From NCBI RefSeq assembly GCF_900100385.1, contig NZ_FNFC01000001.1, forward strand, positions 248,001 through 312,000: a DNA stretch of 64,000 nucleotides, in the 5' to 3' direction. The translations under genes were made by a program, and so were the position numbers. Numbering within the stretch: position 1 is the first letter of the stretch; each line of letters begins with the position of its first letter. The stretch is from Halovenus aranensis (GTDB lineage Archaea; Halobacteriota; Halobacteria; Halobacteriales; Haloarculaceae). The notes beneath the pieces were generated by a model. The model saw only the letters and a program-made list of their open reading frames with translations, made no database searches and had not been told where the DNA came from. Shown here one piece after another: positions 1 to 64,000 of this stretch.

Positions 1-462
1 CGCCGCGAAGACGCTCCGCCTGCCTACCGGCAGCTACTCTTTGGCTCTCATATCGAAATCGTCCTGGGGCTTATGGCGTTTTTCGCACTGGTGGTCTACG
101 TCTTCGTCCACGACCCCCGGCAGGGTGGTGAGTCGCTGCTCACTGCCGTTCTCGGGGACCGGCCCCCAGCCGCGTTTACGTTCCTGCTTCTCGTGGTCAG
201 CTGGGACGTTATGTACCGAATTGGCGTGGGATGGTGGGCGAGTCTCGTCGGACTGTGGCGGACCTACTGCTACGGTGACGACCTGCCATACGAGACGTGT
301 ACCAGGCTGCGTCGACTCGACGCCGCAACGATTGGCTTTGCTGCGTTCCAACTCATCTTTCTGCCCCTGCTCGTCGGACACCCGCTGCTCCAGGCCGCGG
401 TCGTCGGGCACGCGGTCGCGGTGGCGGCCGTCTCTGGGCTGTCGGTGCTGCTTCTCCGGTAG
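1..462 (+). CDS. Membrane protein of unknown function, 5' end outside window
   Basis: The frame is open from the first base and ends at a TAG at 460-462, so the start lies upstream; 153 residues are visible. An ATG at 73 could be read as a start, but the preceding 24 codons are open and hydrophobic (a helix begins around IEIVLGL), so I treat it as truncated by the window. Four hydrophobic segments are separated by short loops with Arg/Asp/Glu; one loop carries a WWASLVGLWRTY stretch. It is probably a multi-pass inner membrane protein of the kind common in haloarchaea. I do not recognise the family and assign no function. Confidence 0.7.
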   Translation, partial: RREDAPPAYRQLLFGSHIEIVLGLMAFFALVVYVFVHDPRQGGESLLTAVLGDRPPAAFTFLLLVVSWDVMYRIGVGWWASLVGLWRTYCYGDDLPYETCTRLRRLDAATIGFAAFQLIFLPLLVGHPLLQAAVVGHAVAVAAVSGLSVLLLR

Positions 463-594
463 TACGGGGGTGTTCTCGACTCGCACTGGCTCTGTGACGA
501 CCTTGCCGGTTTCAGCCGGGATAGACACGCTTTTGAGCCGCGATGGCATTCACGTGTGTATGCCTGCGCTCGACGGCAGCACGGAGGTGTATCG

Positions 595-1563
595 ATGACG
601 ACCGACCTCACCGAAATTACGGTTATCGGAGGGGACAAGACTGGGCTGATTGCTCGTGTCACCACACTGCTGTTCGAGCGCGGAATCAACATCGAGGACC
701 TCGACCAGGCGGTCCGTGACGGCCTGTTCCGGATGTCGATGCGAGTCGACACCGAGGAGATGACTTGCGACCCGGACGAACTCCGGAGCGCGCTGCTCGA
801 GTTGGGCCGTGAACTGGGCGTCGACATCCAGGTCCGGTTTCCGAGTGACCGCGAGACCCAGCGGATTGCGGTCTGTGTCACCAAGGAGTCCCACTGTCTG
901 GAGGGGCTCATGGAGGCCGCAGATGGCGGCGACCTCGATGTCGAAATCGCTGCTGTCATCAGCAACCGCGGAACGCTCCGGCATCTGGTCGAACCGACCG
1001 ATATCCCCTTCTACGATATCGGCGACGGCAAAGGCTCGCCCGACGAGGACCGCATGCTCGACATCTTGGCCGAACACGATATCGACCTGATCGTACTGGC
1101 GCGGTATATGCGCATCCTCGGTCCGAAAATCGTCTTCCGGTACGAGGACCGTATCATCAATATCCACCCGAGCCTGCTCCCCGCGTTCCCGGGGGCGGCC
1201 GCTTACCGCCAGGCAAAAGAAGAGGGTGTCCGCATCGGCGGCGTCACCGCACACTACGTGACCACCGACCTCGACCAGGGGCCGATTATCACCCAGCGCG
1301 CGTTCGACATTCCGGACGACGCCGCGATCGACGATATCAAGGCGCGCGGCCAGCCGCTCGAAGTCGAGGCGCTGCTGGAAGCCGTCGACCTTCATACGGA
1401 CGACGCGGTCGCCGTCCACCGCGGGCGGACGAGTCTCCGTGACGGGGCCGACTCCGGGGAGTACCAGCTCGGATTACCCGAGACTGCCCAAGAAGAGAAC
1501 CCGACACAGCCGGTCGACGCCGCGCTTGACCGCGGTGACGCGCCAAACGCTGCCGACGACTAG
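595..1563 (+). CDS. purU: Formyltetrahydrofolate deformylase (PurU type)
   Basis: The 322-residue protein has an N-terminal ACT domain (about residues 1-85, starting TTDLTEITVIGGDKTGLIAR) and a formyltransferase domain with the conserved block INIHPSLLPAFPG and, 30 residues on, GVTAHYVTTDLDQGPII, giving the Asn-His-Asp catalytic set of the PurU/PurN fold. PurU releases formate from 10-formyl-THF; in archaea the substrate may differ, so purine C1 metabolism is the safe statement. Start is the ATG at 595 because the ACT domain begins there; the upstream in-frame extension is not protein-like. A C-terminal tail of about 50 acidic residues (EEALL... to end) extends beyond the bacterial enzyme length. 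Confidence 0.9.
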   Translation: MTTDLTEITVIGGDKTGLIARVTTLLFERGINIEDLDQAVRDGLFRMSMRVDTEEMTCDPDELRSALLELGRELGVDIQVRFPSDRETQRIAVCVTKESHCLEGLMEAADGGDLDVEIAAVISNRGTLRHLVEPTDIPFYDIGDGKGSPDEDRMLDILAEHDIDLIVLARYMRILGPKIVFRYEDRIINIHPSLLPAFPGAAAYRQAKEEGVRIGGVTAHYVTTDLDQGPIITQRAFDIPDDAAIDDIKARGQPLEVEALLEAVDLHTDDAVAVHRGRTSLRDGADSGEYQLGLPETAQEENPTQPVDAALDRGDAPNAADD

Positions 1564-1630
1564 AGGGTCGAAGCGGCGTGTCAGTACCGCGAGACAAACC
1601 TGCAGACAGCACTAAGAGACGGGTGCCGAG

Positions 1631-1906
1631 TCACTTTCCGGGTGCAACCTGTGGGTTTTGTCTGCAAGACGACTGTGCCCTCGTCTGTCGCTGTGTGACG
1701 AGTCTGGCGACGTGGCCGTACAGACGCTCACCGACTCTGACGCCGACGACACCAGCTACCGCTCCCATCACGAGGGCTGGTGCAGTCATGACCGCGACCA
1801 GCACCGGGAACACCAGTATCGTCCCGAGGAATCCCTCGACCGTCCAGTTCTCGCGGTACTCGTGGTGCCGTTTCGATCCCGTGGCCGAATGTGGTGTCTG
1901 TCTCAT
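1631..1906 (-). CDS. Small hypothetical membrane protein
   Basis: A 91-residue frame convergent with purU. The middle (about residues 27-62) is a strongly hydrophobic stretch, GFLGTILVFPVLVAVM followed by AGVVGVRVGERLYG, enough for one or two membrane helices; the N-terminus is basic and the C-terminus Arg/Gln rich. No family recognised. The opposite strand over this interval has no better frame. Coding status is moderately likely because hydrophobic organisation is kept and an AT-rich promoter-like stretch (1915-1975) precedes it. Confidence 0.5.
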   Translation of the reverse strand: MRQTPHSATGSKRHHEYRENWTVEGFLGTILVFPVLVAVMTAPALVMGAVAGVVGVRVGERLYGHVARLVTQRQTRAQSSCRQNPQVAPGK

Positions 1907-2130
1907 CGTATCTATCCCAATGGTCTATCTCCACATAAGTGTAATCAGAATTAAGCTTCTGTAACAAGCGTTACTGAAAACCTCTTCTGTCCTGCTGGGC
2001 AACAACACTAAGCTAAGGAGTCCTCTGAGGCGTCTTTCGTTGCGGGTGGCTCTATGTGTGCAAGGCCATCAGGACGCCCGATGCCCCCACACGATGGAGT
2101 TCGAACTGTTCGGGTCTGGCACAATAGAAG

Positions 2131-2309
2131 TGGGCTCGGAGGGATTTGAACCCCCGATCGGCTGATATCTCCGGTATCGTGTGCCTCGGTACCCCAGAGG
2201 GTCATCAGCGCGGGTGGTGATCAGCCGCCCGCTCAGTATATCAGGGGTATCGTCACCGAGCACGTTAGCCTCTGGAGTCAGCCGCCTTCCCGGACTAGGC
2301 CACGAGCCC
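2131..2309 (-). tRNA. tRNA-Trp (anticodon CCA) interrupted by a ~105-nt intron
   Basis: On the minus strand the acceptor arms GGGCTCG (2309-2303) and CGAGCCC (2138-2132) pair perfectly, with discriminator A at 2131 and no encoded CCA end. The D arm is at GCCTAGTCCGGGAAGGC, the anticodon loop contains CCA at 2275-2273, and the T arm has GGGGG-TTCAAAT-CCCTC. Anticodon stem halves GCTGA and TCAGC only meet if about 2271-2167 is removed, which leaves a 74-nt tRNA. Intron placement after position 37 and its size match the known haloarchaeal tRNA-Trp. Confidence 0.95.
2167..2271 (-). ncRNA. Box C/D guide RNA inside the tRNA-Trp intron
   Basis: The intron reads (minus strand) box C GTGACGA at 2256-2250, box D' CTGA at 2236-2233, a GC-rich hairpin (GCGGG...CCCGC), box C' TGATGA at 2207-2202 and a box D variant CCGA at 2189-2186. 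The guide before D (CCTCTGG) pairs with CCAGAGG of the pre-tRNA so that the fifth base upstream of D (2194) faces C34. The guide before D' (CTGATAT) pairs with ATATCAG so that its fifth base faces U39. This is the cis-acting arrangement known to direct 2'-O-methylation of C34 and U39 in Haloferax pre-tRNA-Trp. Exact splice sites are inferred within 1-2 nt. Confidence 0.88.
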
Positions 2310-2394
2310 TCAGACATTGGTTGGGCGATTCTACCTAAATGGATTTCGATTGCTGGTCGCAGGAGCGGCCGAAAGCGACCGCAACAACCTCGTT

Positions 2395-2625
2395 TCAGTC
2401 GCCTTCTTCCCGTTCGCTCCAGTCACACTCTTGGCACTTCCAGCCCGTGACAAACGAGAGTGCTGAGGGCATGTAGCCGACTTCTAGCACGTCACCGCCA
2501 CAGTCCGGGCAGTCTCGGTCGGCGTCCGCTATCGGTTCGGCCTCGATGACCTCGGAGTCTTCGATGAGTTCGGCCAGGCGCTTTGGCGTGACCATCCGCC
2601 CCTGGACGACGCGGTTCGTTCCCAT
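2395..2625 (-). CDS. DUF5795 family small zinc-binding protein
   Basis: The 76-residue protein carries two CxxC-type pairs, CPDCGG (residues about 39-44) and CQECDW (about 64-69), forming a zinc-ribbon-like fold; the first half (VTPKRLAELIEDSEVIEAEPI) is a short acidic helix. It matches the Halobacteria-specific DUF5795 family by length and motif arrangement, as far as I recall it. Function unknown. It is encoded on the same strand and downstream of a DUF5794 gene, but 400 nt separate them, so it is probably transcribed alone. Confidence 0.85.
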   Translation of the reverse strand: MGTNRVVQGRMVTPKRLAELIEDSEVIEAEPIADADRDCPDCGGDVLEVGYMPSALSFVTGWKCQECDWSEREEGD

Positions 2626-2927
2626 ACCCCTGCTGTGGTACTCGGTGCCCCTAAGCGTTCGTGTTTCCGTGGCTCAGCCACCGTCTCGTATAAACAAGTT
2701 TCCACGGATTTCAGCCGGGTTCGGGACACATTTGAGTTATACGCCACAGTAAACCGTCGTCTAAGCTGACAACCAACGAGTTCACAGAGCCAAGCCGACG
2801 CGACTTTCTCACGAGCGCACAGCCGTGGGTGCCGCCGCTACCGGGTCGACCGACCGCTATCCGAGTGCCTCCCGTTTCACCGGCGTCGTCGCTATCGCGT
2901 ACTCGCTGGTCTTGTGTGACTGACCCA
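2626..2927. other. Intergenic stretch without a convincing gene
   Basis: About 300 nt upstream of the DUF5795 gene. It holds an AT-rich patch near 2685-2700 (minus strand CTTGTTTATACGAG) that could be a TATA element for that gene with a leader of some 40 nt. Only very short frames exist (the longest plausible is 23 codons on the minus strand near 2925) and none has a recognisable protein. Confidence 0.5.
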
Positions 2928-3034
2928 TAGTGATTATTGCGGTCTTTTCGGTGACCACCTCACAGGACGGGTCGTCTCACATCGTGGAAATGCGTCTGTG
3001 GCTGTCACGGCGTAACGACTCACAATAATCGCTA
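2928..3034. repeat. 107-bp inverted-repeat unit (MITE-like)
   Basis: The ends TAGTGATTATTG (2928-2939) and CAATAATCGCTA (3023-3034) are inverted copies that match at 11 of 12 positions and enclose 83 bp without a coding frame. It sits directly behind the stop codon of the DUF5794 gene (3035). A mini-inverted-repeat element is one reading; a transcription-termination or 3'-end RNA structure is another. No target-site duplication is clear. Confidence 0.4.
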
Positions 3035-3940
3035 TCAGAGCCAGGGCGGGCGGTCCTGTCCCGGACGGAGACCGGTCGTCGACTCGGTCGCGTCGGTGTC
3101 GTCGTCGGGCGGACCGCCACCGTCTGAGATGGGCGTCGGGCCAGCAACGTCGGCAGATTCGTCCTCGGACAACGAGACATCGAACGCGGCCTCGGCGTGC
3201 TCGCTGGTGTCCCCACCCGGATCGAAGGCGAGCAGCGCGGTCATCCCCAACACGAGCAGAGCGACCGGTGCTTCGGATGGAAGCATCCCGGCGATAGAGA
3301 CCGCCAACACACCGAGTGCGACCGCGCTCCCGAAGCGGAACCGGTCGAGTTCGACCACTTCCTGGAGCCATGGCCGGGCCGCCGCAAGGACGACCCCGAA
3401 TCCGACACCCACACCTGCGGCGGCCATCGCGCGGGCGACCAGTCCCAGGTCGGCCTGAATCGTCAGCGTCGCCTCACTCGGCGAGACCGTTGCGAGAAAG
3501 CCAAGCCCGATGATGAGCGCGGGGCTCGGAAGATACTCGGCAATCTTGGCACTCGCGGTCGACGCCGCCACGGCGAGAATGACCAGCGCGGCAAACCGCT
3601 CGAAGACGGCCATATCGATTGCACTCTCGATAGTTGGAGCCAGTGCGGCCTGTAGCCCCGCAACAGGGACGACGACGACACCGATAGCGAGGACAGTCCC
3701 GACGGACCTGCGGGGAGTTCTGTCCATCTCGGCGAGAATCACGGCGACCATTGCGCTCCCGCCGAAGACGAGGAATCCGACCTCGAGAATGCCGACGAGA
3801 CTGTCGAGCGCGCCGCCGAGGACGAGCGTGACGAAGACGCCGTCGACCAGTGGGAGACACAACACGACTGCGAGCAGTCGGGTGGAATCGCTCACCCACC
3901 GCTCGACGGAAAGGGCACGCGGATGCTGTGAGTTGCTCAT
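3035..3940 (-). CDS. DUF5794 family membrane protein
   Basis: 301 residues with about seven to eight hydrophobic segments between residues 20 and 240, followed by a roughly 60-residue acidic, Asp/Ser/Pro-rich cytoplasmic or external tail (DVSLSEDESADVAG onward). The overall form fits the Halobacteria-specific DUF5794 family; no catalytic motif is visible and no function is known. Start ATG at 3940; a weak small frame (3947-4198) ends six bases upstream on the same strand. Confidence 0.85.
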   Translation of the reverse strand: MSNSQHPRALSVERWVSDSTRLLAVVLCLPLVDGVFVTLVLGGALDSLVGILEVGFLVFGGSAMVAVILAEMDRTPRRSVGTVLAIGVVVVPVAGLQAALAPTIESAIDMAVFERFAALVILAVAASTASAKIAEYLPSPALIIGLGFLATVSPSEATLTIQADLGLVARAMAAAGVGVGFGVVLAAARPWLQEVVELDRFRFGSAVALGVLAVSIAGMLPSEAPVALLVLGMTALLAFDPGGDTSEHAEAAFDVSLSEDESADVAGPTPISDGGGPPDDDTDATESTTGLRPGQDRPPWL

Positions 3941-3946
3941 GCGGTG

Positions 3947-4198
3947 TTAGTGCTGTGGCCGGTCACCCGTTGGCCGTGGGTACTCGCGCTCGGGGCGATG
4001 GTGCCTGTGTGAGAACAGATGACTGCTCTGTTGGGTGCCAGCTTTGGCACCGTCAGAGCGGGCAGCCCACGTCCACGGATTGGCGAGACAGCGTGTCCGC
4101 ATTGCGAAGAGTCCCATCACTCGCGCGATATTCATGTCACCGGAACCGATGACCATCTCACGAGCGCTACTCTCGGCGGCAGGGACTCCGTACGCCAT
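3947..4198 (-). CDS. Possible small hypothetical protein upstream of DUF5794 gene
   Basis: An 83-codon frame starting ATG at 4198 (MAYGVPAAESSAREMVIGSG...). It ends six bases before the DUF5794 start, the spacing of an operon, and an AT-rich stretch GAAATAATAGAT precedes the start. Against it: the second half is Arg/His/Ser-rich (HLFSHRHHRPERE), unlike a folded acidic haloarchaeal protein, and no family is recognised. Treat as tentative; if false, 3941-4313 is an untranslated spacer with no other content that I can see. Confidence 0.3.
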   Translation of the reverse strand: MAYGVPAAESSAREMVIGSGDMNIARVMGLFAMRTRCLANPWTWAARSDGAKAGTQQSSHLFSHRHHRPEREYPRPTGDRPQH

Positions 4199-4313
4199 AT
4201 CTATTATTTCGAGGCGGGAAGTAATAGCCTTGTGTGAGGTGCGTGGACACACCGCTATTTTACCGTCTCTCGCCCTGTGTGTGGCAGTCACGCGGCCGGT
4301 CCAATCTCGCAAT

Positions 4314-4323
4314 CCTTTTTAGA
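4314..4323 (+). promoter_or_regulatory. TATA box of guaB
   Basis: CCTTTTTAGA is centred about 25 nt before the guaB ATG (4344), the distance expected for a leaderless haloarchaeal transcript. Confidence 0.5.
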
Positions 4324-4343
4324 TGGTACGCTAGACGGTTTAC

Positions 4344-5831
4344 ATGGCGAACGATATCGACCCCTTCTCGGAGAAACTGCAGGTACCGGAGGCGCTGACA
4401 TTCGACGACGTACTGCTCAAGCCAAAGCGCAGCGCCGTCGAACCTGACGAGGCAGAGACGGAGACGCAGGTCTCAGCGAACGTTTCGCTGACGGTTCCGA
4501 TTCTCTCCGCGGCGATGGACACCGTCACCGAGAGTGGCATGGCAATTTCGATGGCTCGACACGGTGGGCTGGGTGTCCTCCACCGAAACATGAACCTCGA
4601 CCAGATGGTCGAGGAAATCGAGCGGGTCAAAAGCGCAGACGAACTCATCATTCCGCTCGAAGACGTCGTCACGGTCGACCCCGAGACGAGTGTGCGAGAA
4701 GCGGACAACCTGATGGCTCGTGAGGGTGTCGGCGGTGCGCCGGTCATCAACACCAACGGCGAGGTGCTCGGCATCATCTCCTCGACGGACGTGCGTCCAC
4801 ACCTCGAAGTCGACGAGAACGACCCCGTCAAGAAGGCGATGACCGACGAGGTCATCACCGCGCCCCAGGACATCGACGCCCGCGAGGCCTTCGACCTGAT
4901 GTACGAGCACAAAATCGAGCGCGTTCCCGTCGTCGACGACGAGAACCTGCTCGTCGGCCTGGTGACGATGCAGGGCATCCTCCAGCGCCGAGAGTTCGAC
5001 CAGGCCGTCCGCGACGAGGACGGACAGCTTCGGACGGGCGTCGCGGTCGGCCCCTTCGAACTCGAACGCGCGGCTGCCGCCGACGAGGCCGGGGCCGATA
5101 TCGTGTTCATCGACTGTGCACACGCACACAACGGCAACGTCATCGAGAGCGCCCGAGAGATCAAAGCGACCGTCGAGGCCGACGTCGTCGTCGGCAACAT
5201 CGGCACCCGGGAGGCCGCAAAGGACGTCGTCGACTTCGCCGACGGCGTGAAAGTCGGCATCGGCCCGGGCTCTATCTGTACCACCCGAGTCGTGACGGGC
5301 GCGGGGATGCCCCAGATTACCGCCATCGCACAGGTCGCCGACGTGGCGAGCAAACACGACGTGCCGGTCATCGCCGACGGCGGCATCCGCTACTCCGGCG
5401 ACGCCATCAAGGCCATCGCCGCCGGTGCCGACGCGGTGATGCTCGGTTCGTATTTCGCCGGGACCGACGAAGCCCCCGGTCGCGTCATCACGATGAACGG
5501 CAAGAAGTACAAACAGTACCGCGGAATGGGCAGCGTCGGCGCGATGCAATCTGGCGGCGGCGAGCGCTATCTCAAAGACACCGACGAAGACGACGACTAC
5601 GTCCCCGAGGGCGTCGAGGCCGCGACCCCCTACAAGGGAACGCTCGAATCCGAACTCCAGCAGCTCGTCGGCGGCATGCAGTCGGGCATGGGCTATGTCG
5701 GTGCCCAGTCGATTCCCGAGTTCAAGGAACGCGCGGAGTTCGTCCGCGTCTCTGCGGCCGGCCAACAGGAGAGTCACCCACACGACGTTGTCATCACCGA
5801 CGAAGCGCCGAACTACAGTCCCGACAGCTAG
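4344..5831 (+). CDS. guaB: Inosine-5'-monophosphate dehydrogenase
   Basis: 495 residues, the normal IMPDH length. A TIM barrel starts with FDDVLLKP, interrupted by two CBS domains (about residues 95-215, with [16 protein letters not shown] and [16 protein letters not shown]). The NAD/IMP loop [13 protein letters not shown] contains the catalytic Cys, followed by [28 protein letters not shown] and the flap region YRGMGS. It oxidises IMP to XMP in GMP synthesis. Promoter TATA lies 25 nt upstream. Its last four bases overlap the stop of a small zinc-finger gene on the other strand. Confidence 0.97.
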
Positions 5832-5953
5832 AGCCCTTTTCCTTCCGTCTCACAGGCTGGCGAGCAGTATCCCGCCTCGGCGGCGTTCGCGCCCGCCATA
5901 GATTTAAACGCTGTACCACACTCGTTGCAGGTGTACGTGTCAAGCGAGGCCAT
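5828..5953 (-). CDS. 41-residue zinc-finger micro-protein
   Basis: Minus-strand frame from ATG at 5953: MASLDTYTCNECGTAFKS, then an Ala/Gly-rich linker and [13 protein letters not shown]. The pairs CNEC (residues 9-12) and CSPAC (30-34) form a CxxC...CxxxC treble-clef or TRASH-like zinc site. Haloarchaea encode many such micro zinc-finger proteins; a few regulate biofilm or stress. It is convergent with guaB, overlapping it by four bases. No specific partner can be named. Confidence 0.75.
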   Translation of the reverse strand: MASLDTYTCNECGTAFKSMAGANAAEAGYCSPACETEGKGL

Positions 5954-6166
5954 ACACGCGAGTATTCGGCACGATTCAGTAAAGTAGTTTTCTTGCGGAT
6001 GGCGTTTGGCTCAGTGTCGCTCGGTACGTACAATCTGGTCAGCACGGTACCCGCGTATCTCGTTGCAGTTGACGGAGTCTCTCGATAATTCCTGGGCTGA
6101 TAAAACAGCGAAATATGTACAACAGAGGGGTGTCTGGGTTTGAGCCACGAACACGAGGCTGTCGTC

Positions 6167-7849
6167 ATGCCTGACCCACACGAGCGCCGGCGCTCACGAA
6201 CAGAAGACACGCCCAGGCCCGCCCGCCGAACCGTCCTTGCAGCGAGTGCGACCCTCGCCACGGCAGGCATAGCGGGCTGTTCAGGAGACAGCAACGCAGA
6301 ATCAGAACCGACAGAAACACCGAACCCAACACAGACTGAAACAGAAACAACTGAAACACCTGAAACTACGCCGACAGAAGCACCTCAAGTCGTTGCCACA
6401 AACATCGAGTTCGTCGAGGAAAACGGGGACGAAGTCAAAGACCTCGCACAAGTCAACATCCAGACCAGTGGAAACCCTCAACCCGACGCAGTAAACGCCT
6501 CAATCAACGGCCAACAAGTAGGACTAACCCCAACCGAAGACGGATTCGTCAGCGACACAGTACCAGTCAACCGTGAAGGAAGTTACACGGCACAGGTCGA
6601 AACCAGTGAACAAGTAGAAACAGAACAAGGAAGCTTGGAAGACACGGCAGAATACTTCCTGACAAACGGCCCACAGTTCAGTCAAAGAGAAGACACACCC
6701 GGAATAATAGACATACACCTCGAACCAGACCAAGAAACACCCGGAACACTGGAACGACTCAGCGAAAACGTACTAGAAGCCTCAGTAAAAGTCGACGACC
6801 AAGAACAAAACATACAACTACAAAAAACAGGAGACGAACCCGGCTACCACGCCACCGTCAACGCATACAAAAACAGCGAAATAACCGAAGACATCAGCAT
6901 CGTACTCAACCAACTCCAAGACTTCAAACTCGCCGAAGACAACCTCACCGCAGAAGCAACACAGATAAATCCAGAAAACAAGATCACGGCCGAACAAGTC
7001 TACAAAAACCAGTCAACTGAATCAGTACTAACAGAAGAAGAAATAGAAAACCTCGAAAACTACCAAAACGGCAAACCCACAAACCTCGGCCAACTCATCA
7101 AAGAACTAAACAAACACGCAGACGCCACCCGAAGACAGCTAACAAAAGACTACAAAACAATCACACACCAAGACCTCGGCATCAACACAGACCAAATCAA
7201 AGCAATAGAAAGAACATCCACCAGCGGAGAAAACTACACCGCAATATTCTACAGAGAAAACACAGACACCAACTGGAAAAAAGCACTCGCCGAAGCACAA
7301 AGCAATAAAAAAACAGCACCAGAAGCAGTCCTCCTACCCGGCGAAGAAGTCAACCCCATGGACTTCGAAGCCAAAAGAATCCTCCACGGACTCCACGACC
7401 ACGACGACACTGGCAATGTTGCTTCAATTGATTTCGAGCAGATGGCTGGGATAATCGACAACAGTAATACTGAAGAAAATCTAAGCGAAAGTGAGTGGGA
7501 AGAAAATCTGGAGAGAGGAGATAAATATAATGACAGCCTTGTGATCGGAGAAACACCTGGCGATATTGAGATCGGTTATACGCCAGATGTCAGAGGATAT
7601 CTCGGTGATATAATCCATCCGAGGGATGGTGACGCTGCGAAAGAACTAGAGCTAATTGAATCAGCAACAGAGTACCTCCATAACGCAGTACCGGAAGACC
7701 GCTACATGCAGATAGATGTAGCAGAAACAGTCGAAGAAGGAGAAGAACTCATCGACCTAGAAGACGGAAACACCATGTACGCCACCACAGTAGACGAAGA
7801 AACACACAAAGAAAATGTAATGGAAATATACGACTTAGATGACAACTAG
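6167..7849 (+). CDS. Tat-exported lipoprotein of unknown function with foreign codon usage
   Basis: 560 residues from ATG at 6167 (a TTG at 6140 is less likely). The N-terminus has a twin-arginine signal, ARRTVLAASATLATAGIAGC, with a lipobox ending in Cys, so it should be exported folded and lipid-anchored. A Thr/Pro/Glu-rich spacer (residues 43-75) follows, then about 480 residues without a recognised domain. The gene is strikingly unlike its neighbours: codons ending in A dominate (ACA, GAA, CAA, AAA), G and T are rare at third positions, and GC is visibly lower. Between about 7390 and 7690 usage changes again to T/G-ending codons, then returns. This indicates horizontal acquisition and possibly a recombinant origin. 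Confidence 0.8.
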   Translation: MPDPHERRRSRTEDTPRPARRTVLAASATLATAGIAGCSGDSNAESEPTETPNPTQTETETTETPETTPTEAPQVVATNIEFVEENGDEVKDLAQVNIQTSGNPQPDAVNASINGQQVGLTPTEDGFVSDTVPVNREGSYTAQVETSEQVETEQGSLEDTAEYFLTNGPQFSQREDTPGIIDIHLEPDQETPGTLERLSENVLEASVKVDDQEQNIQLQKTGDEPGYHATVNAYKNSEITEDISIVLNQLQDFKLAEDNLTAEATQINPENKITAEQVYKNQSTESVLTEEEIENLENYQNGKPTNLGQLIKELNKHADATRRQLTKDYKTITHQDLGINTDQIKAIERTSTSGENYTAIFYRENTDTNWKKALAEAQSNKKTAPEAVLLPGEEVNPMDFEAKRILHGLHDHDDTGNVASIDFEQMAGIIDNSNTEENLSESEWEENLERGDKYNDSLVIGETPGDIEIGYTPDVRGYLGDIIHPRDGDAAKELELIESATEYLHNAVPEDRYMQIDVAETVEEGEELIDLEDGNTMYATTVDEETHKENVMEIYDLDDN

Positions 7850-7852
7850 TCA

Positions 7853-8422
7853 TCAGCCCAAATTATTAATCGGGTTTCTTCCTTCTCTCCCTCCAAACTC
7901 TCCACCCTCACCAGTTGGGTACCAGTTCCAGTCGATGATTCCGGTTTCGTCTCCGAGGTCTGCTTCAGTGTACGGGATTTCAGGGTCAGGTGATGTACCG
8001 ATGTTTCCTGCGTCGTCGGTGCCTTCGATGATGTATCCTGCTGTGGTGAAGCCGAGTTCGCCGTTTCCACTGAGTTCAAACTCGTTTTTATAGAATACGT
8101 CGTTGTCCTGTGCTTGCTCCGGCAGGTGGCTGATATCTGTTATCTTCTGGTTTAAGCCGTAGGCGCAGCTGTATGTTTCCTGGTTTACACCGCTGCGGTC
8201 GCTGATGTTCGTGGTGATGTAGACGTCTCCGCCTTCGTACTTGTTGACTGTTTTGCTGCCGCCTTCGCTGGGTCTTTCACCGGTTTCTCCCAGCCAGCAC
8301 TCCGCATCAATCGCCAACGGTTCAGCCCAGTCCTCCTCACCTGTCGCAGAAACACTGTACGCCTTCTCCCATGCACCACCCAAACCCTCCAACTTGAATC
8401 CGACGGGGCCAGACCACCGTTT
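7853..8422 (-). pseudogene. C-terminal remnant of a secreted-type protein
   Basis: An open minus-strand frame of about 190 codons ends at 7853 and is closed by an in-frame TGA at 8423-8425. The only usable start is a TTG at 8392; translation upstream of it (GPVGFKLEGLGG) still looks like protein, so the 5' end has probably been lost. The protein is Gly/Asp/Asn/Thr-rich with many aromatic residues (YITTNISDRSGVNQETYS, GIIDWNWYPTGEGG), typical of surface or beta-rich proteins. Its codons share the A/C-ending bias of the adjacent lipoprotein gene, so both came from the same source. The 260 nt beyond (8423-8681) are GC-rich and hold no convincing gene. Confidence 0.5.
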
Positions 8423-8681
8423 TCAGCGTCGGGTGTCCGCGCTCGCTGGGGGCACCGCGTGGCGACCAGCCGCCACGTGCGTAGTTGCGGGTCGTCGGCC
8501 CGTCCCTCGCTCCTCGAAAAACGTGGGTAAAAACCGACGGCTCGGCCGGCCTCGGTGGCGGTGAAACCCCTCGCTCGGCGTCTGCTTGTGCGTCGTTTCG
8601 TTCAGGACGTGTGTCTCGCCGAGCCACAGACGATGCTGTTCGCCCAAATACCTATTGGTAAGACCAACGTATTACGTCTAT

Positions 8682-8963
8682 ATGTCTGGAACAACTACAG
8701 AAGGAAACGGAGATGACGAGATTGTCACGGTGAACTTCAAGCTCACCGAGTCGTTCCTGGACGAGATCGACGACACGTGGCAAGGACGTGGCTTCAACAG
8801 CCGGAGCGAGTTCATTCGCTACACGCTGCGCGACGCTGTGGAGTTCCCGACGTTCGACCGCGACGAACTCATCGCCCTGCTTGGGGCCGAAGAAGATGTT
8901 CGGGAGGGACAGACAATGACGGCAGACGAGGCGCGCGAGCGGTTCGGCACGGACGATGAATGA
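8682..8963 (+). CDS. Ribbon-helix-helix antitoxin (CopG/ParD type)
   Basis: 93 residues from ATG at 8682. VTVNFKLTESFLDEIDDTW is the ribbon plus first helix, and GFNSRSEFIRYTLRDAV the helix-turn region that gives the RHH DNA-binding dimer. The C-terminal part (DRDELIALLGAEED to MTADEARERFGTDDE) is the usual toxin-wrapping segment. It overlaps the start of a ParE/RelE toxin gene by eight bases, so the pair is translated together, and it probably represses its own promoter. Base composition is normal for the chromosome, unlike the island to the left. Confidence 0.88.
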   Translation: MSGTTTEGNGDDEIVTVNFKLTESFLDEIDDTWQGRGFNSRSEFIRYTLRDAVEFPTFDRDELIALLGAEEDVREGQTMTADEARERFGTDDE

Positions 8964-9240
8964 CGACGAGTGGACGTGGGAACTCTCCTCGACCGCGCAA
9001 GGCGACCTCGATGGGCTCTCGCCAGATGAACAAGAGCGGATACTCGACAAACTCGACGAAATCACGACGTCTCCGTGGCGTGAGCCGCCTGCCTACGGCG
9101 AACCACTCCAGAATAGCCCGTACAAGAAGATTCGTATCGGCGAGTTTCGGCTCTCCGTCGCCTTCCGGCAAGACGAGTGTCGAGTAGTAGTCGCCCGAAT
9201 CAAGCGTCGTGGTGGCGCGTACACGGCTGACGACGATTAA
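8956..9240 (+). CDS. RelE/ParE family toxin
   Basis: 94 residues with the family layout: WELSSTAQGDLDGLSPDEQERILDKLDEI (two N-terminal helices), then strands ending in YKKIRIGEFRLSVAFRQDECRVVVARIKRRGGAY. The RIGEFRLSV and VVVARIKRR blocks are the core beta hairpin of RelE/ParE folds. RelE members cut mRNA on the ribosome and ParE members poison gyrase; the sequence alone does not decide which. It overlaps its antitoxin by eight bases. Confidence 0.88.
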   Translation: MNDDEWTWELSSTAQGDLDGLSPDEQERILDKLDEITTSPWREPPAYGEPLQNSPYKKIRIGEFRLSVAFRQDECRVVVARIKRRGGAYTADDD

Positions 9241-9270
9241 CTGACCGACGGTACCGAGAAAAGTCCTGCG

Positions 9271-9516
9271 CTACGCGTAGGTTTCTTCGAGGTACTCGAC
9301 GATGTCGTCGCTTTCGGGCATCCCCTCGATGCCGTTGGTGTTGTCGACGAGCACCGGGACTCCGGTCTGGCCGCTCACCTTCTCGACTTCGGTCCGCTCG
9401 CTGTGGCTGCGGGGGACCATGTGAGACTCGTAATCGAGGCCGAGCTCGTCGAGTTTGTTGATTACTTTCTCGCAGTACGGACAGCCCTCAAGCTCGTAGA
9501 GTTCAAGATCTGGCAT
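9271..9516 (-). CDS. Glutaredoxin-like protein
   Basis: 81 residues from the ATG at 9516: LELYELEGCPYCEKVINKLDELGLDYES begins a thioredoxin fold with the CPYC redox centre at residues 11-14, followed by the cis-Pro loop TGVPVLVD and a C-terminal SDDIVEYLEE helix. It is a small dithiol oxidoreductase for cytoplasmic thiol chemistry; haloarchaea use gamma-glutamylcysteine rather than glutathione. The upstream 25 codons of the open frame are not conserved-looking and are excluded. It lies downstream of pyrE with 71 nt between. Confidence 0.9.
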   Translation of the reverse strand: MPDLELYELEGCPYCEKVINKLDELGLDYESHMVPRSHSERTEVEKVSGQTGVPVLVDNTNGIEGMPESDDIVEYLEETYA

Positions 9517-9587
9517 CGAGAATAGATACGAATCGGACGAATAAGAAAGGGGCGGTACTGTACAAGCATTGGGACCGCCGCGGCCGG

Positions 9588-10112
9588 TCACTCTGCGTGT
9601 TCGTCGAGCAGCTCCGAGGCCGTCAGCAGCGACTGGAGTTCGACGCCGGCGTCGGCGAGGTTCTCGCTGGCCCCTTCCTCGCGGTCGACGACCACCAGCA
9701 CGCGGTCGACGACGGCCCCGGCCTCCCGGAGTGCCTCGACGGCGTCGACGGCGCTCTGGCCCGTGGTCGCGATGTCTTCGAGCACGACGACCTCTTCGCC
9801 CTCCTCGAACTGGCCCTCGATGCGGTTGCCGGTGCCGTACTCCTTTGCCTGCTTGCGGACGATGACGTAGGGGTTGCCGGCGGCGACGCTGGTCGCGGCA
9901 GCGAGCGGCACCGCACCGAGCGCGACGCCCGCCAGTGTCTCGTCAGTGACGCGGTCGGCAAACGCCGCCGCAATCGCCTCAAGACAGTCCGGGTCCGTCT
10001 CGAAGAGGTACTTGTCGACGTAGTAGTCGCTGGTGCCGCCGTGTGACAGCTCGAACTCGCCGTATTTGACCGCGTCGACGCCACGAAGGAGGTCGATGAG
10101 CGACTCCGTCAT
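9588..10112 (-). CDS. pyrE: Orotate phosphoribosyltransferase
   Basis: 174 residues. The PRPP-binding motif [18 protein letters not shown] (about residues 108-125) and the upstream [18 protein letters not shown] loop carrying the catalytic Lys are clear; the N-terminal hood is [17 protein letters not shown]. It makes OMP from orotate and PRPP in pyrimidine synthesis. It is divergent from the phosphohexomutase gene, about 95 nt apart. pyrE is the well-known uracil marker gene in haloarchaea. Confidence 0.96.
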
Positions 10113-10206
10113 ATCTCGGCACAGACGACCGGCGGTAATGGCTCTGGCGGTCTCCCCGGCCGAGCCCGCAAGTCACAATCACTATGACCACGGGGGACAG
10201 ACGAGT

Positions 10207-11562
10207 ATGCGAATGAACGTATTCGGGTCGAGCGGCGTCCGCGGTGTCGCGCTCGACGAGCTGACACCTGCGGATACGGTCGAACTCGCGCAGGCAGCAG
10301 GGGCTGTGTTCCGAGACCGGAACGCACGGGTCGCCGTCGGCCGCGACAGCCGTCTGACAGGGGAGCTGTTCGTCCACGCGGTCGCCAGTGGTCTGGCGAG
10401 TGTGGGCTGTGATGTCGACTGTCTGGGCGTCGTGCCGACGCCGTCGCTCCAGGCGTACTGCGAACAGGCGGGAGTTCCGGGCGTGATGGTCACCGCCTCC
10501 CACAACCCGCCGGAGTTCAACGGTATCAAGCTCATCGGTGACAACGGTGTCGAGTTGACCCGTGATACCCTCGAACGGGTCGAGAGCCACCTGGAAGCCG
10601 AGTCGGCGATGACGACCTGGGACGAGGCCGGCGAGATTCGGAGCACTGAGGGCGCAAACAGCGCGTACCGCGAGCAACTCCTCGAGGCAGTCGACCGTGA
10701 CCGTATCGCCGGGGCAGAGCTGACGGTCGCGCTCGACCCCGGCCACGGAGCCGGGTCGCTCACTAGCCCCGGCCTGTTTCGCGAACTCGGCTGTACAGTC
10801 AAAACAATCAACGCCCAGCCAGACGGACGATTCCCCGGCCGAGACCCTGAACCGGTCCAGGAGAACCTCGCCGAACTCGGCCGCCTCGTCGAGTCAGCGG
10901 GTGCCGATATCGGCATCGCCCACGACGGCGACGCAGACAGGGCCATCTTCTTCGACGAGACCGGTGCCTTCGTCGACGGCGACGCCGCACTCGCCGCGCT
11001 GACAGCCCCAGAGCTCGACGCCGGCGACACTGTTGTCTCGGCAGTCAACGCCTCACAGCGACTCGTCGACGTGACGACCGACGCCGACGCGTCACTCAGA
11101 CTGACACCAATCGGCAGCACGCATCTTATCACCGCGATTCGGGAGCTCCAGGCCGCCGGCGAGACAGTCTCGATTGCGGGCGAGGGCAACGGCGGCATCA
11201 TCTACCCCAGCTATCGCGTCGCGAGAGACGGGGCTTACACCGCTGCTAGGCTGTGTGAACTCATCGTCGAGACGCCTCTCAGCGAACTAATCGCACCCTA
11301 CGACGGGTACGCTAACGTTCGCCGGAACATCTCGTACGACACCGACGAGGAGCGCGAAGCGATGATCGACGCCATCAGCGCCGTTGCCGAGGAGGCCGAC
11401 GCCACGGTCGATACGACCGACGGCTACCGGCTCGATTACGGCGACGCGTGGGTGCTTGCCCGGCCAAGCGGGACGGAGCCAGTCATCCGCGTCTACGCAG
11501 AGGCAAGGTCCCAAGAGCGTGCCGAGACGCTCGTCGACCAGATGGCCGGTGCAATCAGCTAA
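10207..11562 (+). CDS. glmM: Phosphoglucosamine mutase-like phosphohexomutase
   Basis: 451 residues from the ATG at 10207. All four signature loops of the alpha-D-phosphohexomutase family are present: FGSSGVRG at the N-terminus, [13 protein letters not shown] with the phosphoserine, [11 protein letters not shown] binding Mg, [10 protein letters not shown] for sugar recognition and [15 protein letters not shown] for the phosphate. It interconverts hexose or hexosamine 1- and 6-phosphates for surface glycans; the exact sugar cannot be read from sequence. The stop overlaps that of the convergent tsr3 gene by four bases. Confidence 0.93.
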
Positions 11563-12050
11563 TCGGCGAGATACTCGTCCTGAATTGCTATCACGTCACT
11601 CGAATCAGCACAGTCAGCGTACCGCTTCAGCGGCTCCTCGTTGAGGTCGAGAAACGTCTGTCCCCACGAGAAATGCGAGAGGACGCGCTCGGCCTGTGTG
11701 CGCTCGCCGAGGATACACAGCGCCCCGGCGAAGGCCTCGACCGTGTTCAACTGGAAGGCAGTGCCGTAGTTGATTGGGTTACTTGCGACCAGAAACGGGA
11801 GCGAGCGCTGGCTGCCCGCGAGGTCGAAGGCTTCGGCCTCGGCCGTCTCCCAGGAACAGTCGAGCGCGACGAGGCGACTCTCGTCTGAATCGGCCGGCGA
11901 GAGCGCCCGCTCGGCGAATGGGTTGAGGACGATTCCCGGCGGGGTCGCCCGCGTCGAGCGGTGTAAGGCGGCCTCGTCGAATTTCGCGAGTCGCCGGGCC
12001 GTACACTTCTCGGGGTCGTCGTTGCCCTCGTATCTGACGTGAAGCTCCAC
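11559..12050 (-). CDS. Tsr3-type rRNA aminocarboxypropyltransferase (DUF367)
   Basis: 163 residues starting at the GTG at 12050 ([23 protein letters not shown]), the usual family start; the longer GTG frame from 12074 adds eight unconserved residues. [23 protein letters not shown] and [13 protein letters not shown] match the archaeal Tsr3 family, which transfers the aminocarboxypropyl group of SAM to small-subunit rRNA during ribosome maturation. It is convergent with the mutase gene. Confidence 0.9.
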
Positions 12051-12157
12051 ACCGCTGCTAGACAACAGCGGCACAAAAGCCGTACTGTCGACGGTCGGGA
12101 CGGTCCCTCACAGCCGGGTGGGCAGACTTTTGTGCGTCGCTGCAGATACGACAGCTA

Positions 12158-13165
12158 ATGACAACGGCTCGGATGGAGAGGGGGGCCACGCCGATTGTCG
12201 CAAATATCCTGCTGGTCGGCATCGCGCTGGTTATCGGTGTCGTTCTCATCACTGTCTCGTTTGGATTCCTCGAAGAGACGGGCGCGCCGACGCCCGAGGC
12301 GACCTTCGAGTACGAGCAGACGCCGGTCGGCCTGCAGATGACGCCCGAGGTGCTGGGGACGGACGTTATCGTCAAACTCAACAACAACGAGGTAGCGACC
12401 TTCGAGGCCGACAGCGCCGGCCAGTCGGTACTTATTCCGACCGCGCCAGACGACACTATCACAGTCATCTCTCGTGACGAGGACCGGGCGGTGCTGGTCA
12501 ACAAGGAGATAGACCGGCGTAACGAACTCGGTGACTTCATCGCCTACTACAGCTTCGACTCCGGCGGCGGCAACGTCACCGACCGCTCGGGGAACGGTAA
12601 CGAGGGAATCCGGAACGGCGGCACCGACTGGGTGAGCGACGAGGACGGTACTGCCCTGGATTTCGATGGCAGTTCTGGAACGTACGTCGACGTCGGTGAC
12701 CTCACCGTCGACGGTCCCGACCGGGTTGAGGAACTCACGGTGGCAATCAGGTACAAACACCACGGGGGGTCGGGCATTCAGAACCTCATCGAACACCAGG
12801 ACTCGAATTTCGCCTGGTTCATCGAGACCGACGGCAAACACGGCGACCCACATCAGATGGAGTGGAACGTCGGCTATAAGACAAATCCGAGTGGGAAGAT
12901 ACCCACCGGCGACATCTCTGGGGGCGAGACGACAGTGCTGGTCGGCACCTACGACGGCTCCGAGATGACCCTGTACCGAGACGGCACCAAGATTGGGTCA
13001 CGCACGTTCGAGCGCGATGTGGCGCTCGGCGAGGTGATTGTGGGTGCTGACTCGGACCCCAGTTCCGTCGGCCAGAATCTCGACGGCCGCATCTACGAAC
13101 TCCGGCTCTACTACGCCGCCTTCGACGGTGATGACGTCGAGGCAATCACGAACGCCATGTCCTGA
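12158..13165 (+). CDS. Type IV pilin-like protein fused to a LamG/concanavalin-like domain
   Basis: 335 residues. The N-terminus, MERGATPIVANILLVGIALV, is a class III (prepilin) signal with the predicted peptidase cut before Gly9, as in haloarchaeal pilins with the Pilin_N domain. A hydrophobic helix (residues 11-35) is followed by a beta domain (50-118). From residue 128, IAYYSFDSG...DRSGNGNEG to the final LDGRIYELRLYYAAFDGDDV is a LamG/jelly-roll lectin-like domain of about 200 residues with the usual GTYDGSEMTLYRDG hairpin. This suggests a surface pilin or pseudopilin that displays a carbohydrate- or protein-binding head. Confidence 0.85.
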   Translation: MTTARMERGATPIVANILLVGIALVIGVVLITVSFGFLEETGAPTPEATFEYEQTPVGLQMTPEVLGTDVIVKLNNNEVATFEADSAGQSVLIPTAPDDTITVISRDEDRAVLVNKEIDRRNELGDFIAYYSFDSGGGNVTDRSGNGNEGIRNGGTDWVSDEDGTALDFDGSSGTYVDVGDLTVDGPDRVEELTVAIRYKHHGGSGIQNLIEHQDSNFAWFIETDGKHGDPHQMEWNVGYKTNPSGKIPTGDISGGETTVLVGTYDGSEMTLYRDGTKIGSRTFERDVALGEVIVGADSDPSSVGQNLDGRIYELRLYYAAFDGDDVEAITNAMS

Positions 13166-13247
13166 TTGTCCCGGTACTACCGGCGTCGTTCCCAGTCCAC
13201 GGACCGGTGCCTGTAAAGTTAAGTAGCCAAACCGTCAACATCGGATA

Positions 13248-14603
13248 ATGGCCGAAAACGGGGAGACGGCACCGGGGTTCGACCTGCCGGCCGTCAGAGC
13301 GGGGGAGTTCGTGCGGCTCTCTCTCGACGAGCATGTCGGCGATAGCGTCGTCGTTCTCGCCTTCTATCCCGGCGATTTCGGGCCGAACTGTGACGACACT
13401 TCCTCTGGCCTGGACGACCTGGACCTCTTTGCGATGCAGAAGGATACGACTATTCTCGCAGTCTCTGGCGACAGCATCTTCAGCCACCGGGTGTTCGCTG
13501 AGGAGTACGACCTCCACATCCCGTTGCTGTCTGACGTTCACGGCGAGGTCGCCGCCGCCTACGGCGTCGCTGCCGACGACGACAGATACACCTGCAATCG
13601 GGCGGTGTTTGTCATCGACAATCGAGAACAAATCGAATACGCGTGGGTCGCAGACGATATCGAGACACAGCCACCCACCGAGGAGATACGCGCAGCCATC
13701 GAGCGTATCGGCGACGACCGGACGGCACTGGCGCGGTACCGCGTCGGTCACGCCCACCACGTCGAAGGACGACGCGCATTTACGAGCGCGATGGACGCCT
13801 ACGAGCAACGAGAGTGGATGCTCGCGAGCAGGGATTTCGCACAGGCAACCGAGGAGTTCGACGAGGCCCACGACGAGTTCAACACCGCGGTCCGGTTCTC
13901 CGACGACGAGGAGGCGACCAGATACTTCGAGCGTGCCGAACGCAAAGCCGAGGCGCTCTGGCGGGCCGCAGGCTGGCTGAACGACTCTGCGAGCGCCTTC
14001 GCAAGCGGCGAGGGGAGACGGGCCGACGAACTCAGGGAAGACGCCGAAGGACCGCTCGAAACCGCCAGAGACATCCACAAACCGCCTGCGCCTGGCGACT
14101 TCCCACCCGAGGACGACCCCGCGTCAGACCCGTCTCAGGGCGACCGCGCTCCTGAGGAAGGGGGTCTCGGCCTCGCGACGGAGGCGGACGGTCAAGGAGA
14201 GTTCGTGCCGGTCGAGGACAGCGACGCGATGGATGCGACCGCCACCGAGACGGCAGCAGCGGCAGACGATGCGACGACGCCGGACGGCGCCGGGGACGAC
14301 CCAGACGAGCCAGAACAAGCGCCTGCTGACGCCAGCGCGTCGGCCGACGACGAGACAGCGCCCGACATCGACGAGGCGGAACTCGAAGCTATCACCGCGG
14401 AACTCGAAGAGCAAAACGAATCCGGCGAGCCGGTCGACAACACCCCCTCGTCAGCCGACGACTCTGATACAGCGGCCGCCGACGACGACCCCGACGAGGA
14501 CGATATCGAACTGGAGTTGACCGACCCGACCGACGAGGACGAGGACGAAGATGATTCGCCGGACGACCTCGGCGGCGACCACGGCGTCCCCGACTCGCTG
14601 TAA
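13248..14603 (+). CDS. Peroxiredoxin-like protein with helical middle and long acidic tail
   Basis: 451 residues, about three times a normal peroxiredoxin. Residues 1-150 are an AhpC/TSA thioredoxin fold: GETAPGFDLPAV, VVVLAFYPGDFGPNC with Cys48 in the peroxidatic position, and NRAVFVIDN with the supporting Arg118; a second Cys (116) is close by. The Thr/Ser of the classical PxxxTxxC motif is Gly45 here, so peroxidase activity is uncertain. Residues 165-285 are predicted helical with many Glu/Arg. From about 300 on the chain is disordered and extremely Asp/Glu/Ala-rich. No close relative known to me has this whole architecture. Confidence 0.82.
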   Translation: MAENGETAPGFDLPAVRAGEFVRLSLDEHVGDSVVVLAFYPGDFGPNCDDTSSGLDDLDLFAMQKDTTILAVSGDSIFSHRVFAEEYDLHIPLLSDVHGEVAAAYGVAADDDRYTCNRAVFVIDNREQIEYAWVADDIETQPPTEEIRAAIERIGDDRTALARYRVGHAHHVEGRRAFTSAMDAYEQREWMLASRDFAQATEEFDEAHDEFNTAVRFSDDEEATRYFERAERKAEALWRAAGWLNDSASAFASGEGRRADELREDAEGPLETARDIHKPPAPGDFPPEDDPASDPSQGDRAPEEGGLGLATEADGQGEFVPVEDSDAMDATATETAAAADDATTPDGAGDDPDEPEQAPADASASADDETAPDIDEAELEAITAELEEQNESGEPVDNTPSSADDSDTAAADDDPDEDDIELELTDPTDEDEDEDDSPDDLGGDHGVPDSL

Positions 14604-14606
14604 GCG

Positions 14607-15989
14607 TTATTCTTTTCGCCCTGCACCGACCGCCGACTCGCCGACTGGGTCGTGACCCTCGATGCGCTCCTGACCGTTCATGTACGGCCGGAGCGCCTCT
14701 GGGACGGTGATGGTGCCGTCGTCGTTCTGGTAGTACTCCATAATCGCCACCACGACCCGGGGAAGTGCAGTTCCCGAGCCGTTGAGGGTGTGGAGGTACT
14801 CGGCAGACTCGTGGCGTTCTGGCCGGTACCGGAGGCCGGCACGGCGGGCCTGGAACGCCTCGAAGTTCGAGACGCTCGACACTTCGAGCCAGCGACCGCC
14901 TCGCTCGGGACCGTACTCCATGTCGTCGGCCGGTGCCCAGACCTCGATGTCGTATGTCTTGGCAGAGGCGAACGTCATGTCACCGCCACACAACAGCGTG
15001 ACGCGGTAGGGCAGTCCGAGCCGGTCGAGGACTTCCTCGGCCTCGCTGACGAGTTCCTTCAGGCGCTCGTCGCTGTCGTCTGGCTCGACGAAGTTGACGA
15101 GCTCGACCTTGTTGAACTGGTGTGACCGGACGATTCCTCTGGTCTCAGTGCCGTGTTCGCCGGCTTCACGCCGGAAGTTCGGGCTGTAGGCCTGGTGTTT
15201 CAGCGGCAGGTCGTCGGACAGCAGAATCTCGTCGCGGTACATGTTCGTGACCGACACCTCAGCGGTCGGACACAGCCAGAGGTCGTCGTCGTCGTACGGT
15301 TCGTCGTTGCTCTCGCCGACACGGTAGGCGTCCTCGGTGAACTTCGGGAGCTGTCCGGTGCCGGTCATCGACTCGCTGTTGACCGGAACCGGCGGGAACA
15401 CCTCGTCGTACCCCTGTTCGCGGTGTACGTCGCGCATGAACTGGATGAGTGCGTGTTCGAGTCGCGCGGCGTCGCCTTTCAGGAAGTAAAAGCCGCCGCC
15501 GGCGACTTTCGCCCCGCGCTCGAAGTCGAGCAACTCCAGGTCCTCGCCGATGTCGTAGTGTGGCCGTACGTCCTCCGGGAACGCGCGGGTATCATCGAAA
15601 CCACACCGTCGCACTTCCTCGTTGTCGAGTTCGCCATCGCCCGGCGGAACGTCGTCTTGTGGGACGTTCGGCACTTCGAGCAGGCGGGTTTCGAGTTCCG
15701 CTTCGAGTTCGTCTGCGCGCTGTTCTATCTCTTCGAGTTCGGCTTTGAGTTCTTGGGAGCGCTCGATTGCCGCCTGCGCCGCCTCCTCGTCGCCCTCGCG
15801 TTTGAGCTCGCCAATCTTGCTCGACACCTCGTTGCGCTCTTGACGGAGGTCGTCGCCCTCGGATTTCAGCGCGCGCCACCGCTCGTCGAGGTCGAGAATC
15901 TCGTCGACGTCGATGCCATCCGTGCCGCGAAGTGCCAGCCCTTCCCGGACCACATCGGGGTTCTCGCGGACGAACTGCCGTGATAACAT
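14607..15989 (-). CDS. serS: Seryl-tRNA synthetase
   Basis: 460 residues from ATG at 15989. The N-terminal coiled-coil arm (residues 30-105, WRALKSEGDDLRQERNEVSSKIGEL) binds the long variable arm of tRNA-Ser. Class II motifs follow: motif 2 FRREAGEHGTETRGIVRSHQFNKVEL and motif 3 NGSGTALPRVVVAIMEYYQ. It is the common bacterial/eukaryal type SerRS, not the rare methanogen type. The stop lies four bases from that of the convergent peroxiredoxin-like gene. Confidence 0.97.
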   Translation of the reverse strand: MLSRQFVRENPDVVREGLALRGTDGIDVDEILDLDERWRALKSEGDDLRQERNEVSSKIGELKREGDEEAAQAAIERSQELKAELEEIEQRADELEAELETRLLEVPNVPQDDVPPGDGELDNEEVRRCGFDDTRAFPEDVRPHYDIGEDLELLDFERGAKVAGGGFYFLKGDAARLEHALIQFMRDVHREQGYDEVFPPVPVNSESMTGTGQLPKFTEDAYRVGESNDEPYDDDDLWLCPTAEVSVTNMYRDEILLSDDLPLKHQAYSPNFRREAGEHGTETRGIVRSHQFNKVELVNFVEPDDSDERLKELVSEAEEVLDRLGLPYRVTLLCGGDMTFASAKTYDIEVWAPADDMEYGPERGGRWLEVSSVSNFEAFQARRAGLRYRPERHESAEYLHTLNGSGTALPRVVVAIMEYYQNDDGTITVPEALRPYMNGQERIEGHDPVGESAVGAGRKE

Positions 15990-16077
15990 AGATGGTGTTT
16001 CTCGGGCATCTCGCAAAACCATGTCGTTTGTCGCCCGCTGTCGGAACCACTATACACGCCCGCCGACAGCACAGCGT

Positions 16078-16515
16078 ATGGGATTGCTGGGACGGCTCGG
16101 AGACAGGCCGCCGCGGGTCGGACTGTTCGTCGACGGCCCGAACGTCTTCCGCGACGAGTTCGACGTCGATCTCGACGACCTGCGGGAACTGGCCGCCGAC
16201 GAGGGCCGACGGACGATGACTCGTCTCTATCTCGACGAACACGCGACGCCGAAGCTGGTCCAGGCCGCAGAAGCACGAGGGTTCGCGGTCGTGACGACCA
16301 GCGGCGACGTGGATGTTCGACTCGCTGTCGACGCGACTGCCGCCGCTGTCGATGATAGCATCGACGTGCTGGTCGTCGTTTCACGAGACACAGACTTCAA
16401 GCCGGCACTCGAACAGGCGGCGGCCGCCGGCGTCGAGACCGTTGCCGTCGCTCCGGGGTCATACGGCCGGTCGGACGCGCTCAAAAACAGCGCACAGCGA
16501 TCGATGACGCTCTGA
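16078..16515 (+). CDS. NYN-domain (PIN-like) protein
   Basis: 145 residues from ATG at 16078. RVGLFVDGPNVFRDEFDVDLDDL opens the NYN fold with its first acidic residue, VVTTSGDVDVRLAVDATAAA gives the second cluster, and LVVVSRDTDFKPALEQA the third, so the acidic nuclease centre appears complete. Family members (TIGR00288/DUF88) are putative RNA-processing nucleases. It is divergent from serS, with about 90 nt between starts. Confidence 0.88.
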   Translation: MGLLGRLGDRPPRVGLFVDGPNVFRDEFDVDLDDLRELAADEGRRTMTRLYLDEHATPKLVQAAEARGFAVVTTSGDVDVRLAVDATAAAVDDSIDVLVVVSRDTDFKPALEQAAAAGVETVAVAPGSYGRSDALKNSAQRSMTL

Positions 16516-16533
16516 CCGTCTGTCGGAGCGGCG

Positions 16534-16833
16534 CTACGATTGTCCGACGTTGAAGCCCTTATCGCGGAGGAAATCCTCGACGCGGCCCGTGTGGTTTCCC
16601 TGAAGTTCTATCTGCCCGTCGTCGACAGTACCCCCACAGGCGAACTTGGACTTCAGGTCCGAGGACAGGCTGTCCATGTCGACGTCGCTGGGGTCGAATC
16701 CTTCGATAATCGTTACCTCTTTTCCGTAGCGGCGCTCGTCGATGCGGACGGTGATTTCCTGGGAGTCTTTGGCGACGTCTTCACAGACACAAAGCTCCTC
16801 GGGCAGCCCACACGTCGAGCAGACTTCCGACAT
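16534..16833 (-). CDS. Translation initiation factor 1 (eIF1/SUI1 family)
   Basis: 99 residues from ATG at 16833. A short zinc-ribbon-like lead [15 protein letters not shown] precedes the SUI1 fold: [42 protein letters not shown] and [10 protein letters not shown]. It helps select start codons on the small ribosomal subunit. A TATA element 28 nt upstream (16854-16867) supports this start and a leaderless transcript; the longer open frame is not used. Confidence 0.95.
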
Positions 16834-16853
16834 TACAGGCTCGACGTACGAAA

Positions 16854-16867
16854 GCGATATACTAAAC
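16854..16867 (-). promoter_or_regulatory. TATA box of the eIF1 gene
   Basis: Minus strand GTTTAGTATATCGC, centred 28 nt before the ATG at 16833, fits a leaderless promoter and fixes the start. Confidence 0.55.
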
Positions 16868-16928
16868 ACTGTCGGGACGACCGCCACACAGGGCGAATTA
16901 TCGCCAGCCGTCGCCCTGTCGTTGCGTT

Positions 16929-19088
16929 TCACTCCGCCGCGCGGATATCTTCGAGGCGTTCGAGTGCCTCGTCGGCATCAGCACGGGTCACGCCGTCGGC
17001 GTAGCGGGCCTGTTCGTACAGTTCGAGGACGCGGCGGGCGTCCTCGCCCGCGTAGACATCGTCGAGATACTGGCGCACTGTCTCGCCGGTCCGGCGCGGT
17101 CGATGGCGGCTTTCGAGGACGAGCAACAGCTCTTCGTAGGCCCGCTCGACGTCAGTCTCGGGGTCTGTCTGCTGTCGGAACCGAACCGAGAGGCGACGCA
17201 GGAGGGTTCCGCCGATGCCCGCCTGACGAGTCCAGGCGACGAGACCGGCAACGGCGACCAGCGAAACCGCCATCTGCTCGCGCGAGGGCGACGGAACGCT
17301 GAATCCGCCGCCAGCTCCGTCGCCGCCGGCGGTATCGCTCGGCGAGAGACCAGCACCCTGTCCGAACTGCTCTTCGACGACTGCGCTGGGAATATCGTCG
17401 GGGGTGGTGGCCGGCTCCTGTTCGACCGGCTCCTCGACGGTCTCCTGCTGAATGTCGGTGTCGCTGGCGTCGCCGGAACCGCCGTCACCACCACCGCCTG
17501 TCCCGCCGCCGACTGCGGCCCGTTCGGTCTCCTGTCGCGGGTCAGCCGGGGTCGGGTCGAACTCGACCCAGCCGACATCGGGGAAGTACACTTCGACCCA
17601 CGTGTGGGAGTTCAGCCCGCGGACCAGATACTCGTTTTCGCCGACCGCCTCACCGGGGGTGTACCCGACGGCCATCCGTGCCGGAACCCCCTGAGAGCGA
17701 AGCATCGCGACCATCGTCGTCGCGTAGTAGGTACAGTATCCCTCGTTCATCTCGAACAGGAACGCGTCCGCGATATCGCCCTCCGGTCGGTCGACATCGA
17801 GGGAGTAGCCGCGGTTGGCTTCCAGCCACTGTTCGATAGCCACGGCAGTCTCGTACGCTGAGTCTGCGCCCTGTGTAATCTGTGCCGTCCGCTCGCCAAC
17901 CCGGTCGGGCGTACTACTGGGGAGTTGGGTGTACCGCGTCCGTATCGACTCGGGGTAGTTCTGTCCCGCCTCGAGGAGTGTCTCTCGGTCGGCGTCGGGG
18001 ACCGCACTGCGGACCTCGACTGTTTCGCCCTCCTCGAACGTCCGGTCGAGGCCGAAGCCGCCGTCGTCGTTCACCAGCGTCTCGGCGGCGACTGAATCCC
18101 CGACAGCGACCGGCTGCCACGCCGCCGGAAAGATGTCGAGGTCCTGTCTCGCCTGTACGGTCTGTGTCAGTTCGCGAGACGGCCCCGGCGGACCGTCGAC
18201 GTCTGTCGACGAAAGCGGCGACGACTCACCAGTTCGTATCCAGCCGTCGCCGGTGTACCGGTCGTAGCTCCCGGTCCGCCAGAGGCGTGGTTCCTCGCTC
18301 GTGACGACAAAGCGCGGCTCGGGGGTCTGTGTGACCTCGCCGACGATATCGAGTGACGCGTCGCCGGTGATGACCGCCCCCTCCATCGTCCCGGTATCGT
18401 CGCCGAGGAAGGAGACGGGGCTGGCGGTTCCGCCGGGGACGACCGTCACGGCAAGCGGGACGAGTACCATCGCCGCGAGCACGACGACAGCCTGGTCGGC
18501 TGCCCCCGACCATCCCGTCGCCTCTATCTCGCCGAAAGCAACCGAGACTGCCCCGGAGACGACACCGAGCAGCGTCACGGTCGTCCCGGCGTCGCCGGTC
18601 AACACCAGATAGGTGAGCATCCCACCCCCTGCGACGACAGCGCCGAGGTACTGCTCTCGGAGCGCGAGATACCAGGTCACGAATATCGGCGTCGGCACCA
18701 CCGTCAGCGCCCACACGTCGGCCTGGCGAATCCGAAGGACGCTCTCCCCGGTGAGCAACTCGATGTTGTTACTCACGAGCGTCAACACGTCGATACTGAC
18801 TTCGAGGGTCAGGACGTGCCAGCCGGTCCCCGCGACAAACAGCAGGGCTGTGACCGCAAGCGCGCCCTTGAGCCGAAGCACCCGCGAGAGCAGTGTCGCC
18901 GACAGCAGCGTCGCCAACACGACTGGATAGAACAACAGCGGGTCACCGACCGTCCCGACGACATCAAACAACACCAGCAAGAACGAGGCGAGCAGTCCGA
19001 CGGTCCCCCCGAGTGCGAACACCCGAGAGAGCGGGACTGCACTGACCGACGCACCGAGCCAGGTCGCTGTTGTCTGCCGTGCGGTCAT
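16929..19088 (-). CDS. Membrane-bound transglutaminase-like protein (DUF3488-TGase-DUF4129)
   Basis: 719 residues. Six or seven membrane helices occupy residues 10-215; an extracytoplasmic transglutaminase-like domain follows with the Cys-His-Asp set in [33 protein letters not shown] and [10 protein letters not shown] Gly/Ser/Asp-rich linker, another membrane helix ([14 protein letters not shown]) and a DUF4129-like cytoplasmic end ([13 protein letters not shown]) complete the TgpA-type architecture. It overlaps the start of the upstream DUF58 gene by four bases and is the last gene of the MoxR operon. Confidence 0.92.
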
Positions 19089-20104
19089 GCTGTCACCTCG
19101 GCGACAGTCGCCGTTTCGCGGTCATCTGCTGACCCCCCGCCGGTCCCGTCGATGTGGTCGAGGAACGCCGAGACGCTGTATTCCGTGGCTCCGACACGGA
19201 CGACGAGTTCGCGCTGGACGTAGGTAATCTCTACGTCGGCCGCCTCGGAGCCGACCGGCGCGGTCGTCCCGTGGCCGGTCCGGGCGAGCAATCCCAGGAC
19301 ACTCTCCCGGTGGGTTTCGCCTTTGCCCGGCGGGACGTGTCCCGTCGGCGTCGCTACCTCGACGCTGTGGTCTGCCGCCAAGGCGCTGTCGGCTATCGTC
19401 GCCGCGATGCGTGCCATCTCGTCGGTCTCGCCCGGCGGTACCGTGCCGACAATCGTCACGGTCTCGTCGCGTTCGGTCGGCGCGAACTCGGCGACGAGGA
19501 ACTCGTCGTGTTTCGCGCTCGATTTCCAGTGAATGCGTCGTAGCGGGTCACCCGGCTGGTACTCCCGTAGCCGGTCGAACTCCTGACGTTCGGCCTCCAG
19601 TTCGTCGGCGAACAGCCGGTCGAGTACTGCACTGTCGCCGACGGTGTACCGCTGTGGGTAGACAGTCACGTCGGTCGTACCAGCCATATCGACCGTTCGT
19701 TCGAGTAATCCGAGCGGTCCCCGGAGCGTTACCTCTGGCGGGCCGATGCCGTGGACGCCACGGGCGGTTAACTCGAGTTCGTAGTCGACGGTCTGGGGCA
19801 GCGTCACGCGCCTACCGCTCGTGTTGCCGTCGACACCCGCTGGAAGCGCAAGCGCGACCGTCGCTAACCCGGTCCCCGAGAACGCGGCCGTCAGCGTCCG
19901 GTCGTCGCCGGGAAAGCCAGCTTCGACGGCCGACAGCGTCACCGTCGGGTCGTCGTTCCGGGCGAGGACGACCGCCCCCACGAGCAATGCCCCGAGCAGC
20001 GGGGCGGCGATAGCGTTGAGCGAGCGTGCACCGAACAGCCAGCCCATCACCACCGCGAGAACGACGAGAGCGACTGCGACTCGGCCACGACGTGTTAGTT
20101 GCAT
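19085..20104 (-). CDS. DUF58 domain protein
   Basis: 339 residues from ATG at 20104. Two N-terminal membrane helices (VAVALVVLAVVMGWLFG and LNAIAAPLLGALLVGAVVLA) are followed by an extracytoplasmic beta domain and the DUF58 signature REYQPGDPLRRIHWKSSAKHDEFLVAEF, the mark of this von Willebrand A-like family. Such proteins always travel with MoxR ATPases and transglutaminase proteins. Start lies one base beyond the stop of the MoxR gene, so translation is coupled. Confidence 0.92.
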   Translation of the reverse strand: MQLTRRGRVAVALVVLAVVMGWLFGARSLNAIAAPLLGALLVGAVVLARNDDPTVTLSAVEAGFPGDDRTLTAAFSGTGLATVALALPAGVDGNTSGRRVTLPQTVDYELELTARGVHGIGPPEVTLRGPLGLLERTVDMAGTTDVTVYPQRYTVGDSAVLDRLFADELEAERQEFDRLREYQPGDPLRRIHWKSSAKHDEFLVAEFAPTERDETVTIVGTVPPGETDEMARIAATIADSALAADHSVEVATPTGHVPPGKGETHRESVLGLLARTGHGTTAPVGSEAADVEITYVQRELVVRVGATEYSVSAFLDHIDGTGGGSADDRETATVAEVTA

Positions 20105-20105
20105 G

Positions 20106-21080
<975 letters not shown>

Positions 21081-21249
21081 AGATTCATGCTGATAGCAGC
21101 CGACGTAAACTGCGGGTTCGCTAGGTACCCTCTTGCATCCCGAGGATACTAAACGTGCTGTCTTGACACTGACCCACACGAGGGGGCCGTCTGTCGTCTG
21201 TCTGACGAGGCATTATGGGGACCGACGGCAACATACTCGATAACTGCGC

Positions 21250-23094
21250 ATGGCCGAAACAACACACATCACTGTCGCCGAAACCAGTGACGGGCCCTGT
21301 GGGAGCGCCCAGCCCGGCACGGATGTCTCTCTCCCCGTCGTCGAGTTGCTGACCGGTCGCGGGTTCGTCACCGGCAAGAGCGGCTCCGGCAAATCGAACT
21401 CTGCCAGCGTCATCGCCGAGAAGCTGCTCGACAACGAGTTCGGGCTGCTCATCGTCGACATCGACGGCGAGTACTACGGTCTCAAAGAGGAGTACGAGAT
21501 TCTCCACGTCGGCGGCGACGAGGAGTGTGACATCCAGGTGACGACCGAGCACGCCGAGAAAATCGCCTCGCTCGCGCTCGAACAGAACGTCCCGATTATT
21601 CTCGACGTATCGAGCTACCTCGACGAGGGCGAGGCCGAGGAACTGCTAACGGCCGTCGCCCGGAGCCTCTTTGCCAAGGCGAAAAAGCAAAAACAGCCGT
21701 TTCTGTTGCTCGTCGAGGAGGTCCACGAGTACATCCCCGAACGCGGGTCGGTCGGCGAGTGTGGGAAGATGCTCATCAAAATCGGCAAACGCGGGCGCAA
21801 GCACGGCCTGGGCATCTGTGGTATCAGCCAGCGCCCCGCAGACGTCAAGAAGGATTTCATCACGCAGTGTGACTGGCTGCTCTGGCACCGCCTGACCTGG
21901 AACAACGACACGAAGGTAGTCCAGCGCATCATCGACGGCGAACACGCCGACGCCGTCGAGAACTTAGACGACGGCGAAGGCTTCCTGATGACAGACTGGG
22001 CAGAGCAGGTCCGTCGCGTCCAGTTCCACCGTAAGAAGACCTTCGACGCGGGCGCGACGCCCGGACTCGATGACTTCGAGCGGCCCGAACTCAAAAGCGT
22101 CAGCGATGACCTCGTCTCCGAACTCACCGAGATAAGCGAGGAGGAAGCAGAACGCGAGAACCGCATCGAGGAACTGCGTGAGGAACTCGATAAGAAGAAC
22201 TCCCGTATCGCCGAACTGGAGCGAGAACTGCAGGACGCCCGCGACCTCCAGCGAATGGCCGACCAGTTCGTCGACGCGCTCGTCGGCCACGTCGAAGGGG
22301 CCGCGCCCGGTCGGACCGAGCGCGAGCGGATGCGCTCGGGGCCACGCGCGCCCTCGATGCCGGGCGAGCAGGCCACACTCGAAGAGACGGCCGAGGACGG
22401 CGACCAGCAGACAGAGCGCCCCGGTACTGACCTCCAGGAGGCGGCCTCGGCCGTTACCGGTGGTGTTTCGGAGACCGATTCGGGCGGCGGTGAACCCGAC
22501 GCCGAGCCGGCAGCAAGCGACGATTCGCTGCTCGAACCGACCGAAGCACAGTCGAACGGGGAGGGAGTTGTCTCAGACGGTGACGGCGAGTTCCCGTCGT
22601 GGACCGATACCGACGGCCCATCGGGTGGCGTCGATGCCGATACACTGCTGGGCGAGGTGCGTTCCCCGCCCGAGAGCGTCGACGAGGACTGGCCGAGTGA
22701 CCGCTCGCAGACGCCCCGCGAGCAAATCGAGTCGACGATTCGCAACGACGCCGAAATCATGGACGAAGACGACAGCGAGCCTCTCGTCGTCAGAGAGTGT
22801 AAAGCCGATATCGGCGCACTGCCGACGAACACGCGCAAGATGCTCGCCTTCTACCGGGAATTCGGGCCGGCGACGCCTCTGGATGCCTTCTTCGGGGCCG
22901 ACGGCGAGGAGAATCGCACCGAGGCCTACTCGCACAACCGAGAGCTACGGACCGCCGGGCTCGTCGAACACGTCGGCCGCGGCCACTACGACTACTGTCT
23001 GCGCGACCGACTGGTCGAGGAACTCGACGACTACGTCGACGAGGAGACAATCGACGGCTACGTCCGAGATATCGAACAGACGACGGACCTCTGA
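21250..23094 (+). CDS. HerA-type ATPase with coiled coil and C-terminal winged helix
   Basis: 614 residues. FVTGKSGSGKSNSASVIAEKL (Walker A, residues 42-49), GLLIVDIDGEYYGL and the Walker B LLLVEEVHEYIPE with nearby GKRGRKHGLGICGISQRPADV place it in the HerA/FtsK superfamily (DUF87 type). Residues 280-335 form a coiled coil (EELREELDKKNSRIAELERELQ), residues 350-520 are acidic and disordered, and the end (LPTNTRKMLAFYREFGPATP...) is a winged-helix-like domain. HerA pumps DNA during end resection with NurA; no nurA or mre11 is next to this copy, so its role is open. It could be a haloarchaeal HerA paralogue. Confidence 0.88.
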   Translation: MAETTHITVAETSDGPCGSAQPGTDVSLPVVELLTGRGFVTGKSGSGKSNSASVIAEKLLDNEFGLLIVDIDGEYYGLKEEYEILHVGGDEECDIQVTTEHAEKIASLALEQNVPIILDVSSYLDEGEAEELLTAVARSLFAKAKKQKQPFLLLVEEVHEYIPERGSVGECGKMLIKIGKRGRKHGLGICGISQRPADVKKDFITQCDWLLWHRLTWNNDTKVVQRIIDGEHADAVENLDDGEGFLMTDWAEQVRRVQFHRKKTFDAGATPGLDDFERPELKSVSDDLVSELTEISEEEAERENRIEELREELDKKNSRIAELERELQDARDLQRMADQFVDALVGHVEGAAPGRTERERMRSGPRAPSMPGEQATLEETAEDGDQQTERPGTDLQEAASAVTGGVSETDSGGGEPDAEPAASDDSLLEPTEAQSNGEGVVSDGDGEFPSWTDTDGPSGGVDADTLLGEVRSPPESVDEDWPSDRSQTPREQIESTIRNDAEIMDEDDSEPLVVRECKADIGALPTNTRKMLAFYREFGPATPLDAFFGADGEENRTEAYSHNRELRTAGLVEHVGRGHYDYCLRDRLVEELDDYVDEETIDGYVRDIEQTTDL

Positions 23095-23162
23095 ACAGCG
23101 TCATCGCCTCGTCGCATCTGGCGGCACGAAACGATTTTTGTTGTGACTCGAAACCCCGGCCT

Positions 23163-23324
23163 ATGGGCGATGATACCGGGAGTGAGTGGCTGGTTGCACT
23201 CGATATCGCCTTCGGCAATGTCACCGGCGTGGTACTCGGCATCCTACTCGGGAACCTCGCGCTCGGTATCGCTATCGGAGTAGGCAGTGGCACTGTCCTC
23301 GGTACCGCCCTTGCGAGTCGGTAG
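23163..23324 (+). CDS. 53-residue glycine-zipper membrane protein
   Basis: ATG at 23163, TAG at 23322-23324. After MGDDTGSEWLVALDIAFG the chain is one long hydrophobic stretch with Gly every three to four residues (GVVLGILLGNLALGIAIGVG), the pattern of a glycine-zipper that packs helices. Short membrane proteins of this kind are common in haloarchaea and uncharacterised. It is convergent with tpiA, 24 nt between stops. Confidence 0.7.
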   Translation: MGDDTGSEWLVALDIAFGNVTGVVLGILLGNLALGIAIGVGSGTVLGTALASR

Positions 23325-23348
23325 TACTGGACCGCCCTGGCCCGTCTA

Positions 23349-23987
23349 TCAGTCGACCAGTGCCTCCAGGGCCGCCTGCGGGTCCGCGGCCTTTGCGACG
23401 CCGCTTGCGAGCAAGACGCCGTCCGCGCCGAGTTCTTCGGCGGCGGCGATGTCCTCGCCGGTCGAGATACCGGCACCACAGTAGACCTCTATCTCGGGGT
23501 CGACGCGCTTTGTGGCCGCGACGGCGTCCCGGACGATATCGGGGTCGGCCTGACTGACCGGCGTTCCGGTGCCGATGAGCTCCGGTGGTTCGACCGCGAC
23601 GGCATCGGGGCCGAGCGCGGCGGCGGCGGCAATCTGGTCGGGATTGTTCGCACAGACGACCGTCGACAGCTCTGCCCGCTCGGCGGCGTCGAGGCTGGCG
23701 TCGATATCGGCGAGTTTCAGACGGTTCTCGGAGTGATTGAGAAGGGTCCCGACTGCGCCGGCGTCGGCGGCTGCTTCCGCGAGCGTCGAGCCGGTGTGGC
23801 TGCCGTGGCCGACCGGACTGACGTGCTGTGCCCAGGTCTCGGCGCCCGATTGTGCGACGGCCTGGATGTGGGCGGCCTGTGGGGCGATTGCCACGTCGGC
23901 GCCGTGTTCTGTTGCTACGCGCTCGGCCGCCTCCGCGACGGCAACCGGGTCACAGGGGTACGCTTTCAGATTGACGAGGACGAACAT
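23349..23987 (-). CDS. tpiA: Triosephosphate isomerase (archaeal short type)
   Basis: 212 residues from ATG at 23987; the start at 24014 would add nine non-conserved residues. [11 protein letters not shown] carries the first active-site Lys; the electrophilic His lies in [13 protein letters not shown]; the catalytic Glu in [11 protein letters not shown]; the phosphate loop in [11 protein letters not shown] and [10 protein letters not shown]. This is the short archaeal TIM, used in glycolysis/gluconeogenesis. Confidence 0.96.
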
Positions 23988-24140
23988 ATCCGTGGCAGGG
24001 ACCGGGCCGGGCAAATAGGTTGTGAGTTACCGCCAGTGAGCTGCCGATACTGTGCCCTCGGGTGTCTCGTCGAGAGCATTCCCACACTAGCCAAATCAGT
24101 TTGGTGTGTCATATATATCCACACAGGACATTCTGACAGT

Positions 24141-24533
24141 ATGACGACGACAGAACAGCGGACGCAGACACTCCATCCACGGTCACTGGCTTTGCTCCGC
24201 TGGACTGGTGTTATCGCGGCCCTCGCCAGCGCAGGCGTTCACTTCCTGCTTGGTGTCCGGATGTTTCCAGATGGGCTCGGTATCAGCTTTCTCGTTGCGG
24301 GACTCGGGTTTCTCGCCGGTATCGCGCTCGCTCTCGCCGACGTTCGCCGCCGGGCAGTCTACGCGCTTGGCATTCCGTTTACCCTCGGGCAAATCGTTCT
24401 GTGGTATCTGTTCAACTTCACGGGCGATGGCAAATCGTTCCCCGGCGATATCGGAACACTCGGCGCTATCGACAAAATTGCACAGGTCATCCTCATCATC
24501 GTAGTGGCCGTACTTCTGTGGGACAGTTCGTGA
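24141..24533 (+). CDS. Four-helix membrane protein of unknown function
   Basis: 130 residues from ATG at 24141. Four hydrophobic helices: LRWTGVIAALASAGVHFLLG, ISFLVAGLGFLAGIALALA, YALGIPFTLGQIVLWYLF and KIAQVILIIVVAVLLW. A His in the first helix and the GDGKSFPGDIG loop before the last helix are the only notable polar features. It resembles small haloarchaeal DUF membrane proteins; no function is proposed. The gene is alone, 85 nt before the CDP-alcohol transferase gene and possibly cotranscribed. Confidence 0.75.
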   Translation: MTTTEQRTQTLHPRSLALLRWTGVIAALASAGVHFLLGVRMFPDGLGISFLVAGLGFLAGIALALADVRRRAVYALGIPFTLGQIVLWYLFNFTGDGKSFPGDIGTLGAIDKIAQVILIIVVAVLLWDSS

Positions 24534-24618
24534 CGGTGAGTCGTGTGCGTGCCTGTTGTCGCACGTCCGGTGTGTGTCGTCGGTCTGTCGATTCACGCGC
24601 CCGACGGAGGGGGTTGTA

Positions 24619-25389
24619 ATGGGGACTCAGATAGAGCGAACGCCGGTCCAATCTGTCGTTCACGTTGGCATCTCGCTTACTGTTGGGATTGCCCTTACCG
24701 CCGTTCTGTTCGTCGTCGTTCCCGAGAGGGACATCCCAGACGCTACCGTCCACCCTGCCGTCGTTACTGGTGCCTGTCTGGCCGGACAGCTCCTCTATCT
24801 GAGTTACAGTCTGGACGCATCTGTCCTCGTCCAGTCTCCCCGGAGTGCGGTGTTCGGGATAGCAAACGCTGTCACGCTTCTCCGCGGGGCGCTGTACGCT
24901 GTCGTCGCGGGGTTTGTGGTTGTCCCGGCCGAGGCAGCGATTGCCTGGGTGCCGGCAGCGTGTTACGGGGTTGGCGTCGTGTTGGACCAACTCGACGGCA
25001 CTATCGCGCGGACAGTCGGCCAAGAGACGACGTTAGGGACCCGTCTGGACCAGGCCTTTGACACATTTGGCTTCGTCGTCGCGCCACTTGTGGCAGTGTT
25101 GTGGGGCGCACTGCCCGTCTACTATCTCGCTCTCTCGGGAGCCAGATACGCGTTCGTCGGTGCGGTGTGGCTCCGCCGCTGGCGCGGCGGGACCGTCTAT
25201 TCGTTGCCAGACAGCGACCTCGGGCGATATCTCGCTGGCCTCCAGATGGTCTTTATCACTGTCGCGCTCGTGCCGACGGCCCCGACAGCATACGTCCACA
25301 GCGTCGCGCCGCTGGCGCTCGCGCCTTCGATTGCGGTCTTCGTGCGAGACTACTACCACGTCACCGGCCGGCTGGGGACGACACACTGA
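24619..25389 (+). CDS. CDP-alcohol phosphatidyltransferase family protein
   Basis: 256 residues, multi-spanning. DQLDGTIARTVGQETTLGTRLDQAFD is the complete active-site motif D-x2-DG-x2-AR...G-x3-D-x3-D that coordinates two metals and moves a phospho-alcohol from CDP-linked donor. Seven or eight hydrophobic helices surround it. Which lipid or soluble alcohol is transferred cannot be read. It starts a run with a YdjM-like protein (28 nt later) and a PAP2 phosphatase (8 nt later). Confidence 0.9.
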   Translation: MGTQIERTPVQSVVHVGISLTVGIALTAVLFVVVPERDIPDATVHPAVVTGACLAGQLLYLSYSLDASVLVQSPRSAVFGIANAVTLLRGALYAVVAGFVVVPAEAAIAWVPAACYGVGVVLDQLDGTIARTVGQETTLGTRLDQAFDTFGFVVAPLVAVLWGALPVYYLALSGARYAFVGAVWLRRWRGGTVYSLPDSDLGRYLAGLQMVFITVALVPTAPTAYVHSVAPLALAPSIAVFVRDYYHVTGRLGTTH

Positions 25390-25416
25390 TTTGTCCATCG
25401 GCCACGAATCTCCGGT

Positions 25417-25884
25417 ATGCTGTTCCCGACACATCTTGCGGCCGCGGGTCTGTTTTCCAGAGCCAGCGACCTCTCGCCGCTGTGGCTCGTCATCGGGGCA
25501 GCGATGCCGGACCTCGTGGACAAGCCACTCGGCCTATTCGGGATAACGACGCTGTTTCACTCGGTTGGACACGCTGGTCTGGTTGTTGTCGTTGCCCTGG
25601 TTCCGATTGTACTGTCGAGCCGCGGTGGACTGGCCCTAGCAACGGGGTGGGTGTCACATCTTGTCCTCGACGCGGTACACGTCATCGTCAACGGACGGGC
25701 TTCCGATGCGCTGTTTCTGTTCTGGCCGGTCGTCAGGCCGCCAGACCCGCCGGCGATTCCACCGGGGTCGTTTTTCTGGTACTATCTTGGAACACCGTCG
25801 TTCTATCTCGAACTGCTCATCTGGGGGATACTGGGTACTGTCGCCGTTCGCATAGCTCGCCATCGACTGGAGCGAACTGACTGA
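25417..25884 (+). CDS. YdjM/LexA-binding-like metal-dependent membrane hydrolase homologue
   Basis: 155 residues, four hydrophobic segments. MLFPTHLAAAGLF at the start, LVIGAAMPDLVDKP, LFHSVGHAGLV and VSHLVLDAVHV place His and Asp residues where the DUF457/YdjM family keeps its putative metal site. The family is membrane-embedded with an unproven hydrolase activity. It sits between the CDP-alcohol transferase and PAP2 genes, so a lipid substrate is a reasonable inference. Confidence 0.8.
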   Translation: MLFPTHLAAAGLFSRASDLSPLWLVIGAAMPDLVDKPLGLFGITTLFHSVGHAGLVVVVALVPIVLSSRGGLALATGWVSHLVLDAVHVIVNGRASDALFLFWPVVRPPDPPAIPPGSFFWYYLGTPSFYLELLIWGILGTVAVRIARHRLERTD

Positions 25885-25892
25885 GGTAACCA

Positions 25893-26483
25893 ATGAGAAT
25901 AAAGCTGCACAACCGATACTCTGTGGACATGTACGGCGCTCTCACTGACGTTCTGGATTTCATCACGCGGGTCGACAACCAGGTCGTCGACGTTGTCCTT
26001 GCGTTCCGACATCCACTCCTGACGAAGGTGATGACATCGGTGACTGGCCTCGGCTCTGGGACTGCCGCGCTCGTGTTTTTGGGTGTCTGCTATCTCGCCG
26101 GGTGGGACGAGGAACTCTACACCAGTGCCATCGCGCTTGCAATCACCGGCATCTGTGTTGCGACGTTGTGGGCAACGATTCAGCGACCGCTGCCACCCGG
26201 GCCGGTCTGTATGACGGGCGATACGAGCAGTGTTGCTGCGTCGTTTCCGTCGGGCCACGCCGGTGCAGTTACCATCTACGCGATGGCCGCTCGAAAGTCG
26301 TCGGTGCTCCCGTTCGGTGTTGTGGCGCTCCTCGCTGGAACGATAGCCATCTCACGAGTCTATCTCGGCACTCACTACTTCTCGGATACGGTCGCTGGCG
26401 TGCTGATTGGGGTTGTCGCGTTCTACGGAGCCACCCGACTGCGCCAGCACGCGCTGGTGACGCAGGTAACGGACCGACTGTAG
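25893..26483 (+). CDS. PAP2 superfamily membrane phosphatase
   Basis: 196 residues. The three PAP2 signatures are seen: IQRPLPPGP (first motif, with Lys of the classical KxxxxxxRP not visible), SFPSGHAGAV with the catalytic-assist His, and SRVYLGTHYFSDTVAG with the nucleophilic His and Asp. Five to six membrane helices. It should remove phosphate from an isoprenoid or lipid phosphate. A GAGGTAA ribosome site precedes the ATG, and eight nt separate it from the YdjM-like gene. Confidence 0.9.
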   Translation: MRIKLHNRYSVDMYGALTDVLDFITRVDNQVVDVVLAFRHPLLTKVMTSVTGLGSGTAALVFLGVCYLAGWDEELYTSAIALAITGICVATLWATIQRPLPPGPVCMTGDTSSVAASFPSGHAGAVTIYAMAARKSSVLPFGVVALLAGTIAISRVYLGTHYFSDTVAGVLIGVVAFYGATRLRQHALVTQVTDRL

Positions 26484-26500
26484 GCGGTCTGCACGACCGT

Positions 26501-26620
26501 CTACAGGACAATCAGTACAATATATCCGAGAATAATCGTGACAACCATCCAAAACACATACCGAAGCAGCATCTGTTTCTTGTCTTCGGCCTCGTTCTCA
26601 CCGCCGGGCTGACTCCACAT
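26501..26620 (-). CDS. 39-residue single-helix membrane protein
   Basis: ATG at 26620: MWSQPGGENEAEDKKQMLLR then YVFWMVVTIILGYIVLIVL to the stop. A short acidic head followed by a C-terminal membrane helix, i.e. tail-anchored. Convergent with the PAP2 gene. The longer minus frame upstream of this Met looks non-coding. Confidence 0.65.
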   Translation of the reverse strand: MWSQPGGENEAEDKKQMLLRYVFWMVVTIILGYIVLIVL

Positions 26621-26905
26621 ACCGCAATACCACGGACCGCCTGTACTGAACGTTACGACAGGTCTCTCGCGTAGAAGCAGCGCCCCCTTTCGACGCGAAC
26701 GGAGAAACGGAGCCTCTCTGTAGACTCGAACTTTCACCCCACTGAACGGTGGGAAGCCGCGACTCTCGCTGGATGTATCACAGCCGGGAACCACTCTGTG
26801 GCTCTCGTCGGACCAGAGGACTACAGTAGGCCGATACTCCTCCCTGAACCAACTGTGGATGGCCGCTTCGACTCGACCCGCGGCGTTGATTACCAGTCTG
26901 TGGGA
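26621..26905. other. Intergenic region between small membrane protein and ABC importer
   Basis: No gene is supported. A small hairpin (CCCAC 26738-26742 / GTGGG 26749-26753, loop TGAACG) followed by GAAGCCGCGACTC resembles the right-end hairpins of IS200/IS605-type elements in haloarchaea, but no transposase or second end is present. The right edge passes into the promoter of the binding-protein gene. Confidence 0.35.
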
Positions 26906-26915
26906 TAGTTATTTG
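26906..26915 (+). promoter_or_regulatory. TATA box of the ABC importer operon
   Basis: TAGTTATTTG is centred 29 nt before the ATG at 26940, which supports that start and a leaderless message. Confidence 0.5.
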
Positions 26916-26939
26916 TTCACAGAGTTCTGGAAATATATT

Positions 26940-28313
26940 ATGTCAAGGATACTTGAGGAAAGCGACACGAAATCGACGCGACGAACGTTCCTGCTGGCAA
27001 CCGGTGCAATAGGAACAACAACACTTGCTGGATGTACAGGGGGTGACGACGACGACGATAGCCTGGTAACACACACTCGGGTCGGAGACGGGGACGTCGA
27101 GTTCGACCACTGGACGAGCGCGTTTTACTCTCCCGACGAGGACGAGAGCCTCCAGGCAGAGACTGCGTCTGCGATGCGAGCCCGGTTCGAGGAGTGGGCC
27201 GAGGAGAACCCGGAGTACCAGGCGAATCTGGTCTACCAGTCAGACTTGGACCAGTGGGAGTCACAGCTCGTCACGCGTGCGAGCAGTGGCGAGGCACCGC
27301 CGTCCTCGACGCTCGACTCCATCTGGGTTCCGGACAACCGGGAGTATCTCCAGCCGCTCAACGACTACGTCGACGATGTCGATGACTTCTTTCCGTTCGT
27401 TCGGGAAACCGCGATGGAAGACGGTGACCTCCTCGCAGCGTGGTTTTACACGGGGCTTCGCTGCTTGTACTACCGGACCGACCTTGTCGAGGAGTACGGA
27501 GACGGTGAGCCACCACGCACGTGGGACGACGTGCTAGAAGTTGGCAGTGCGATTGCGGAGGGGGAAGACATAGACGGATTTACCCTCCAGATGAGCGCGC
27601 TAGATACGCTGCCGCTCTTCTGGGGGCAGGGCGGCGAACTGGTCGACGACGACGGTGCGCCGGTGCTGGGTAACGAGGACAACTACGACGCGCTCCTTTC
27701 GACATTCGAGTTCTTCGACGACCTCGTCGAACAGGGGGTTACGCCACAGCGAGTCGGCACCCTCGATGACCCGGCACAGCTCGGCGAGGAGGCGGCAAAC
27801 GGCCAGTCGGCAATGTTCATCGGTAGCAACTCTCGATACCAAATTAGTATCGAGCCAAACGACGACAACCCCGACCGCTGGGATGTCGCGGAGATACCGA
27901 TGCGAGAGGCCGACCAGTTCGCAACCGGTGTCGGCGGCTGGACAGAGGGCGTCTACGCACAGGAGGGAGACGTTGCAGAGGCAGCCAAGTCGTTCGCGGC
28001 AAAAGCCGTCGAACCCGAGACGATGGGTCGGTACTGTGAAGCGGGGTCACAGCTCCCGACCCGAGCTTCTGTCTTCGAGGACGACGACCTGTTCAGTAGC
28101 GATACGTTCAGATTCCAAGACCAGTTCCGAACGTTCCTGGAAAACGGCGTCGCTCGGCCAAGTGCTGCGATATACTTCGAGGCAATCGAAGGAGAGTGGG
28201 TGACAGCAAAAGAACGCGTGTTTACTCGCCAATCCTCGCCGACTGAGGCGGTCGGAACGATGCTCGATAACATCGCCGCAGCGTATGACGGTGATGTTGA
28301 CTATGACATCTGA
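26940..28313 (+). CDS. Extracellular solute-binding lipoprotein (family 1, carbohydrate type)
   Basis: 457 residues from ATG at 26940. Twin-arginine signal STRRTFLLATGAIGTTTLAGC with lipobox Cys at about residue 37, then an Asp-rich spacer and a two-lobe binding protein: VEFDHWTSAFYSPDEDE, MEDGDLLAAWFYTGLRCLYYRTDLVEEYG, and EEAANGQSAMFIGSNSRYQ. The last third (AGSQLPTRASVFEDDD, YFEAIEGEWVTAK) is typical of sugar-binding proteins. It delivers substrate to the two permeases just downstream; the specific sugar is unknown. It overlaps the first permease start by 11 bases. Confidence 0.93.
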   Translation: MSRILEESDTKSTRRTFLLATGAIGTTTLAGCTGGDDDDDSLVTHTRVGDGDVEFDHWTSAFYSPDEDESLQAETASAMRARFEEWAEENPEYQANLVYQSDLDQWESQLVTRASSGEAPPSSTLDSIWVPDNREYLQPLNDYVDDVDDFFPFVRETAMEDGDLLAAWFYTGLRCLYYRTDLVEEYGDGEPPRTWDDVLEVGSAIAEGEDIDGFTLQMSALDTLPLFWGQGGELVDDDGAPVLGNEDNYDALLSTFEFFDDLVEQGVTPQRVGTLDDPAQLGEEAANGQSAMFIGSNSRYQISIEPNDDNPDRWDVAEIPMREADQFATGVGGWTEGVYAQEGDVAEAAKSFAAKAVEPETMGRYCEAGSQLPTRASVFEDDDLFSSDTFRFQDQFRTFLENGVARPSAAIYFEAIEGEWVTAKERVFTRQSSPTEAVGTMLDNIAAAYDGDVDYDI

Positions 28314-29253
28314 CGCTGCGATAGACGACCCTTCGTCGGGGAGTGGCATTCGCCGAACCGTCGGCACCTACGTCGACAGTGTTGTCTCGCGGCCGCTGTT
28401 TTGGCTGTTGCCCGCGCTGCTGTTTATCACCGTCTTCCAGCTGTATCCGGTGTTCGAGGTCTTCCGGATGAGCCTCACCGACATGAGCCTCATAACCTCC
28501 GAGGAATCGTACGTCTGGCTGGAGAACTACCGTCGACTGCTCGGCAGCGAGCGGTTTTATTCGACGCTCAGGGTCACCGGCCTCTACTCGATTGCGAGTA
28601 TCATACTCCAGATTGGGCTCGGACTCGGACTGGCACTCGCTATCGACTACGGCGTCAGGCGGGGGCTGCGTGGCCCACTGTTCACTCGTGTCGTCGTCCT
28701 CAGCGCCTGGATTGTCCCGGGAATCATCATCGGCCTGGTCTGGAAAATCATGCTCTTAGAGACAAACGTCGGCGTCGTCAACAACGCACTGGGACGGCTG
28801 GGATTCGGTATCGTCCCGTTCCTTTCGGATGCACAGATTGCTGTGGTTTCGGTCATCACCGCCGGGGCCTGGCGTGGCACCGCGTTCTCGATGATTATGT
28901 TCTATGCCGGCCTCAAGCGCGTCCCAGACGAACTGTACCGGGCCGCGAAAATAGACGGGGCAGGGCCATTGGCCCGGTTTCGGTATGTCACACTGCCACA
29001 GCTCAAGTCGGTGGTCTTCGTCGTGACCATCCTCGTGACCATTTACTCGCTGAACTCCTTTGACCTCATCTTCGCGCTGACCAACGGCGGTCCCGGTCGC
29101 GCGACGGAGGTCATCGCACTCTCGATGTACAAGTCGGCGTTCAACAGCTACGAGATGGGGATGGCCGCCGCGACGGCAGTCGTCTTGCTGATGGTAACTT
29201 TGGTCGTCACTGCCGTGTACTTCCGCCTTTTCGACATCAGTGAGGAGATATAG
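28303..29253 (+). CDS. Sugar ABC transporter permease (MalF/UgpA type)
   Basis: 316 residues from ATG at 28303, overlapping the end of the binding-protein gene. Six membrane helices start with LFWLLPALLFITVFQLYPVF; the EAA loop DELYRAAKIDGAGPLARFRYVTLPQL contacts the ATPase. It forms the translocation channel with the next gene product. Its stop TAG ends one base before the next ATG. Confidence 0.95.
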   Translation: MTSDAAIDDPSSGSGIRRTVGTYVDSVVSRPLFWLLPALLFITVFQLYPVFEVFRMSLTDMSLITSEESYVWLENYRRLLGSERFYSTLRVTGLYSIASIILQIGLGLGLALAIDYGVRRGLRGPLFTRVVVLSAWIVPGIIIGLVWKIMLLETNVGVVNNALGRLGFGIVPFLSDAQIAVVSVITAGAWRGTAFSMIMFYAGLKRVPDELYRAAKIDGAGPLARFRYVTLPQLKSVVFVVTILVTIYSLNSFDLIFALTNGGPGRATEVIALSMYKSAFNSYEMGMAAATAVVLLMVTLVVTAVYFRLFDISEEI

Positions 29254-30141
29254 ATGGCGGGGCGCACTGACACCACGTTCGGCGGTGCTCGACTGGATGT
29301 CTCCTGGTCGCAGATTCGCCGGTACTGCTACGATGGGGTCACCTACCTCGTCTACGGGCTGGCGGTACTCTTTTTCCTGTTCCCGGTACTGTGGGTCATC
29401 TCACTCAGCCTGCGGACCGAGGGCGCAGTGTACACGTCGCTCGAGTTGCTTCCGAGCAACCCGTCGTTGGACTCGTACCGAGAGGTCCTCGACAGCGGGC
29501 TGCTCCGCTGGATGCGAAACACCCTGTTCGTCGCCGTTCTCTCGGTCACTGGCATCCTCCTCGTGACGACGCCAGCTGCCTACGGGTTCTCCCGGTTCAG
29601 ATTCCGCGGGCGGCGGTCGCTCCTCCTGGCCGTGTTGGGGTTTCAGATGATTTCGCCGATTGTGATTGTGTTGCCGCTGTACGATATCATGCGAACGCTC
29701 GGACTAACTGAGAGTCACACAGGGCTTATCTTGCTGTACATTGGTCTCCAAATTCCGTTTTCGCTGTGGCTGTTAAAGGGGTATTTCGACACGATTCCCA
29801 CAGAGCTCGACAAGGCTGCGCGTATCGACGGCTGTAACCGCCTCCAGACGCTCCGGTACGTGCTGTTGCGGCCGGTAATGCCGGGAATCGCCGTCGTTGC
29901 CATCTTCAATTTTGTGTTGACCTGGTCTGAGTTCGTGATGGCGTATACGATGCTCAGCCCCGGCGGGGAGGACCTGTACACGCTCTCGATGGGCATCTAC
30001 GTGTTCGACAACCAGTTGGCCACACAGTGGACCAACATCGCTGCCGCTGCTGTCATTGGTATCGTCCCGATAGTCATCTTCTTCGTTGCGTTACAGCGGT
30101 ACTTCGTTCGCGGACTCACCGACGGAGCTGTCAAGGGATAA
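29254..30141 (+). CDS. Sugar ABC transporter permease (MalG/UgpE type)
   Basis: 295 residues with six membrane helices (YLVYGLAVLFFLFPVLWVISL first) and the EAA loop IPTELDKAARIDGCNRLQTLRYVLLRPVMPGI. A strong purine ribosome site GAGGAGAT (29242-29249) inside the end of the preceding gene explains coupled translation. Partner of the upstream permease. Confidence 0.95.
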   Translation: MAGRTDTTFGGARLDVSWSQIRRYCYDGVTYLVYGLAVLFFLFPVLWVISLSLRTEGAVYTSLELLPSNPSLDSYREVLDSGLLRWMRNTLFVAVLSVTGILLVTTPAAYGFSRFRFRGRRSLLLAVLGFQMISPIVIVLPLYDIMRTLGLTESHTGLILLYIGLQIPFSLWLLKGYFDTIPTELDKAARIDGCNRLQTLRYVLLRPVMPGIAVVAIFNFVLTWSEFVMAYTMLSPGGEDLYTLSMGIYVFDNQLATQWTNIAAAAVIGIVPIVIFFVALQRYFVRGLTDGAVKG

Positions 30142-30144
30142 TTC

Positions 30145-31281
<1,137 letters not shown>

Positions 31282-31411
31282 CTGCGAGCCGAACAATCCA
31301 GAGCTACCCTCACACAGGGTGGCCGAGTACAGCGTCAGTCCGCCCGCTGTGAATTGCGTCAGGGCGGTAACGACGGTGAGCTACCCGATAACGCTCTGAC
31401 CCCACGGTGTT

Positions 31412-32395
31412 TCACCCCTCGGTGGCTGTGCCAGACAGGCGACGTTTCGACAGCGAGGGCTCCGGGTCGGTGTCGATGAACGCGGCAGCACGCATCGTCC
31501 GTTCGAGCACCGTGAGAATCCGTCCGAGACAGGAACCGTCGACCCGATGCTGCCAGCTCTCGTACGGTCCGAGCCGGTCGACCCGGGCAACCATGCGACA
31601 GAGCAGCAGTATCTTCAGCGCCCGGATGCGCTTGACAGCCAACGATGAAATCCCGTACGCCTCCCTGAACTCCGAGAGAACTGCCTCCGTCGACATCGAG
31701 AGCAGTGGCTCGAACAACTGGAACACCCACAGCTCCGCCTTCGAAACGTCGAAACACACGTCAGAGCAACCAGCCGTCTCCCAGTCGACGAGGACACACG
31801 TCTCTGTTGCAAATCTGATGTTATCGACGGTCACATCGCCGTGAATCACGCCGCTTTCGGGCACTGTTTCCCGCAGTGCATCCGCGACAGCGGGGAGAAT
31901 ACCGGGCAGACGCCGGTGTGGCGCCTGCTGAAGCTCACTGAGCGTGTCGAACAACATCGACGGTGCCAGACGCTCGGGCGGTGGATACGTTTCGTTGGAC
32001 TGTCCCCAGCTATCGGCGGCTTCAATCTCTGTATGGACACGGGAGAGCGTCTCGCCGAGCGTCCTCGCTACCTTCCGCTCCCACGCTGGAGTCCCCCATC
32101 GCTCTGTGTTTTCGACCCGCTCGAACACGATGTACGGATACGAGTCTGCAACGCCCGACTGATGCAGGCCCGGTACGAACTCGAACCCCTGTATCGAGGT
32201 GACGACGGGCGCTTCGTATCCGTTCTCTCCTTGCCCCCGTCCGCCGTCTGCGTAAACCTTCAGAATGTATCTGGTCTCGGTGTCGTCAACGACGACGAAC
32301 GTCTCGTGGCGGTCTCCCTCCGTCACGCGCTCGATAGGTTCGTACGCCGCGAGTTCCGTTTCCAGAACTGTCGAGACGGGGTTGGGCAGTTTCAC
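31412..32395 (-). CDS. APH-fold phosphotransferase (small-molecule kinase)
   Basis: 327 residues, GTG start at 32395. HETFVVVDDTETRYILKVYAD contains the ATP-binding Lys, VIHGDVTVDNIRF the Brenner catalytic loop (HGDxxxxN), and CVLVDWETAGCSD the metal-binding Asp, so the aminoglycoside-phosphotransferase fold is complete. Such kinases act on antibiotics, choline, homoserine or sugars. It faces the ABC importer tail-to-tail, so a role in phosphorylating an imported sugar is a possibility, not shown. An AT-rich stretch (32396-32413) just upstream holds TATA-like sequence. Confidence 0.88.
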   Translation of the reverse strand: MKLPNPVSTVLETELAAYEPIERVTEGDRHETFVVVDDTETRYILKVYADGGRGQGENGYEAPVVTSIQGFEFVPGLHQSGVADSYPYIVFERVENTERWGTPAWERKVARTLGETLSRVHTEIEAADSWGQSNETYPPPERLAPSMLFDTLSELQQAPHRRLPGILPAVADALRETVPESGVIHGDVTVDNIRFATETCVLVDWETAGCSDVCFDVSKAELWVFQLFEPLLSMSTEAVLSEFREAYGISSLAVKRIRALKILLLCRMVARVDRLGPYESWQHRVDGSCLGRILTVLERTMRAAAFIDTDPEPSLSKRRLSGTATEG

Positions 32396-32578
32396 GATAT
32401 ATTACTATATAGCTGCACTGTGATAACCAGTCTGTTCGATGGCAGGCTGTGTGTCTGTCACGCTGCCTTGCTCGGGTGGAGCCGACCGGTGCCAGTCGGG
32501 AAACGGTCCGATAGTATTTCGTAACCGAACGCCGCCCGGCTCCGGTATCTCGTTATGATTATCGAACAGGACGGCTGT

Positions 32579-32589
32579 GGATTTAACAG
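32579..32589 (+). promoter_or_regulatory. TATA box of thrC
   Basis: GGATTTAACAG centred 28 nt before the ATG at 32612 selects this start over the in-frame ATG at 32555. Confidence 0.5.
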
Positions 32590-32611
32590 TCCGAGGCACC
32601 ACCGTCCGGCT

Positions 32612-33814
32612 ATGTACACCGACGGCGAGACCACTGGCACAGTCGTCTCACATCTCACCTGTCGCTCCTGTGGCGCGACCTACGACCTCGACCTCACCGA
32701 CTTCCCCTGTCGGGAGTGTGGTGGGATTCTCGACCCCAAATACGACTACGACGCCCTCGATATCACGCCAGAGGAGTGGGCTGCTCGTGGCGACTCGATG
32801 TGGGACTACCGAGAGCTGTTGCCGGTCCGAGACCCCGACGCTATCGTCTCGATGGGCGAAGGAGCGACGCCGCTCGTCGACGCGCCGGGACTAGCAGACG
32901 ACCTCGGCATTGACAGCCTCTGGTTCAAAGACGAGGGCCAGAACCCGACGAACACGTTCAAAGACCGGGGGCAGGCCGCTGCAGTCTCGTGTGCCAACGA
33001 GCAGGACGTCACTGACGTTGCGCTCAATTCCGCCGGCAACGCCGGCCAGTCGGCAAGTGCCTACGCCGCCCGCGCGGGCATGGACTGTCACGTCTTTCTC
33101 AACCATCAGGCGGGGCCGGTGAAGAAGGACCTCGTGCGCGCACACGGCGCGAACCTCCATCTTAGCGACGGAAAAATCGGCGACGCCGGCGCTGCTTTCA
33201 CCGAGGCCCGCGAGGAACACGGCTGGTACTCGGTCAAGACCTTCCAGACGCCGTACCGCCACGAGGGCAAGAAGACAATGGGCTACGAGGTGTTCGAGGC
33301 CTTCGACTGGGAGGCTCCGGACCACATCGTCTACCCGACCGGCGGCGGCGTTGGCCTCATCGGCATCTGGAAGGCCTACCAAGAACTCCGGGAACTCGGC
33401 TGGCTGGCTGAGGACCCGCCGAAGCTCCACGTCGCCCAGACCAGCGGCGCGGCGCCAGTCGTCGAGGCAATCGAGGCGGGCAGACAGGAACACGAGCCGT
33501 GGGACGACCCCGACAGCATCGCTCGCGGCGTCGAGATTCCCGACCCCGGGGCGTCGCCGTGGATGCTGGAAGCCGTCTTCGAGTCCGGCGGCACGGGCGT
33601 CGCCGTTTCTGACGAGGACGCGTTCGACGCGTCGCTGGTCGCCGCCCGACAGGCCGGTGTCGAGATGTGTGTCACCTCCGCTGTCGCTCTTGCCGGCACG
33701 ATGGAACTCGCCGCAGAGGGTGTTTTCGGACCCGACGAGAGCGTCGTCGTCATCAACACCGGTGCCGGTGCGAAGACGGCCTCGAAAATCGGCAAACACG
33801 CCAAGTCGCGATAG
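32612..33814 (+). CDS. thrC: Threonine synthase
   Basis: 400 residues from ATG at 32612. A zinc-ribbon lead (LTCRSCGATYDLDLTDFPCRECGG) precedes the PLP fold type II domain: NPTNTFKDRGQAAA with the Schiff-base Lys, NSAGNAGQSASAYAARAG, and YPTGGGVGLIGIWKAY for the phosphate. It converts O-phosphohomoserine to threonine. A TATA box 28 nt upstream supports the start. Confidence 0.96.
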   Translation: MYTDGETTGTVVSHLTCRSCGATYDLDLTDFPCRECGGILDPKYDYDALDITPEEWAARGDSMWDYRELLPVRDPDAIVSMGEGATPLVDAPGLADDLGIDSLWFKDEGQNPTNTFKDRGQAAAVSCANEQDVTDVALNSAGNAGQSASAYAARAGMDCHVFLNHQAGPVKKDLVRAHGANLHLSDGKIGDAGAAFTEAREEHGWYSVKTFQTPYRHEGKKTMGYEVFEAFDWEAPDHIVYPTGGGVGLIGIWKAYQELRELGWLAEDPPKLHVAQTSGAAPVVEAIEAGRQEHEPWDDPDSIARGVEIPDPGASPWMLEAVFESGGTGVAVSDEDAFDASLVAARQAGVEMCVTSAVALAGTMELAAEGVFGPDESVVVINTGAGAKTASKIGKHAKSR

Positions 33815-33888
33815 CCTGAGGGCACCGATGCGTGTCGTCGGAGCCGAGTGACAACCTCTATTGAGTCCCGTCTGGAAGTTGCGTGCGA

Positions 33889-34713
33889 ATGTCTGGGGGC
33901 ACGGACGACAATCGGGAGACAACGAGAGTATCGACCAGACGGGCGATTCTGGCGACTGCGGGCGTCGCCGTCTCGACGACACTCACAGGCTGTCAAGGTG
34001 ACGGTTCTGATGGAAACGACAGCGCCGCCGAAGACACCGAGGACGACGGCGGGGAGCCAGCGCCGCTCGACCCGCCGACCGGAACTAGCGAGGACGGCAT
34101 CGACGATACGGCAGCGCTCGTCGATGCGACGCGGGAGGCACTGACTGAAAACGGCTACGCGCTCGAACAGGAACTAGTCAACACCGCCGACGGCGAACAG
34201 ACGCTTGGCGTCACCCAGCGGCGGCGAAGCAACCTGGAAGCCGAGCGACGCCTCCTCGTATTCGACGCCGCCTCCGAGACGAATCGGCTCTATATCGAGA
34301 ACGGGACACAACACGTTCAAGCCACAGCCAACGGTGAGACGACCACCAGAAGCAACGAGTTTCAGGACGACTTCGCAGAGACGCATCCGCCGGAGATGCT
34401 CGACGGCGGCGAGAGCCTCGGCGGCATCCTCCGGACAGGGACCTACGTCCCGAGCGAGACGGTCCGACGGAACGGCCGCCGACTGCTTCGGTTCGACCTC
34501 GACACTCCCGACGAGTCCAGTGTGTCAGGGACGGTGACCGACGCGAGCGGGACGGTCTTCGTCGACGGCGAGAGCGTCGTTCACGACGCCAGCAGGCATC
34601 TCGAAATCGAGGACGAGGACGGTCGGACGGTCACAGTCGACCAGTCTTTCCTCATCACCCAACTCGGCGACGTTACCGTCGAGCGACCGGAGTGGGTCGA
34701 GAGCGACAGTTGA
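33889..34713 (+). CDS. Tat-exported lipoprotein of unknown function
   Basis: 274 residues from ATG at 33889 (a GTG two codons earlier is an alternative). STRRAILATAGVAVSTTLTGC is a twin-arginine lipoprotein signal; an acidic spacer (residues 40-65) follows. The mature part contains RRRSNLEAERRLLVFDAASETNRLYIENGT, consistent with the DUF7537-like haloarchaeal lipoproteins; I assign the family only tentatively. It would be anchored outside the cell. No partner is evident among its neighbours. Confidence 0.82.
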   Translation: MSGGTDDNRETTRVSTRRAILATAGVAVSTTLTGCQGDGSDGNDSAAEDTEDDGGEPAPLDPPTGTSEDGIDDTAALVDATREALTENGYALEQELVNTADGEQTLGVTQRRRSNLEAERRLLVFDAASETNRLYIENGTQHVQATANGETTTRSNEFQDDFAETHPPEMLDGGESLGGILRTGTYVPSETVRRNGRRLLRFDLDTPDESSVSGTVTDASGTVFVDGESVVHDASRHLEIEDEDGRTVTVDQSFLITQLGDVTVERPEWVESDS

Positions 34714-34758
34714 GTGCAGAGCAGTACCCATTACTATCTTCGGCACAACCTCTCGGTC

Positions 34759-35556
34759 ATGGAACTCGACCTGCCAGCGCTCGGTCTCGGCACGTCAGGC
34801 AACACAGACCCGGATACCTGCCGGGAGACTGTCGCCGACGCGCTCGATATGGGGTATCGTCACGTCGACACGGCACAGATGTACGACAACGAGCGGGCAG
34901 TCGGCGCGGGTATCCGGGAGAGCAGCGTCGACCGCGAGGACGTCGTCGTCGCGACGAAAATCCTCCCCGAGAATCTCGCCTACGAAGACGCTCTCTCGAC
35001 GGCCGAGGAGAGTCTCGACCGCCTGGGACTCGACTACGTCGACCTGCTCTATGTCCACTGGCCGATGCGGGCCTACGACCCCGAAGAGACGCTACAGGCG
35101 ATGGATGAACTCCGTGAGGCCGGGCTGACCCGCCACGTCGGCGTCTCGAATTTCACACCCGCGTTGCTCGACGAGGCTCGGGACCTTCTGGACGCTCCCA
35201 TCGTGGCCCATCAAGTCGAGTGTCACCCCCTGCTCCAACAGGACGAACTCCGGGAGTACGCCCGAGAGTACGACCATAGCCTCGTCGCCTACTGCCCGCT
35301 CGGGCAGGCCTCAGTCACACACCCCGTACTTGAGGAAATTGCTGACAAACACGACACGTCGGTGCCGCTGGTCTCGCTCGCCTGGGGACTCGCACAGGAG
35401 TCGGTCGTCCCGATACCCAAGGCGACCGGCGACCACGTCCGCGAGAACTGGGGAGCACGCTCGATTCGGCTGGACGAGGACGACCTCGACCGCATCGCCG
35501 GCATCGAGGAACGCGAGCGCCTGCTCGACCCCGACGACGCGGCCTGGAACCGATAG
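34759..35556 (+). CDS. Aldo/keto reductase
   Basis: 265 residues from ATG at 34759. GYRHVDTAQMYDNERAVG supplies the catalytic Asp and Tyr, VVVATKILPEN the Lys, YVDLLYVHWPM the His, and VPIPKATGDHVREN the NADPH-binding loop. Together they give the Asp-Tyr-Lys-His tetrad of family AKR5-like enzymes. Its substrate cannot be named. Confidence 0.93.
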   Translation: MELDLPALGLGTSGNTDPDTCRETVADALDMGYRHVDTAQMYDNERAVGAGIRESSVDREDVVVATKILPENLAYEDALSTAEESLDRLGLDYVDLLYVHWPMRAYDPEETLQAMDELREAGLTRHVGVSNFTPALLDEARDLLDAPIVAHQVECHPLLQQDELREYAREYDHSLVAYCPLGQASVTHPVLEEIADKHDTSVPLVSLAWGLAQESVVPIPKATGDHVRENWGARSIRLDEDDLDRIAGIEERERLLDPDDAAWNR

Positions 35557-35653
35557 CGGATGCTGTGGCTGGTTTGGGGTAGTATCACTGCCTGTCGTCG
35601 ATTCGAACGCCGTCTTGCTGTGATAGCTCCGGAAGCTCCCGGCCAGCCGGCAG

Positions 35654-38365
35654 TCATTCCTCGGTCGAGTCGTCTCCGGTGAGCCGCCGGCCGAGCAGAT
35701 AGCTGGTCACACCCGACACGGCGGCCAGCGGGCCGAACCCGGGACCGTCGCCGTCGGCCCCCGTCGGAGTCGGTGAGGGGGCGGGTGTCGCGGTCGAGGT
35801 TTCGGTTTCTGTCGCTGTTGGGGTTGCCGTCGGCGTCGGCGTCGGTTCGGGCTGTTCGGCCAGTTTGCGCGTCACTGTTTCACCAAAGCCGGTCACCGTC
35901 TCGCCGTTCAGCGAGCAGTTGAGACGGTAGCCAAGTGCGTTACAGAGCAACGTGTAGCCGAAGGTCGTCAGGCTCTGGTCGAGCAGGCCGAAGGGGTGGA
36001 GATTTCCCTGTTCTGCCGGCGGTAACAACGTTCCGAGCAGGTGGACACCAATCCGCTCGCCTTCCACCGGGACTGTCGCGGCCTGCACGTCTCCGTTCTG
36101 GCGGCTCGCAATCCGAACGCTGTCGCCGAGTGCCGACTCGGAGACGGTGTAACTGGGCGGCTGTCCGCGCACGTACCCGACCATCGGATAGTCCCACGGG
36201 TCTCCTGTGAGCGTCCCCTCCTCGCCGAGTCCCTTGCGGTCGATGCACAGCGGATGGTCCTCCTCCGGTGGCTCTCCGTACCACGGCGCTCTCCGCTCCT
36301 CTCGTGTCACGTCCCCGTCTTCGACAGCATCGATACCCGGCACGTCGAGTTCGGCGGCGACTGCGACACCGGCGTCGGTCAACACCAGATTCCCGCCGGC
36401 GTCGACGTACTCTGTGAGCGCCGAGCGGTACGCCTCGTCGAGTCCGTCGTTGTGACAGACTACCAGATTGTCGTAGGTCGGCGTCCCGTCGACGACGAGT
36501 GCGCCGTCACGGATAGCATCGATACGCACGCCATCGACCGACGCATCGGCGGCGTCGGCCAGGGTATCGAAGACGGCAAGCGGCGTCACCTCGTACCTGC
36601 GTTGCTGGTAGCCAAATACCGACTCCGGGTTCGGGGGTGTCTGACTCGCAGTCAGTGACACAGTCCCGGTATCGAGGTCGGCCGACCCGCCGAAGACGTG
36701 TGTCCTGTGTCGGTACTCGCCACCGACGGGGCTCGATGTGCCGACACCGCTTGCGACCGTCTCCGAACCCCCGACGTGGGGGAGGTCAGCCGACGACCGT
36801 GCGACGCTCTCACTCTGGACGTACGCGGTCGTGCGCTCGTTGGTCGCGACCGTCCCGCTGCTCGTGTTCTCGGCGTATTCGACGGTGGTCGCAATCGCGG
36901 TCTGGTAGGCGTCGACGTGGAACTGCGTCACCGACGGCAAGAACGGCACACGCATCTCGCGGGGAAACGAGTTCGAGAACACGATTTCGAGTGTCAACGC
37001 TGTCGCGCCGAGGCCCCCGTTCGATTCTGGTGTCATCGCCCAGCGGTCGACCGCGCCCGCGGCAGTGTAGCCGAACATATCTAGCGCGGAGCCGTGGTCG
37101 AACAACCGTTCTGGGGGTTCACAGAAGCGCTCGACGCGACAGGCGCCCTGTGTCTCGTAGTTGTCGATGGCCGCTTCGAAGACGGGTTCGAGCTCCGACA
37201 CCGAGCCAAGAGCCGAGGTGATGTCTGACTCCAGAGCGCGAGTGAGCAACGCCACGTCTGCCCGGTCGGCCGGGGTTCCACCCGGTGGCGTGAGGGCGAC
37301 GACCGCGCTTGAATCAGCATACATCCCGTGAAAGTCGAGGACGTACTCGACGTTGTCGTGTGACCGAAGGTAGTCGACAACTGCGGCCGTATCGGGAGTC
37401 TTCTCGGCAGTCTCGTCGGGGACGTCCTCGTCGAGTCCGTCGCCGTCGTCGGTGAGATTGCGTCCGTTTGGCTCGCCGGGAACGGTGTCTGGTGGGAGCC
37501 ACCCTGCGCTCGGATACTGGCGGTTCGGGTCCAGTCCAGCGGCGTTGAACCGACGAAAGTCCGGTGGCTGTGCCGGGTCCTCGTACAGCGGCTGTCTGAC
37601 GACCCACCCGCCGGGGTTCGGGCTGACAAACACGAGGACGACCTCCGAGAGCAGCGCCTCGATGTCGGGGCGCTCGCCCGACACCACCTCCTCGACGAAC
37701 CGGAGACCGGCCTCGATTCCAGCCCGTTCGTCGCCGTGGACACTCAGCGTGAAGACGAGTGTCGCTTTCTCCGTGACGGCCTCTCTGTCGCCGACGTTCT
37801 CGGTGAGTTCGAGCGCCCATACCTCCCGTGGGTCTTCCTGTTCTATGTAGACGTTGTCGTGGCCGGCTCCGGTGCCGATACTGCGAAGATTCAGTCGGTT
37901 TTCGTGGCGCTGTTCGAGGTGACTGAGGCCAGTCAGGGCCTCCTCTAAGCCGATGAAATCGACGCTATCGACGGGGTCGAGGAAGACACCGTCGTCGTAC
38001 GCCTCGCGCTTCCAGAACGGGTTCGACCCGGGAGCGTACTCGATGCGCTCGGTGGCGTCGGCGTCGATGACCGCGGTCGCTTCTGCTGTGGTCAGCTTCG
38101 CGTAGGCGACCTGGTCGTCCTCACGCGTTCGGACCGACGTGCCCCGGCCGTCGAGTACGTCGGCAGCCGACCCGTCGGCCACGGTAAGCAGCGTCGGAAT
38201 CGTGTGGTCTGACTCGATGTTGTTCACCAGAAATTCGTAGCGTGCTGTCGATTCGGCGGCCGAAACCGACCGCCCGGTGGCGGCGTCGGCTCCGAGTGCC
38301 GTTCCCACAGCCCCAGCCGAGAGGGCGGCGAACTCTCGGCGGGTGATGGAGGGGCGGGTATCCAT
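35654..38365 (-). CDS. Secreted M14 zinc carboxypeptidase with surface-anchor tail
   Basis: 903 residues from ATG at 38365. A twin-arginine signal without lipobox (ITRREFAALSAGAVGTALGA) is followed by an unknown N-terminal domain, then an M14 carboxypeptidase: zinc ligands His210 and Glu213 in VHGDERAG, His346 in LDFHGMYAD, the NPGG turn and DPNRQYP (residues 279-285). The C-terminus has a Thr/Pro repeat spacer and GFGPLAAVSGVTSYLLGRR, a PGF-CTERM-like archaeosortase signal, so it should be covalently anchored on the cell surface. Unusually long for the family: about 350 residues of extra domain lie between the peptidase and the tail. Confidence 0.9.
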   Translation of the reverse strand: MDTRPSITRREFAALSAGAVGTALGADAATGRSVSAAESTARYEFLVNNIESDHTIPTLLTVADGSAADVLDGRGTSVRTREDDQVAYAKLTTAEATAVIDADATERIEYAPGSNPFWKREAYDDGVFLDPVDSVDFIGLEEALTGLSHLEQRHENRLNLRSIGTGAGHDNVYIEQEDPREVWALELTENVGDREAVTEKATLVFTLSVHGDERAGIEAGLRFVEEVVSGERPDIEALLSEVVLVFVSPNPGGWVVRQPLYEDPAQPPDFRRFNAAGLDPNRQYPSAGWLPPDTVPGEPNGRNLTDDGDGLDEDVPDETAEKTPDTAAVVDYLRSHDNVEYVLDFHGMYADSSAVVALTPPGGTPADRADVALLTRALESDITSALGSVSELEPVFEAAIDNYETQGACRVERFCEPPERLFDHGSALDMFGYTAAGAVDRWAMTPESNGGLGATALTLEIVFSNSFPREMRVPFLPSVTQFHVDAYQTAIATTVEYAENTSSGTVATNERTTAYVQSESVARSSADLPHVGGSETVASGVGTSSPVGGEYRHRTHVFGGSADLDTGTVSLTASQTPPNPESVFGYQQRRYEVTPLAVFDTLADAADASVDGVRIDAIRDGALVVDGTPTYDNLVVCHNDGLDEAYRSALTEYVDAGGNLVLTDAGVAVAAELDVPGIDAVEDGDVTREERRAPWYGEPPEEDHPLCIDRKGLGEEGTLTGDPWDYPMVGYVRGQPPSYTVSESALGDSVRIASRQNGDVQAATVPVEGERIGVHLLGTLLPPAEQGNLHPFGLLDQSLTTFGYTLLCNALGYRLNCSLNGETVTGFGETVTRKLAEQPEPTPTPTATPTATETETSTATPAPSPTPTGADGDGPGFGPLAAVSGVTSYLLGRRLTGDDSTEE

Positions 38366-38467
38366 GCTCGCTGGTCGGCCAAGAGCGACATAAATATTCA
38401 GCCACCGTTTCTGGCCGCCGCATCCAGAGGGGAAGATTTGTACTCGCCGGTGCCGTACCGACTGCCG

Positions 38468-39493
38468 ATGGAGACGCCACTGTGGACGGAGAAACACGCC
38501 CCCGCGCTCGATGAGTTGCCACAGCAAGAGGTACGCGAGAACTTCGAGCGTGCGCTCGAAGAGCCGATGAACCTCGTCGTCCACGGCCCGAAAGGCGCGG
38601 GCAAGACCGCTGCGGTCCGCGCGCTCACCCGCGAGGTCCACGCAAAGCCCGACGCCGACCGCATCGAAATCAACGTCGCTGACTTTTTCGACTCAACGAA
38701 AAAGGAAATAAGCCAGGACCCCCGGTTCTCGCAGTTCATCGACTCGAAACAGCGGCGCAACTCCTCGAAAGCCGACCTCATCAATCACGTCCTCAAGGAG
38801 TCTGCGGCCAACGCGCCGATGACTGGCGACTACAAGACGGTGTTGCTCGATAACGCAGAGGGGATGCGCGAGGACTTCCAGCAGGCGCTTCGCCGCGTCA
38901 TGGAGCAGTACTACGAGGCGACGCAGTTTGTCATCGCCACGCGCCGACCCTCCGCGCTCATCTCGCCGATTCGCTCACGGTGTTACCCAATTCCGGTTCG
39001 CTCCCCAACACAGGACGAAAGTATCGACGTGCTCGCGACCATCGCCGACCGTGAAGACGCACCCTACGACGAGGACGGCCTCGAATACGTCGCCGGAGCC
39101 TCGGGCGGGGACCTGCGGGAGGCAATCATGGCCGCACAGACGACGGTCGAACAGGAGGGGGAAATCACGATGACCACCGCATACGAGGTACTCTCGTCTG
39201 TCGACACCGACGAGCGCATCCAAGAGATGATTGCCGACGCCGAGGCCGGCGACTTCACCGACGCGCGCTCGACGCTCGACGAACTACTCATCGACGAGGG
39301 GTACAGCGGTGAGGAAGTCCTCGAATCCGTCCTCGACGTGGCTCGGTCCCGATACACCGGAGCGGAGCTAGCCGCGATACACCGCCGTGCGGGTGAGATA
39401 GACATGGACCTCGCCGAGGGAACGAGCGACCGGATTCACCTCTCACATCTGCTTTCGACGCTCGATTCCTCTGTCGAGTTCACCGAGAACTGA
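38468..39493 (+). CDS. rfcC: Replication factor C small subunit
   Basis: 341 residues from ATG at 38468. WTEKHAPALDELPQQEVRENF, Walker A VVHGPKGAGKTAAVRAL, Walker B VLLDNAEGMREDFQQALRRVMEQ, and sensor-1 QFVIATRRPSALISPIRSRC, which ends in the SRC motif of RFC small subunits, are clear. The variant Walker B (DNAE for DEAD) and the LL...TSDRIHLSHLLSTLD end match the second haloarchaeal small subunit (RfcC). It loads the PCNA clamp. Divergent from the carboxypeptidase gene. Confidence 0.94.
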   Translation: METPLWTEKHAPALDELPQQEVRENFERALEEPMNLVVHGPKGAGKTAAVRALTREVHAKPDADRIEINVADFFDSTKKEISQDPRFSQFIDSKQRRNSSKADLINHVLKESAANAPMTGDYKTVLLDNAEGMREDFQQALRRVMEQYYEATQFVIATRRPSALISPIRSRCYPIPVRSPTQDESIDVLATIADREDAPYDEDGLEYVAGASGGDLREAIMAAQTTVEQEGEITMTTAYEVLSSVDTDERIQEMIADAEAGDFTDARSTLDELLIDEGYSGEEVLESVLDVARSRYTGAELAAIHRRAGEIDMDLAEGTSDRIHLSHLLSTLDSSVEFTEN

Positions 39494-39777
39494 CCTCCCG
39501 CCGGCAGCCACGGACGACCGGTTCTCTCCCGGCGTTCTCGTCAGTAGTACGGCCCGTCATCACCGTCAGAGCCATCCTCGGTGCCACGCTTTGGACGCCC
39601 GTCCGGGTCGACAACCCCCGGGAGCCGTTGATACCCTGACTGTTGGTGTTCACCGCTGTGCTGTCATTGGCTCGGTAGCGCCAGAACGGAAAGCATCCCA
39701 ACGTCGAGAACCGTCGTTGTCGAAATATTGAACTACAAATAAAATAAGGGTATCTGTTGTCGACTCGCGCGCTTTCG

Positions 39778-41553
39778 CTACCGTCGACGGCGGACGATGA
39801 GCGCGGTCATAGTGACCGCGAGCACGCCGGCGAGAACGCCGAAGCCAGCGCCGTCACCGTCGCTGTCCTCCGGCGTCTCGGTTGCCGTCGGCGTGTCTTC
39901 CGACATTGGCGTCTCGGTCGGCGTCGGCTCCGCGGTGTCGTCACCGGACTCGGAGCTGTCGGTCGACGTCTCGGTCGGAGTTGCTGTCGACGTCTCGGTC
40001 GGAGTTGCTGTCGGCGTCGACTCCTGGGACTCGACGAGGTCGATGTCGTGGACTGCCGTCAGGTCCTCGACGGTCGGCGCGGTGACGACGGTCACCGTAC
40101 TCCCGTCGGGGACGAGTGTGAGCGCCATGTCCCAGTCGCTGTTCTCGCCGAATCTGTACGTGTGCTCGTAGCCGTCGACAGCCTCGCCGCCGCGAATCCC
40201 GGCGAGTTGTCCGTAGCTCTCGATGAACGGCTTGGCGTCCTCGGCGGAGGCCCACTCCACTTTCCAGACTGTGCCTGTCTGGTTGCCGTTCTGGTAGGTG
40301 TACAGCTTGTCGTCACGCCAGCCCTCGGTCTGTGGGTGTCCGTAAATCAGCGGCTGGGTGTTCGATACCTCACCGCCGGCCGTGGTGTTGAGGAACGACT
40401 GCGGGTCGATAATCGGCTGTTGACTGTCGTACGTCGTGGCCATGAACATCGCGGCGATGTTGCTCGGCCCAAGTGTGTCGTAATCGAGTTCGTCCTCCCA
40501 GGTGAGACGTTCCCACCCGTCGCTGCTCTGGTCGGCAACCTCGACATCAGCGAGGTCGACCTCCTCGTAGGTCTCGGGGAAGACGGTGTACAGCGCCGAA
40601 TCTGGCGGGTTGTCGTACATCGCATCGATTGCGTCCCAGCCCTCTGCTTCGTAGATGGACTGGATAAACGGCGGCCCTTCGCTGTAGGGCTGGAAGCTCT
40701 GGAGGTACAGTCCCCAATTCGCGGGACCACTGCCGCTGCCGCCGCCGTTTTCGTTGGATTCACTCACGCAGGGCTCGTTCCACAGTCCCTCATTGCAGGC
40801 CTGCTGGTAGCGCTGGTCGACGAGGTTCATATCTCCCTCGACGAGACCCTCGTAGCCGAGGTCCTCGTCGGTCGTCTCACCGACCAGACGCGTCAGGTTG
40901 AACTGCTGGTCCTGGATTGCGTGGCCGACTTCCTGTGCGAGGACCTGCTCCTCGATGAGGAAGTTCTCCGGGTCGTCGGTAACGACGACGATGCGGTTCT
41001 CGGTCGGACTATAGAAGCCGCCCACCGTCGTGCCGCGGTTCGCTTCGCGCACGGAAATCGAGTCTTCCTCTGAGCTAATCATCAGCGTCGTCTCGAAACG
41101 CGCGTTATCGGCGAGCCTGTTTTTCTCGCTGACGTTCGCATAGGTTCCGGTCTGGTTAGCCTGAAACTCCTCGCGTGTTTGAATCTGGACCGGCGGGGTT
41201 CCGTCGACCGCCGCCAGACACCGAATCGCTTCCACGCGAGCGGTGGTTCGTGCACTGAGATGTTCCAATTCGGTGTCGTTGAGCCCGTCGGAGGTGTCGA
41301 TGGCTAGTGGCTCGTTGTACCAGATGCCGTCGACCCAGCCAAGGACCTCGTTACCCCCATCGGGGTCTGCGTAGTCCGCTGGCGGCTCGGCCGCACACTC
41401 CTCGATGTGGTTGTCAGCAACGACGCTATCGGTAACGCCGCCTGCTTCTGTCGCTGTGCTATCGTTGAGACTCGCTGCCCCCGGCACGGCCACCGCAGCA
41501 AGGGCCATCAGGGCGACTGCAAGCGCAAAAACTGTTGTTCGCCGTCGCATCAT
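39778..41553 (-). CDS. Hvo_1808-like surface protein with PGF-CTERM-type tail
   Basis: 591 residues from ATG at 41553. Sec-type signal MMRRRTTVFALAVALMALAAVAVPGA; mature domain of about 470 residues; Thr/Glu/Asp-rich spacer with repeated PTETSTA blocks; tail GAGFGVLAGVLAVTMTALIVRRRR, an archaeosortase sorting signal. Residues 203-219 read QVLAQEVGHAIQDQQFN, a degenerate HExxH (first His is Gln207, Glu208 and His211 kept), with GLVEGD some 20 residues on. The zincin-like fold is therefore likely inactive as a protease, or uses another ligand. It seems cell-surface-anchored. Confidence 0.85.
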   Translation of the reverse strand: MMRRRTTVFALAVALMALAAVAVPGAASLNDSTATEAGGVTDSVVADNHIEECAAEPPADYADPDGGNEVLGWVDGIWYNEPLAIDTSDGLNDTELEHLSARTTARVEAIRCLAAVDGTPPVQIQTREEFQANQTGTYANVSEKNRLADNARFETTLMISSEEDSISVREANRGTTVGGFYSPTENRIVVVTDDPENFLIEEQVLAQEVGHAIQDQQFNLTRLVGETTDEDLGYEGLVEGDMNLVDQRYQQACNEGLWNEPCVSESNENGGGSGSGPANWGLYLQSFQPYSEGPPFIQSIYEAEGWDAIDAMYDNPPDSALYTVFPETYEEVDLADVEVADQSSDGWERLTWEDELDYDTLGPSNIAAMFMATTYDSQQPIIDPQSFLNTTAGGEVSNTQPLIYGHPQTEGWRDDKLYTYQNGNQTGTVWKVEWASAEDAKPFIESYGQLAGIRGGEAVDGYEHTYRFGENSDWDMALTLVPDGSTVTVVTAPTVEDLTAVHDIDLVESQESTPTATPTETSTATPTETSTDSSESGDDTAEPTPTETPMSEDTPTATETPEDSDGDGAGFGVLAGVLAVTMTALIVRRRR

Positions 41554-41640
41554 TACATGACCGGGCGTCGACCGTAATAAGTCATCGCATCTCAAGCGTG
41601 AGTCAACGTCACACAACGGAGTTTTCGTTTGTAATTTGAG

Positions 41641-42588
41641 CTACTCGACTCGACGAAGCCACGCCGCCGGGTCGTCGAGTTCGTCGTCACTCGGCAGCAT
41701 CTCGGGCGACTTCCAGACCCGACCGGCAGTCTCGACATCCCGCATCTCGACGACGGTCTCGAAGAACTCCTTGCCTCGCTCGTACTGGCGGCGCTTGACG
41801 CTCAATCCCAGGTACCGGCGGATGAGCGCTTCGACCGGTCCCTGTCCCTCTCGGCGCTGTTCGAGCTTGCGGCGCATATCGTCGTACTCCTCGTCGAACG
41901 CCCGGTCCATGATGAGTTCCGCGTAGCCTTCGACGGCGGTCATCGTGGTGTCGAGTTCGCCCAGCGCGGTTCGGTCGATATCCCCGCCAGAGAGTTTGTC
42001 GATAGCCTCCTGCATGTTAGCTTCGAGGTGGTCTGAGAGCCACGGGGCCGCGCCGAACTCCGCGGCGTGTGTGACCTCGTGGAAGGCAATCCAGCGACGG
42101 AACCGGCCGTAGGGAACGCCGAGTACATCGGCGACGTGTCTGATGTTTGGCCGAACGAAATAGAGTGCGTGGGGCTCACCATCGGCAAGCAACAGCGGGT
42201 CGTACTGGCCGAGGACGTGTTTCGAGAGAAAACGCAACGCAAAGGCCATCGAACCGGTGTTTGCGACCTGTGCGAGTCCCGGCGCGGTCTGTGCCTGCTG
42301 TTCTAGGGGACGCATGACGCGTTCGAACGTCGCCACGTTGGCGTCGAGCCAGTGGTGTCGGTTCTGAATCTCGACACGGTCTGGCAAGTCGAAGTCGATA
42401 TCGGTTACCTCGCGTACGCGGTCGCGCGCATCCTTGGCGTCGGCGGCGTATGCCTCCCGTTCGGCATCGGAGACATCGAGGTTGCCGGGCTCGACCGACG
42501 CTTTGGCGGCGTTCGCGACGGCCTCCCAGTCAATCGGGCCGTCACCACTCGCACCGGTGACTGCCCGTACGCTGTGATAAATTCCCAT
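41641..42588 (-). CDS. DUF2342-type zinc-dependent metalloprotease homologue
   Basis: 315 residues from ATG at 42588. FERVMRPLEQQAQ, then FRRWIAFHEVTHAAEFGAAPWL gives an intact HExxH (HEVTH) and the downstream Glu in MTAVEGYAELIMD, as in the family associated with coenzyme F420 genes (TIGR03624). The family's biological role is unproven. The gene's own stop is 88 nt from the convergent-side surface-protein gene; same strand. Confidence 0.88.
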   Translation of the reverse strand: MGIYHSVRAVTGASGDGPIDWEAVANAAKASVEPGNLDVSDAEREAYAADAKDARDRVREVTDIDFDLPDRVEIQNRHHWLDANVATFERVMRPLEQQAQTAPGLAQVANTGSMAFALRFLSKHVLGQYDPLLLADGEPHALYFVRPNIRHVADVLGVPYGRFRRWIAFHEVTHAAEFGAAPWLSDHLEANMQEAIDKLSGGDIDRTALGELDTTMTAVEGYAELIMDRAFDEEYDDMRRKLEQRREGQGPVEALIRRYLGLSVKRRQYERGKEFFETVVEMRDVETAGRVWKSPEMLPSDDELDDPAAWLRRVE

Positions 42589-42625
42589 GCCTGTGGATTG
42601 TGACTGACGAATAAAGACCTTCTCC

Positions 42626-43033
42626 CTAGTCGTCTGCGTGGATGAACCCGTGAACGCTCCGCTCGCCTGCCGTGTCTGGGGCGCCGACGTCGAACTCGAC
42701 CTCGAACCCATCGGAGCCGAGCGAGACGGCCATATCCGAGACAGCGAGACTGTACTGTTCGCAGTGGTGTCCATCGGGGTCGACGTGCAGCGTCGACTCC
42801 ACGATGTCTGCCTCCTGCAGGTCGTCGAGCCGACGGTACGCGGTCGCCTTCGATACGTCTGCACGGTCGATAAGCTCGCTTCCAGTCATCGGGTCCTCGC
42901 CGAGTGCTGCCAGCACGCGCTGGGTGTACTCGTCGCCGAGCAATTCGAGCAGCGACTCCGCCGCAGACCCGCGAACAGTTACGGTCTCGTCGAGTGCTTC
43001 CGTCGGACGGACAGAGCGTCGGGAACTTGCCAT
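42626..43033 (-). CDS. Winged-helix transcription regulator (paralogue 1)
   Basis: 135 residues. LLELLGDEYTQRVLAALGEDPMTGSELIDRADVSKATAYRRLDDLQEADIVES is a winged helix of the ArsR/HTH_20 type, with the recognition helix at DVSKATAYRRLDDL; the C-terminus (HCEQYSLAVSDMAVSLGSDGFEVEFD) is a short dimer or sensing part. It shares the same architecture and motif spacing with the regulator at 49220-49573, and both have the same element about 70 nt upstream. It lies upstream of the metalloprotease gene on the same strand (37 nt), so it may be cotranscribed with it. Confidence 0.88.
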   Translation of the reverse strand: MASSRRSVRPTEALDETVTVRGSAAESLLELLGDEYTQRVLAALGEDPMTGSELIDRADVSKATAYRRLDDLQEADIVESTLHVDPDGHHCEQYSLAVSDMAVSLGSDGFEVEFDVGAPDTAGERSVHGFIHADD

Positions 43034-43087
43034 ACCTATACTCTCTTTCCCTTCCCACGTGGAACGGAGGGCTAGCTATCATTGTTG

Positions 43088-43121
43088 CCGTCTCTATCTA
43101 TATCTAGCTATACAGAGACGG
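43088..43121 (-). promoter_or_regulatory. Promoter/operator of winged-helix regulator 1 (shared element)
   Basis: Reading toward the regulator gene (minus strand) it is GTCTCTGTATAGCTAG at 43119-43104, i.e. a TATA-like core preceded by GTCTCT. The core is flanked by an 8-bp inverted repeat CCGTCTCT (43088-43095) and AGAGACGG (43114-43121), which suggests a dimer-binding operator over the promoter. Confidence 0.6.
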
Positions 43122-43527
43122 GAAAATGTACCCCGGGCGTGTACGGATGCCTCGGCCGAGTGCGTCGTTTCTGACCGAGAAACAGCGATGGTGGATTCAA
43201 TACACGTGCGAACTGACTACCGATGGCGGCAAACATATGCCGCCTGAATCCGTCCCCCCTGACGGAAAGCCAGCAACAGTTGAACGGTCACGGTGTCGGG
43301 AAATCCTGCCCCGGTTTTCCCGCCCCCTCTCCGTTCATTCTTCTCTGCTTTAACAGCCAGTGTCGTCTCGTCTTCCCGTCTTTCGATGCTCTATCTGAGT
43401 TTCCTTGCCGAGCCCGACACGACACTGTATCCACCTGTTTGTCTATCCCATCGAGAGTCGTGTCGCGGACTGTCGTCCGTGTCTGATTTGATGTGATGGC
43501 TACCTGTTCGTTTATTTCAACTGGGGA

Positions 43528-43543
43528 GTCTCTGTATAGCTAG
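43528..43543 (+). promoter_or_regulatory. Promoter element of histidine kinase gene (shared element)
   Basis: GTCTCTGTATAGCTAG on the plus strand, identical over 16 bases to the element before regulator 1 and in the same orientation to its gene, 45 nt before the kinase ATG at 43589. Confidence 0.6.
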
Positions 43544-43588
43544 TGTCCATCACTAAGGGGTGGGAACACGCAGTTATTGTTAGCAGAC

Positions 43589-44623
43589 ATGGGCCCGGCG
43601 ACAAATCAGCCGTCGGGAACAGCCACGAGTGACAGAATGATAGAGAACGGAAACACCCTCGAGGCACTGTCGGCAGACAATCTCCCAGTACCAGTCTGTC
43701 GGTTCGCGTTCGATGACGGCGACGTGGTCGTACGCGAGACAAACGAGTCGTTCGAGGAGCGACTCGGTTCCGTCGAACGGGACGAGTCGCTGACCGATAT
43801 CTTCGGGCAGTTGGACAGCAACTGCCTCCGGACGGCGCTCGGCGAGGGTCAGCAGTTTACCGTCGACGGCGAGGACGCCGCGTATCAGGTCGACGTAACA
43901 CCTCCGGCGGAGTCGACCGACGGCTACCTGGTGTTCAGCGACGTTACAGACGAGTCCGCCGAATCGAGCGACGCGTTCCGGGAGGGTATCGCGGTCGACC
44001 ACGTCGCAAGTGTGGTCAGCCACGACCTCCGGAACCCGCTTGATGTCGCCCGCGCCAGGTTGCAGGCTGCTCGCGAATTCGAGGAGCCTGAGCATTTCGA
44101 CCACGTCGAGCAGGCACACGAGCGGATGGAACGCATCATTCAGGACGTACTGACGCTTGCTCGTGGCGAAGACGTCGTCGACCCAGACGAGACGGTTGAA
44201 CTCGGTGCAGTCGCGAAACAGGCCTGGGAAACCGTCGAGACCAACGGCGCGAGCCTGACCGTCGAAGACGAGCTACCGACGGCACTCGCCGACCCCGACC
44301 GAATCAGCCGACTTTTCGAGAATCTCTTTCGCAACAGCGTCGAACACGGGACGGCGGGTGAGACAGACGACCACGCTGTTACAGTGACTGTCGGCGAACT
44401 TGACACCGAACCCGGCTTCTATGTCGCCGACGACGGGCCGGGGATTCCGGCCGACCGTCGTGAACGAGTACTCGAACCAGGTTACTCGTCTGACGAGCAC
44501 GGCACTGGATTAGGGCTCGCAATCGTCGCTCGGATTGCCGACCTGCACGGCTGGGAAATCACCGTCACCGAAGCCGACTCTGGTGGTGCACGGTTCGAAC
44601 TCCACGGAGTCCACCAGCAGTGA
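43589..44623 (+). CDS. Soluble sensor histidine kinase
   Basis: 344 residues from ATG at 43589. A PAS-like N-terminal half (LPVPVCRFAFDDGDVVV...TPPAESTDGYLVFSDVTD) is followed by a kinase core: H box VSHDLRNPLDVARARLQ, N box LFENLFRNSVEHG, G1 VADDGPGIP, G2 GTGLGLAIVARIADLHGWEITV. No membrane helix is seen, so the signal is cytoplasmic. The nearest response regulator (HalX type) is 5 kb away. It carries the shared promoter element. Confidence 0.94.
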   Translation: MGPATNQPSGTATSDRMIENGNTLEALSADNLPVPVCRFAFDDGDVVVRETNESFEERLGSVERDESLTDIFGQLDSNCLRTALGEGQQFTVDGEDAAYQVDVTPPAESTDGYLVFSDVTDESAESSDAFREGIAVDHVASVVSHDLRNPLDVARARLQAAREFEEPEHFDHVEQAHERMERIIQDVLTLARGEDVVDPDETVELGAVAKQAWETVETNGASLTVEDELPTALADPDRISRLFENLFRNSVEHGTAGETDDHAVTVTVGELDTEPGFYVADDGPGIPADRRERVLEPGYSSDEHGTGLGLAIVARIADLHGWEITVTEADSGGARFELHGVHQQ

Positions 44624-44691
44624 ACCGCCTCGCTCCCCGGTCGCTACCCGTGAGAGCCAACTATTTATCGCTGCCTGCGGAGGGATGACAT

Positions 44692-46227
44692 ATGCACGAG
44701 GTAGCGGACCACGCACCCGTTGGTATCCTGACGGTGACGGCCAACGGCACGGTCCAGGACTGTAACGAGGCTGCCTGTGAGGCACTCGGTTGTGGTCCCG
44801 ACGAGGCCAAGGGTGCAGCTATCGAGACCGTCTTTCCCGATTCTGTCGAGGCCACGGTTCCGCGCGCGTTCGACTCGCCACTGGAGACGACACAATCCGT
44901 CGAGGAGTATTACCCGTCGCTCGACCAGTGGCTCGACGTGACGCTCGTCCCTGCCGAGGAGGTCGTGCTGGTGTATATCGACGACGTGACAGAGATATAC
45001 GACCAGCGACGGCGGACAGCGGGGTTACAGGACGATATCGACCGACTCACCGTGCTCAACGGACTCATATCGGATATTCTCGCCGACCTCGTCGACGCGG
45101 CCAGCCGTGAGGAGATTGCCGAGACAATCTGTCGCCGACTCGGCGAGACTGACATCTACGAGTTCGCCTGGGTCGCCGAGCGCGAACTCGGCGGCGACGA
45201 CCTCGTCATCCGCGCAGCGGCGGGCCAGACTGGCCGCACGCTCGGCGAAATCGAAGCCTGTCTCGACGAGACGACAATCCCCGAAGAGCGGGCAATCGGT
45301 TCGGGCGAGTCGGTCGTCGTCCAGCCCATCGGAGACGACGACGACATACCAGAGCCGATTCGTCGGGCCGCCTTCGCCGACGGGCTCCAGTCACTGCTGG
45401 CGATTCCGCTCACCCACGGCTCCAGTGTCTACGGCGTCGTCGGGGTCTACACCGCCGAACAGGATGCGTTCTCGGAGCGCGAGCGGGCCAGTTTCGAGAC
45501 GGTCGGTGAGATGGCCGGCTTCGCGGTTAACGCTACGCGCCACCGGAACCTCCTGTTGTCGGATACGGTCGTCGAACTCGACTTGCGGGTGACCGACCCG
45601 GCGGCACCGCTCGTCGCTGCCGCTGCCGAGGCCGACACGCAACTCTCGCTCGACGGACTTGTTCCCCAGGGTGAGGACCTGTTGTGTTATCTCATCGCCG
45701 ACGATGCGACCGTCTCCGATGTGATCGACTCACTCGCCGACCACGACAGCGTCCGTGGTACCAGACTCATCGGCGAGTACGAGGAAGGGGGCGTGTTCGA
45801 GACACGGCTCGGCCCCCGAACGCCACTCGGCCTGCTCGCCGCCAGTGGCGTCACTGTCCGTTCTGCCGAGTTCGGCGACGCCGTCGGCGATATCGACATC
45901 GAGTGTTCCCCGGAGGAAGACGTTCGACGACTCGTCGACGCCCTCTCCCGAGAGTTCGACGTCGAGGTCCTCGCAAAGCGCGAGCGCGAGCGAGATGTAA
46001 CGACCGCCCGTGAGTTCCGGGACGAACTCCGGGACAAACTGACCGAGCGCCAAGAGAACGCGCTCCGGACGGCCTTTTTCGCGGAGTACTTTCAGTCGCC
46101 CAGAGGGAGCAACGCACAGGAGGTCGCCGAGGCGCTCGACATTACCGGGCCGACGCTGTTACACCACCTGCGTGCTGGACAGCGCAAGCTGCTCGAAGAG
46201 TTCTTCGATGTCGCTGACGACTCCTGA
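44692..46227 (+). CDS. Bat-like transcription regulator (PAS-GAF-HTH_10)
   Basis: 511 residues. PAS domain (1-105, APVGILTVTANGTVQDCNEAACEALG), a short coiled linker, GAF domain (about 115-285, with LLAIPLTHGSSVYGVVGVYT), a Bat-associated domain (290-440), and a C-terminal HTH_10: LTERQENALRTAFFAEYFQSPRGSNAQEVAEALDITGPTLLHHLRAGQRKLL. It belongs to the bacterio-opsin-activator family of oxygen/light/redox regulators. 68 nt downstream of the kinase gene and possibly cotranscribed; the target genes are unknown. Confidence 0.93.
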   Translation: MHEVADHAPVGILTVTANGTVQDCNEAACEALGCGPDEAKGAAIETVFPDSVEATVPRAFDSPLETTQSVEEYYPSLDQWLDVTLVPAEEVVLVYIDDVTEIYDQRRRTAGLQDDIDRLTVLNGLISDILADLVDAASREEIAETICRRLGETDIYEFAWVAERELGGDDLVIRAAAGQTGRTLGEIEACLDETTIPEERAIGSGESVVVQPIGDDDDIPEPIRRAAFADGLQSLLAIPLTHGSSVYGVVGVYTAEQDAFSERERASFETVGEMAGFAVNATRHRNLLLSDTVVELDLRVTDPAAPLVAAAAEADTQLSLDGLVPQGEDLLCYLIADDATVSDVIDSLADHDSVRGTRLIGEYEEGGVFETRLGPRTPLGLLAASGVTVRSAEFGDAVGDIDIECSPEEDVRRLVDALSREFDVEVLAKRERERDVTTAREFRDELRDKLTERQENALRTAFFAEYFQSPRGSNAQEVAEALDITGPTLLHHLRAGQRKLLEEFFDVADDS

Positions 46228-46244
46228 ACGGGAGATGACAGCGG

Positions 46245-46736
46245 TCAGCTCTCGTCGCCCGGCAGACAGTCAGGGTGCTCCCCGAGGAAGCCGTGGAACG
46301 GGCAGACGAACTCGTCGCGGATGAGTTGCTCGTCGACTACAGTCAGGCCGAGGTCGGTCAACTCTCGCCCGATGCGGCTGAGTTCGTCGTGGTCCTCGCC
46401 GATAGCGTTGACGTAGATGTTCCGCTCGCCGGTCATTATCTCCCGGACAGCGGTCACACCTCTGACCTCCATTGCGCTCTCGGCGAGTTCTTCGCGCTGG
46501 TCGATTGGTGCGGTACAGATAATCTTCGTATAGAGCGGGTATCCCGCCCGCTCGTAGTCGATATCGACGTGATACCCCCGGATGATTCCCTGTTCTTCGA
46601 GCTTCGAGATGCGGTTGCGGACCGTGCTCGCCGACAGGCCAATCTGCTCGGCGATGTCGTTCGAGGACGTGTCACGGGCGTTTTTCTGTAACTCAAACAG
46701 AATCATCTTGTCGACCTCGTCTAATCTCCCGTTCAT
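46245..46736 (-). CDS. Lrp/AsnC family transcription regulator
   Basis: 163 residues. LDEVDKMILFELQKNARDTSSNDIAEQIGLSASTVRNRISKLEEQGII is the HTH with recognition helix SASTVRNRISKLEE; the RAM-like effector domain follows (YPLYTKIICTAP to YVNAIGEDHDELSRIGRELTDLGLTVVDEQLI). The short tail CPFHGFLGEHPDCLPG has two Cys. It stands divergent to an amino-acid permease, the usual placement for an Lrp controlling uptake. Confidence 0.93.
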   Translation of the reverse strand: MNGRLDEVDKMILFELQKNARDTSSNDIAEQIGLSASTVRNRISKLEEQGIIRGYHVDIDYERAGYPLYTKIICTAPIDQREELAESAMEVRGVTAVREIMTGERNIYVNAIGEDHDELSRIGRELTDLGLTVVDEQLIRDEFVCPFHGFLGEHPDCLPGDES

Positions 46737-46990
46737 CTACCCGGTCTTCCGATGCGAGTCGAATCAATCTTTCTCCTCTCTGTCTCCCGCACTGAAGCAG
46801 TCTGTAATAATCAATACAACAGTATTAGTTCTGTGAGCTAACGGATAGGCAGCCTATTTAAATACTAAGAAGACAAAACGATATTCAGTGTGTTCGTGTT
46901 GCGTAATTCGATAGCCCGTGCTCACGTTGTCGCCCGGCCCGGAGGTACTACACGTCGAGACCGTCCGACGGTCGGCCACACGACAGAGGG

Positions 46991-49219
46991 GTGGTGAGAG
47001 TGGTCGGGACAGATGATACCGAATTGAGCCGGGACCTCGGCGTCTTCGCCGTCTTTACCGTGACTGCCGGAACGATGATTGGGGCCGGCATCTTCATCCT
47101 TCCAGGGCCAGCAGCAGCGGGAGCTGGCCCGGCGGCTGCGCTCTCTTTCGGACTCGCGGGGCTGATTGCGCTGGTCGCCACGATGTGTGCCGTCGAGCTG
47201 TCGACGGCAATGCCACAGTCGGGTGGCTCGTACTACTTCACGAGTCGGGCGATGGGGCCGCTGGTCGGCGCAGTGGTCGGCTTCGGTGCCTGGATATCGC
47301 TCATCTTCAAAGGGTCGTTCGCGCTCGTCGGACTGGGATGGTACGTTACAGAGTTTCTCGAAGTACCGGCACTCGGGGTCGCGCTCGCGGGAGGGCTGGC
47401 GCTGACGCTGGTCAACTGGGTCGGTGCCGAGGAGAGCGGCCAGCTACAGAACGCCGTCGTCGTCGGCCTCGTCGCGATTCTCGCCGTCTTCGCTGGCGGC
47501 GGATTCTTTGCCGCCGACCCGGGCCGGTGGTCGAATTTCGCCATCTCCGGAACAGAGGGCGTCATCTCGACGACCGGACTCGTCTTCATCTCCTATCTCG
47601 GCATCGTGAAAGCGACGGCTGTCGCCGAAGAGGTCGAAGACCCCGGACGGACGCTCCCACGGGCGATGTTCGGAGCGGTCATCTTCGTCACGCTGCTGTA
47701 CATTCTGGTGATGCTCATCGTCACTGGGGTGATGGAGATAGACGAGATTGCCGAGAGCTCGGCACCCGTCGCCGAAGCGGGTGGCCGGTTTCTCGGGAGC
47801 TTTGGCGGCTCTGTGCTCGCACTCGCCGGAGTGCTCGCAACAGTGTCGACGGCCAACGCGGCGGTGTTGACCTCCTCACGATTCCCCTTCGCGATGTCGC
47901 GTGACAACCTCCTTCCACCGGCTTTCGAGCGCTCGTCCCCGCGATTTGGCACGCCCTCGCTATCTATCTGGCTGACAGGCGGGGCGATGGTCACGCTCGT
48001 GGTGGCTCTCGACGTCGAGAAGCTGGCAAAGCTCGGGGGAACGTTCGGCATTCTGGTCTTCGTCTTGCTCAACGTGACTGTCGTCTTGCTCCGGAGTGCA
48101 CAGCCAGAGTGGTACGACCCCGACTACCGGACGCCGCTCTCGCCGGCGTTGCCGCTTGCGGGTGCTGTGGCCGCCCTGTCGCTGATTCCGTTCATGGGAC
48201 TGCTCTCACAGCTGACTGCCGTCGGCTTCGTCGTGCTGGGTGCAGTCTGGTATCTCGTTCAGACCTGGGTCGGCGACCCCGTCGAACCCGACCACGATAT
48301 CAGAGACCAGTTGCTCGGGGCACAGTACCGGCGCTCTATCGAAGAAAAGACAGGCGAAGTCGGCAACGACGCAACCCTCGGGCCACACGTCCTCGTCGAG
48401 ACAGTCGAGGGCGAGACGAACCCACACCTGCTTACGGTGATGCGGGCGTTTACCGACCGGCTCGATGCCGACCTCGACGTACTCACGATAACCGAGGTCG
48501 CGCCACAACTCCCGCTGTCTGAGGCCGCCCACGACGTCGACGACGACTGGCAGGAGACCATCGAGCACGAACTCGCCTTGCGAGACCACGCGGTCGTCTT
48601 CGACCACGTCCGGGCCCACGACCGCACAGACGCGCTCTTGGGGAGTGTCGACGACCGGACAGAGCTGGTCGTCGTCGACTGGGAGGACCCTATTCGTAAA
48701 CACCACCTTCGAGAAAGCCACGTCGACGAGATTCTACGCTCGGCGTTTCCCGTCAGGCTCGCTGTCCTCAAAGACCGCGGGACGGGCGCAATCGGCGATA
48801 TCGTCGTCGCGACGGGAACCGGCCCATACGACCGCGCAGAGGTAGAGGTCGCAGATGCCATCGCCGCTGCAACCGGAGCGTCGCTCACGCTCGTCAAGGC
48901 GATTCCAGAAGATGCTTCCGAGTCGGCGACCGTGTCCGCCGAGGAGTATCTGTCAGACCTGGCGACGCTCCTCTCTGCGCCGGTCGAGACAGAGCTGATT
49001 CGAACGAACGATGTCGAGACGGCCCTGGTCAGTCGGGCCGACCTGGCCGACCTGCTGGTGATGGGTGCCCCGGCACACCCGGGACGGTACCGGGAGTTTT
49101 TCGGCCAGACGACCGACTACGTCGCAGCTGAAACCGACACGTCGGTACTCGTCGTCAAAGAACCCGAAGTTCCGTTCCGCAGGCGACTCTGGCGGCGCGT
49201 TCGCCGTCTCGTCGGGTAG
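46991..49219 (+). CDS. APC amino-acid permease with two C-terminal UspA domains
   Basis: 742 residues, GTG start at 46991 (neighbouring GTGs make the exact start uncertain by a few codons). Twelve membrane helices cover residues 10-430, beginning with the APC signature VTAGTMIGAGIFILPGP. Two universal-stress-protein-like domains follow: about 465-600 (HVLVETVEGETNPHLLTVMRAFT) and 600-735 (GDIVVATGTGPYDRAEVEVADAI ... SVLVVKEP). These are thought to bind nucleotides and tune transport. The stop directly abuts the stop of regulator 2 on the other strand. Confidence 0.93.
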   Translation: MVRVVGTDDTELSRDLGVFAVFTVTAGTMIGAGIFILPGPAAAGAGPAAALSFGLAGLIALVATMCAVELSTAMPQSGGSYYFTSRAMGPLVGAVVGFGAWISLIFKGSFALVGLGWYVTEFLEVPALGVALAGGLALTLVNWVGAEESGQLQNAVVVGLVAILAVFAGGGFFAADPGRWSNFAISGTEGVISTTGLVFISYLGIVKATAVAEEVEDPGRTLPRAMFGAVIFVTLLYILVMLIVTGVMEIDEIAESSAPVAEAGGRFLGSFGGSVLALAGVLATVSTANAAVLTSSRFPFAMSRDNLLPPAFERSSPRFGTPSLSIWLTGGAMVTLVVALDVEKLAKLGGTFGILVFVLLNVTVVLLRSAQPEWYDPDYRTPLSPALPLAGAVAALSLIPFMGLLSQLTAVGFVVLGAVWYLVQTWVGDPVEPDHDIRDQLLGAQYRRSIEEKTGEVGNDATLGPHVLVETVEGETNPHLLTVMRAFTDRLDADLDVLTITEVAPQLPLSEAAHDVDDDWQETIEHELALRDHAVVFDHVRAHDRTDALLGSVDDRTELVVVDWEDPIRKHHLRESHVDEILRSAFPVRLAVLKDRGTGAIGDIVVATGTGPYDRAEVEVADAIAAATGASLTLVKAIPEDASESATVSAEEYLSDLATLLSAPVETELIRTNDVETALVSRADLADLLVMGAPAHPGRYREFFGQTTDYVAAETDTSVLVVKEPEVPFRRRLWRRVRRLVG

Positions 49220-49573
49220 TTAGTCGTCGAACTCTCCGAGGAGGCTGTCTAACTCGACGTCCAGGTGTTCGTGATTCGCCTCGTATACCTTGTGATGGTG
49301 GCCCTGCTCGGTATCGATACGCCGCTGAACCGTCACCAGACCGACCTCTGACAGCCGGTTGAGCCGTCTGAACGCGGTCGGTTTCGACATCGACGTCCGG
49401 TCGGCGACTTCGGTCCCGCTCCGTGGCTGGTCGGCGACAACCCTGAGAACCGAGCGCGTGTACTCATCACCCAGCAGCTCCAGCAGCACGCTCGTCGACA
49501 GTTCTTCGGTCCCGTCGCTGTCTTCGTCGGTCGCTGCCGGCGCGGTCCGGTCGCGGGGACGGTTCTGCAACAT
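49220..49573 (-). CDS. Winged-helix transcription regulator (paralogue 2)
   Basis: 117 residues. LLELLGDEYTRSVLRVVADQPRSGTEVADRTSMSKPTAFRRLNRLSEVGLV is nearly the same winged helix as in regulator 1 (42626-43033), with recognition helix SKPTAFRRLNRL. The remainder (HHHKVYEANHEHLDVEL) has a His cluster, a possible metal or ligand site. It has the shared upstream element, 70 nt before its ATG. Confidence 0.88.
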   Translation of the reverse strand: MLQNRPRDRTAPAATDEDSDGTEELSTSVLLELLGDEYTRSVLRVVADQPRSGTEVADRTSMSKPTAFRRLNRLSEVGLVTVQRRIDTEQGHHHKVYEANHEHLDVELDSLLGEFDD

Positions 49574-49643
49574 ATTTCTATAAAAGTATCGACCAATGGT
49601 ATTATCCAGTGCTAACTACGAAGAGTACACCGCCAAACCGTAT

Positions 49644-49659
49644 CTAGCTATAAAGAAAC
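49644..49659 (-). promoter_or_regulatory. Promoter element of winged-helix regulator 2 (shared element)
   Basis: Reading toward the gene it is GTTTCTTTATAGCTAG, matching the other two copies (43104-43119 and 43528-43543) at 14 of 16 positions and in the same orientation to its gene. Confidence 0.55.
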
Positions 49660-49770
49660 GTCCGACTGAGGCGACCGAGAAGTAACAGCAGTGCCGGACG
49701 GACTGTCGCATTCGTCTAAATGCCAGCCATTATGTGTACCGACTCCAAACCAGTTTCGTAAGAAACGCCT

Positions 49771-50349
49771 ATGAACGAGACGACTGCGGACCGTCCAATC
49801 GCGCTCATCGTCGACGACGAAAAAGAAGTGGCGGACGCATACGCGCTCAGGCTTCGGGGTCTGTGCGAGGTCGAGACAGCATACGACGGCGAGACGGCGC
49901 TTTCGGTAATTGAGGACGACCCCGTCGATATTGTTTTGCTGGACCGGCATATGCCGGGAATGTCAGGGGACGACGTACTCGACGAACTCGACGACCGGGG
50001 CTTCGACGGCAAAATCATCATGGTGACGGCTATCGACCCCGGCTTCGACGTACTGGATATGCCCTTCGACGATTACCTCTGTAAGCCTATCGACCGCGAA
50101 GATGTCCGCGCTGCGGTTCGACAGCAGTGCGAGATTCTGGGGTACGAACTGCTCGGGGAGTACTTCGGCGTCGAATCCAAACGACGGGTGATTGCTGCCG
50201 AGATTCCCCGCGAGGACCGCGAGGACCACGACCGGTATCAGGAAATCGCCGCCAGCTGTGCGAACCTAGAACAGCGGGTTCGGCGACTACTCGACGACGT
50301 AACAGAGTCCCTCGACGAGTTTGCAGCAATCGGCCGAGAAGGTCGGTAG
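49771..50349 (+). CDS. Response regulator with HalX domain
   Basis: 192 residues. Receiver domain (1-120): ALIVDDEKEVADAYALRL with the acidic pair, IVLLDRHMPGMSGDDVLDEL with the phospho-accepting Asp, MVTAIDPG with the Thr, and YLCKPIDRED with the Lys. Residues 125-192 (YELLGEYFGVESKRRVIAAE...LEQRVRRLLDDV) form the HalX domain, a haloarchaeal output module with helix pairs and no HTH. Its kinase is not adjacent; the nearest in this window is at 43.6 kb. Confidence 0.94.
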   Translation: MNETTADRPIALIVDDEKEVADAYALRLRGLCEVETAYDGETALSVIEDDPVDIVLLDRHMPGMSGDDVLDELDDRGFDGKIIMVTAIDPGFDVLDMPFDDYLCKPIDREDVRAAVRQQCEILGYELLGEYFGVESKRRVIAAEIPREDREDHDRYQEIAASCANLEQRVRRLLDDVTESLDEFAAIGREGR

Positions 50350-50350
50350 C

Positions 50351-50473
50351 TTACGGTTCAGTGTGTTCGACTTCGTCTTCGATTGGGTCGGGCGAGCTCT
50401 TCCACCGGCTGAGCGTATACGCGAGGACGACTGCCACTGCGATTCCTGCGGTGAGTGTCTTCTTTGAGACCAT
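50351..50473 (-). CDS. 40-residue single-helix membrane protein
   Basis: ATG at 50473: MVSKKTLTAGIAVAVVLAYTLSRW, one membrane helix after a Lys pair, then a short acidic cytosolic tail (SPDPIEDEVEHTEP). Convergent with the HalX gene by one base. No function is known. Confidence 0.65.
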   Translation of the reverse strand: MVSKKTLTAGIAVAVVLAYTLSRWKSSPDPIEDEVEHTEP

Positions 50474-50523
50474 ACATAACCTTCTCGCGCCTCTATAATA
50501 AACCACGACGATTCGTTTCTCTC

Positions 50524-51726
50524 TCAGAAACTCTCGCCCCAGATTGCAACCTGTTCGGCGTTCTCGACGGCCTCGGTGGCCAGACGCTCTCCGTCCGCTG
50601 GCTCGACCTCCCGGACTGTCGACAGCGGCGGCTGTGTCGCCGGGTTGTCGGGCGCGAGGCGATGACAGCCGGCGTCGATGGTCGCTTCGTCGTAGGTGCC
50701 GATGGCTCGCGCTCGTTCCGTTATCTCGCTTTTGTCGAGTGACACGAGCGGGCGGTGGACCGGGTAGTCGATGGCCGCACCGGTAACCCGTAATGCGGCA
50801 CTTGTCTGGCTCGATTTCTGCCCGACGGACTCGCCAGTGACGACGCCGACAGCGTCGGTCCTGTCGGCAACCGCTGCGCCAATCCGGAGCATGAACCGCC
50901 GGGCGAGAAGCATCCGGTAGCGCTCGGCGGCCTCGGTGATTCGTTTTAGCCCCTCGCCGCCGGGGACCGCCCACAGCGTCAGCCCGTCAGGCGTGTACTC
51001 TGTGAGACACTGCATCGTCCGCTCTGCGCGCGCCCGGTGGTCGACGCCGCCGAATCGTCCGAGGTCGACGTAGACGGGTATCACCGGACAGCCGCGTTTC
51101 ATCAGTTCCCAGGCCGCGACCGGCGAGTCGATACCGCCGCTGACCAGTGCGACGACGGGCTCCTGTGTTCCCAGAGGAAGCCCGCCAGGGCCAGACTGTC
51201 GGTCGAGATAGACGAACGCACGCTCTGGCCGGCACTCGACGCCGAACGTGAGCTCCGGGTCGTCGAGGTCGACAACCGGGTCGACACCCGTTGCTTCGGC
51301 GGCCGCCGCGACCGCGCTGCCACCCTCCCGCTCGATGTCCGTACTCGAGAAGGGATGAGCGTCTGGCTGCCCGGCCCGGCGTGCCCGCACTGCGAAGGTC
51401 CCGCCGTCGTACCGCTCCCGGGCCGCCTCTCGCAGCAGGTCACAGATGGCTGCCATCGTTGGCTCGCTCTCTCTGACCGGACTCACCGACGAGACGCCGA
51501 ACACCGACCGAGCCGCGCGGGTGGCCGCCGTTATCTGGTCGGGGTCAGTTCTGACGTACAGCCGGGTGAACTCGGCCTCGACGGTGGCGTCGACCGCGCG
51601 CTGGTCGAGCATCCGTCTGAGGTTCGTCCGGAGCTGTCGCTCCATCCGTTGCTGGACCGACTGGCTCTTGACGCCGACCTCGCCGCTGAAGCGGACGAGG
51701 ACGGTGTCTGCTCCGGGTGGGTGCAT
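50524..51726 (-). CDS. thiI: tRNA 4-thiouridine sulfurtransferase (ThiI)
   Basis: 400 residues. An NFLD-THUMP region (residues 1-170, LVRFSGEVGVKSQSVQQRMERQLRTNLRRML) binds tRNA, then the PP-loop ATPase VVALVSGGIDSPVAAWELMKRG. The family's Cys region occurs around ATIDAGCHRLAPD. It makes s4U8 in tRNA and can supply sulfur for thiamine; no rhodanese domain is attached, as usual in archaea. Stop lies 50 nt from the small membrane gene. Confidence 0.93.
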   Translation of the reverse strand: MHPPGADTVLVRFSGEVGVKSQSVQQRMERQLRTNLRRMLDQRAVDATVEAEFTRLYVRTDPDQITAATRAARSVFGVSSVSPVRESEPTMAAICDLLREAARERYDGGTFAVRARRAGQPDAHPFSSTDIEREGGSAVAAAAEATGVDPVVDLDDPELTFGVECRPERAFVYLDRQSGPGGLPLGTQEPVVALVSGGIDSPVAAWELMKRGCPVIPVYVDLGRFGGVDHRARAERTMQCLTEYTPDGLTLWAVPGGEGLKRITEAAERYRMLLARRFMLRIGAAVADRTDAVGVVTGESVGQKSSQTSAALRVTGAAIDYPVHRPLVSLDKSEITERARAIGTYDEATIDAGCHRLAPDNPATQPPLSTVREVEPADGERLATEAVENAEQVAIWGESF

Positions 51727-51774
51727 GTCCGGGAGAAACGCGTCGAGGTTTAAACGGATATTGACTCCGCTCGC

Positions 51775-52980
51775 TCAAAACGTCGAGAGTTCGCCGTCGA
51801 TGACCCGCCGTGTCAGGTCGGTCACGTCGGCCAGTTCCTCGTCGATTGTCGCCTCGATGTCGGAGCGGATGTCTTCGAGGGTCACGTCCTCGCTCGTCAC
51901 GACCTTGGCGTCGGCGACGTGGGGTTGGTCGATTGGTCGCCCAATCTGTGAGAGCAGGCGAATCTGGACCTGCCGGAGGCCCTCGACGTCTGCGGCGACT
52001 GCCTCGGCAATATCGGTACTCAGGAGGTTGTAGATTTTGCCGATGTGGTTGATAGGGTTCTTGCCGCTCGTGGCCTCCATACTCATCGGCCGGTTGGGGG
52101 TGATGAGGCCGTTAGCACGGTTGCCACGGCCGACAGAGCCGTCGTCGCCCTGTTCGGCGCTCAGGCCAGTCGTCGTCAGGTATATCGACCCTTGCTCGTA
52201 GTCGTCGGCGGTGTTCACGTGGACGGTTACGTCATGGTCGGTGTACTCCGTGGCGAGTCCCTCGATGTACTCTTTGACGCCCGCGACCGCTTCCTGGTAC
52301 GCTTCGAGGCTGGCGACGTGTTCGTCGACCATCGCCACGGCCACTGTCACGTCGATGTGGTCGTCCTCGCGTTTGCCCATCACCTTGACATCCTGACCGA
52401 CAACAGGGTTGTCCGCCGCGTACTCTGTGGTCAGTTTGTGTTCGGTATTGTAGACGATTTGCTCGGTTTCGGTCAGCGGGGCGTGGCCGACGCCGTAGCT
52501 CGTGTCGTTTGCCATCGGAACGGCCTCGCCGTCCTCGCCGAACACGTCCTGGAGGTCACCGCTTCCCTCGCCGAGTTTCACGTCGATGACGATATCGGAG
52601 CCGACGTCGAGATACGGGAACGTCTCGTCGAGGTACTCGCGGGCGGTCCGGAGCGCGATTGTCTCCGCCGGAATCCGCTCGCCGTCGTACTCCTTGGTGG
52701 CCCGGCCGACGATGAGCAGGTAGATGGGTTCGAGCATCTCACCGCCGCCGAAAGCCGGCGCGGCCGTCCCGGCGACGAGCTGTGTCTCGTCCGTGTTGAA
52801 ATGGAGCGGTTTCCCGAAGCGGTCGAGGTACGTCTGCGCGAGCGCCCGCGACACCGCCTCTGCGACCCCGTCACAGATAGAGTCGGGGTGTCCGATTCCC
52901 TTTCGCTCGACAATTTCGACGTGCTCGTCCTCGACGGCCATTCCTTCTGTCTCCTCGACGCGGATGTTCCGATTGGTCAT
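51775..52980 (-). CDS. mat: S-adenosylmethionine synthetase (archaeal type)
   Basis: 401 residues of the archaeal MAT family, unrelated in length to bacterial Met[29 protein letters not shown] near the start contains the His/Asp active-site set; [17 protein letters not shown] and [38 protein letters not shown] form the ATP/methionine loops. It makes SAM. The ATG at 52980 is preceded by an AT-containing promoter region. Confidence 0.97.
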
Positions 52981-53073
52981 TGTTCTCCGGTTCGCTACCG
53001 GCGCGTCTATAACTTACGAAAACGTCGAACGTCGCCGTGATGCACGGGAGTTATCACACGGGTCGGGAGCCAG

Positions 53074-53637
53074 TCACTGCGGGTCGGCGTCGCGGGCAGT
53101 CTCTTCTAGCAACAAATCCAGATACGAGGTGCGGATTTGGTCGTCGGGATGGAGACCGAGCGTCTCTAGGACGCCGGCGGTTTGCTCTCTGGCCGCCGCA
53201 ACGTCGGCCTCGCTCGGCACGTCGCGTTCGACTTCGACGAAGTCGCCCAGTCCCTCGACTGCATCGAGCGTCACGACGCAGTCGTCGAGTTCGTATCGCT
53301 CGCGGTCTTTGGCGACCCTGGCGGCTGGCTCGTACCCGAGTCCTTCGAGTACCGCTCGCATCGACTCGCCGTCGTCGACGGTGGTCTCGGCTTCGCTCCG
53401 TGTCTTCGAGTGGTCGTCGACAAGTGGCCCCTTGTAGGTCACGACCGTTCGACACTCGCTGTCGACTGTCTCCCGTCGGATTCGGAGCGCCTCGTCGGTC
53501 GTCGCGAAGTCTCGGTCTGGCGCGTCGTAGTAGGTGTCTTCCTGCCTAACAGCCCCGAGGTGAGTCGCGCCCGCGTCTGTAAGTGCCTCTGTGACGCGGT
53601 CGTGGTTTCCTGGGACCTTCATCTCGACTTCGTACAT
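53074..53637 (-). CDS. CYTH-domain protein (CyaB/thiamine-triphosphatase-like)
   Basis: 187 residues from ATG at 53637; MYEVEMKVPGNHDRVTEAL holds the ExExK motif, and ALRIRRETVDSECRTVVTYKGPL, RYELDDCVVTLDAVEGLGDFVEVERDV complete the tunnel of charged residues that binds triphosphate with divalent metal. CYTH proteins include class IV adenylate cyclase and polyphosphate/thiamine triphosphatase; the reaction here is undecided. Confidence 0.9.
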   Translation of the reverse strand: MYEVEMKVPGNHDRVTEALTDAGATHLGAVRQEDTYYDAPDRDFATTDEALRIRRETVDSECRTVVTYKGPLVDDHSKTRSEAETTVDDGESMRAVLEGLGYEPAARVAKDRERYELDDCVVTLDAVEGLGDFVEVERDVPSEADVAAAREQTAGVLETLGLHPDDQIRTSYLDLLLEETARDADPQ

Positions 53638-53747
53638 GGGCGTGGGTGGGGGTGGCGGCGTGAAAAGCGACCTGATATTGGTGTCATATGCTCCCATGAG
53701 CGGGGCGAAACGGTGTCCTTAAGAGTACAACGACTGACCAAAACGGT

Positions 53748-54716
53748 ATGAGCAACGAATCCGAGGCCGAGGACGAGCAGACACAGGCCGACGACGAGCC
53801 CGAAATCGAGGAGGAAGCCGCCGAAGACGAACAGACATCCGGACTGCAGGACGACGACTTCGTCCGTCTCGAGTACACCGCTCGCACTATCGAAGACGGC
53901 CAGCTCGTCGACACGACCTCCCAAGAGGTCGCAGAGGAGGAAGGCATCGACGACGACGAGCGAGAGTTCGGTCCGCGAACGATTGTTCTGGGACAGGGAC
54001 ACATCTTCGCCAGCGTCGAAGACGATATCCGCGGCGAGGAGGTCGGCACGGAAGGCACCGTGACCGTTCCCGCAGGCGAAGCCTTCGGCGAGTTCGAAGA
54101 AGACCAGGTCCGCACCATCAGCAAGGACAAGATTCCGGAAGACGACCGCTACCCCGGCGCACAGGTCACCGTCGACGGTGACGACGGCTTCGTCGAGACA
54201 ATCGTCGGCGGCCGCGCACGCGTCGACTTCAATCACCCCCTCGCCGGCGACGACATCGAGTACGACTACGAGATTGCCGACACCGTCGACGACCGCATGG
54301 AGATGGCCGAAGGGCTGGTCGACATGTACCTCGGTCTCGACCTCGAGATGTGGTTCGAGACCGAGACCGTCGAGGAAGAACAGCTCGTCGAGGACGAGGA
54401 CGAGGAAGCGGAAGACGACGAGGAGAGCGAGCCCGAGTACGAGACCGTCGAGGTCGAGAAAGAGTCGCTGTACATCGAAGCGACCCCGCAGCTGACGATG
54501 AACCAGCAGTGGATGATGCAAAAACAGCAGATTGGTCAGGAACTCATCGACCTGCTCGGCATCGACCGCATCATCGTCCAGGAGACTATCGAGGACAGTC
54601 CGATGGGCATGCCCGGCATGATGGGCGGCATGGGCGGTGCCGGCGGTGCCGACCTCGAAGAGGCGCTCGAAGACGCCGACATCGACGCCGACGACCTCGC
54701 CGAGGAACTGGAATAA
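53748..54716 (+). CDS. FKBP-type peptidyl-prolyl isomerase (SlyD-like, insert-in-flap type)
   Basis: 322 residues, larger than SlyD. An acidic head (1-32) precedes VRLEYTARTIEDGQLVDTTS, the FKBP core with the IF insert region (IVLGQGHIFASVEDDIRGEEVGTEGTVTVPAGEAFGE) and the IVGGRARVDFNHPLAGDDIEYDYEI strand. A second acidic insert (residues 205-240) follows and a Met/Gly-rich C-terminal segment ends in acidic helices. It catalyses proline isomerisation and acts as a chaperone, probably cytoplasmic. Start chosen at 53748. Confidence 0.93.
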   Translation: MSNESEAEDEQTQADDEPEIEEEAAEDEQTSGLQDDDFVRLEYTARTIEDGQLVDTTSQEVAEEEGIDDDEREFGPRTIVLGQGHIFASVEDDIRGEEVGTEGTVTVPAGEAFGEFEEDQVRTISKDKIPEDDRYPGAQVTVDGDDGFVETIVGGRARVDFNHPLAGDDIEYDYEIADTVDDRMEMAEGLVDMYLGLDLEMWFETETVEEEQLVEDEDEEAEDDEESEPEYETVEVEKESLYIEATPQLTMNQQWMMQKQQIGQELIDLLGIDRIIVQETIEDSPMGMPGMMGGMGGAGGADLEEALEDADIDADDLAEELE

Positions 54717-54762
54717 CGGACTGACCACGAACTCTTTTCCTTGCCAGACCGCTGTGTTCGGT

Positions 54763-55632
54763 ATGCTCCGACTGGCGGTAGCGACCGCGGCAGAAACCTA
54801 CGACCGGATGCAAGAGCCTCTGCGAACACGTGATATCGAAGCCGTCCACGTCGAGACGACAGAGCGCACTCTCTCGCTCGATACGGGGAGTGATGCCTTC
54901 GACGCGGACGGCTTCGACGTGGGCTTTGTCTATCCCTCGCGGCTTGCCGAGGGGGGTGTCGCTGACGCACTGCTCGGTGTGCCGTGGGTGAACGGACGGG
55001 AAGAGATTCTGCGCTCTCGTCACAAGGGCGAAGCGCTTGCTCGACTCTCGACTGCAGGCGTCCCGACGCCCGAGACCGTTGTCGTTTCGAACCCCACAGA
55101 CGAGGCGGCACTGACGGCGGCGTTCGAGCGATTCGACGGGCCGGTGGTCGTCAAGCCGAATTCGACGACCCGAGGGACTGGTGTGGCACGGGCGCATGAC
55201 CTCGACAGCTTTCTCGGTATCTGTGACTACCTCGATCTCGTCCACGACTACCGCGCCACCGGCGACCAGTCGTTTCTCGTCCAGGAGTATCTCCCCGACG
55301 CGCGAGACTTTCGGGTCATGGTCGTCGACGGCGAGGCCGTGGGTGCAGTCGAACGCCGGCTTCCAGACGAGGCACTCGCCGCAGGAGGGTGGAAACACAA
55401 CGTCCACCGTGGGGCCGAGGCCACCGGGGTCGCCCTCGAGGACGACCACCGAAGCCTGGCCGAGGCGGCCGCCGACGCGATGGGGATTTCCTGGCTCGGT
55501 ATCGACCTGCTCGTCACCGACGACCGCGCCGTCGTCAACGAGACAAATGCTCGCCCCACTATCGATTCGGCGACGAAATACGAATCCGGCTTCTGGGACG
55601 ACGTGGCTGCCCTCGTGCGGGCACAGACGTGA
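54763..55632 (+). CDS. RimK-type ATP-grasp ligase
   Basis: 289 residues from ATG at 54763. FDGPVVVKPNSTTRGTGVARA and LVQEYLPDARDFRVMVVDGEAVGAVERRL carry the ATP-grasp Lys and Glu; GISWLGIDLLVTDDRAVVNETNARPTI has the metal-binding Asp/Glu/Asn set. Such enzymes add Glu or another amino acid to protein or cofactor carboxylates (RimK, CofF, MptN). The substrate is unknown. It follows the FKBP gene by 46 nt. Confidence 0.85.
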   Translation: MLRLAVATAAETYDRMQEPLRTRDIEAVHVETTERTLSLDTGSDAFDADGFDVGFVYPSRLAEGGVADALLGVPWVNGREEILRSRHKGEALARLSTAGVPTPETVVVSNPTDEAALTAAFERFDGPVVVKPNSTTRGTGVARAHDLDSFLGICDYLDLVHDYRATGDQSFLVQEYLPDARDFRVMVVDGEAVGAVERRLPDEALAAGGWKHNVHRGAEATGVALEDDHRSLAEAAADAMGISWLGIDLLVTDDRAVVNETNARPTIDSATKYESGFWDDVAALVRAQT

Positions 55633-55660
55633 CGGGCCGTGTTATCTCTTCTCACGACAC

Positions 55661-55666
55661 TTTTTT
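55661..55666 (+). terminator. T-tract downstream of the RimK-type gene
   Basis: Six T residues preceded by a short C/G-poor stretch, about 30 nt after the stop at 55632. Haloarchaeal terminators are often simple T-tracts; no strong hairpin is visible. Confidence 0.35.
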
Positions 55667-55857
55667 GTCGATAGATAGAAAACTCGTTGACAGCATGGAG
55701 CTCTCCGCTTTCTAACGGGGTTGTCGACGCCCTGGCTGTTCGTGAGGCTGCCGAACAGCTAGCGCGTCGGTGACGCCCGTTTTGCTCGATTTACCCCCAG
55801 CGACCGCTTTGTTCGCCGGGGAGGAACAGCGACACAGCATCGCAGCCGTCCACACAC

Positions 55858-57111
55858 ATGTTACAGACGGCAATTATCGCACAACGGACGACAGACGAGA
55901 CGCCAGAGACAGACGAGATACGCGGACTGACCGAGGCTGCCGGCGCGCGGGTCGTAGCCGAGGTGACACAGCAGCGCCCGCCCGACCCGGGGACTGAACT
56001 CGGCCCGGGCAAGGTCGCAGAAATCGGGGACGTAGTCGACGAGACCGGCGCGGACACGGTCGTTGTCGACGCCGAGTTGACGCCGGGACAGACGGTCACA
56101 CTCGAAGACGCCGTCGGCGCACACGTCGTTGACCGACACCGGGTCGTTCTCGAAATCTTCGCCGACCAAGCGAGGACGCGCCGGGCACAGCTCCAGGTCG
56201 AACTCGCGCGGCTTCGATACCGTCTGCCCCGCGTCCGGGAACGCTCGGACGAGGGCGCACTCAATCGCTTCACCGAGAGCGGGACGCGGTACTACGACCT
56301 GCTGGACCGTATCGACGAACTCGAACGCAAGCTCGACGACCTCCCTTCGGTCGCCGAACAACACCGAGAACAGCGGCGGGACGAAGGGTTCGAGTTGGTC
56401 GCGCTGGCCGGCTACACGAACGCCGGCAAGTCGACGCTGTTGCGCCAACTGGCCGACGAGATGACACTCGAGGAGACGGGTCACGACGACCTCGCGAAGA
56501 CGGCGGCAGTCGAGGACCGGCTGTTCAAGACTCTGGAGACGACCACGCGGCGGGCGTCTCTCTCGGGTCGGTCGACGCTCGTGACCGATACCGTGGGCTT
56601 TCTGGACGACCTGCCCCACTGGCTGGTCGAATCGTTCCGGAACACGCTGACCGCCGTCGAGGAGGCAGACGCTGTCGTCGTCGTAGCCGACATCGCACAG
56701 CCCACCGACGAACTCCGGCGGAAACTGGCCGCGGTCCACGACGCCCTCGGTGACGACCACCCGCCGGTGGTGACTGCGCTCAACAAGGCAGACCTCGTCT
56801 CCGGTGAGACGCGCGAGGAGAGACGTGACGCCGTCGGCGACCTCGTGTCGAATCCGGTGCTCGTCAGTGCCCAAGAGGGTGACAACCTCGATGCTCTGGA
56901 GTCGAGCATCTGTGCGACGCTCCCCGCGCTCGAAGAGACGACGCTGACGCTTCCGCTGTCTGACGACGCCATGTCACTGCTCTCGTGGCTGCACGACGAG
57001 GCCGCTGACGTAACCGTCTCCTACGACAGCGAGGCCGCACACGTCGAGGTGACCGCACGGCCCGAGACAATCGAGCAGGCGCGGGCCCGACTCGACGGCC
57101 TCACTCCCTGA
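55858..57111 (+). CDS. hflX: HflX family GTPase
   Basis: 417 residues. The HflX N-terminal domain (1-185) ends in a coiled linker with the GPG signature ELGPGKVAEIGD and TRRAQLQVELARLRYRLPRV; the G domain follows with G1 LAGYTNAGKSTLLRQL, G3 VTDTVGFLDDLPHWLVESFRNTL, G4 ALNKADL. It binds ribosomes and helps split stalled 70S-type complexes in bacteria; archaeal role similar by inference. A C-terminal domain (LLSWLHDEAADVTVSYDSEAAHVEVTAR) completes it. Confidence 0.95.
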   Translation: MLQTAIIAQRTTDETPETDEIRGLTEAAGARVVAEVTQQRPPDPGTELGPGKVAEIGDVVDETGADTVVVDAELTPGQTVTLEDAVGAHVVDRHRVVLEIFADQARTRRAQLQVELARLRYRLPRVRERSDEGALNRFTESGTRYYDLLDRIDELERKLDDLPSVAEQHREQRRDEGFELVALAGYTNAGKSTLLRQLADEMTLEETGHDDLAKTAAVEDRLFKTLETTTRRASLSGRSTLVTDTVGFLDDLPHWLVESFRNTLTAVEEADAVVVVADIAQPTDELRRKLAAVHDALGDDHPPVVTALNKADLVSGETREERRDAVGDLVSNPVLVSAQEGDNLDALESSICATLPALEETTLTLPLSDDAMSLLSWLHDEAADVTVSYDSEAAHVEVTARPETIEQARARLDGLTP

Positions 57112-57113
57112 AG

Positions 57114-57239
57114 CTACGGGAGAAACAGCGTCAGGGTAATCGCCAGTGTAAACGTCAACAGCAGCCAGAGGGCAACCGCCCACGTCACCTGTTCTTGGAG
57201 GTCGTCACTGTTGAGTGGAAGAGATTGTGTCGCTCCCAT
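57114..57239 (-). CDS. 41-residue single-helix membrane protein
   Basis: ATG at 57239: MGATQSLPLNSDDLQEQVTW then AVALWLLLTFTLAITLTLFLP to the stop. One C-terminal membrane helix after a polar head. It is convergent with hflX, two nt apart. Together with the proteins at 26501 and 50351 it is one of several tiny haloarchaeal membrane proteins of unknown role. Confidence 0.65.
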   Translation of the reverse strand: MGATQSLPLNSDDLQEQVTWAVALWLLLTFTLAITLTLFLP

Positions 57240-57312
57240 ACGCCAGTACAGACACTGGTCGGTTGTAGAGACCAGCCCACAATATCCGGGGCGTATTTAC
57301 TGAGACGGGAAC

Positions 57313-57705
57313 TCAGATGTCGATACTCGTCGAGTCGTCGTCGTGGTCGAAGACGACTTCGAGGACGCCGTTGTTGTACGTCGCCTGTGCGGAGGTTTCG
57401 ACGACTGGAACCGGAAGGGAAATCTGCTCGCGGTACGTACGGCCGTCGCCGGTCGCGTCCAGATGGAGGGTTCGGCCGTCGCATTTCAGGTCGATATCCT
57501 CTTTCTCGATACCAGGAATATCCGCGACGACGCGAACCTCGTCGTCTCCCTCGTGGATGTCGAGGTGAACGTCGCTGGCGGTGTCCTGACTTCCCGGCGT
57601 GTTCCGCTCGAAATGCACGTCGCCGTCGCCGGCCATCATCTCGTTCATCATGCGCTCGATTTCGCTGAAGAACTCGTCAAACGGGTCGTCGCGGTCGTCT
57701 CTCAT
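57313..57705 (-). CDS. Hsp20/alpha-crystallin small heat-shock protein
   Basis: 130 residues from ATG at 57705. A Met/Glu-rich amphipathic head (FDEFFSEIERMMNEMMAGDGD), then the crystallin domain (about 43-125) with VRVVADIPGIEKEDIDLKCDGRTLHLDATGD and the diagnostic NNGVLEVVFDHD loop; the short C-terminal SIDI resembles the I-x-I anchor. It holds unfolding proteins. Divergent from the DtxR-type gene. Confidence 0.93.
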   Translation of the reverse strand: MRDDRDDPFDEFFSEIERMMNEMMAGDGDVHFERNTPGSQDTASDVHLDIHEGDDEVRVVADIPGIEKEDIDLKCDGRTLHLDATGDGRTYREQISLPVPVVETSAQATYNNGVLEVVFDHDDDSTSIDI

Positions 57706-57808
57706 ACAATCTGCTAGGGCTATCACACTCAAAAGCCTTCGGCACCGCATTCTGCTTGAATGACCAGTCGCCATCTTTTTCATCGGAACCGCGCTAGCGA
57801 CGACAACA

Positions 57809-58495
57809 ATGCTGAGCGCGAAGATGGAGGATTACCTGAAAACGGTCTATGAACTCAAAGAGATTGACGGCGCTCCTGTCTCGACCTCCAGCATCGCGGA
57901 GTATATGGACGTGACACCGCCGACGGTCACGAGCATGATGGAGAAACTCGAAGACCGCGAACTCGTCGACCGCGAGAAGTACAGCGGCGTCGAACTCACG
58001 CCCGAGGGAGAGACCGTCGCACTCGAAGTCCTCCGTCACCACCGCCTCATCGAGACCTATCTCGCCGAGCAACTGGACTACGACTGGGCAGAGGTCCACG
58101 ACGAGGCCGACCGGCTGGAACACCACATCAGCGAGGAGTTCGAGCGCCGCGTCGCAGACGCGCTCGACGACCCGGCAGTCGACCCCCACGGCGACCCGAT
58201 TCCGACCGACAGTCTCGACCCCCTCGAAGAGACAGACGGCGGACGACTCGACGAGTACGACGAAGGCGCGGCGGTCGTCGTCAGACGGGTCCGGGACCGC
58301 AACGCCGAGGAACTCGACTATCTCAAAGATGCCGGTCTCACGCCGGGGACTGAACTCACCGTCGACGAAGTGGCTCCGATTGGAATGGTGACGGTCCGAT
58401 TTGCCGACGATACCACTGTCTCGATTCCGAACGATATCGCCGGGTCAATCCACGTCACGCCGGCGACCCCTGACGACGTTGCCGAGACGGTTTAA
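57809..58495 (+). CDS. DtxR/MntR family metal-dependent regulator with FeoA domain
   Basis: 228 residues. Winged helix (1-75, MEDYLKTVYELKEIDGAPVSTSSIAEYMDVTPPTVTSMMEKLEDRELV), dimer/metal domain (75-135, HHRLIETYLAEQLDYDWAEVHDEADRLEHHISEEFERRV with His/Glu/Asp ligands) and a C-terminal FeoA/SH3-like domain (150-228, LDYLKDAGLTPGTELTVDEVAPIGMVTVRFADDTTVSIPNDIAG). It represses metal-uptake genes when Fe or Mn is ample. A hairpin follows its stop. Confidence 0.93.
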   Translation: MLSAKMEDYLKTVYELKEIDGAPVSTSSIAEYMDVTPPTVTSMMEKLEDRELVDREKYSGVELTPEGETVALEVLRHHRLIETYLAEQLDYDWAEVHDEADRLEHHISEEFERRVADALDDPAVDPHGDPIPTDSLDPLEETDGGRLDEYDEGAAVVVRRVRDRNAEELDYLKDAGLTPGTELTVDEVAPIGMVTVRFADDTTVSIPNDIAGSIHVTPATPDDVAETV

Positions 58496-58511
58496 CCGCG
58501 ATTATCGCGGT
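58495..58511 (+). terminator. Perfect short hairpin after the DtxR-type gene
   Basis: ACCGCGA-TTA-TCGCGGT, beginning at the last base of the stop codon and followed by AATTT. It may end transcription or stabilise the 3' end; being palindromic DNA it could also be an operator. Confidence 0.4.
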
Positions 58512-58649
58512 AATTTCCGTGACCACCGCATAGGAAGACTACTGTCATTTAGGGCTATTTCTCTGGTGTTGTCGTGGCGAAAACGCTCCCACGAACCACT
58601 CTGAGTGCCACGCCGAACGCTTTTTTCACGACGGACGAACAGTACGTGT

Positions 58650-59234
58650 ATGCGCGGACTCGACGACACCGACAGGGACATTCTCCGGCTCTTGCTCGAA
58701 GACGGTCGCCGCTCGTACAGCGATATCGCCGAAACCGTTGGCCTTTCGGCACCCGCTGTCTCTGACCGTATCGACCGCCTCAGGGAACTCGGGCTCATCC
58801 GGCGGTTCACCGTCGACCTGGACAGAGGGCTGTTACGCGACGGGACGCCGGTACTCGTGACCGTTCGGGCGAGGCCTGGGACTGGCAAACGACTCGAAAC
58901 ACAGCTCCGCGAGCAGCCTGCGGTCGAACACCTCTTTCGCACCGCCGACGAGACGCTCGTCTGTACCGCCACAGTCACCGACGGCGACAGTGCGGAGCTC
59001 TTCGAGGGGGTGGGCGATGCCGTCCGCTCGTACGACGTGCAACTGCTCGCGGAAACGTCGTGGACACCACAGCTCGACCACGCCGAACTCGCTCCCGACT
59101 GCGTCGAATGCGGGAACACTGTCGACACCGAGGGCGAACGCGAAACATTCGACGGGACGGTGTATCACTTCTGTTGCTCGTCCTGTCTGGAGAGTTTCCG
59201 AGCGCAGTACGACCGGCTCAGCGATGCCGCGTAA
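58650..59234 (+). CDS. Lrp/AsnC-type regulator with C-terminal TRASH metal-binding domain
   Basis: 194 residues from ATG at 58650. HTH LDDTDRDILRLLLEDGRRSYSDIAETVGLSAPAVSDRIDRLRELGLI, an intervening ligand-like domain, and a TRASH zinc/copper motif at the end: CVECGNTVDTEGERETFDGTVYHFCCSSCLESF, i.e. CxxC...CCxxC. The combination is typical of archaeal copper-responsive regulators. No copper ATPase is adjacent, but a DtxR-type metal regulator is immediately upstream, 150 nt away. Confidence 0.9.
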   Translation: MRGLDDTDRDILRLLLEDGRRSYSDIAETVGLSAPAVSDRIDRLRELGLIRRFTVDLDRGLLRDGTPVLVTVRARPGTGKRLETQLREQPAVEHLFRTADETLVCTATVTDGDSAELFEGVGDAVRSYDVQLLAETSWTPQLDHAELAPDCVECGNTVDTEGERETFDGTVYHFCCSSCLESFRAQYDRLSDAA

Positions 59235-59237
59235 CCC

Positions 59238-59813
59238 TCAGAGGCGGACCGCGACGCCGGGCGGGAGGGGGTCGGGCACCCGAACTGTCGTCGTCGTTTC
59301 TGCCCCTGTGCCTGTCGTAATCGTGAGCGTTACCGTCTCGCCGGGGGTGAGGCGGTCGCCGAAGTACTGTACGCCGTCGAGGTCGTCGGTCCCGCGGTCG
59401 AACTGGAGAACGAGTCGCTCGCCCGGCTGGAGTTCCGCCCCGCCCTCGAGGGGGTCGACGCCGAAGGATGCGTCGCCGGCTCCCACCTGTGGCGGCGCGA
59501 GCGTGTAGCGGTCGCTCCCGTCCCAGGTCACCGTCACGTCGCTGACGTTGACGCTCTCGGTGGCGGGTGTGACCAGCAACTCGACGGTACCGACACTGGT
59601 CCGGTCGTCGTTTATCGCACTGCCGTACGACGAGAGCACGAGCAAGCCACCGTCCGGGCGCTCCGACTCGGCGGTCGTTCTGTCGTCCCTAAGGGACGCG
59701 TCGCGGATGTCGACGCCGGCGACGCCAAACGCCGCCGGAAGCACTGCCAGTAGGACGGTGATGCCGATGATAAACGCGAGTAGTTTCTGTACGTCCGACT
59801 GTCCCCGTCCCAT
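59238..59813 (-). CDS. Archaellin/pilin-like secreted protein
   Basis: 191 residues. MGRGQSDVQKLLAFIIGITVLLAVLPAAFGVAGVDI is a short basic start with a long hydrophobic helix, as in the flagellin-like protein family; the rest is a beta-rich domain with DVTVTWDGSDRYTLAPPQVG, PGERLVLQFDRG and TPGETVTLTITTGTG. No fla gene cluster is nearby. It is convergent with the TRASH regulator, three nt between stops. Confidence 0.75.
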   Translation of the reverse strand: MGRGQSDVQKLLAFIIGITVLLAVLPAAFGVAGVDIRDASLRDDRTTAESERPDGGLLVLSSYGSAINDDRTSVGTVELLVTPATESVNVSDVTVTWDGSDRYTLAPPQVGAGDASFGVDPLEGGAELQPGERLVLQFDRGTDDLDGVQYFGDRLTPGETVTLTITTGTGAETTTTVRVPDPLPPGVAVRL

Positions 59814-59862
59814 GCCTGTCCGTCTGTCATCGGCGATGGGCTTAACTCTGCTGACCCAGCCC

Positions 59863-60732
59863 TCACAGCGGCACGACGTCGAAATCGAAGCGGTCGGTCT
59901 CTAAGAGCGCGACGCCGAATCCGGCGGCGATGGCGACGGGCACCCACGCCTGGTAGAAGGCGTTGATAGCGCCCCACAGCAGGACGAAACTGACCATATC
60001 ATCGAGCATGTACGGGCAGGTCTCGACGCGCTCGCGTAGCCGCTCTCTGTCGAAGGCGGCGTCGATGAGTACCGTCGAAACGACCGCACTCAGGACCCAG
60101 CCCGCGTAGTTCATCGGCGGAACGCCGTAGAAGCCACCCTCGGCGAACTCCCAGAAGCCGAGCGCGACCGCCGCGGGGTCGAGCACCAGGTCGACAGCGA
60201 CGACTGTCGCGGCGACGACCGGCAGACGAACGAGTGGCGAGGCCGCCCGACCACGGAGCAACAACAGACAGAGCAGGTAGCTGTTGACCACCAGCGGGAC
60301 GAAAAACAGCGGCAACGCCACCGGAATCGTTCCCGCGAGCATCGGTCCAAGTGAAATGTTGTAGCTAAACTCGCCGTAGGGGACGCCCGCCGTCGCGCCG
60401 AGAAACTCGATTGCGTAGGTGTACGCGAACAGAAGCGCCAGCGCTACCGCCCCGCGTCGGTCGACCAGCGGGAGCACGCCTGATACCAGCGGGACCCGCA
60501 TCACGAACACCCCGAACAACACCAGCGCCGGATTGAACGACAGCAGGGGTGGGAGCAGTCCCTGCGCGCTGGCGAGCAGGGTCACGGCCCCGATAAGCGG
60601 GAAGACCACCGCGATGGTGAACCGATTGTCGTCGACGAGCGCGTCGAGCGTCGCCTCGAACGTTTCCCTGTCCGAGAGCGCGCGAGAGAGTCCGTCTCTG
60701 TCGAGCGTCACCTGTTCGGCGCCGTCGGTCAT
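59863..60732 (-). CDS. cruF: Bisanhydrobacterioruberin hydratase (CruF type)
   Basis: 289 residues with about seven helices, including ALALLFAYTYAIEFLGATAGVPYGEFSY and VAVDLVLDPAAVALGFWEFAEGGFYGVPPMNYAGW, which are the conserved blocks of the carotenoid 1,2-hydratase (CruF) family. It adds water to the end groups in the last step of C50 bacterioruberin synthesis. It is downstream of the lycopene elongase gene by 15 nt, same operon. Confidence 0.92.
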   Translation of the reverse strand: MTDGAEQVTLDRDGLSRALSDRETFEATLDALVDDNRFTIAVVFPLIGAVTLLASAQGLLPPLLSFNPALVLFGVFVMRVPLVSGVLPLVDRRGAVALALLFAYTYAIEFLGATAGVPYGEFSYNISLGPMLAGTIPVALPLFFVPLVVNSYLLCLLLLRGRAASPLVRLPVVAATVVAVDLVLDPAAVALGFWEFAEGGFYGVPPMNYAGWVLSAVVSTVLIDAAFDRERLRERVETCPYMLDDMVSFVLLWGAINAFYQAWVPVAIAAGFGVALLETDRFDFDVVPL

Positions 60733-60747
60733 CGAGACCGCCTCCAG

Positions 60748-61653
60748 TTATCCATACAGCATCACCCAGAGCCGACCCATCGTCAGTGCCATGCCGGCGA
60801 ACGTGTTCAAAATCGGGAACCACCAGTACGCGCGAGCGATGTCGACCCCGAAGCGGTCGATGACGCCGACGAACAGGGGGTAGACGAGAAAGACCACGCC
60901 AAGCCGCGGGTCGACCACGCCCATCAGCGCGGCGGCCGCCAGCCAGCAGGCCGCACAGTACAGGAGTGTCGCACGCTCCCCGAGTAGCGTTGCCGTCGTC
61001 GTGATGCCGGCCCGGCGGTCGGGGTCGATGTCCGGTATCGCGGAGAAGGTGTGCATCCCCATCGCCCAGACCCACCCGCCGGCGACCGCGAGCAGCGGCG
61101 GCGCTGTCCCGGCGACGCCTCCGTAGGCGACGATAGCTGGCGTGACATAGAGCCCGTTCGAGACCGAATCGAGTACCGGCGTCGTCTTGAACCGCAACGG
61201 TGGCACGCTGTAGGCGGCCCCGAGTGTCAAAAACGCGCCCATCGCGACGGCGCTCTCTGCCGGCAGCACCGGGACAAAGCCCACGCCAAGCGCACCACAC
61301 ACGAGGACGATAGCTGTCACCCGATTGCTGCCGGAGTACTGCACTTCTCGGCCGCCCTCGGATTTCTTCGGATTGTACTCGTCGATATCAACGTCGAAGC
61401 GGTCGTTGACGCCGTACAGGAAGACGTTCGCCGGAAGCAGAAAATACAGGAACAGAGCAATAGAGAGCGGCGTAAAGAACTCACTCGTCGTCGGGGCACC
61501 GTAGGCCACGCCGACGATGACCGGCCCCGCGAGATACAGCCAGAACCGCGGGCGCGAGAGCCAGAACAGATAGCCCGCGAACGTCCGCTCGGAGGGGGCC
61601 AGCCACTTGAGGCGCTCTGTCACGTCGCTCACGTCTGTCGATGTGGTCGCCAA
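60748..61653 (-). CDS. lyeJ: Lycopene elongase (UbiA family)
   Basis: 301 residues. The two Asp-rich prenyltransferase motifs are YGVNDRFDVDIDEYNPKK (NDxxDxxxD) and FSAIPDIDPDRRAG (DxxxD); the nine membrane helices start at FWLYLAGPVIVGVAYG. It joins C5 units to lycopene and hydrates the ends, giving the C50 precursors of bacterioruberin. Usually crtD (a desaturase) is the third gene of this operon; here the upstream gene is a VOC protein. Confidence 0.94.
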   Translation of the reverse strand: MATTSTDVSDVTERLKWLAPSERTFAGYLFWLSRPRFWLYLAGPVIVGVAYGAPTTSEFFTPLSIALFLYFLLPANVFLYGVNDRFDVDIDEYNPKKSEGGREVQYSGSNRVTAIVLVCGALGVGFVPVLPAESAVAMGAFLTLGAAYSVPPLRFKTTPVLDSVSNGLYVTPAIVAYGGVAGTAPPLLAVAGGWVWAMGMHTFSAIPDIDPDRRAGITTTATLLGERATLLYCAACWLAAAALMGVVDPRLGVVFLVYPLFVGVIDRFGVDIARAYWWFPILNTFAGMALTMGRLWVMLYG

Positions 61654-61678
61654 ACTACTAAAGACGACGGTACCGCGC

Positions 61679-62095
61679 TCACGCCGGTCCGACGAGTTCT
61701 ACCTTCATTCCGGCAGGACTCTCACAGTAGAGCGCGTAGTACCCACCCGCGTAGGGGTGTTGCTCCTCGTAGAGCACGCTCGTGTCGTCGCGCTCGCGAA
61801 CTGTTTCGGTGAGTTCGTCGACTTGTTGTCGGGACTTGGCATGAAACGCGAGGTGGTTCAACCCGGCAGCCCGACGGTCGAACGGGCGGTCGTCTGTGGC
61901 CGCTTTCAGGACAACGTAGGTCGGACCACGGTCCCAGGACCGACCGCCGTCCCAGTCGTCTTTCTGCTCGTACCCCAACTCTGTCAGGAACCATTCCCAG
62001 AAATCCAGCGACGACGCGAGATCGGATGTACACAGTTCGACGTGATGGAGCGCCCCCGCGTGTTCGGTATCGGCATGGTCGTACCCCACGCTCAC
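61679..62095 (-). CDS. VOC (glyoxalase/dioxygenase) superfamily protein
   Basis: 138 residues. GALHHVELCTSDLASSLDFWEWFLTELGYE and GLNHLAFHAKSRQQVDELTETVRERDDTSV ... GYYALYCESPAGMKVELVGPA show the paired beta-alpha-beta-beta-beta modules with metal-binding His and Glu residues (HVE, HLAF, KVELV). It may be a glyoxalase-like or dioxygenase enzyme. It is just upstream of the lycopene elongase gene (25 nt) on the same strand. Confidence 0.9.
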   Translation of the reverse strand: MSVGYDHADTEHAGALHHVELCTSDLASSLDFWEWFLTELGYEQKDDWDGGRSWDRGPTYVVLKAATDDRPFDRRAAGLNHLAFHAKSRQQVDELTETVRERDDTSVLYEEQHPYAGGYYALYCESPAGMKVELVGPA

Positions 62096-62131
62096 ACCTC
62101 GACTCTTGCTAGCAAAACAGTAGCGGTTCGG

Positions 62132-62680
62132 CTACCTCTCGCTGCCGGCGGAGTCCATCGTTTCGGCAAGCGCCATCATCTCCTCGGAACTGAGCCCGGA
62201 GAGTAGGTCGACGAACTGCTCTATCTGGTCGTAGTACTCCTGTAGTTGGGACACTCGCGCGAGGTCGTGGGCCGCCTCGGGGCTGTCGCTGGATTCGAGC
62301 CGTCGCTGTGCCGTATCCAGCGCCCGATTCATCGTCATCACCTCGCGTCGTCCCTCCGTTTCGAGCCACCGTCTGGTCACTTCCCACCAGTCGCGTTCGG
62401 CCTCGAAGAAGGCGCGTTTCCCTTCATCGGGGAGCGACCGCCGCTTCACCAAATAATACCGTTCGAGCGTCGACATCGCCGAACTGACCGTCGACTTGGC
62501 GTAGTCGCTGCGCTCGGCTAGGCCATCGAGCGAGAGCGGCCCGTCCGCAAAGTACAGAATGCCATAGAGCCGACCGAGACTCCGTTTCGTCCCGTACATC
62601 TCCGCCGTCGTCGCCATCGCTTCGATGACTTCCTCGCGTGCAGTCGCCACCTCATCGGGGTCGTCTCCGTTCTCACCCAT
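62132..62680 (-). CDS. GbsR/MarR-type transcription regulator
   Basis: 182 residues from ATG at 62680 (a TTG at 62734 would start inside the palindrome and is less likely). SLGRLYGILYFADGPLSLDGLAERSDYAKSTVSSAMSTLERYYLVKRR is the winged helix, typical of GbsR proteins; a helical dimer part follows. Divergent from the ABC exporter, with a palindrome in the shared promoter. Confidence 0.9.
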   Translation of the reverse strand: MGENGDDPDEVATAREEVIEAMATTAEMYGTKRSLGRLYGILYFADGPLSLDGLAERSDYAKSTVSSAMSTLERYYLVKRRSLPDEGKRAFFEAERDWWEVTRRWLETEGRREVMTMNRALDTAQRRLESSDSPEAAHDLARVSQLQEYYDQIEQFVDLLSGLSSEEMMALAETMDSAGSER

Positions 62681-62725
62681 CACGTCTGGGTTTGACCGTA
62701 ACGGATAAATAGGTTTATACAGAAT

Positions 62726-62743
62726 ATTCGGCAAATGCCGAAT
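62726..62743. promoter_or_regulatory. Palindrome over the ABC exporter start (candidate GbsR operator)
   Basis: ATTCGGC-AAAT-GCCGAAT, seven-base perfect arms, sits on the ATG (62735) of the exporter ATPase gene and 46 nt upstream of the divergent regulator's ATG. A TATA-like GTTTATAC (62713-62720) lies next to it. A repressor bound here would block the exporter's start region. Confidence 0.55.
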
Positions 62744-63445
62744 TTGGAGAACAAGTCAGTACCCGACAACGACCAGACGACGACAAGTGAGTGGGTGATT
62801 CGCGGGACGGACATCGAGAAGACCTACGACTCCTGGCTGCCGTTCGGGCGGACCGTCGAGGTGTTGACGGAGGCAACGCTGACTATCAACGAGTCAGAGC
62901 TGGTCGGTATCGTCGGTGGCAACGGTTCGGGAAAATCGACGTTGATGAAGATTCTCGTCGGCGTTCTCGAACGCGACGGTGGTGAGGTCGAGCGCCGTGG
63001 CACTATTGGCTGGTGTCCACAGGAGACGCTCCTCTACGACCGGTTGACAGTGCGCGAGACGATGCAACTGTTTGGCAGTGGGTACGGGTTAGACAGCGCG
63101 ACGATTCGTGAGCGACAGGCCTGGCTCGCCGACCGCTTCGAGTACGAGGAGTATCTCGACACGCGGGTCGACCACCTGAGCGGAGGCAACCAGCAGAAGG
63201 TAAACCTCTCGGTTGCGCTGCTCCACCAGCCCGACGTGCTGTTACTCGACGAGCCCTACACCGGCTTCGACTGGGAGACATACCAGACGTTCTGGGAGTT
63301 CACCGACGAGTTAGCCGCCCAGGGGACCGCTATCGTGGTCATCAGCCACTTCGTCGAGGAACACGACCGGTTCGACCGCATCTACGAACTCCAGGACGGC
63401 AGCCTCGAACGTCAGAACGTTGCCGACAGCGAGGAGGTGAGCTAA
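62735..63445 (+). CDS. ABC transporter ATPase (ABC-2 exporter)
   Basis: 236 residues. Walker A GIVGGNGSGKSTLMKILVGVL, signature LSGGNQQKVNLSVALLHQPDVLLLDEPYTGFDWETYQ (Walker B included) and switch HFVEEHD are intact. The Q-loop is GTIGWCPQETLLYDRLTV. It drives the membrane subunit encoded next. Regulated by the divergent GbsR-type gene, by inference. Confidence 0.94.
   Translation: MPNLENKSVPDNDQTTTSEWVIRGTDIEKTYDSWLPFGRTVEVLTEATLTINESELVGIVGGNGSGKSTLMKILVGVLERDGGEVERRGTIGWCPQETLLYDRLTVRETMQLFGSGYGLDSATIRERQAWLADRFEYEEYLDTRVDHLSGGNQQKVNLSVALLHQPDVLLLDEPYTGFDWETYQTFWEFTDELAAQGTAIVVISHFVEEHDRFDRIYELQDGSLERQNVADSEEVS
63433..63440 (+). promoter_or_regulatory. Ribosome binding site of the exporter permease gene
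   Basis: GGAGGTGA lies inside the end of the ATPase gene, five nt before the ATG at 63446, so translation of the permease is coupled to it. Confidence 0.6.
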
Positions 63446-64000
63446 ATGGCTGTCGCGCCACGGCAGCGGGCGGCCGTCGGCGCAGGCCTCCGGGCGTTTC
63501 TCCGGAAGCCGATGAACGTCGCTCTGCTGGTCGCGCTCCCGCCCGCGGTGATTTTCATGTACGAGCTCGCGGTCGACCCCATCTCGGCGGCACCGGGCAT
63601 CGACCTCACGCCGGGGGCCGCCGACCTCGGCGGCGCGCTGTTCGCGACGGCGTTTCTTGCCGGGCTACTCGGTCTCTTTCAGGTCGTCGGCACGGCACAG
63701 TCCGACCGGCGGCTGGTCGTCTGTGGCTATCACCCGGCGGAGGTCCTTCTCGCCCGCCTGCTGACCGTGCTGATTGCCGGCGGACTCGTCGCTGGCATCA
63801 CGTTCGTCACCTTCTGGGTCCGAACCGACGTGACGCCGGCACGACCGCTCGTGGCCTTTGGCGCACTCCTGGGGGCCGCACTCGTCTACGCCCTCGTAGG
63901 GGTCTGTCTCGGTGCGCTCTTCGGGCGTGAACTGGAAGGGTCGCTCGTCCTGGTGTTTCTGGCCGATATCGACTCCTTCGGGTCAATCGGCGTCGTGCCG
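63446..64000 (+). CDS. ABC-2 type membrane protein, 3' end outside window
   Basis: The visible 185 residues begin MAVAPRQRAAVGAGLRAFLRKPMN and contain hydrophobic segments: VALLVALPPAVIFMYELAV, ALFATAFLAGLLGLFQVV, LLARLLTVLIAGGLVAGITFVTFWV and LVAFGALLGAALVYALVGVCLGALFG. This is the permease of the exporter whose ATPase is directly upstream. The stop codon lies beyond the window. Confidence 0.85.
   Translation, partial: MAVAPRQRAAVGAGLRAFLRKPMNVALLVALPPAVIFMYELAVDPISAAPGIDLTPGAADLGGALFATAFLAGLLGLFQVVGTAQSDRRLVVCGYHPAEVLLARLLTVLIAGGLVAGITFVTFWVRTDVTPARPLVAFGALLGAALVYALVGVCLGALFGRELEGSLVLVFLADIDSFGSIGVVP

Follow-up and report, generated by a model that had tools for sequence, protein, structure and literature searches.

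Does the low-GC stretch downstream of guaB in Halovenus aranensis represent imported DNA, and what could the two genes that it carries be doing there? The stretch lies in a 64,000-nucleotide piece of the genome, hereafter called the window, whose numbering is used throughout, between guaB (4344-5831) and an RHH/ParE toxin-antitoxin pair (8682-9240). Genomes are designated by our own handles, the window genome being G000; two further genomes, which we take to be Halovenus carboxidivorans (G007) and H. salina (G002), belong to the same GTDB genus. The features considered are as follows.

5969..9274, no strand: variable segment relative to H. salina (blastn), containing the lipoprotein gene, the partner remnant, the repeat, and the toxin-antitoxin pair
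6167..7849, plus strand: predicted Tat lipoprotein of 560 aa (open reading frame and translation; RR motif, lipobox ..AGC-S, Thr/Glu-rich linker)
6389..6946, plus strand: predicted beta-sandwich (Ig/FN3-like) region, residues about 75-260, with the resemblance to Ig/FN3 sandwiches reaching back to about residue 66 (AlphaFold model, Foldseek, VIA-align)
6968..7849, plus strand: core domain with no known fold, common to all 10 lipoproteins (alignments and profile searches)
7412..7660, plus strand: dip in the A/C bias, about 83 codons (residues 416-498), A+C 0.46 versus 0.95 in 6692-7411
7853..8422, minus strand: partner remnant, an open frame in which neither a start codon nor a signal is seen; two Cys are conserved, and homology stops near 8404
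8415..8600, no strand: GC-rich repeat of two pieces, matched at 74-88% by a second contig of this genome (G000:C7:48071-48223)
8682..8963, plus strand: RHH (CopG-like) antitoxin (Pfam RHH_1, 16.8 bits, short of the 20.5 cut-off), in the variable segment
8956..9240, plus strand: ParE-type toxin (Pfam ParE_toxin, 23.4 bits; cut-off 23), in the variable segment

The low GC content claimed in the initial annotation proved to be real. Over the 64 kb, 1500-bp sliding windows had a median GC of 0.628 (sd 0.033), and the lowest values (0.462-0.473) belonged to those starting at 6501, 6751, and 6251; GC was 0.480 over 6400-8404 and 0.48 in the lipoprotein gene. Dominance of codons ending in A or C, which had been attributed to both genes, was evident in the lipoprotein gene (A3 0.43; C3 0.37-0.38; A+C 0.81, and 0.95 over 6692-7411) but only moderate in the partner (A+C 0.65-0.67; A3 0.26; GC 0.53-0.54), the other long open reading frames of the window showing A+C of 0.37-0.64 and A3 of 0.06-0.20. 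The sharp borders proposed near 6060 and 8422 had to be abandoned. On the left, the first 30 lipoprotein codons have a GC3 of 0.67 and the bias rises over the first 60-100 codons; on the right, 7853-8422 is a stop-to-stop frame, and both the homology and the foreign composition stop at about 8404.

The extent of 6060-8422 also had to be revised by blastn comparison with H. salina, in which the flanks around guaB are collinear with the window (3597-5968, 87%; 9275-12000, 84%). Homology breaks at 5968 and resumes at 9275, delimiting a wider segment that includes the RHH/ParE pair, and in place of window positions 5969-9274 H. salina carries an unrelated 1.25 kb. This is the comparison suggested for finding an empty site: the pair of genes is absent there, and the site is better described as variable than as truly empty. 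At this site (L101), a PAS-like ORF occupies the place of the pair and the toxin-antitoxin genes, and this replacement makes the guaB site look like a hot spot for cargo. H. salina has its own pair about 1.4 Mb away, adjoining tRNA-Val. Absence at guaB combined with presence elsewhere in the same genome marks the pair as mobile cargo, and its mobility is well supported.

A first lipoprotein search of 97 relatives recovered two full-length homologues, in G007 and G002 (38-41% identity); the other matches listed were set aside because they end in the signal/linker region or just past it. Iterated profiles found the lipoprotein core in 9 of 146 Haloarculaceae genomes, and a tenth copy is present in G077, which belongs to another family. 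Within the order (392 genomes), the first profile, built from Halovenus only, matched four genomes, in one case outside the core; G158, whose match is confined to profile positions 19-123, before the core, was not counted as a family member. Partner copies turned up in 8 of the 146 Haloarculaceae genomes; the search across the order's 392 genomes gave five, each of them in Haloarculaceae. Seven genomes carry both genes (G000, G002, G018, G037, G039, G238, and G413), always tail to tail, with -9 to +9 bp separating the stops; the eighth partner, in G419, lies at a contig end, and profile searches found no partner for the lipoproteins of G007, G307, and G077. The cores are 17-44% identical to that of the window copy. 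Each genome has one copy, and every copy occupies a different chromosomal place, with neighbours that include tRNA-Val (G002) and fumarase-like (G037), HMG-CoA synthase-like (G413), HD-domain (G039), RidA-like (G307), and LeuRS-like (G077) genes; open reading frames around the loci were read by eye, and neighbour names were read from sequence unless Pfam is cited. The patchy presence, the differing loci, and the absence at guaB in H. salina support import independently of composition. The case that would have spoken against import, namely relatives carrying these genes with ordinary codon use at this very locus, was sought and did not turn up, and the homologues elsewhere are equally odd in their codons.

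Mobility could simply reflect passenger DNA, that is, a short piece of an AT-rich virus, plasmid, or symbiotic archaeon (e.g., nanohaloarchaea) with attachment or surface genes, of no use to the recipient and visible only because it is recent. The single, patchily distributed copies at different loci, the AT-rich codon background, and a tight tail-to-tail packing like that of compact genomes are all consistent with this, as is the H. carboxidivorans copy, which shares its low-GC element with genes for a tyrosine integrase and for HerA-like and Orc1-like proteins. However, neutral cargo should break both genes equally, whereas the lipoprotein is open from signal to stop in all 10 copies and the partner is broken in all eight; furthermore, neither gene has relatives in the phage, plasmid, or IMG/VR viral-contig collections. 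We consider passenger DNA rather unlikely on this balance. The end of the H. carboxidivorans contig (L016 1-9795; GC 0.47) encodes HerA-like, Rad50-like, tyrosine integrase, and Orc1-like proteins beside the lipoprotein, and this low-GC stretch is probably an integrated element.

The codon regime bears on where the DNA came from. First and second codon positions are little changed, which makes the bias synonymous. In each of the two convergent genes it goes with the coding strand and is thus not a replication-strand effect. In eight pooled copies, AGA accounts for 62% of Arg codons in the biased part and 69% in the dip, compared with 5% in ten host genes, and GAA for 94% of Glu codons in the biased part. 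The dip occurs at the homologous place in 8 of the 10 copies: with Met and Trp codons left out, the drop relative to residues 267-415 was significant in these eight (Fisher p 8e-3 to 3e-16), whereas G077 and G307 show none. By a cruder measure, no 80-codon drop in 22 host genes was greater than 0.27, a value surpassed by six copies (0.32-0.42) and not exceeded by G007, G018, G077, and G307. An overlapping gene or RNA in the dip was considered and rejected; codon identity at conserved residues (0.42) equalled that expected from usage (0.42), giving no sign of a hidden conserved overlapping element, and no Rfam match was found in window 5800-9300. A switch of codon regimes takes place within the gene, at the same place in divergent homologues, and raises the question of selection along the gene versus a mosaic origin.

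Could the odd composition be no footprint of import at all, and instead reflect selection on codon choice in the lipoprotein family, whatever genome it resides in? Similar bias in all 10 genomes, spanning several genera and on the coding strand of both genes, is what such selection might produce, as is an along-gene pattern retained in 8 of 10 copies at 17-44% core identity, and no sampled low-GC relative shows the A/C bias. Against this, the dip is AT-rich, with codons like those of an unselected AT-rich gene (AAT, GAT, ATT, GTT, ACT, and also AGA), and in this unlike the GC-rich host, an indication of an AT-rich mutational past; we regard such codon selection as improbable. The high share of AGA, and the fact that AT-richness persists even where codon selection is off, make an AT-rich source likely. 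Donor candidates were sampled as 20-kb-scale stretches of low-GC Halobacteriales (genus g23, GC 0.39-0.46; G065, GC 0.47-0.48). Among the 225 ORFs of 150 aa or longer in 19 loci (L030-L048), one had A+C above 0.68 together with A3 above 0.25, and this was the G077 lipoprotein itself; four short ORFs (102-129 aa) in the g23 stretches lay at 0.66-0.72. Without the A/C bias, these samples make poor donor candidates. The bias is also missing from the genes that accompany the lipoprotein in the H. carboxidivorans element, and the accessible parts of PMC3316494 and PMC3198991 give no A/C codon rule for Nanohaloarchaea. Hence, of the earlier proposal of import from a lower-GC archaeon, import stands and the lower-GC archaeon is unproven. 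The g23 genomes (L030, L031, L106-L123), of the same order (family f2), are about 1 Mb in size with a GC of 0.39-0.46, and their ribosomal genes are not A/C biased.

The lipoprotein is predicted to be exported and anchored. The twin Arg and the Ala-Gly-Cys are invariant in nine aligned lipoproteins, and the tenth copy, in G238, likewise reads TTRR..SIAGC; with an N-terminal RR, a hydrophobic stretch, and a lipobox ending in ..GC, the product has the features expected of a haloarchaeal Tat lipoprotein. Lengths range from 350 to 570 aa across copies. The Ig/FN3-like region is present only in the three Halovenus copies, with pLDDT of 47-79 in 10-residue blocks, and its Foldseek and VIA-align matches (best Z 8.7 over 90 residues) may reflect a common fold only. 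Structure models were poor (mean pLDDT 51.5 and 46.6), and fold searches placed only this region, the core model being too poor for searching; judged from secondary structure, the core may have a transglutaminase-like look, although this is an impression. The absence of known domains that had been noted for both products was borne out by Pfam, which assigned no family to either, and the core and the partner have no relatives in Pfam, NCBIfam, PADLOC, or solved structures beyond weak matches. A PADLOC match to PD-T4-6 (3 of 9 members, best E 0.0018) and matches in NCBIfam and PHROG were dismissed as weak; the weak matches shown for the window copy in these three collections fall mostly on the signal/linker region.

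The initial annotation had both products looking exported and one gene without its 5' end. The latter fits the partner frame, which lacks a start codon; the former applies to the lipoprotein, through its twin Arg and lipobox Cys, but not to the partner, which has no remaining export signal. None of the eight partner copies has a clear start and signal, no start codon is conserved, and the 5' end is unclear or broken throughout. Several frames open near a ..GF.L/I.. motif. The surroundings of the broken end differ: the partners of G413 and G018 lie directly behind the stop codon of another gene (PIN or HTH), G037 has a short inverted-repeat element on the 5' side, and the window partner adjoins the GC-rich repeat, perhaps an intergenic repeat or an insertion-element relic. 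The G037 element (L018 5988-6097), whose 27-nt arms are 81% complementary with the outer 16 nt perfect by eye, lies exactly at the broken 5' end and looks like a MITE. G002 shows internal loss and a frame change and G039 a deeper truncation, and the first Cys motif is gone in both. The two Cys are 44-52 residues apart in all five long copies, and the G419 translation also contains both motifs; this pair hints at an extracellular, disulfide-bonded domain. We would guess that the partner derives from an exported protein of which only a part is left. No intact partner was found among the eight copies from the 146 Haloarculaceae genomes, which leaves its identity as an exported effector a guess; the partner profile hit one place per genome, always without a clear 5' end, and a parent with another C-terminus would escape it.

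The partner frames are open over 137-222 codons, and over 188-222 codons from stop to stop in 5 of 8 copies, which fits recent decay and fits a still-used product as well. In the latter case, the locus would be a working two-gene surface module, in which translation of the partner begins at a rare or internal start and the two products act together, e.g., in adhesion or recognition. The long open frames, the conserved Cys pair, and the tail-to-tail order in 7 of 7 pairs agree with such a module, yet no copy has a conserved start codon or signal, the first Cys motif has been lost in G039 and G002, and three lipoproteins stand alone. We judge this module unlikely, if less so than selection on codon choice.

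Of 11 loci, 4 (window, G413, G419, and G039) have Pfam-supported toxin-antitoxin genes as neighbours. Candidates read as a PIN protein (G037), a PIN-like toxin (G238), and a toxin ORF (G419) matched no Pfam family and were not counted as toxin-antitoxin for this reason, G419 being counted for its RHH antitoxin. At the G419 locus (L068 261-792), the RHH antitoxin and a short ParE/RelE-like ORF adjoin the partner fragment in a head-out arrangement, as in the window. Given 91 PIN matches in 10 genomes (about 31.8 Mb), two within about 1.2 kb of a pair compare with about 0.1 expected within 2 kb, an excess that is suggestive only.

The asymmetry between an intact lipoprotein and a broken partner, along with the toxin-antitoxin genes at 4 of 11 loci, leads us to prefer, tentatively and with less than even confidence, an acquired cargo in which a surface-protection lipoprotein has been kept together with the disarmed remnant of its cognate exported effector. 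The segment would have been acquired horizontally. The lipoprotein would leave the cell by the Tat route and be tethered to the membrane via its lipobox Cys, presenting the core domain outside the cell, in Halovenus on an additional Ig/FN3-like stalk, and would protect the cell surface against the cognate exported protein. The partner would be what is left of the cognate gene, a disulfide-bonded extracellular domain, travelling with the lipoprotein because the genes abut and disarmed through loss of its 5' end. Protection is inferred from the anatomy of the loci; what is observed is the closely packed tail-to-tail pair, its scattered placement, the intact lipoprotein beside a broken partner, and the foreign codon use. 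Searches of Pfam, NCBIfam, and PADLOC recognised no toxin, immunity, or defence family in either product, which counts against it, as do the tail-to-tail genes, the three lipoproteins without a partner (G007, G077, and G307), the poor structure models, and the partner frames that are still open. A fuller version appears doubtful to us: a hitherto undescribed mobile protection cassette spreading between haloarchaeal genera, its disarmed effector dragged along by tail-to-tail linkage, which came from an AT-rich unsequenced donor whose genes, tuned for expression, use A/C-ending codons save in one conserved stretch. A lipoprotein that is always whole beside a tail-to-tail neighbour that is always broken offers a testable lead on surface conflict between archaea.

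A search of the literature, judged by the titles and abstract openings listed, found no description of this convergent lipoprotein/partner pair. To our knowledge, the toxin-immunity pairs described so far consist of co-directed genes. The window lipoprotein resembles haloarchaeal Tat lipoproteins in its twin Arg, lipobox Cys, and Thr/Glu-rich linker and differs from them in a core domain without a family match and in codon use foreign to the host. Type II toxin-antitoxin systems comprise two small co-directed cytosolic genes, whereas the present pair is convergent and its lipoproteins span 350-570 aa. The accessible part of PMC8416519 describes the majority of archaeal lipoproteins as uncharacterised. 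With the toxin-immunity pairs of the contractile injection (CIS/T6SS) type in Halogeometricum borinquense, in which the neighbouring gene protects, our pair shares its nature as a haloarchaeal two-gene unit, as far as the accessible part of PMC11566945 describes them; there, however, the immunity gene lies downstream of the toxin, some toxins carry DUF4157, several pairs are near a contractile injection cluster, and that part of the source makes no mention of a lipoprotein. The VARTIG modules of Thermococcales, as described in the accessible part of PMC8416519, likewise involve Ig-like surface proteins at hypervariable, recently acquired loci and are of unknown function. They comprise a large multi-Ig protein with a hypervariable C-terminal Ig domain followed by a co-directed gene array, whereas our Ig-like part belongs to a lipoprotein, occurs in Halovenus only, and the unit consists of two convergent genes in all 7 pairs. 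Orphan toxin-immunity modules (polymorphic toxins, CDI/Rhs, and archaeal PTS), whose features are taken in part from the accessible part of PMC8416519, are similar in having an intact gene next to a truncated one, scattered copies, and variable loci; in those modules the truncated gene lacks its N-terminal delivery part, and the partner, without a clear start or signal in 8 of 8 copies, may have lost a comparable one. They differ in that the immunity gene lies directly downstream in the same direction, whereas all 7 of our pairs are tail to tail, and in that our pair has no recognisable toxin domain, nor did the genomes that carry it yield a full-length parent. Owing to the missing co-direction, we do not file the pair under orphan toxin-immunity modules, although it may work like one.

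Follow-up and report, generated by a model that had tools for sequence, protein, structure and literature searches.

The gene at positions 12158–13165 on the + strand of the window (the whole 64000-nt stretch of DNA analysed here) is, as judged by its sequence, a complete PilA-type pilin joined to a LamG domain, and its 335-residue product is most likely the archaeal equivalent of the modular pilins of bacteria, of which PilC of Streptococcus sanguinis is one. We favour, with a probability of roughly 0.65, the reading that the protein is an archaeal modular pilin, namely an adhesin subunit that would be processed and incorporated into a pilus.

The ORF proposed in the first-pass annotation was borne out, with an ATG at 12158 and a stop codon ending at 13165. 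A chance ORF in GC-rich DNA was ruled out by homologues in other species (81% identity in Halovenus salina and 63% in Salinibaculum litoreum) and by low Ka/Ks values. Upstream, alignment with H. salina revealed a conserved promoter-like block, GGGCAGACTTTTGTG (12120–12134, + strand), centred ~31 bp 5′ of the ATG, which may serve a leaderless transcript as its TATA/BRE region. The upstream neighbour, on the opposite strand, is a Tsr3-type rRNA modification gene, and a phosphoglucosamine mutase gene is also among the neighbours; downstream lie a peroxiredoxin-like gene, a seryl-tRNA synthetase gene, an NYN-domain gene and a transglutaminase-like gene, and the gene order around the locus is identical in H. 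salina. As had been stated before, no pilus gene is adjacent to the window copy, which reads from its sequence context as a stand-alone unit. Archaeal pilin genes often stand alone, and individual assembly ATPases are believed to act on different sets of pilins (PMC4858521).

Other features of the window were also recorded. A gene at 6140–7849 (+ strand) encodes a 569-residue predicted Tat-type lipoprotein (RRTVLAASATLATAGIAGCSG) for which Pfam gave no match, and the stretch containing this gene (4001–8000) has a low GC content of 0.554 and a strong skew of A over T (0.288). It is adjoined by an ORF of 179 residues on the − strand (7853–8392), also with no Pfam match. Overlapping genes at 8586–9240 (+ strand) are likely to be a type II toxin–antitoxin pair, consisting of a small protein that is ribbon-helix-helix-like by eye, with no Pfam match, and a ParE-family protein (PF05016, just over the cut-off).

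The N-terminal part of the protein consists of a class III leader (MTTARMERG, residues 1–9; 12158–12184), a hydrophobic pilin helix (residues 10–40; 12185–12277) and a β module (residues 45–118; 12290–12511), all on the + strand. The Arg-Gly of the leader directly precedes ATPIVANILL, with the predicted prepilin peptidase cut falling after Gly9 (RG/ATP), and Arg followed by Gly, Ala or Ser ahead of the hydrophobic run was found in 22 of 24 sequences. TIGR02537 (archaellin/type IV pilin N-terminal domain) matched residues 6–37 with 21.4 bits against a curated cut-off of 20, and matched 13 of the 14 aligned homologues at E 0.01 or better. For Pilin_N (PF07790), the window copy scored 13.8 bits, below the cut-off of 25.2, and the paralogues at loci L052 and L053 scored above it. 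Profile searches with the N-terminal part matched archaeal pilins of known structure (8fj5, 4.3e-7; 9myg, 4e-6; 8gi2, 0.0024), and the structural model placed a helix at residues 11–40, in line with the class III signal to Gly9 and hydrophobic N-terminal helix described in the first-pass annotation.

That annotation had the helix joined to the head. Although the helix and the head are both present, the alignment showed that the pilin part is whole and extends to about residue 118. Residues 1 to ~118 are collinear with eight complete haloarchaeal PilA-type pilin ORFs (131–141 residues, save one of 164 residues with a longer predicted start), which stop where the LamG head starts. Because the alignment with these ordinary haloarchaeal pilins is end to end, residues 10 to ~118 correspond to a whole PilA-type pilin. 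The full-length model, which was built from four sequences and is of modest confidence (pLDDT 60 and pTM 0.56), contains six strands between residues 49 and 105. A fold search with the pilin module alone gave no clear match (best Z-score 6.4), which counts against the modular-pilin reading.

The remainder of the protein is a LamG/ConA-like jelly-roll head (residues 126–335; 12533–13162, + strand). Laminin_G_3 (PF13385) matched residues 174–327 with an E-value of 8.2e-11 and 42.7 bits against a Pfam cut-off of 27.6, and sequence profiles linked the head to LamG-type chains (4qvs, 6.6e-11; 5hon, 0.026). The domain runs from residue 126 to about 328, the modelled jelly-roll spanning residues 126–321. 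Structure prediction had been proposed as a check on the claimed C-terminal LamG/jelly-roll domain of ~200 residues, and the modest-confidence model indeed gave a jelly-roll related to LamG: the best fold match of model residues 123–320 was domain 4 of the arabinanase AbnA (5ho2 and 5hon; Z 19.2, rmsd 2.6 over 179 residues). AbnA domain 4 differs from the head in being part of a secreted bacterial enzyme and shares ~20% identity with it. The 5hon entry is a complex of AbnA with an arabino-oligosaccharide; we infer possible sugar binding by the head from its fold alone, and a jelly-roll is no proof of it. The fold search also returned many clostridial neurotoxin entries, which we took to reflect common ConA-like jelly-rolls and not kinship. 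A viral, phage or plasmid origin was likewise rejected: the IMG/VR profile scan gave no relative, no phage record matched, and the plasmid hits were limited to two that covered LamG alone, with 24–28% identity. In PHROGs, one weak match paired residues 99–329 with a minor tail protein; it covered mostly the jelly-roll and was read as a shared fold.

The genome of the window, which groups with H. salina and on that basis falls in the genus Halovenus, carries three pilin–LamG paralogues, which together hold all three PF13385 domains found in it. Profile searches of this genome also gave 14 matches to TIGR02537, six to T2SSE, nine to T2SSF and one to Peptidase_A24; T2SSE and T2SSF form multiple pairs, and the genome encodes a single prepilin peptidase along with several machines of the pilB/pilC type, in agreement with the earlier suggestion that the assembly machine is located elsewhere. 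The paralogue on contig C42 lies ~4 kb beyond the pilC of a pilB–pilC pair, on the same strand, in three congeneric genomes (G000, the genome of the window, G001 and G002). Synteny within the genus extends over all of this stretch, and the linkage therefore counts as one event. An operon was rejected for this arrangement, as cation-transporter and PhoU-type genes intervene, one of them on the opposite strand. At locus L053, a gene at 1069–3561 (+ strand) encodes a PilC-type platform protein that carries a DUF7282 domain at its C-terminus.

Full-length relatives were patchily distributed, being found in 14 of 391 sampled Halobacteria genomes, mostly of the same family as the genome of the window, together with two that share a genus in family f7; more were present in a set of close genomes. 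In genomes G298 and G329 the pilin half is more divergent, with 31–35% identity in the middle module and 40–43% in LamG. Ka/Ks values for the helix, middle and LamG modules were 0.05–0.12 against H. salina and 0.17–0.25 against S. litoreum, with synonymous sites partly saturated in these comparisons, and such values indicate purifying selection on every module. The H. salina orthologue contains an in-frame TAG at codon 292 (L015, 5874–5876), past which the frame is conserved. This TAG reflects a recent lesion or else an error in the sequence. Unless it is an error, the gene may be dispensable in H. salina, which counts against the modular-pilin reading.

How, then, might the protein work? As a modular pilin, the preprotein would insert into the membrane and lose its leader to the one prepilin peptidase found in the genome, which would cleave behind Gly9; the pilin helix would then let the protein join a type IV pilus whose PilB/PilC assembly machine has its genes at another locus. 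The conserved motifs suggest these steps of processing and incorporation. The LamG head, placed after a complete pilin, would project from the tip or the sides of the filament and could bind carbohydrate, probably a glycan of cell surfaces, the S-layer or the extracellular matrix, and the glycan-bound head would make the fibre stick to cells or surfaces; binding and adhesion are suggested by the fold of the head. Support for this modular-pilin reading comes from the TIGR02537 score, the profile matches to pilins of known structure, the collinearity with whole pilins, the leader motif, the LamG profile and fold matches, the purifying selection and the pilus machinery of the genome. It is further supported by the location of all three LamG domains of the genome on pilins and by other large pilins with different C-terminal parts. 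Counted against it are the lack of a pilus gene beside the window copy, the sub-threshold Pilin_N score and the modest confidence of the model.

The same observations can be set against other readings. The protein might stay in the membrane as an anchored lectin outside any pilus, as its gene stands alone and a large head could clash within a filament; however, the protein has kept the entire PilA-like globular module and not just the helix, with purifying selection acting on it, and such a module would be superfluous in a simple anchor; we regard this outcome as unlikely. A bindosome, in which class III-signal proteins collect sugars for uptake, has been proposed for the sugar-binding proteins of Sulfolobus. 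A similar surface complex, with the LamG head as the collector, would account for a class III signal occurring together with a carbohydrate-binding-type domain, but the Pfam hits are confined to LamG and a weak one to a pilin family, with no solute-binding-protein domain, and the neighbours of the window copy are housekeeping genes with no transporter or bas-type gene among them. We therefore hold the sugar collector to be highly improbable; the retention of a complete pilin module and the absence of a transporter signature make both it and the membrane-retained lectin less likely. Very little weight is given to the idea that the N-terminus is an uncleaved signal anchor with an incidental likeness to pilins. 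The low Pilin_N score of the window copy would fit such an anchor, yet TIGR02537 was over its cut-off, the sequence is collinear with whole pilins and matches pilins of known structure by profile, and the leader motif is kept in homologues.

The history of the two halves was addressed with separate trees. In the tree of the LamG half, clades A (containing the window copy) and B were strongly supported and clade C weakly, and the genome of the window carries one gene of each clade. The tree of the pilin half did not show the LamG clades, with AU p values of 0.046 (A), 0.083 (B) and 0.013 (C); these p values are soft because the groups were named after the first tree was seen, which leaves module swapping as only a lead. 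The pilin halves thus do not follow the LamG clades, which hints at a swapping of modules. A tentative extension, which we consider possible but rather doubtful, is that haloarchaeal pili bear exchangeable lectin heads, with three LamG types in one genome and pilin halves recombining among heads. The large haloarchaeal pilins L035, L051, L049 and L050 resemble the window protein in that a large additional region, here of another kind, comes after the archaeal pilin module, which fits a wider modular pilin design. In L035, L049 and L050 this additional region is not a LamG domain and gave no match to Pfam; L035 and L051 apparently contain two related repeats.

The layout corresponds to the definition of modular pilins (PMC8179133), in which a pilin module carries a C-terminal domain not specific to pilus biology. 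The precedents of S. sanguinis PilC and of the bacterial PF13385 architectures support the modular-pilin reading. S. sanguinis PilC is a modular type IV pilin whose ConA-like lectin module binds glycans (PMC9934059). It has in common with the pilin–LamG protein a class III signal, a pilin moiety and a C-terminal ConA-like lectin/glucanase module; it differs in its bacterial pilin class, its extra Ig-like module and its location in a pil locus with a partner PilA, whereas the pilin–LamG protein has an archaeal PilA-type pilin and stands alone, and might bind glycans by analogy. A survey of IPR012902 pilins listed PF13385 as one of the additional domains that occur in the commonest modular pilin architectures (PMC8179133). 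These bacterial proteins join a pilin to the same Pfam head family, although the IPR012902 signature used in the survey is different from that of archaeal TIGR02537/PF07790 pilins. Haloarchaeal PilA adhesion pilins (e.g. PilA1–6 of Haloferax volcanii; PMC6491452) are small, and the pilin–LamG protein adds ~210 residues of LamG to the leader, helix and β module of this type, the collinear set being made up of sequences other than the H. volcanii PilAs. Searches of open-access papers did not find a description of an archaeal pilin–LamG fusion.

The pilin–LamG protein thus represents, in archaea, a design already known from bacteria. As a modular pilin, it would extend to archaea, on an archaeal pilin scaffold, the bacterial principle of equipping a pilin with an adhesive module, and would give concrete candidates for the specificity of haloarchaeal pili towards partners or surfaces. 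If the heads were indeed exchangeable, each genome could endow its own pili with different ligand specificities.
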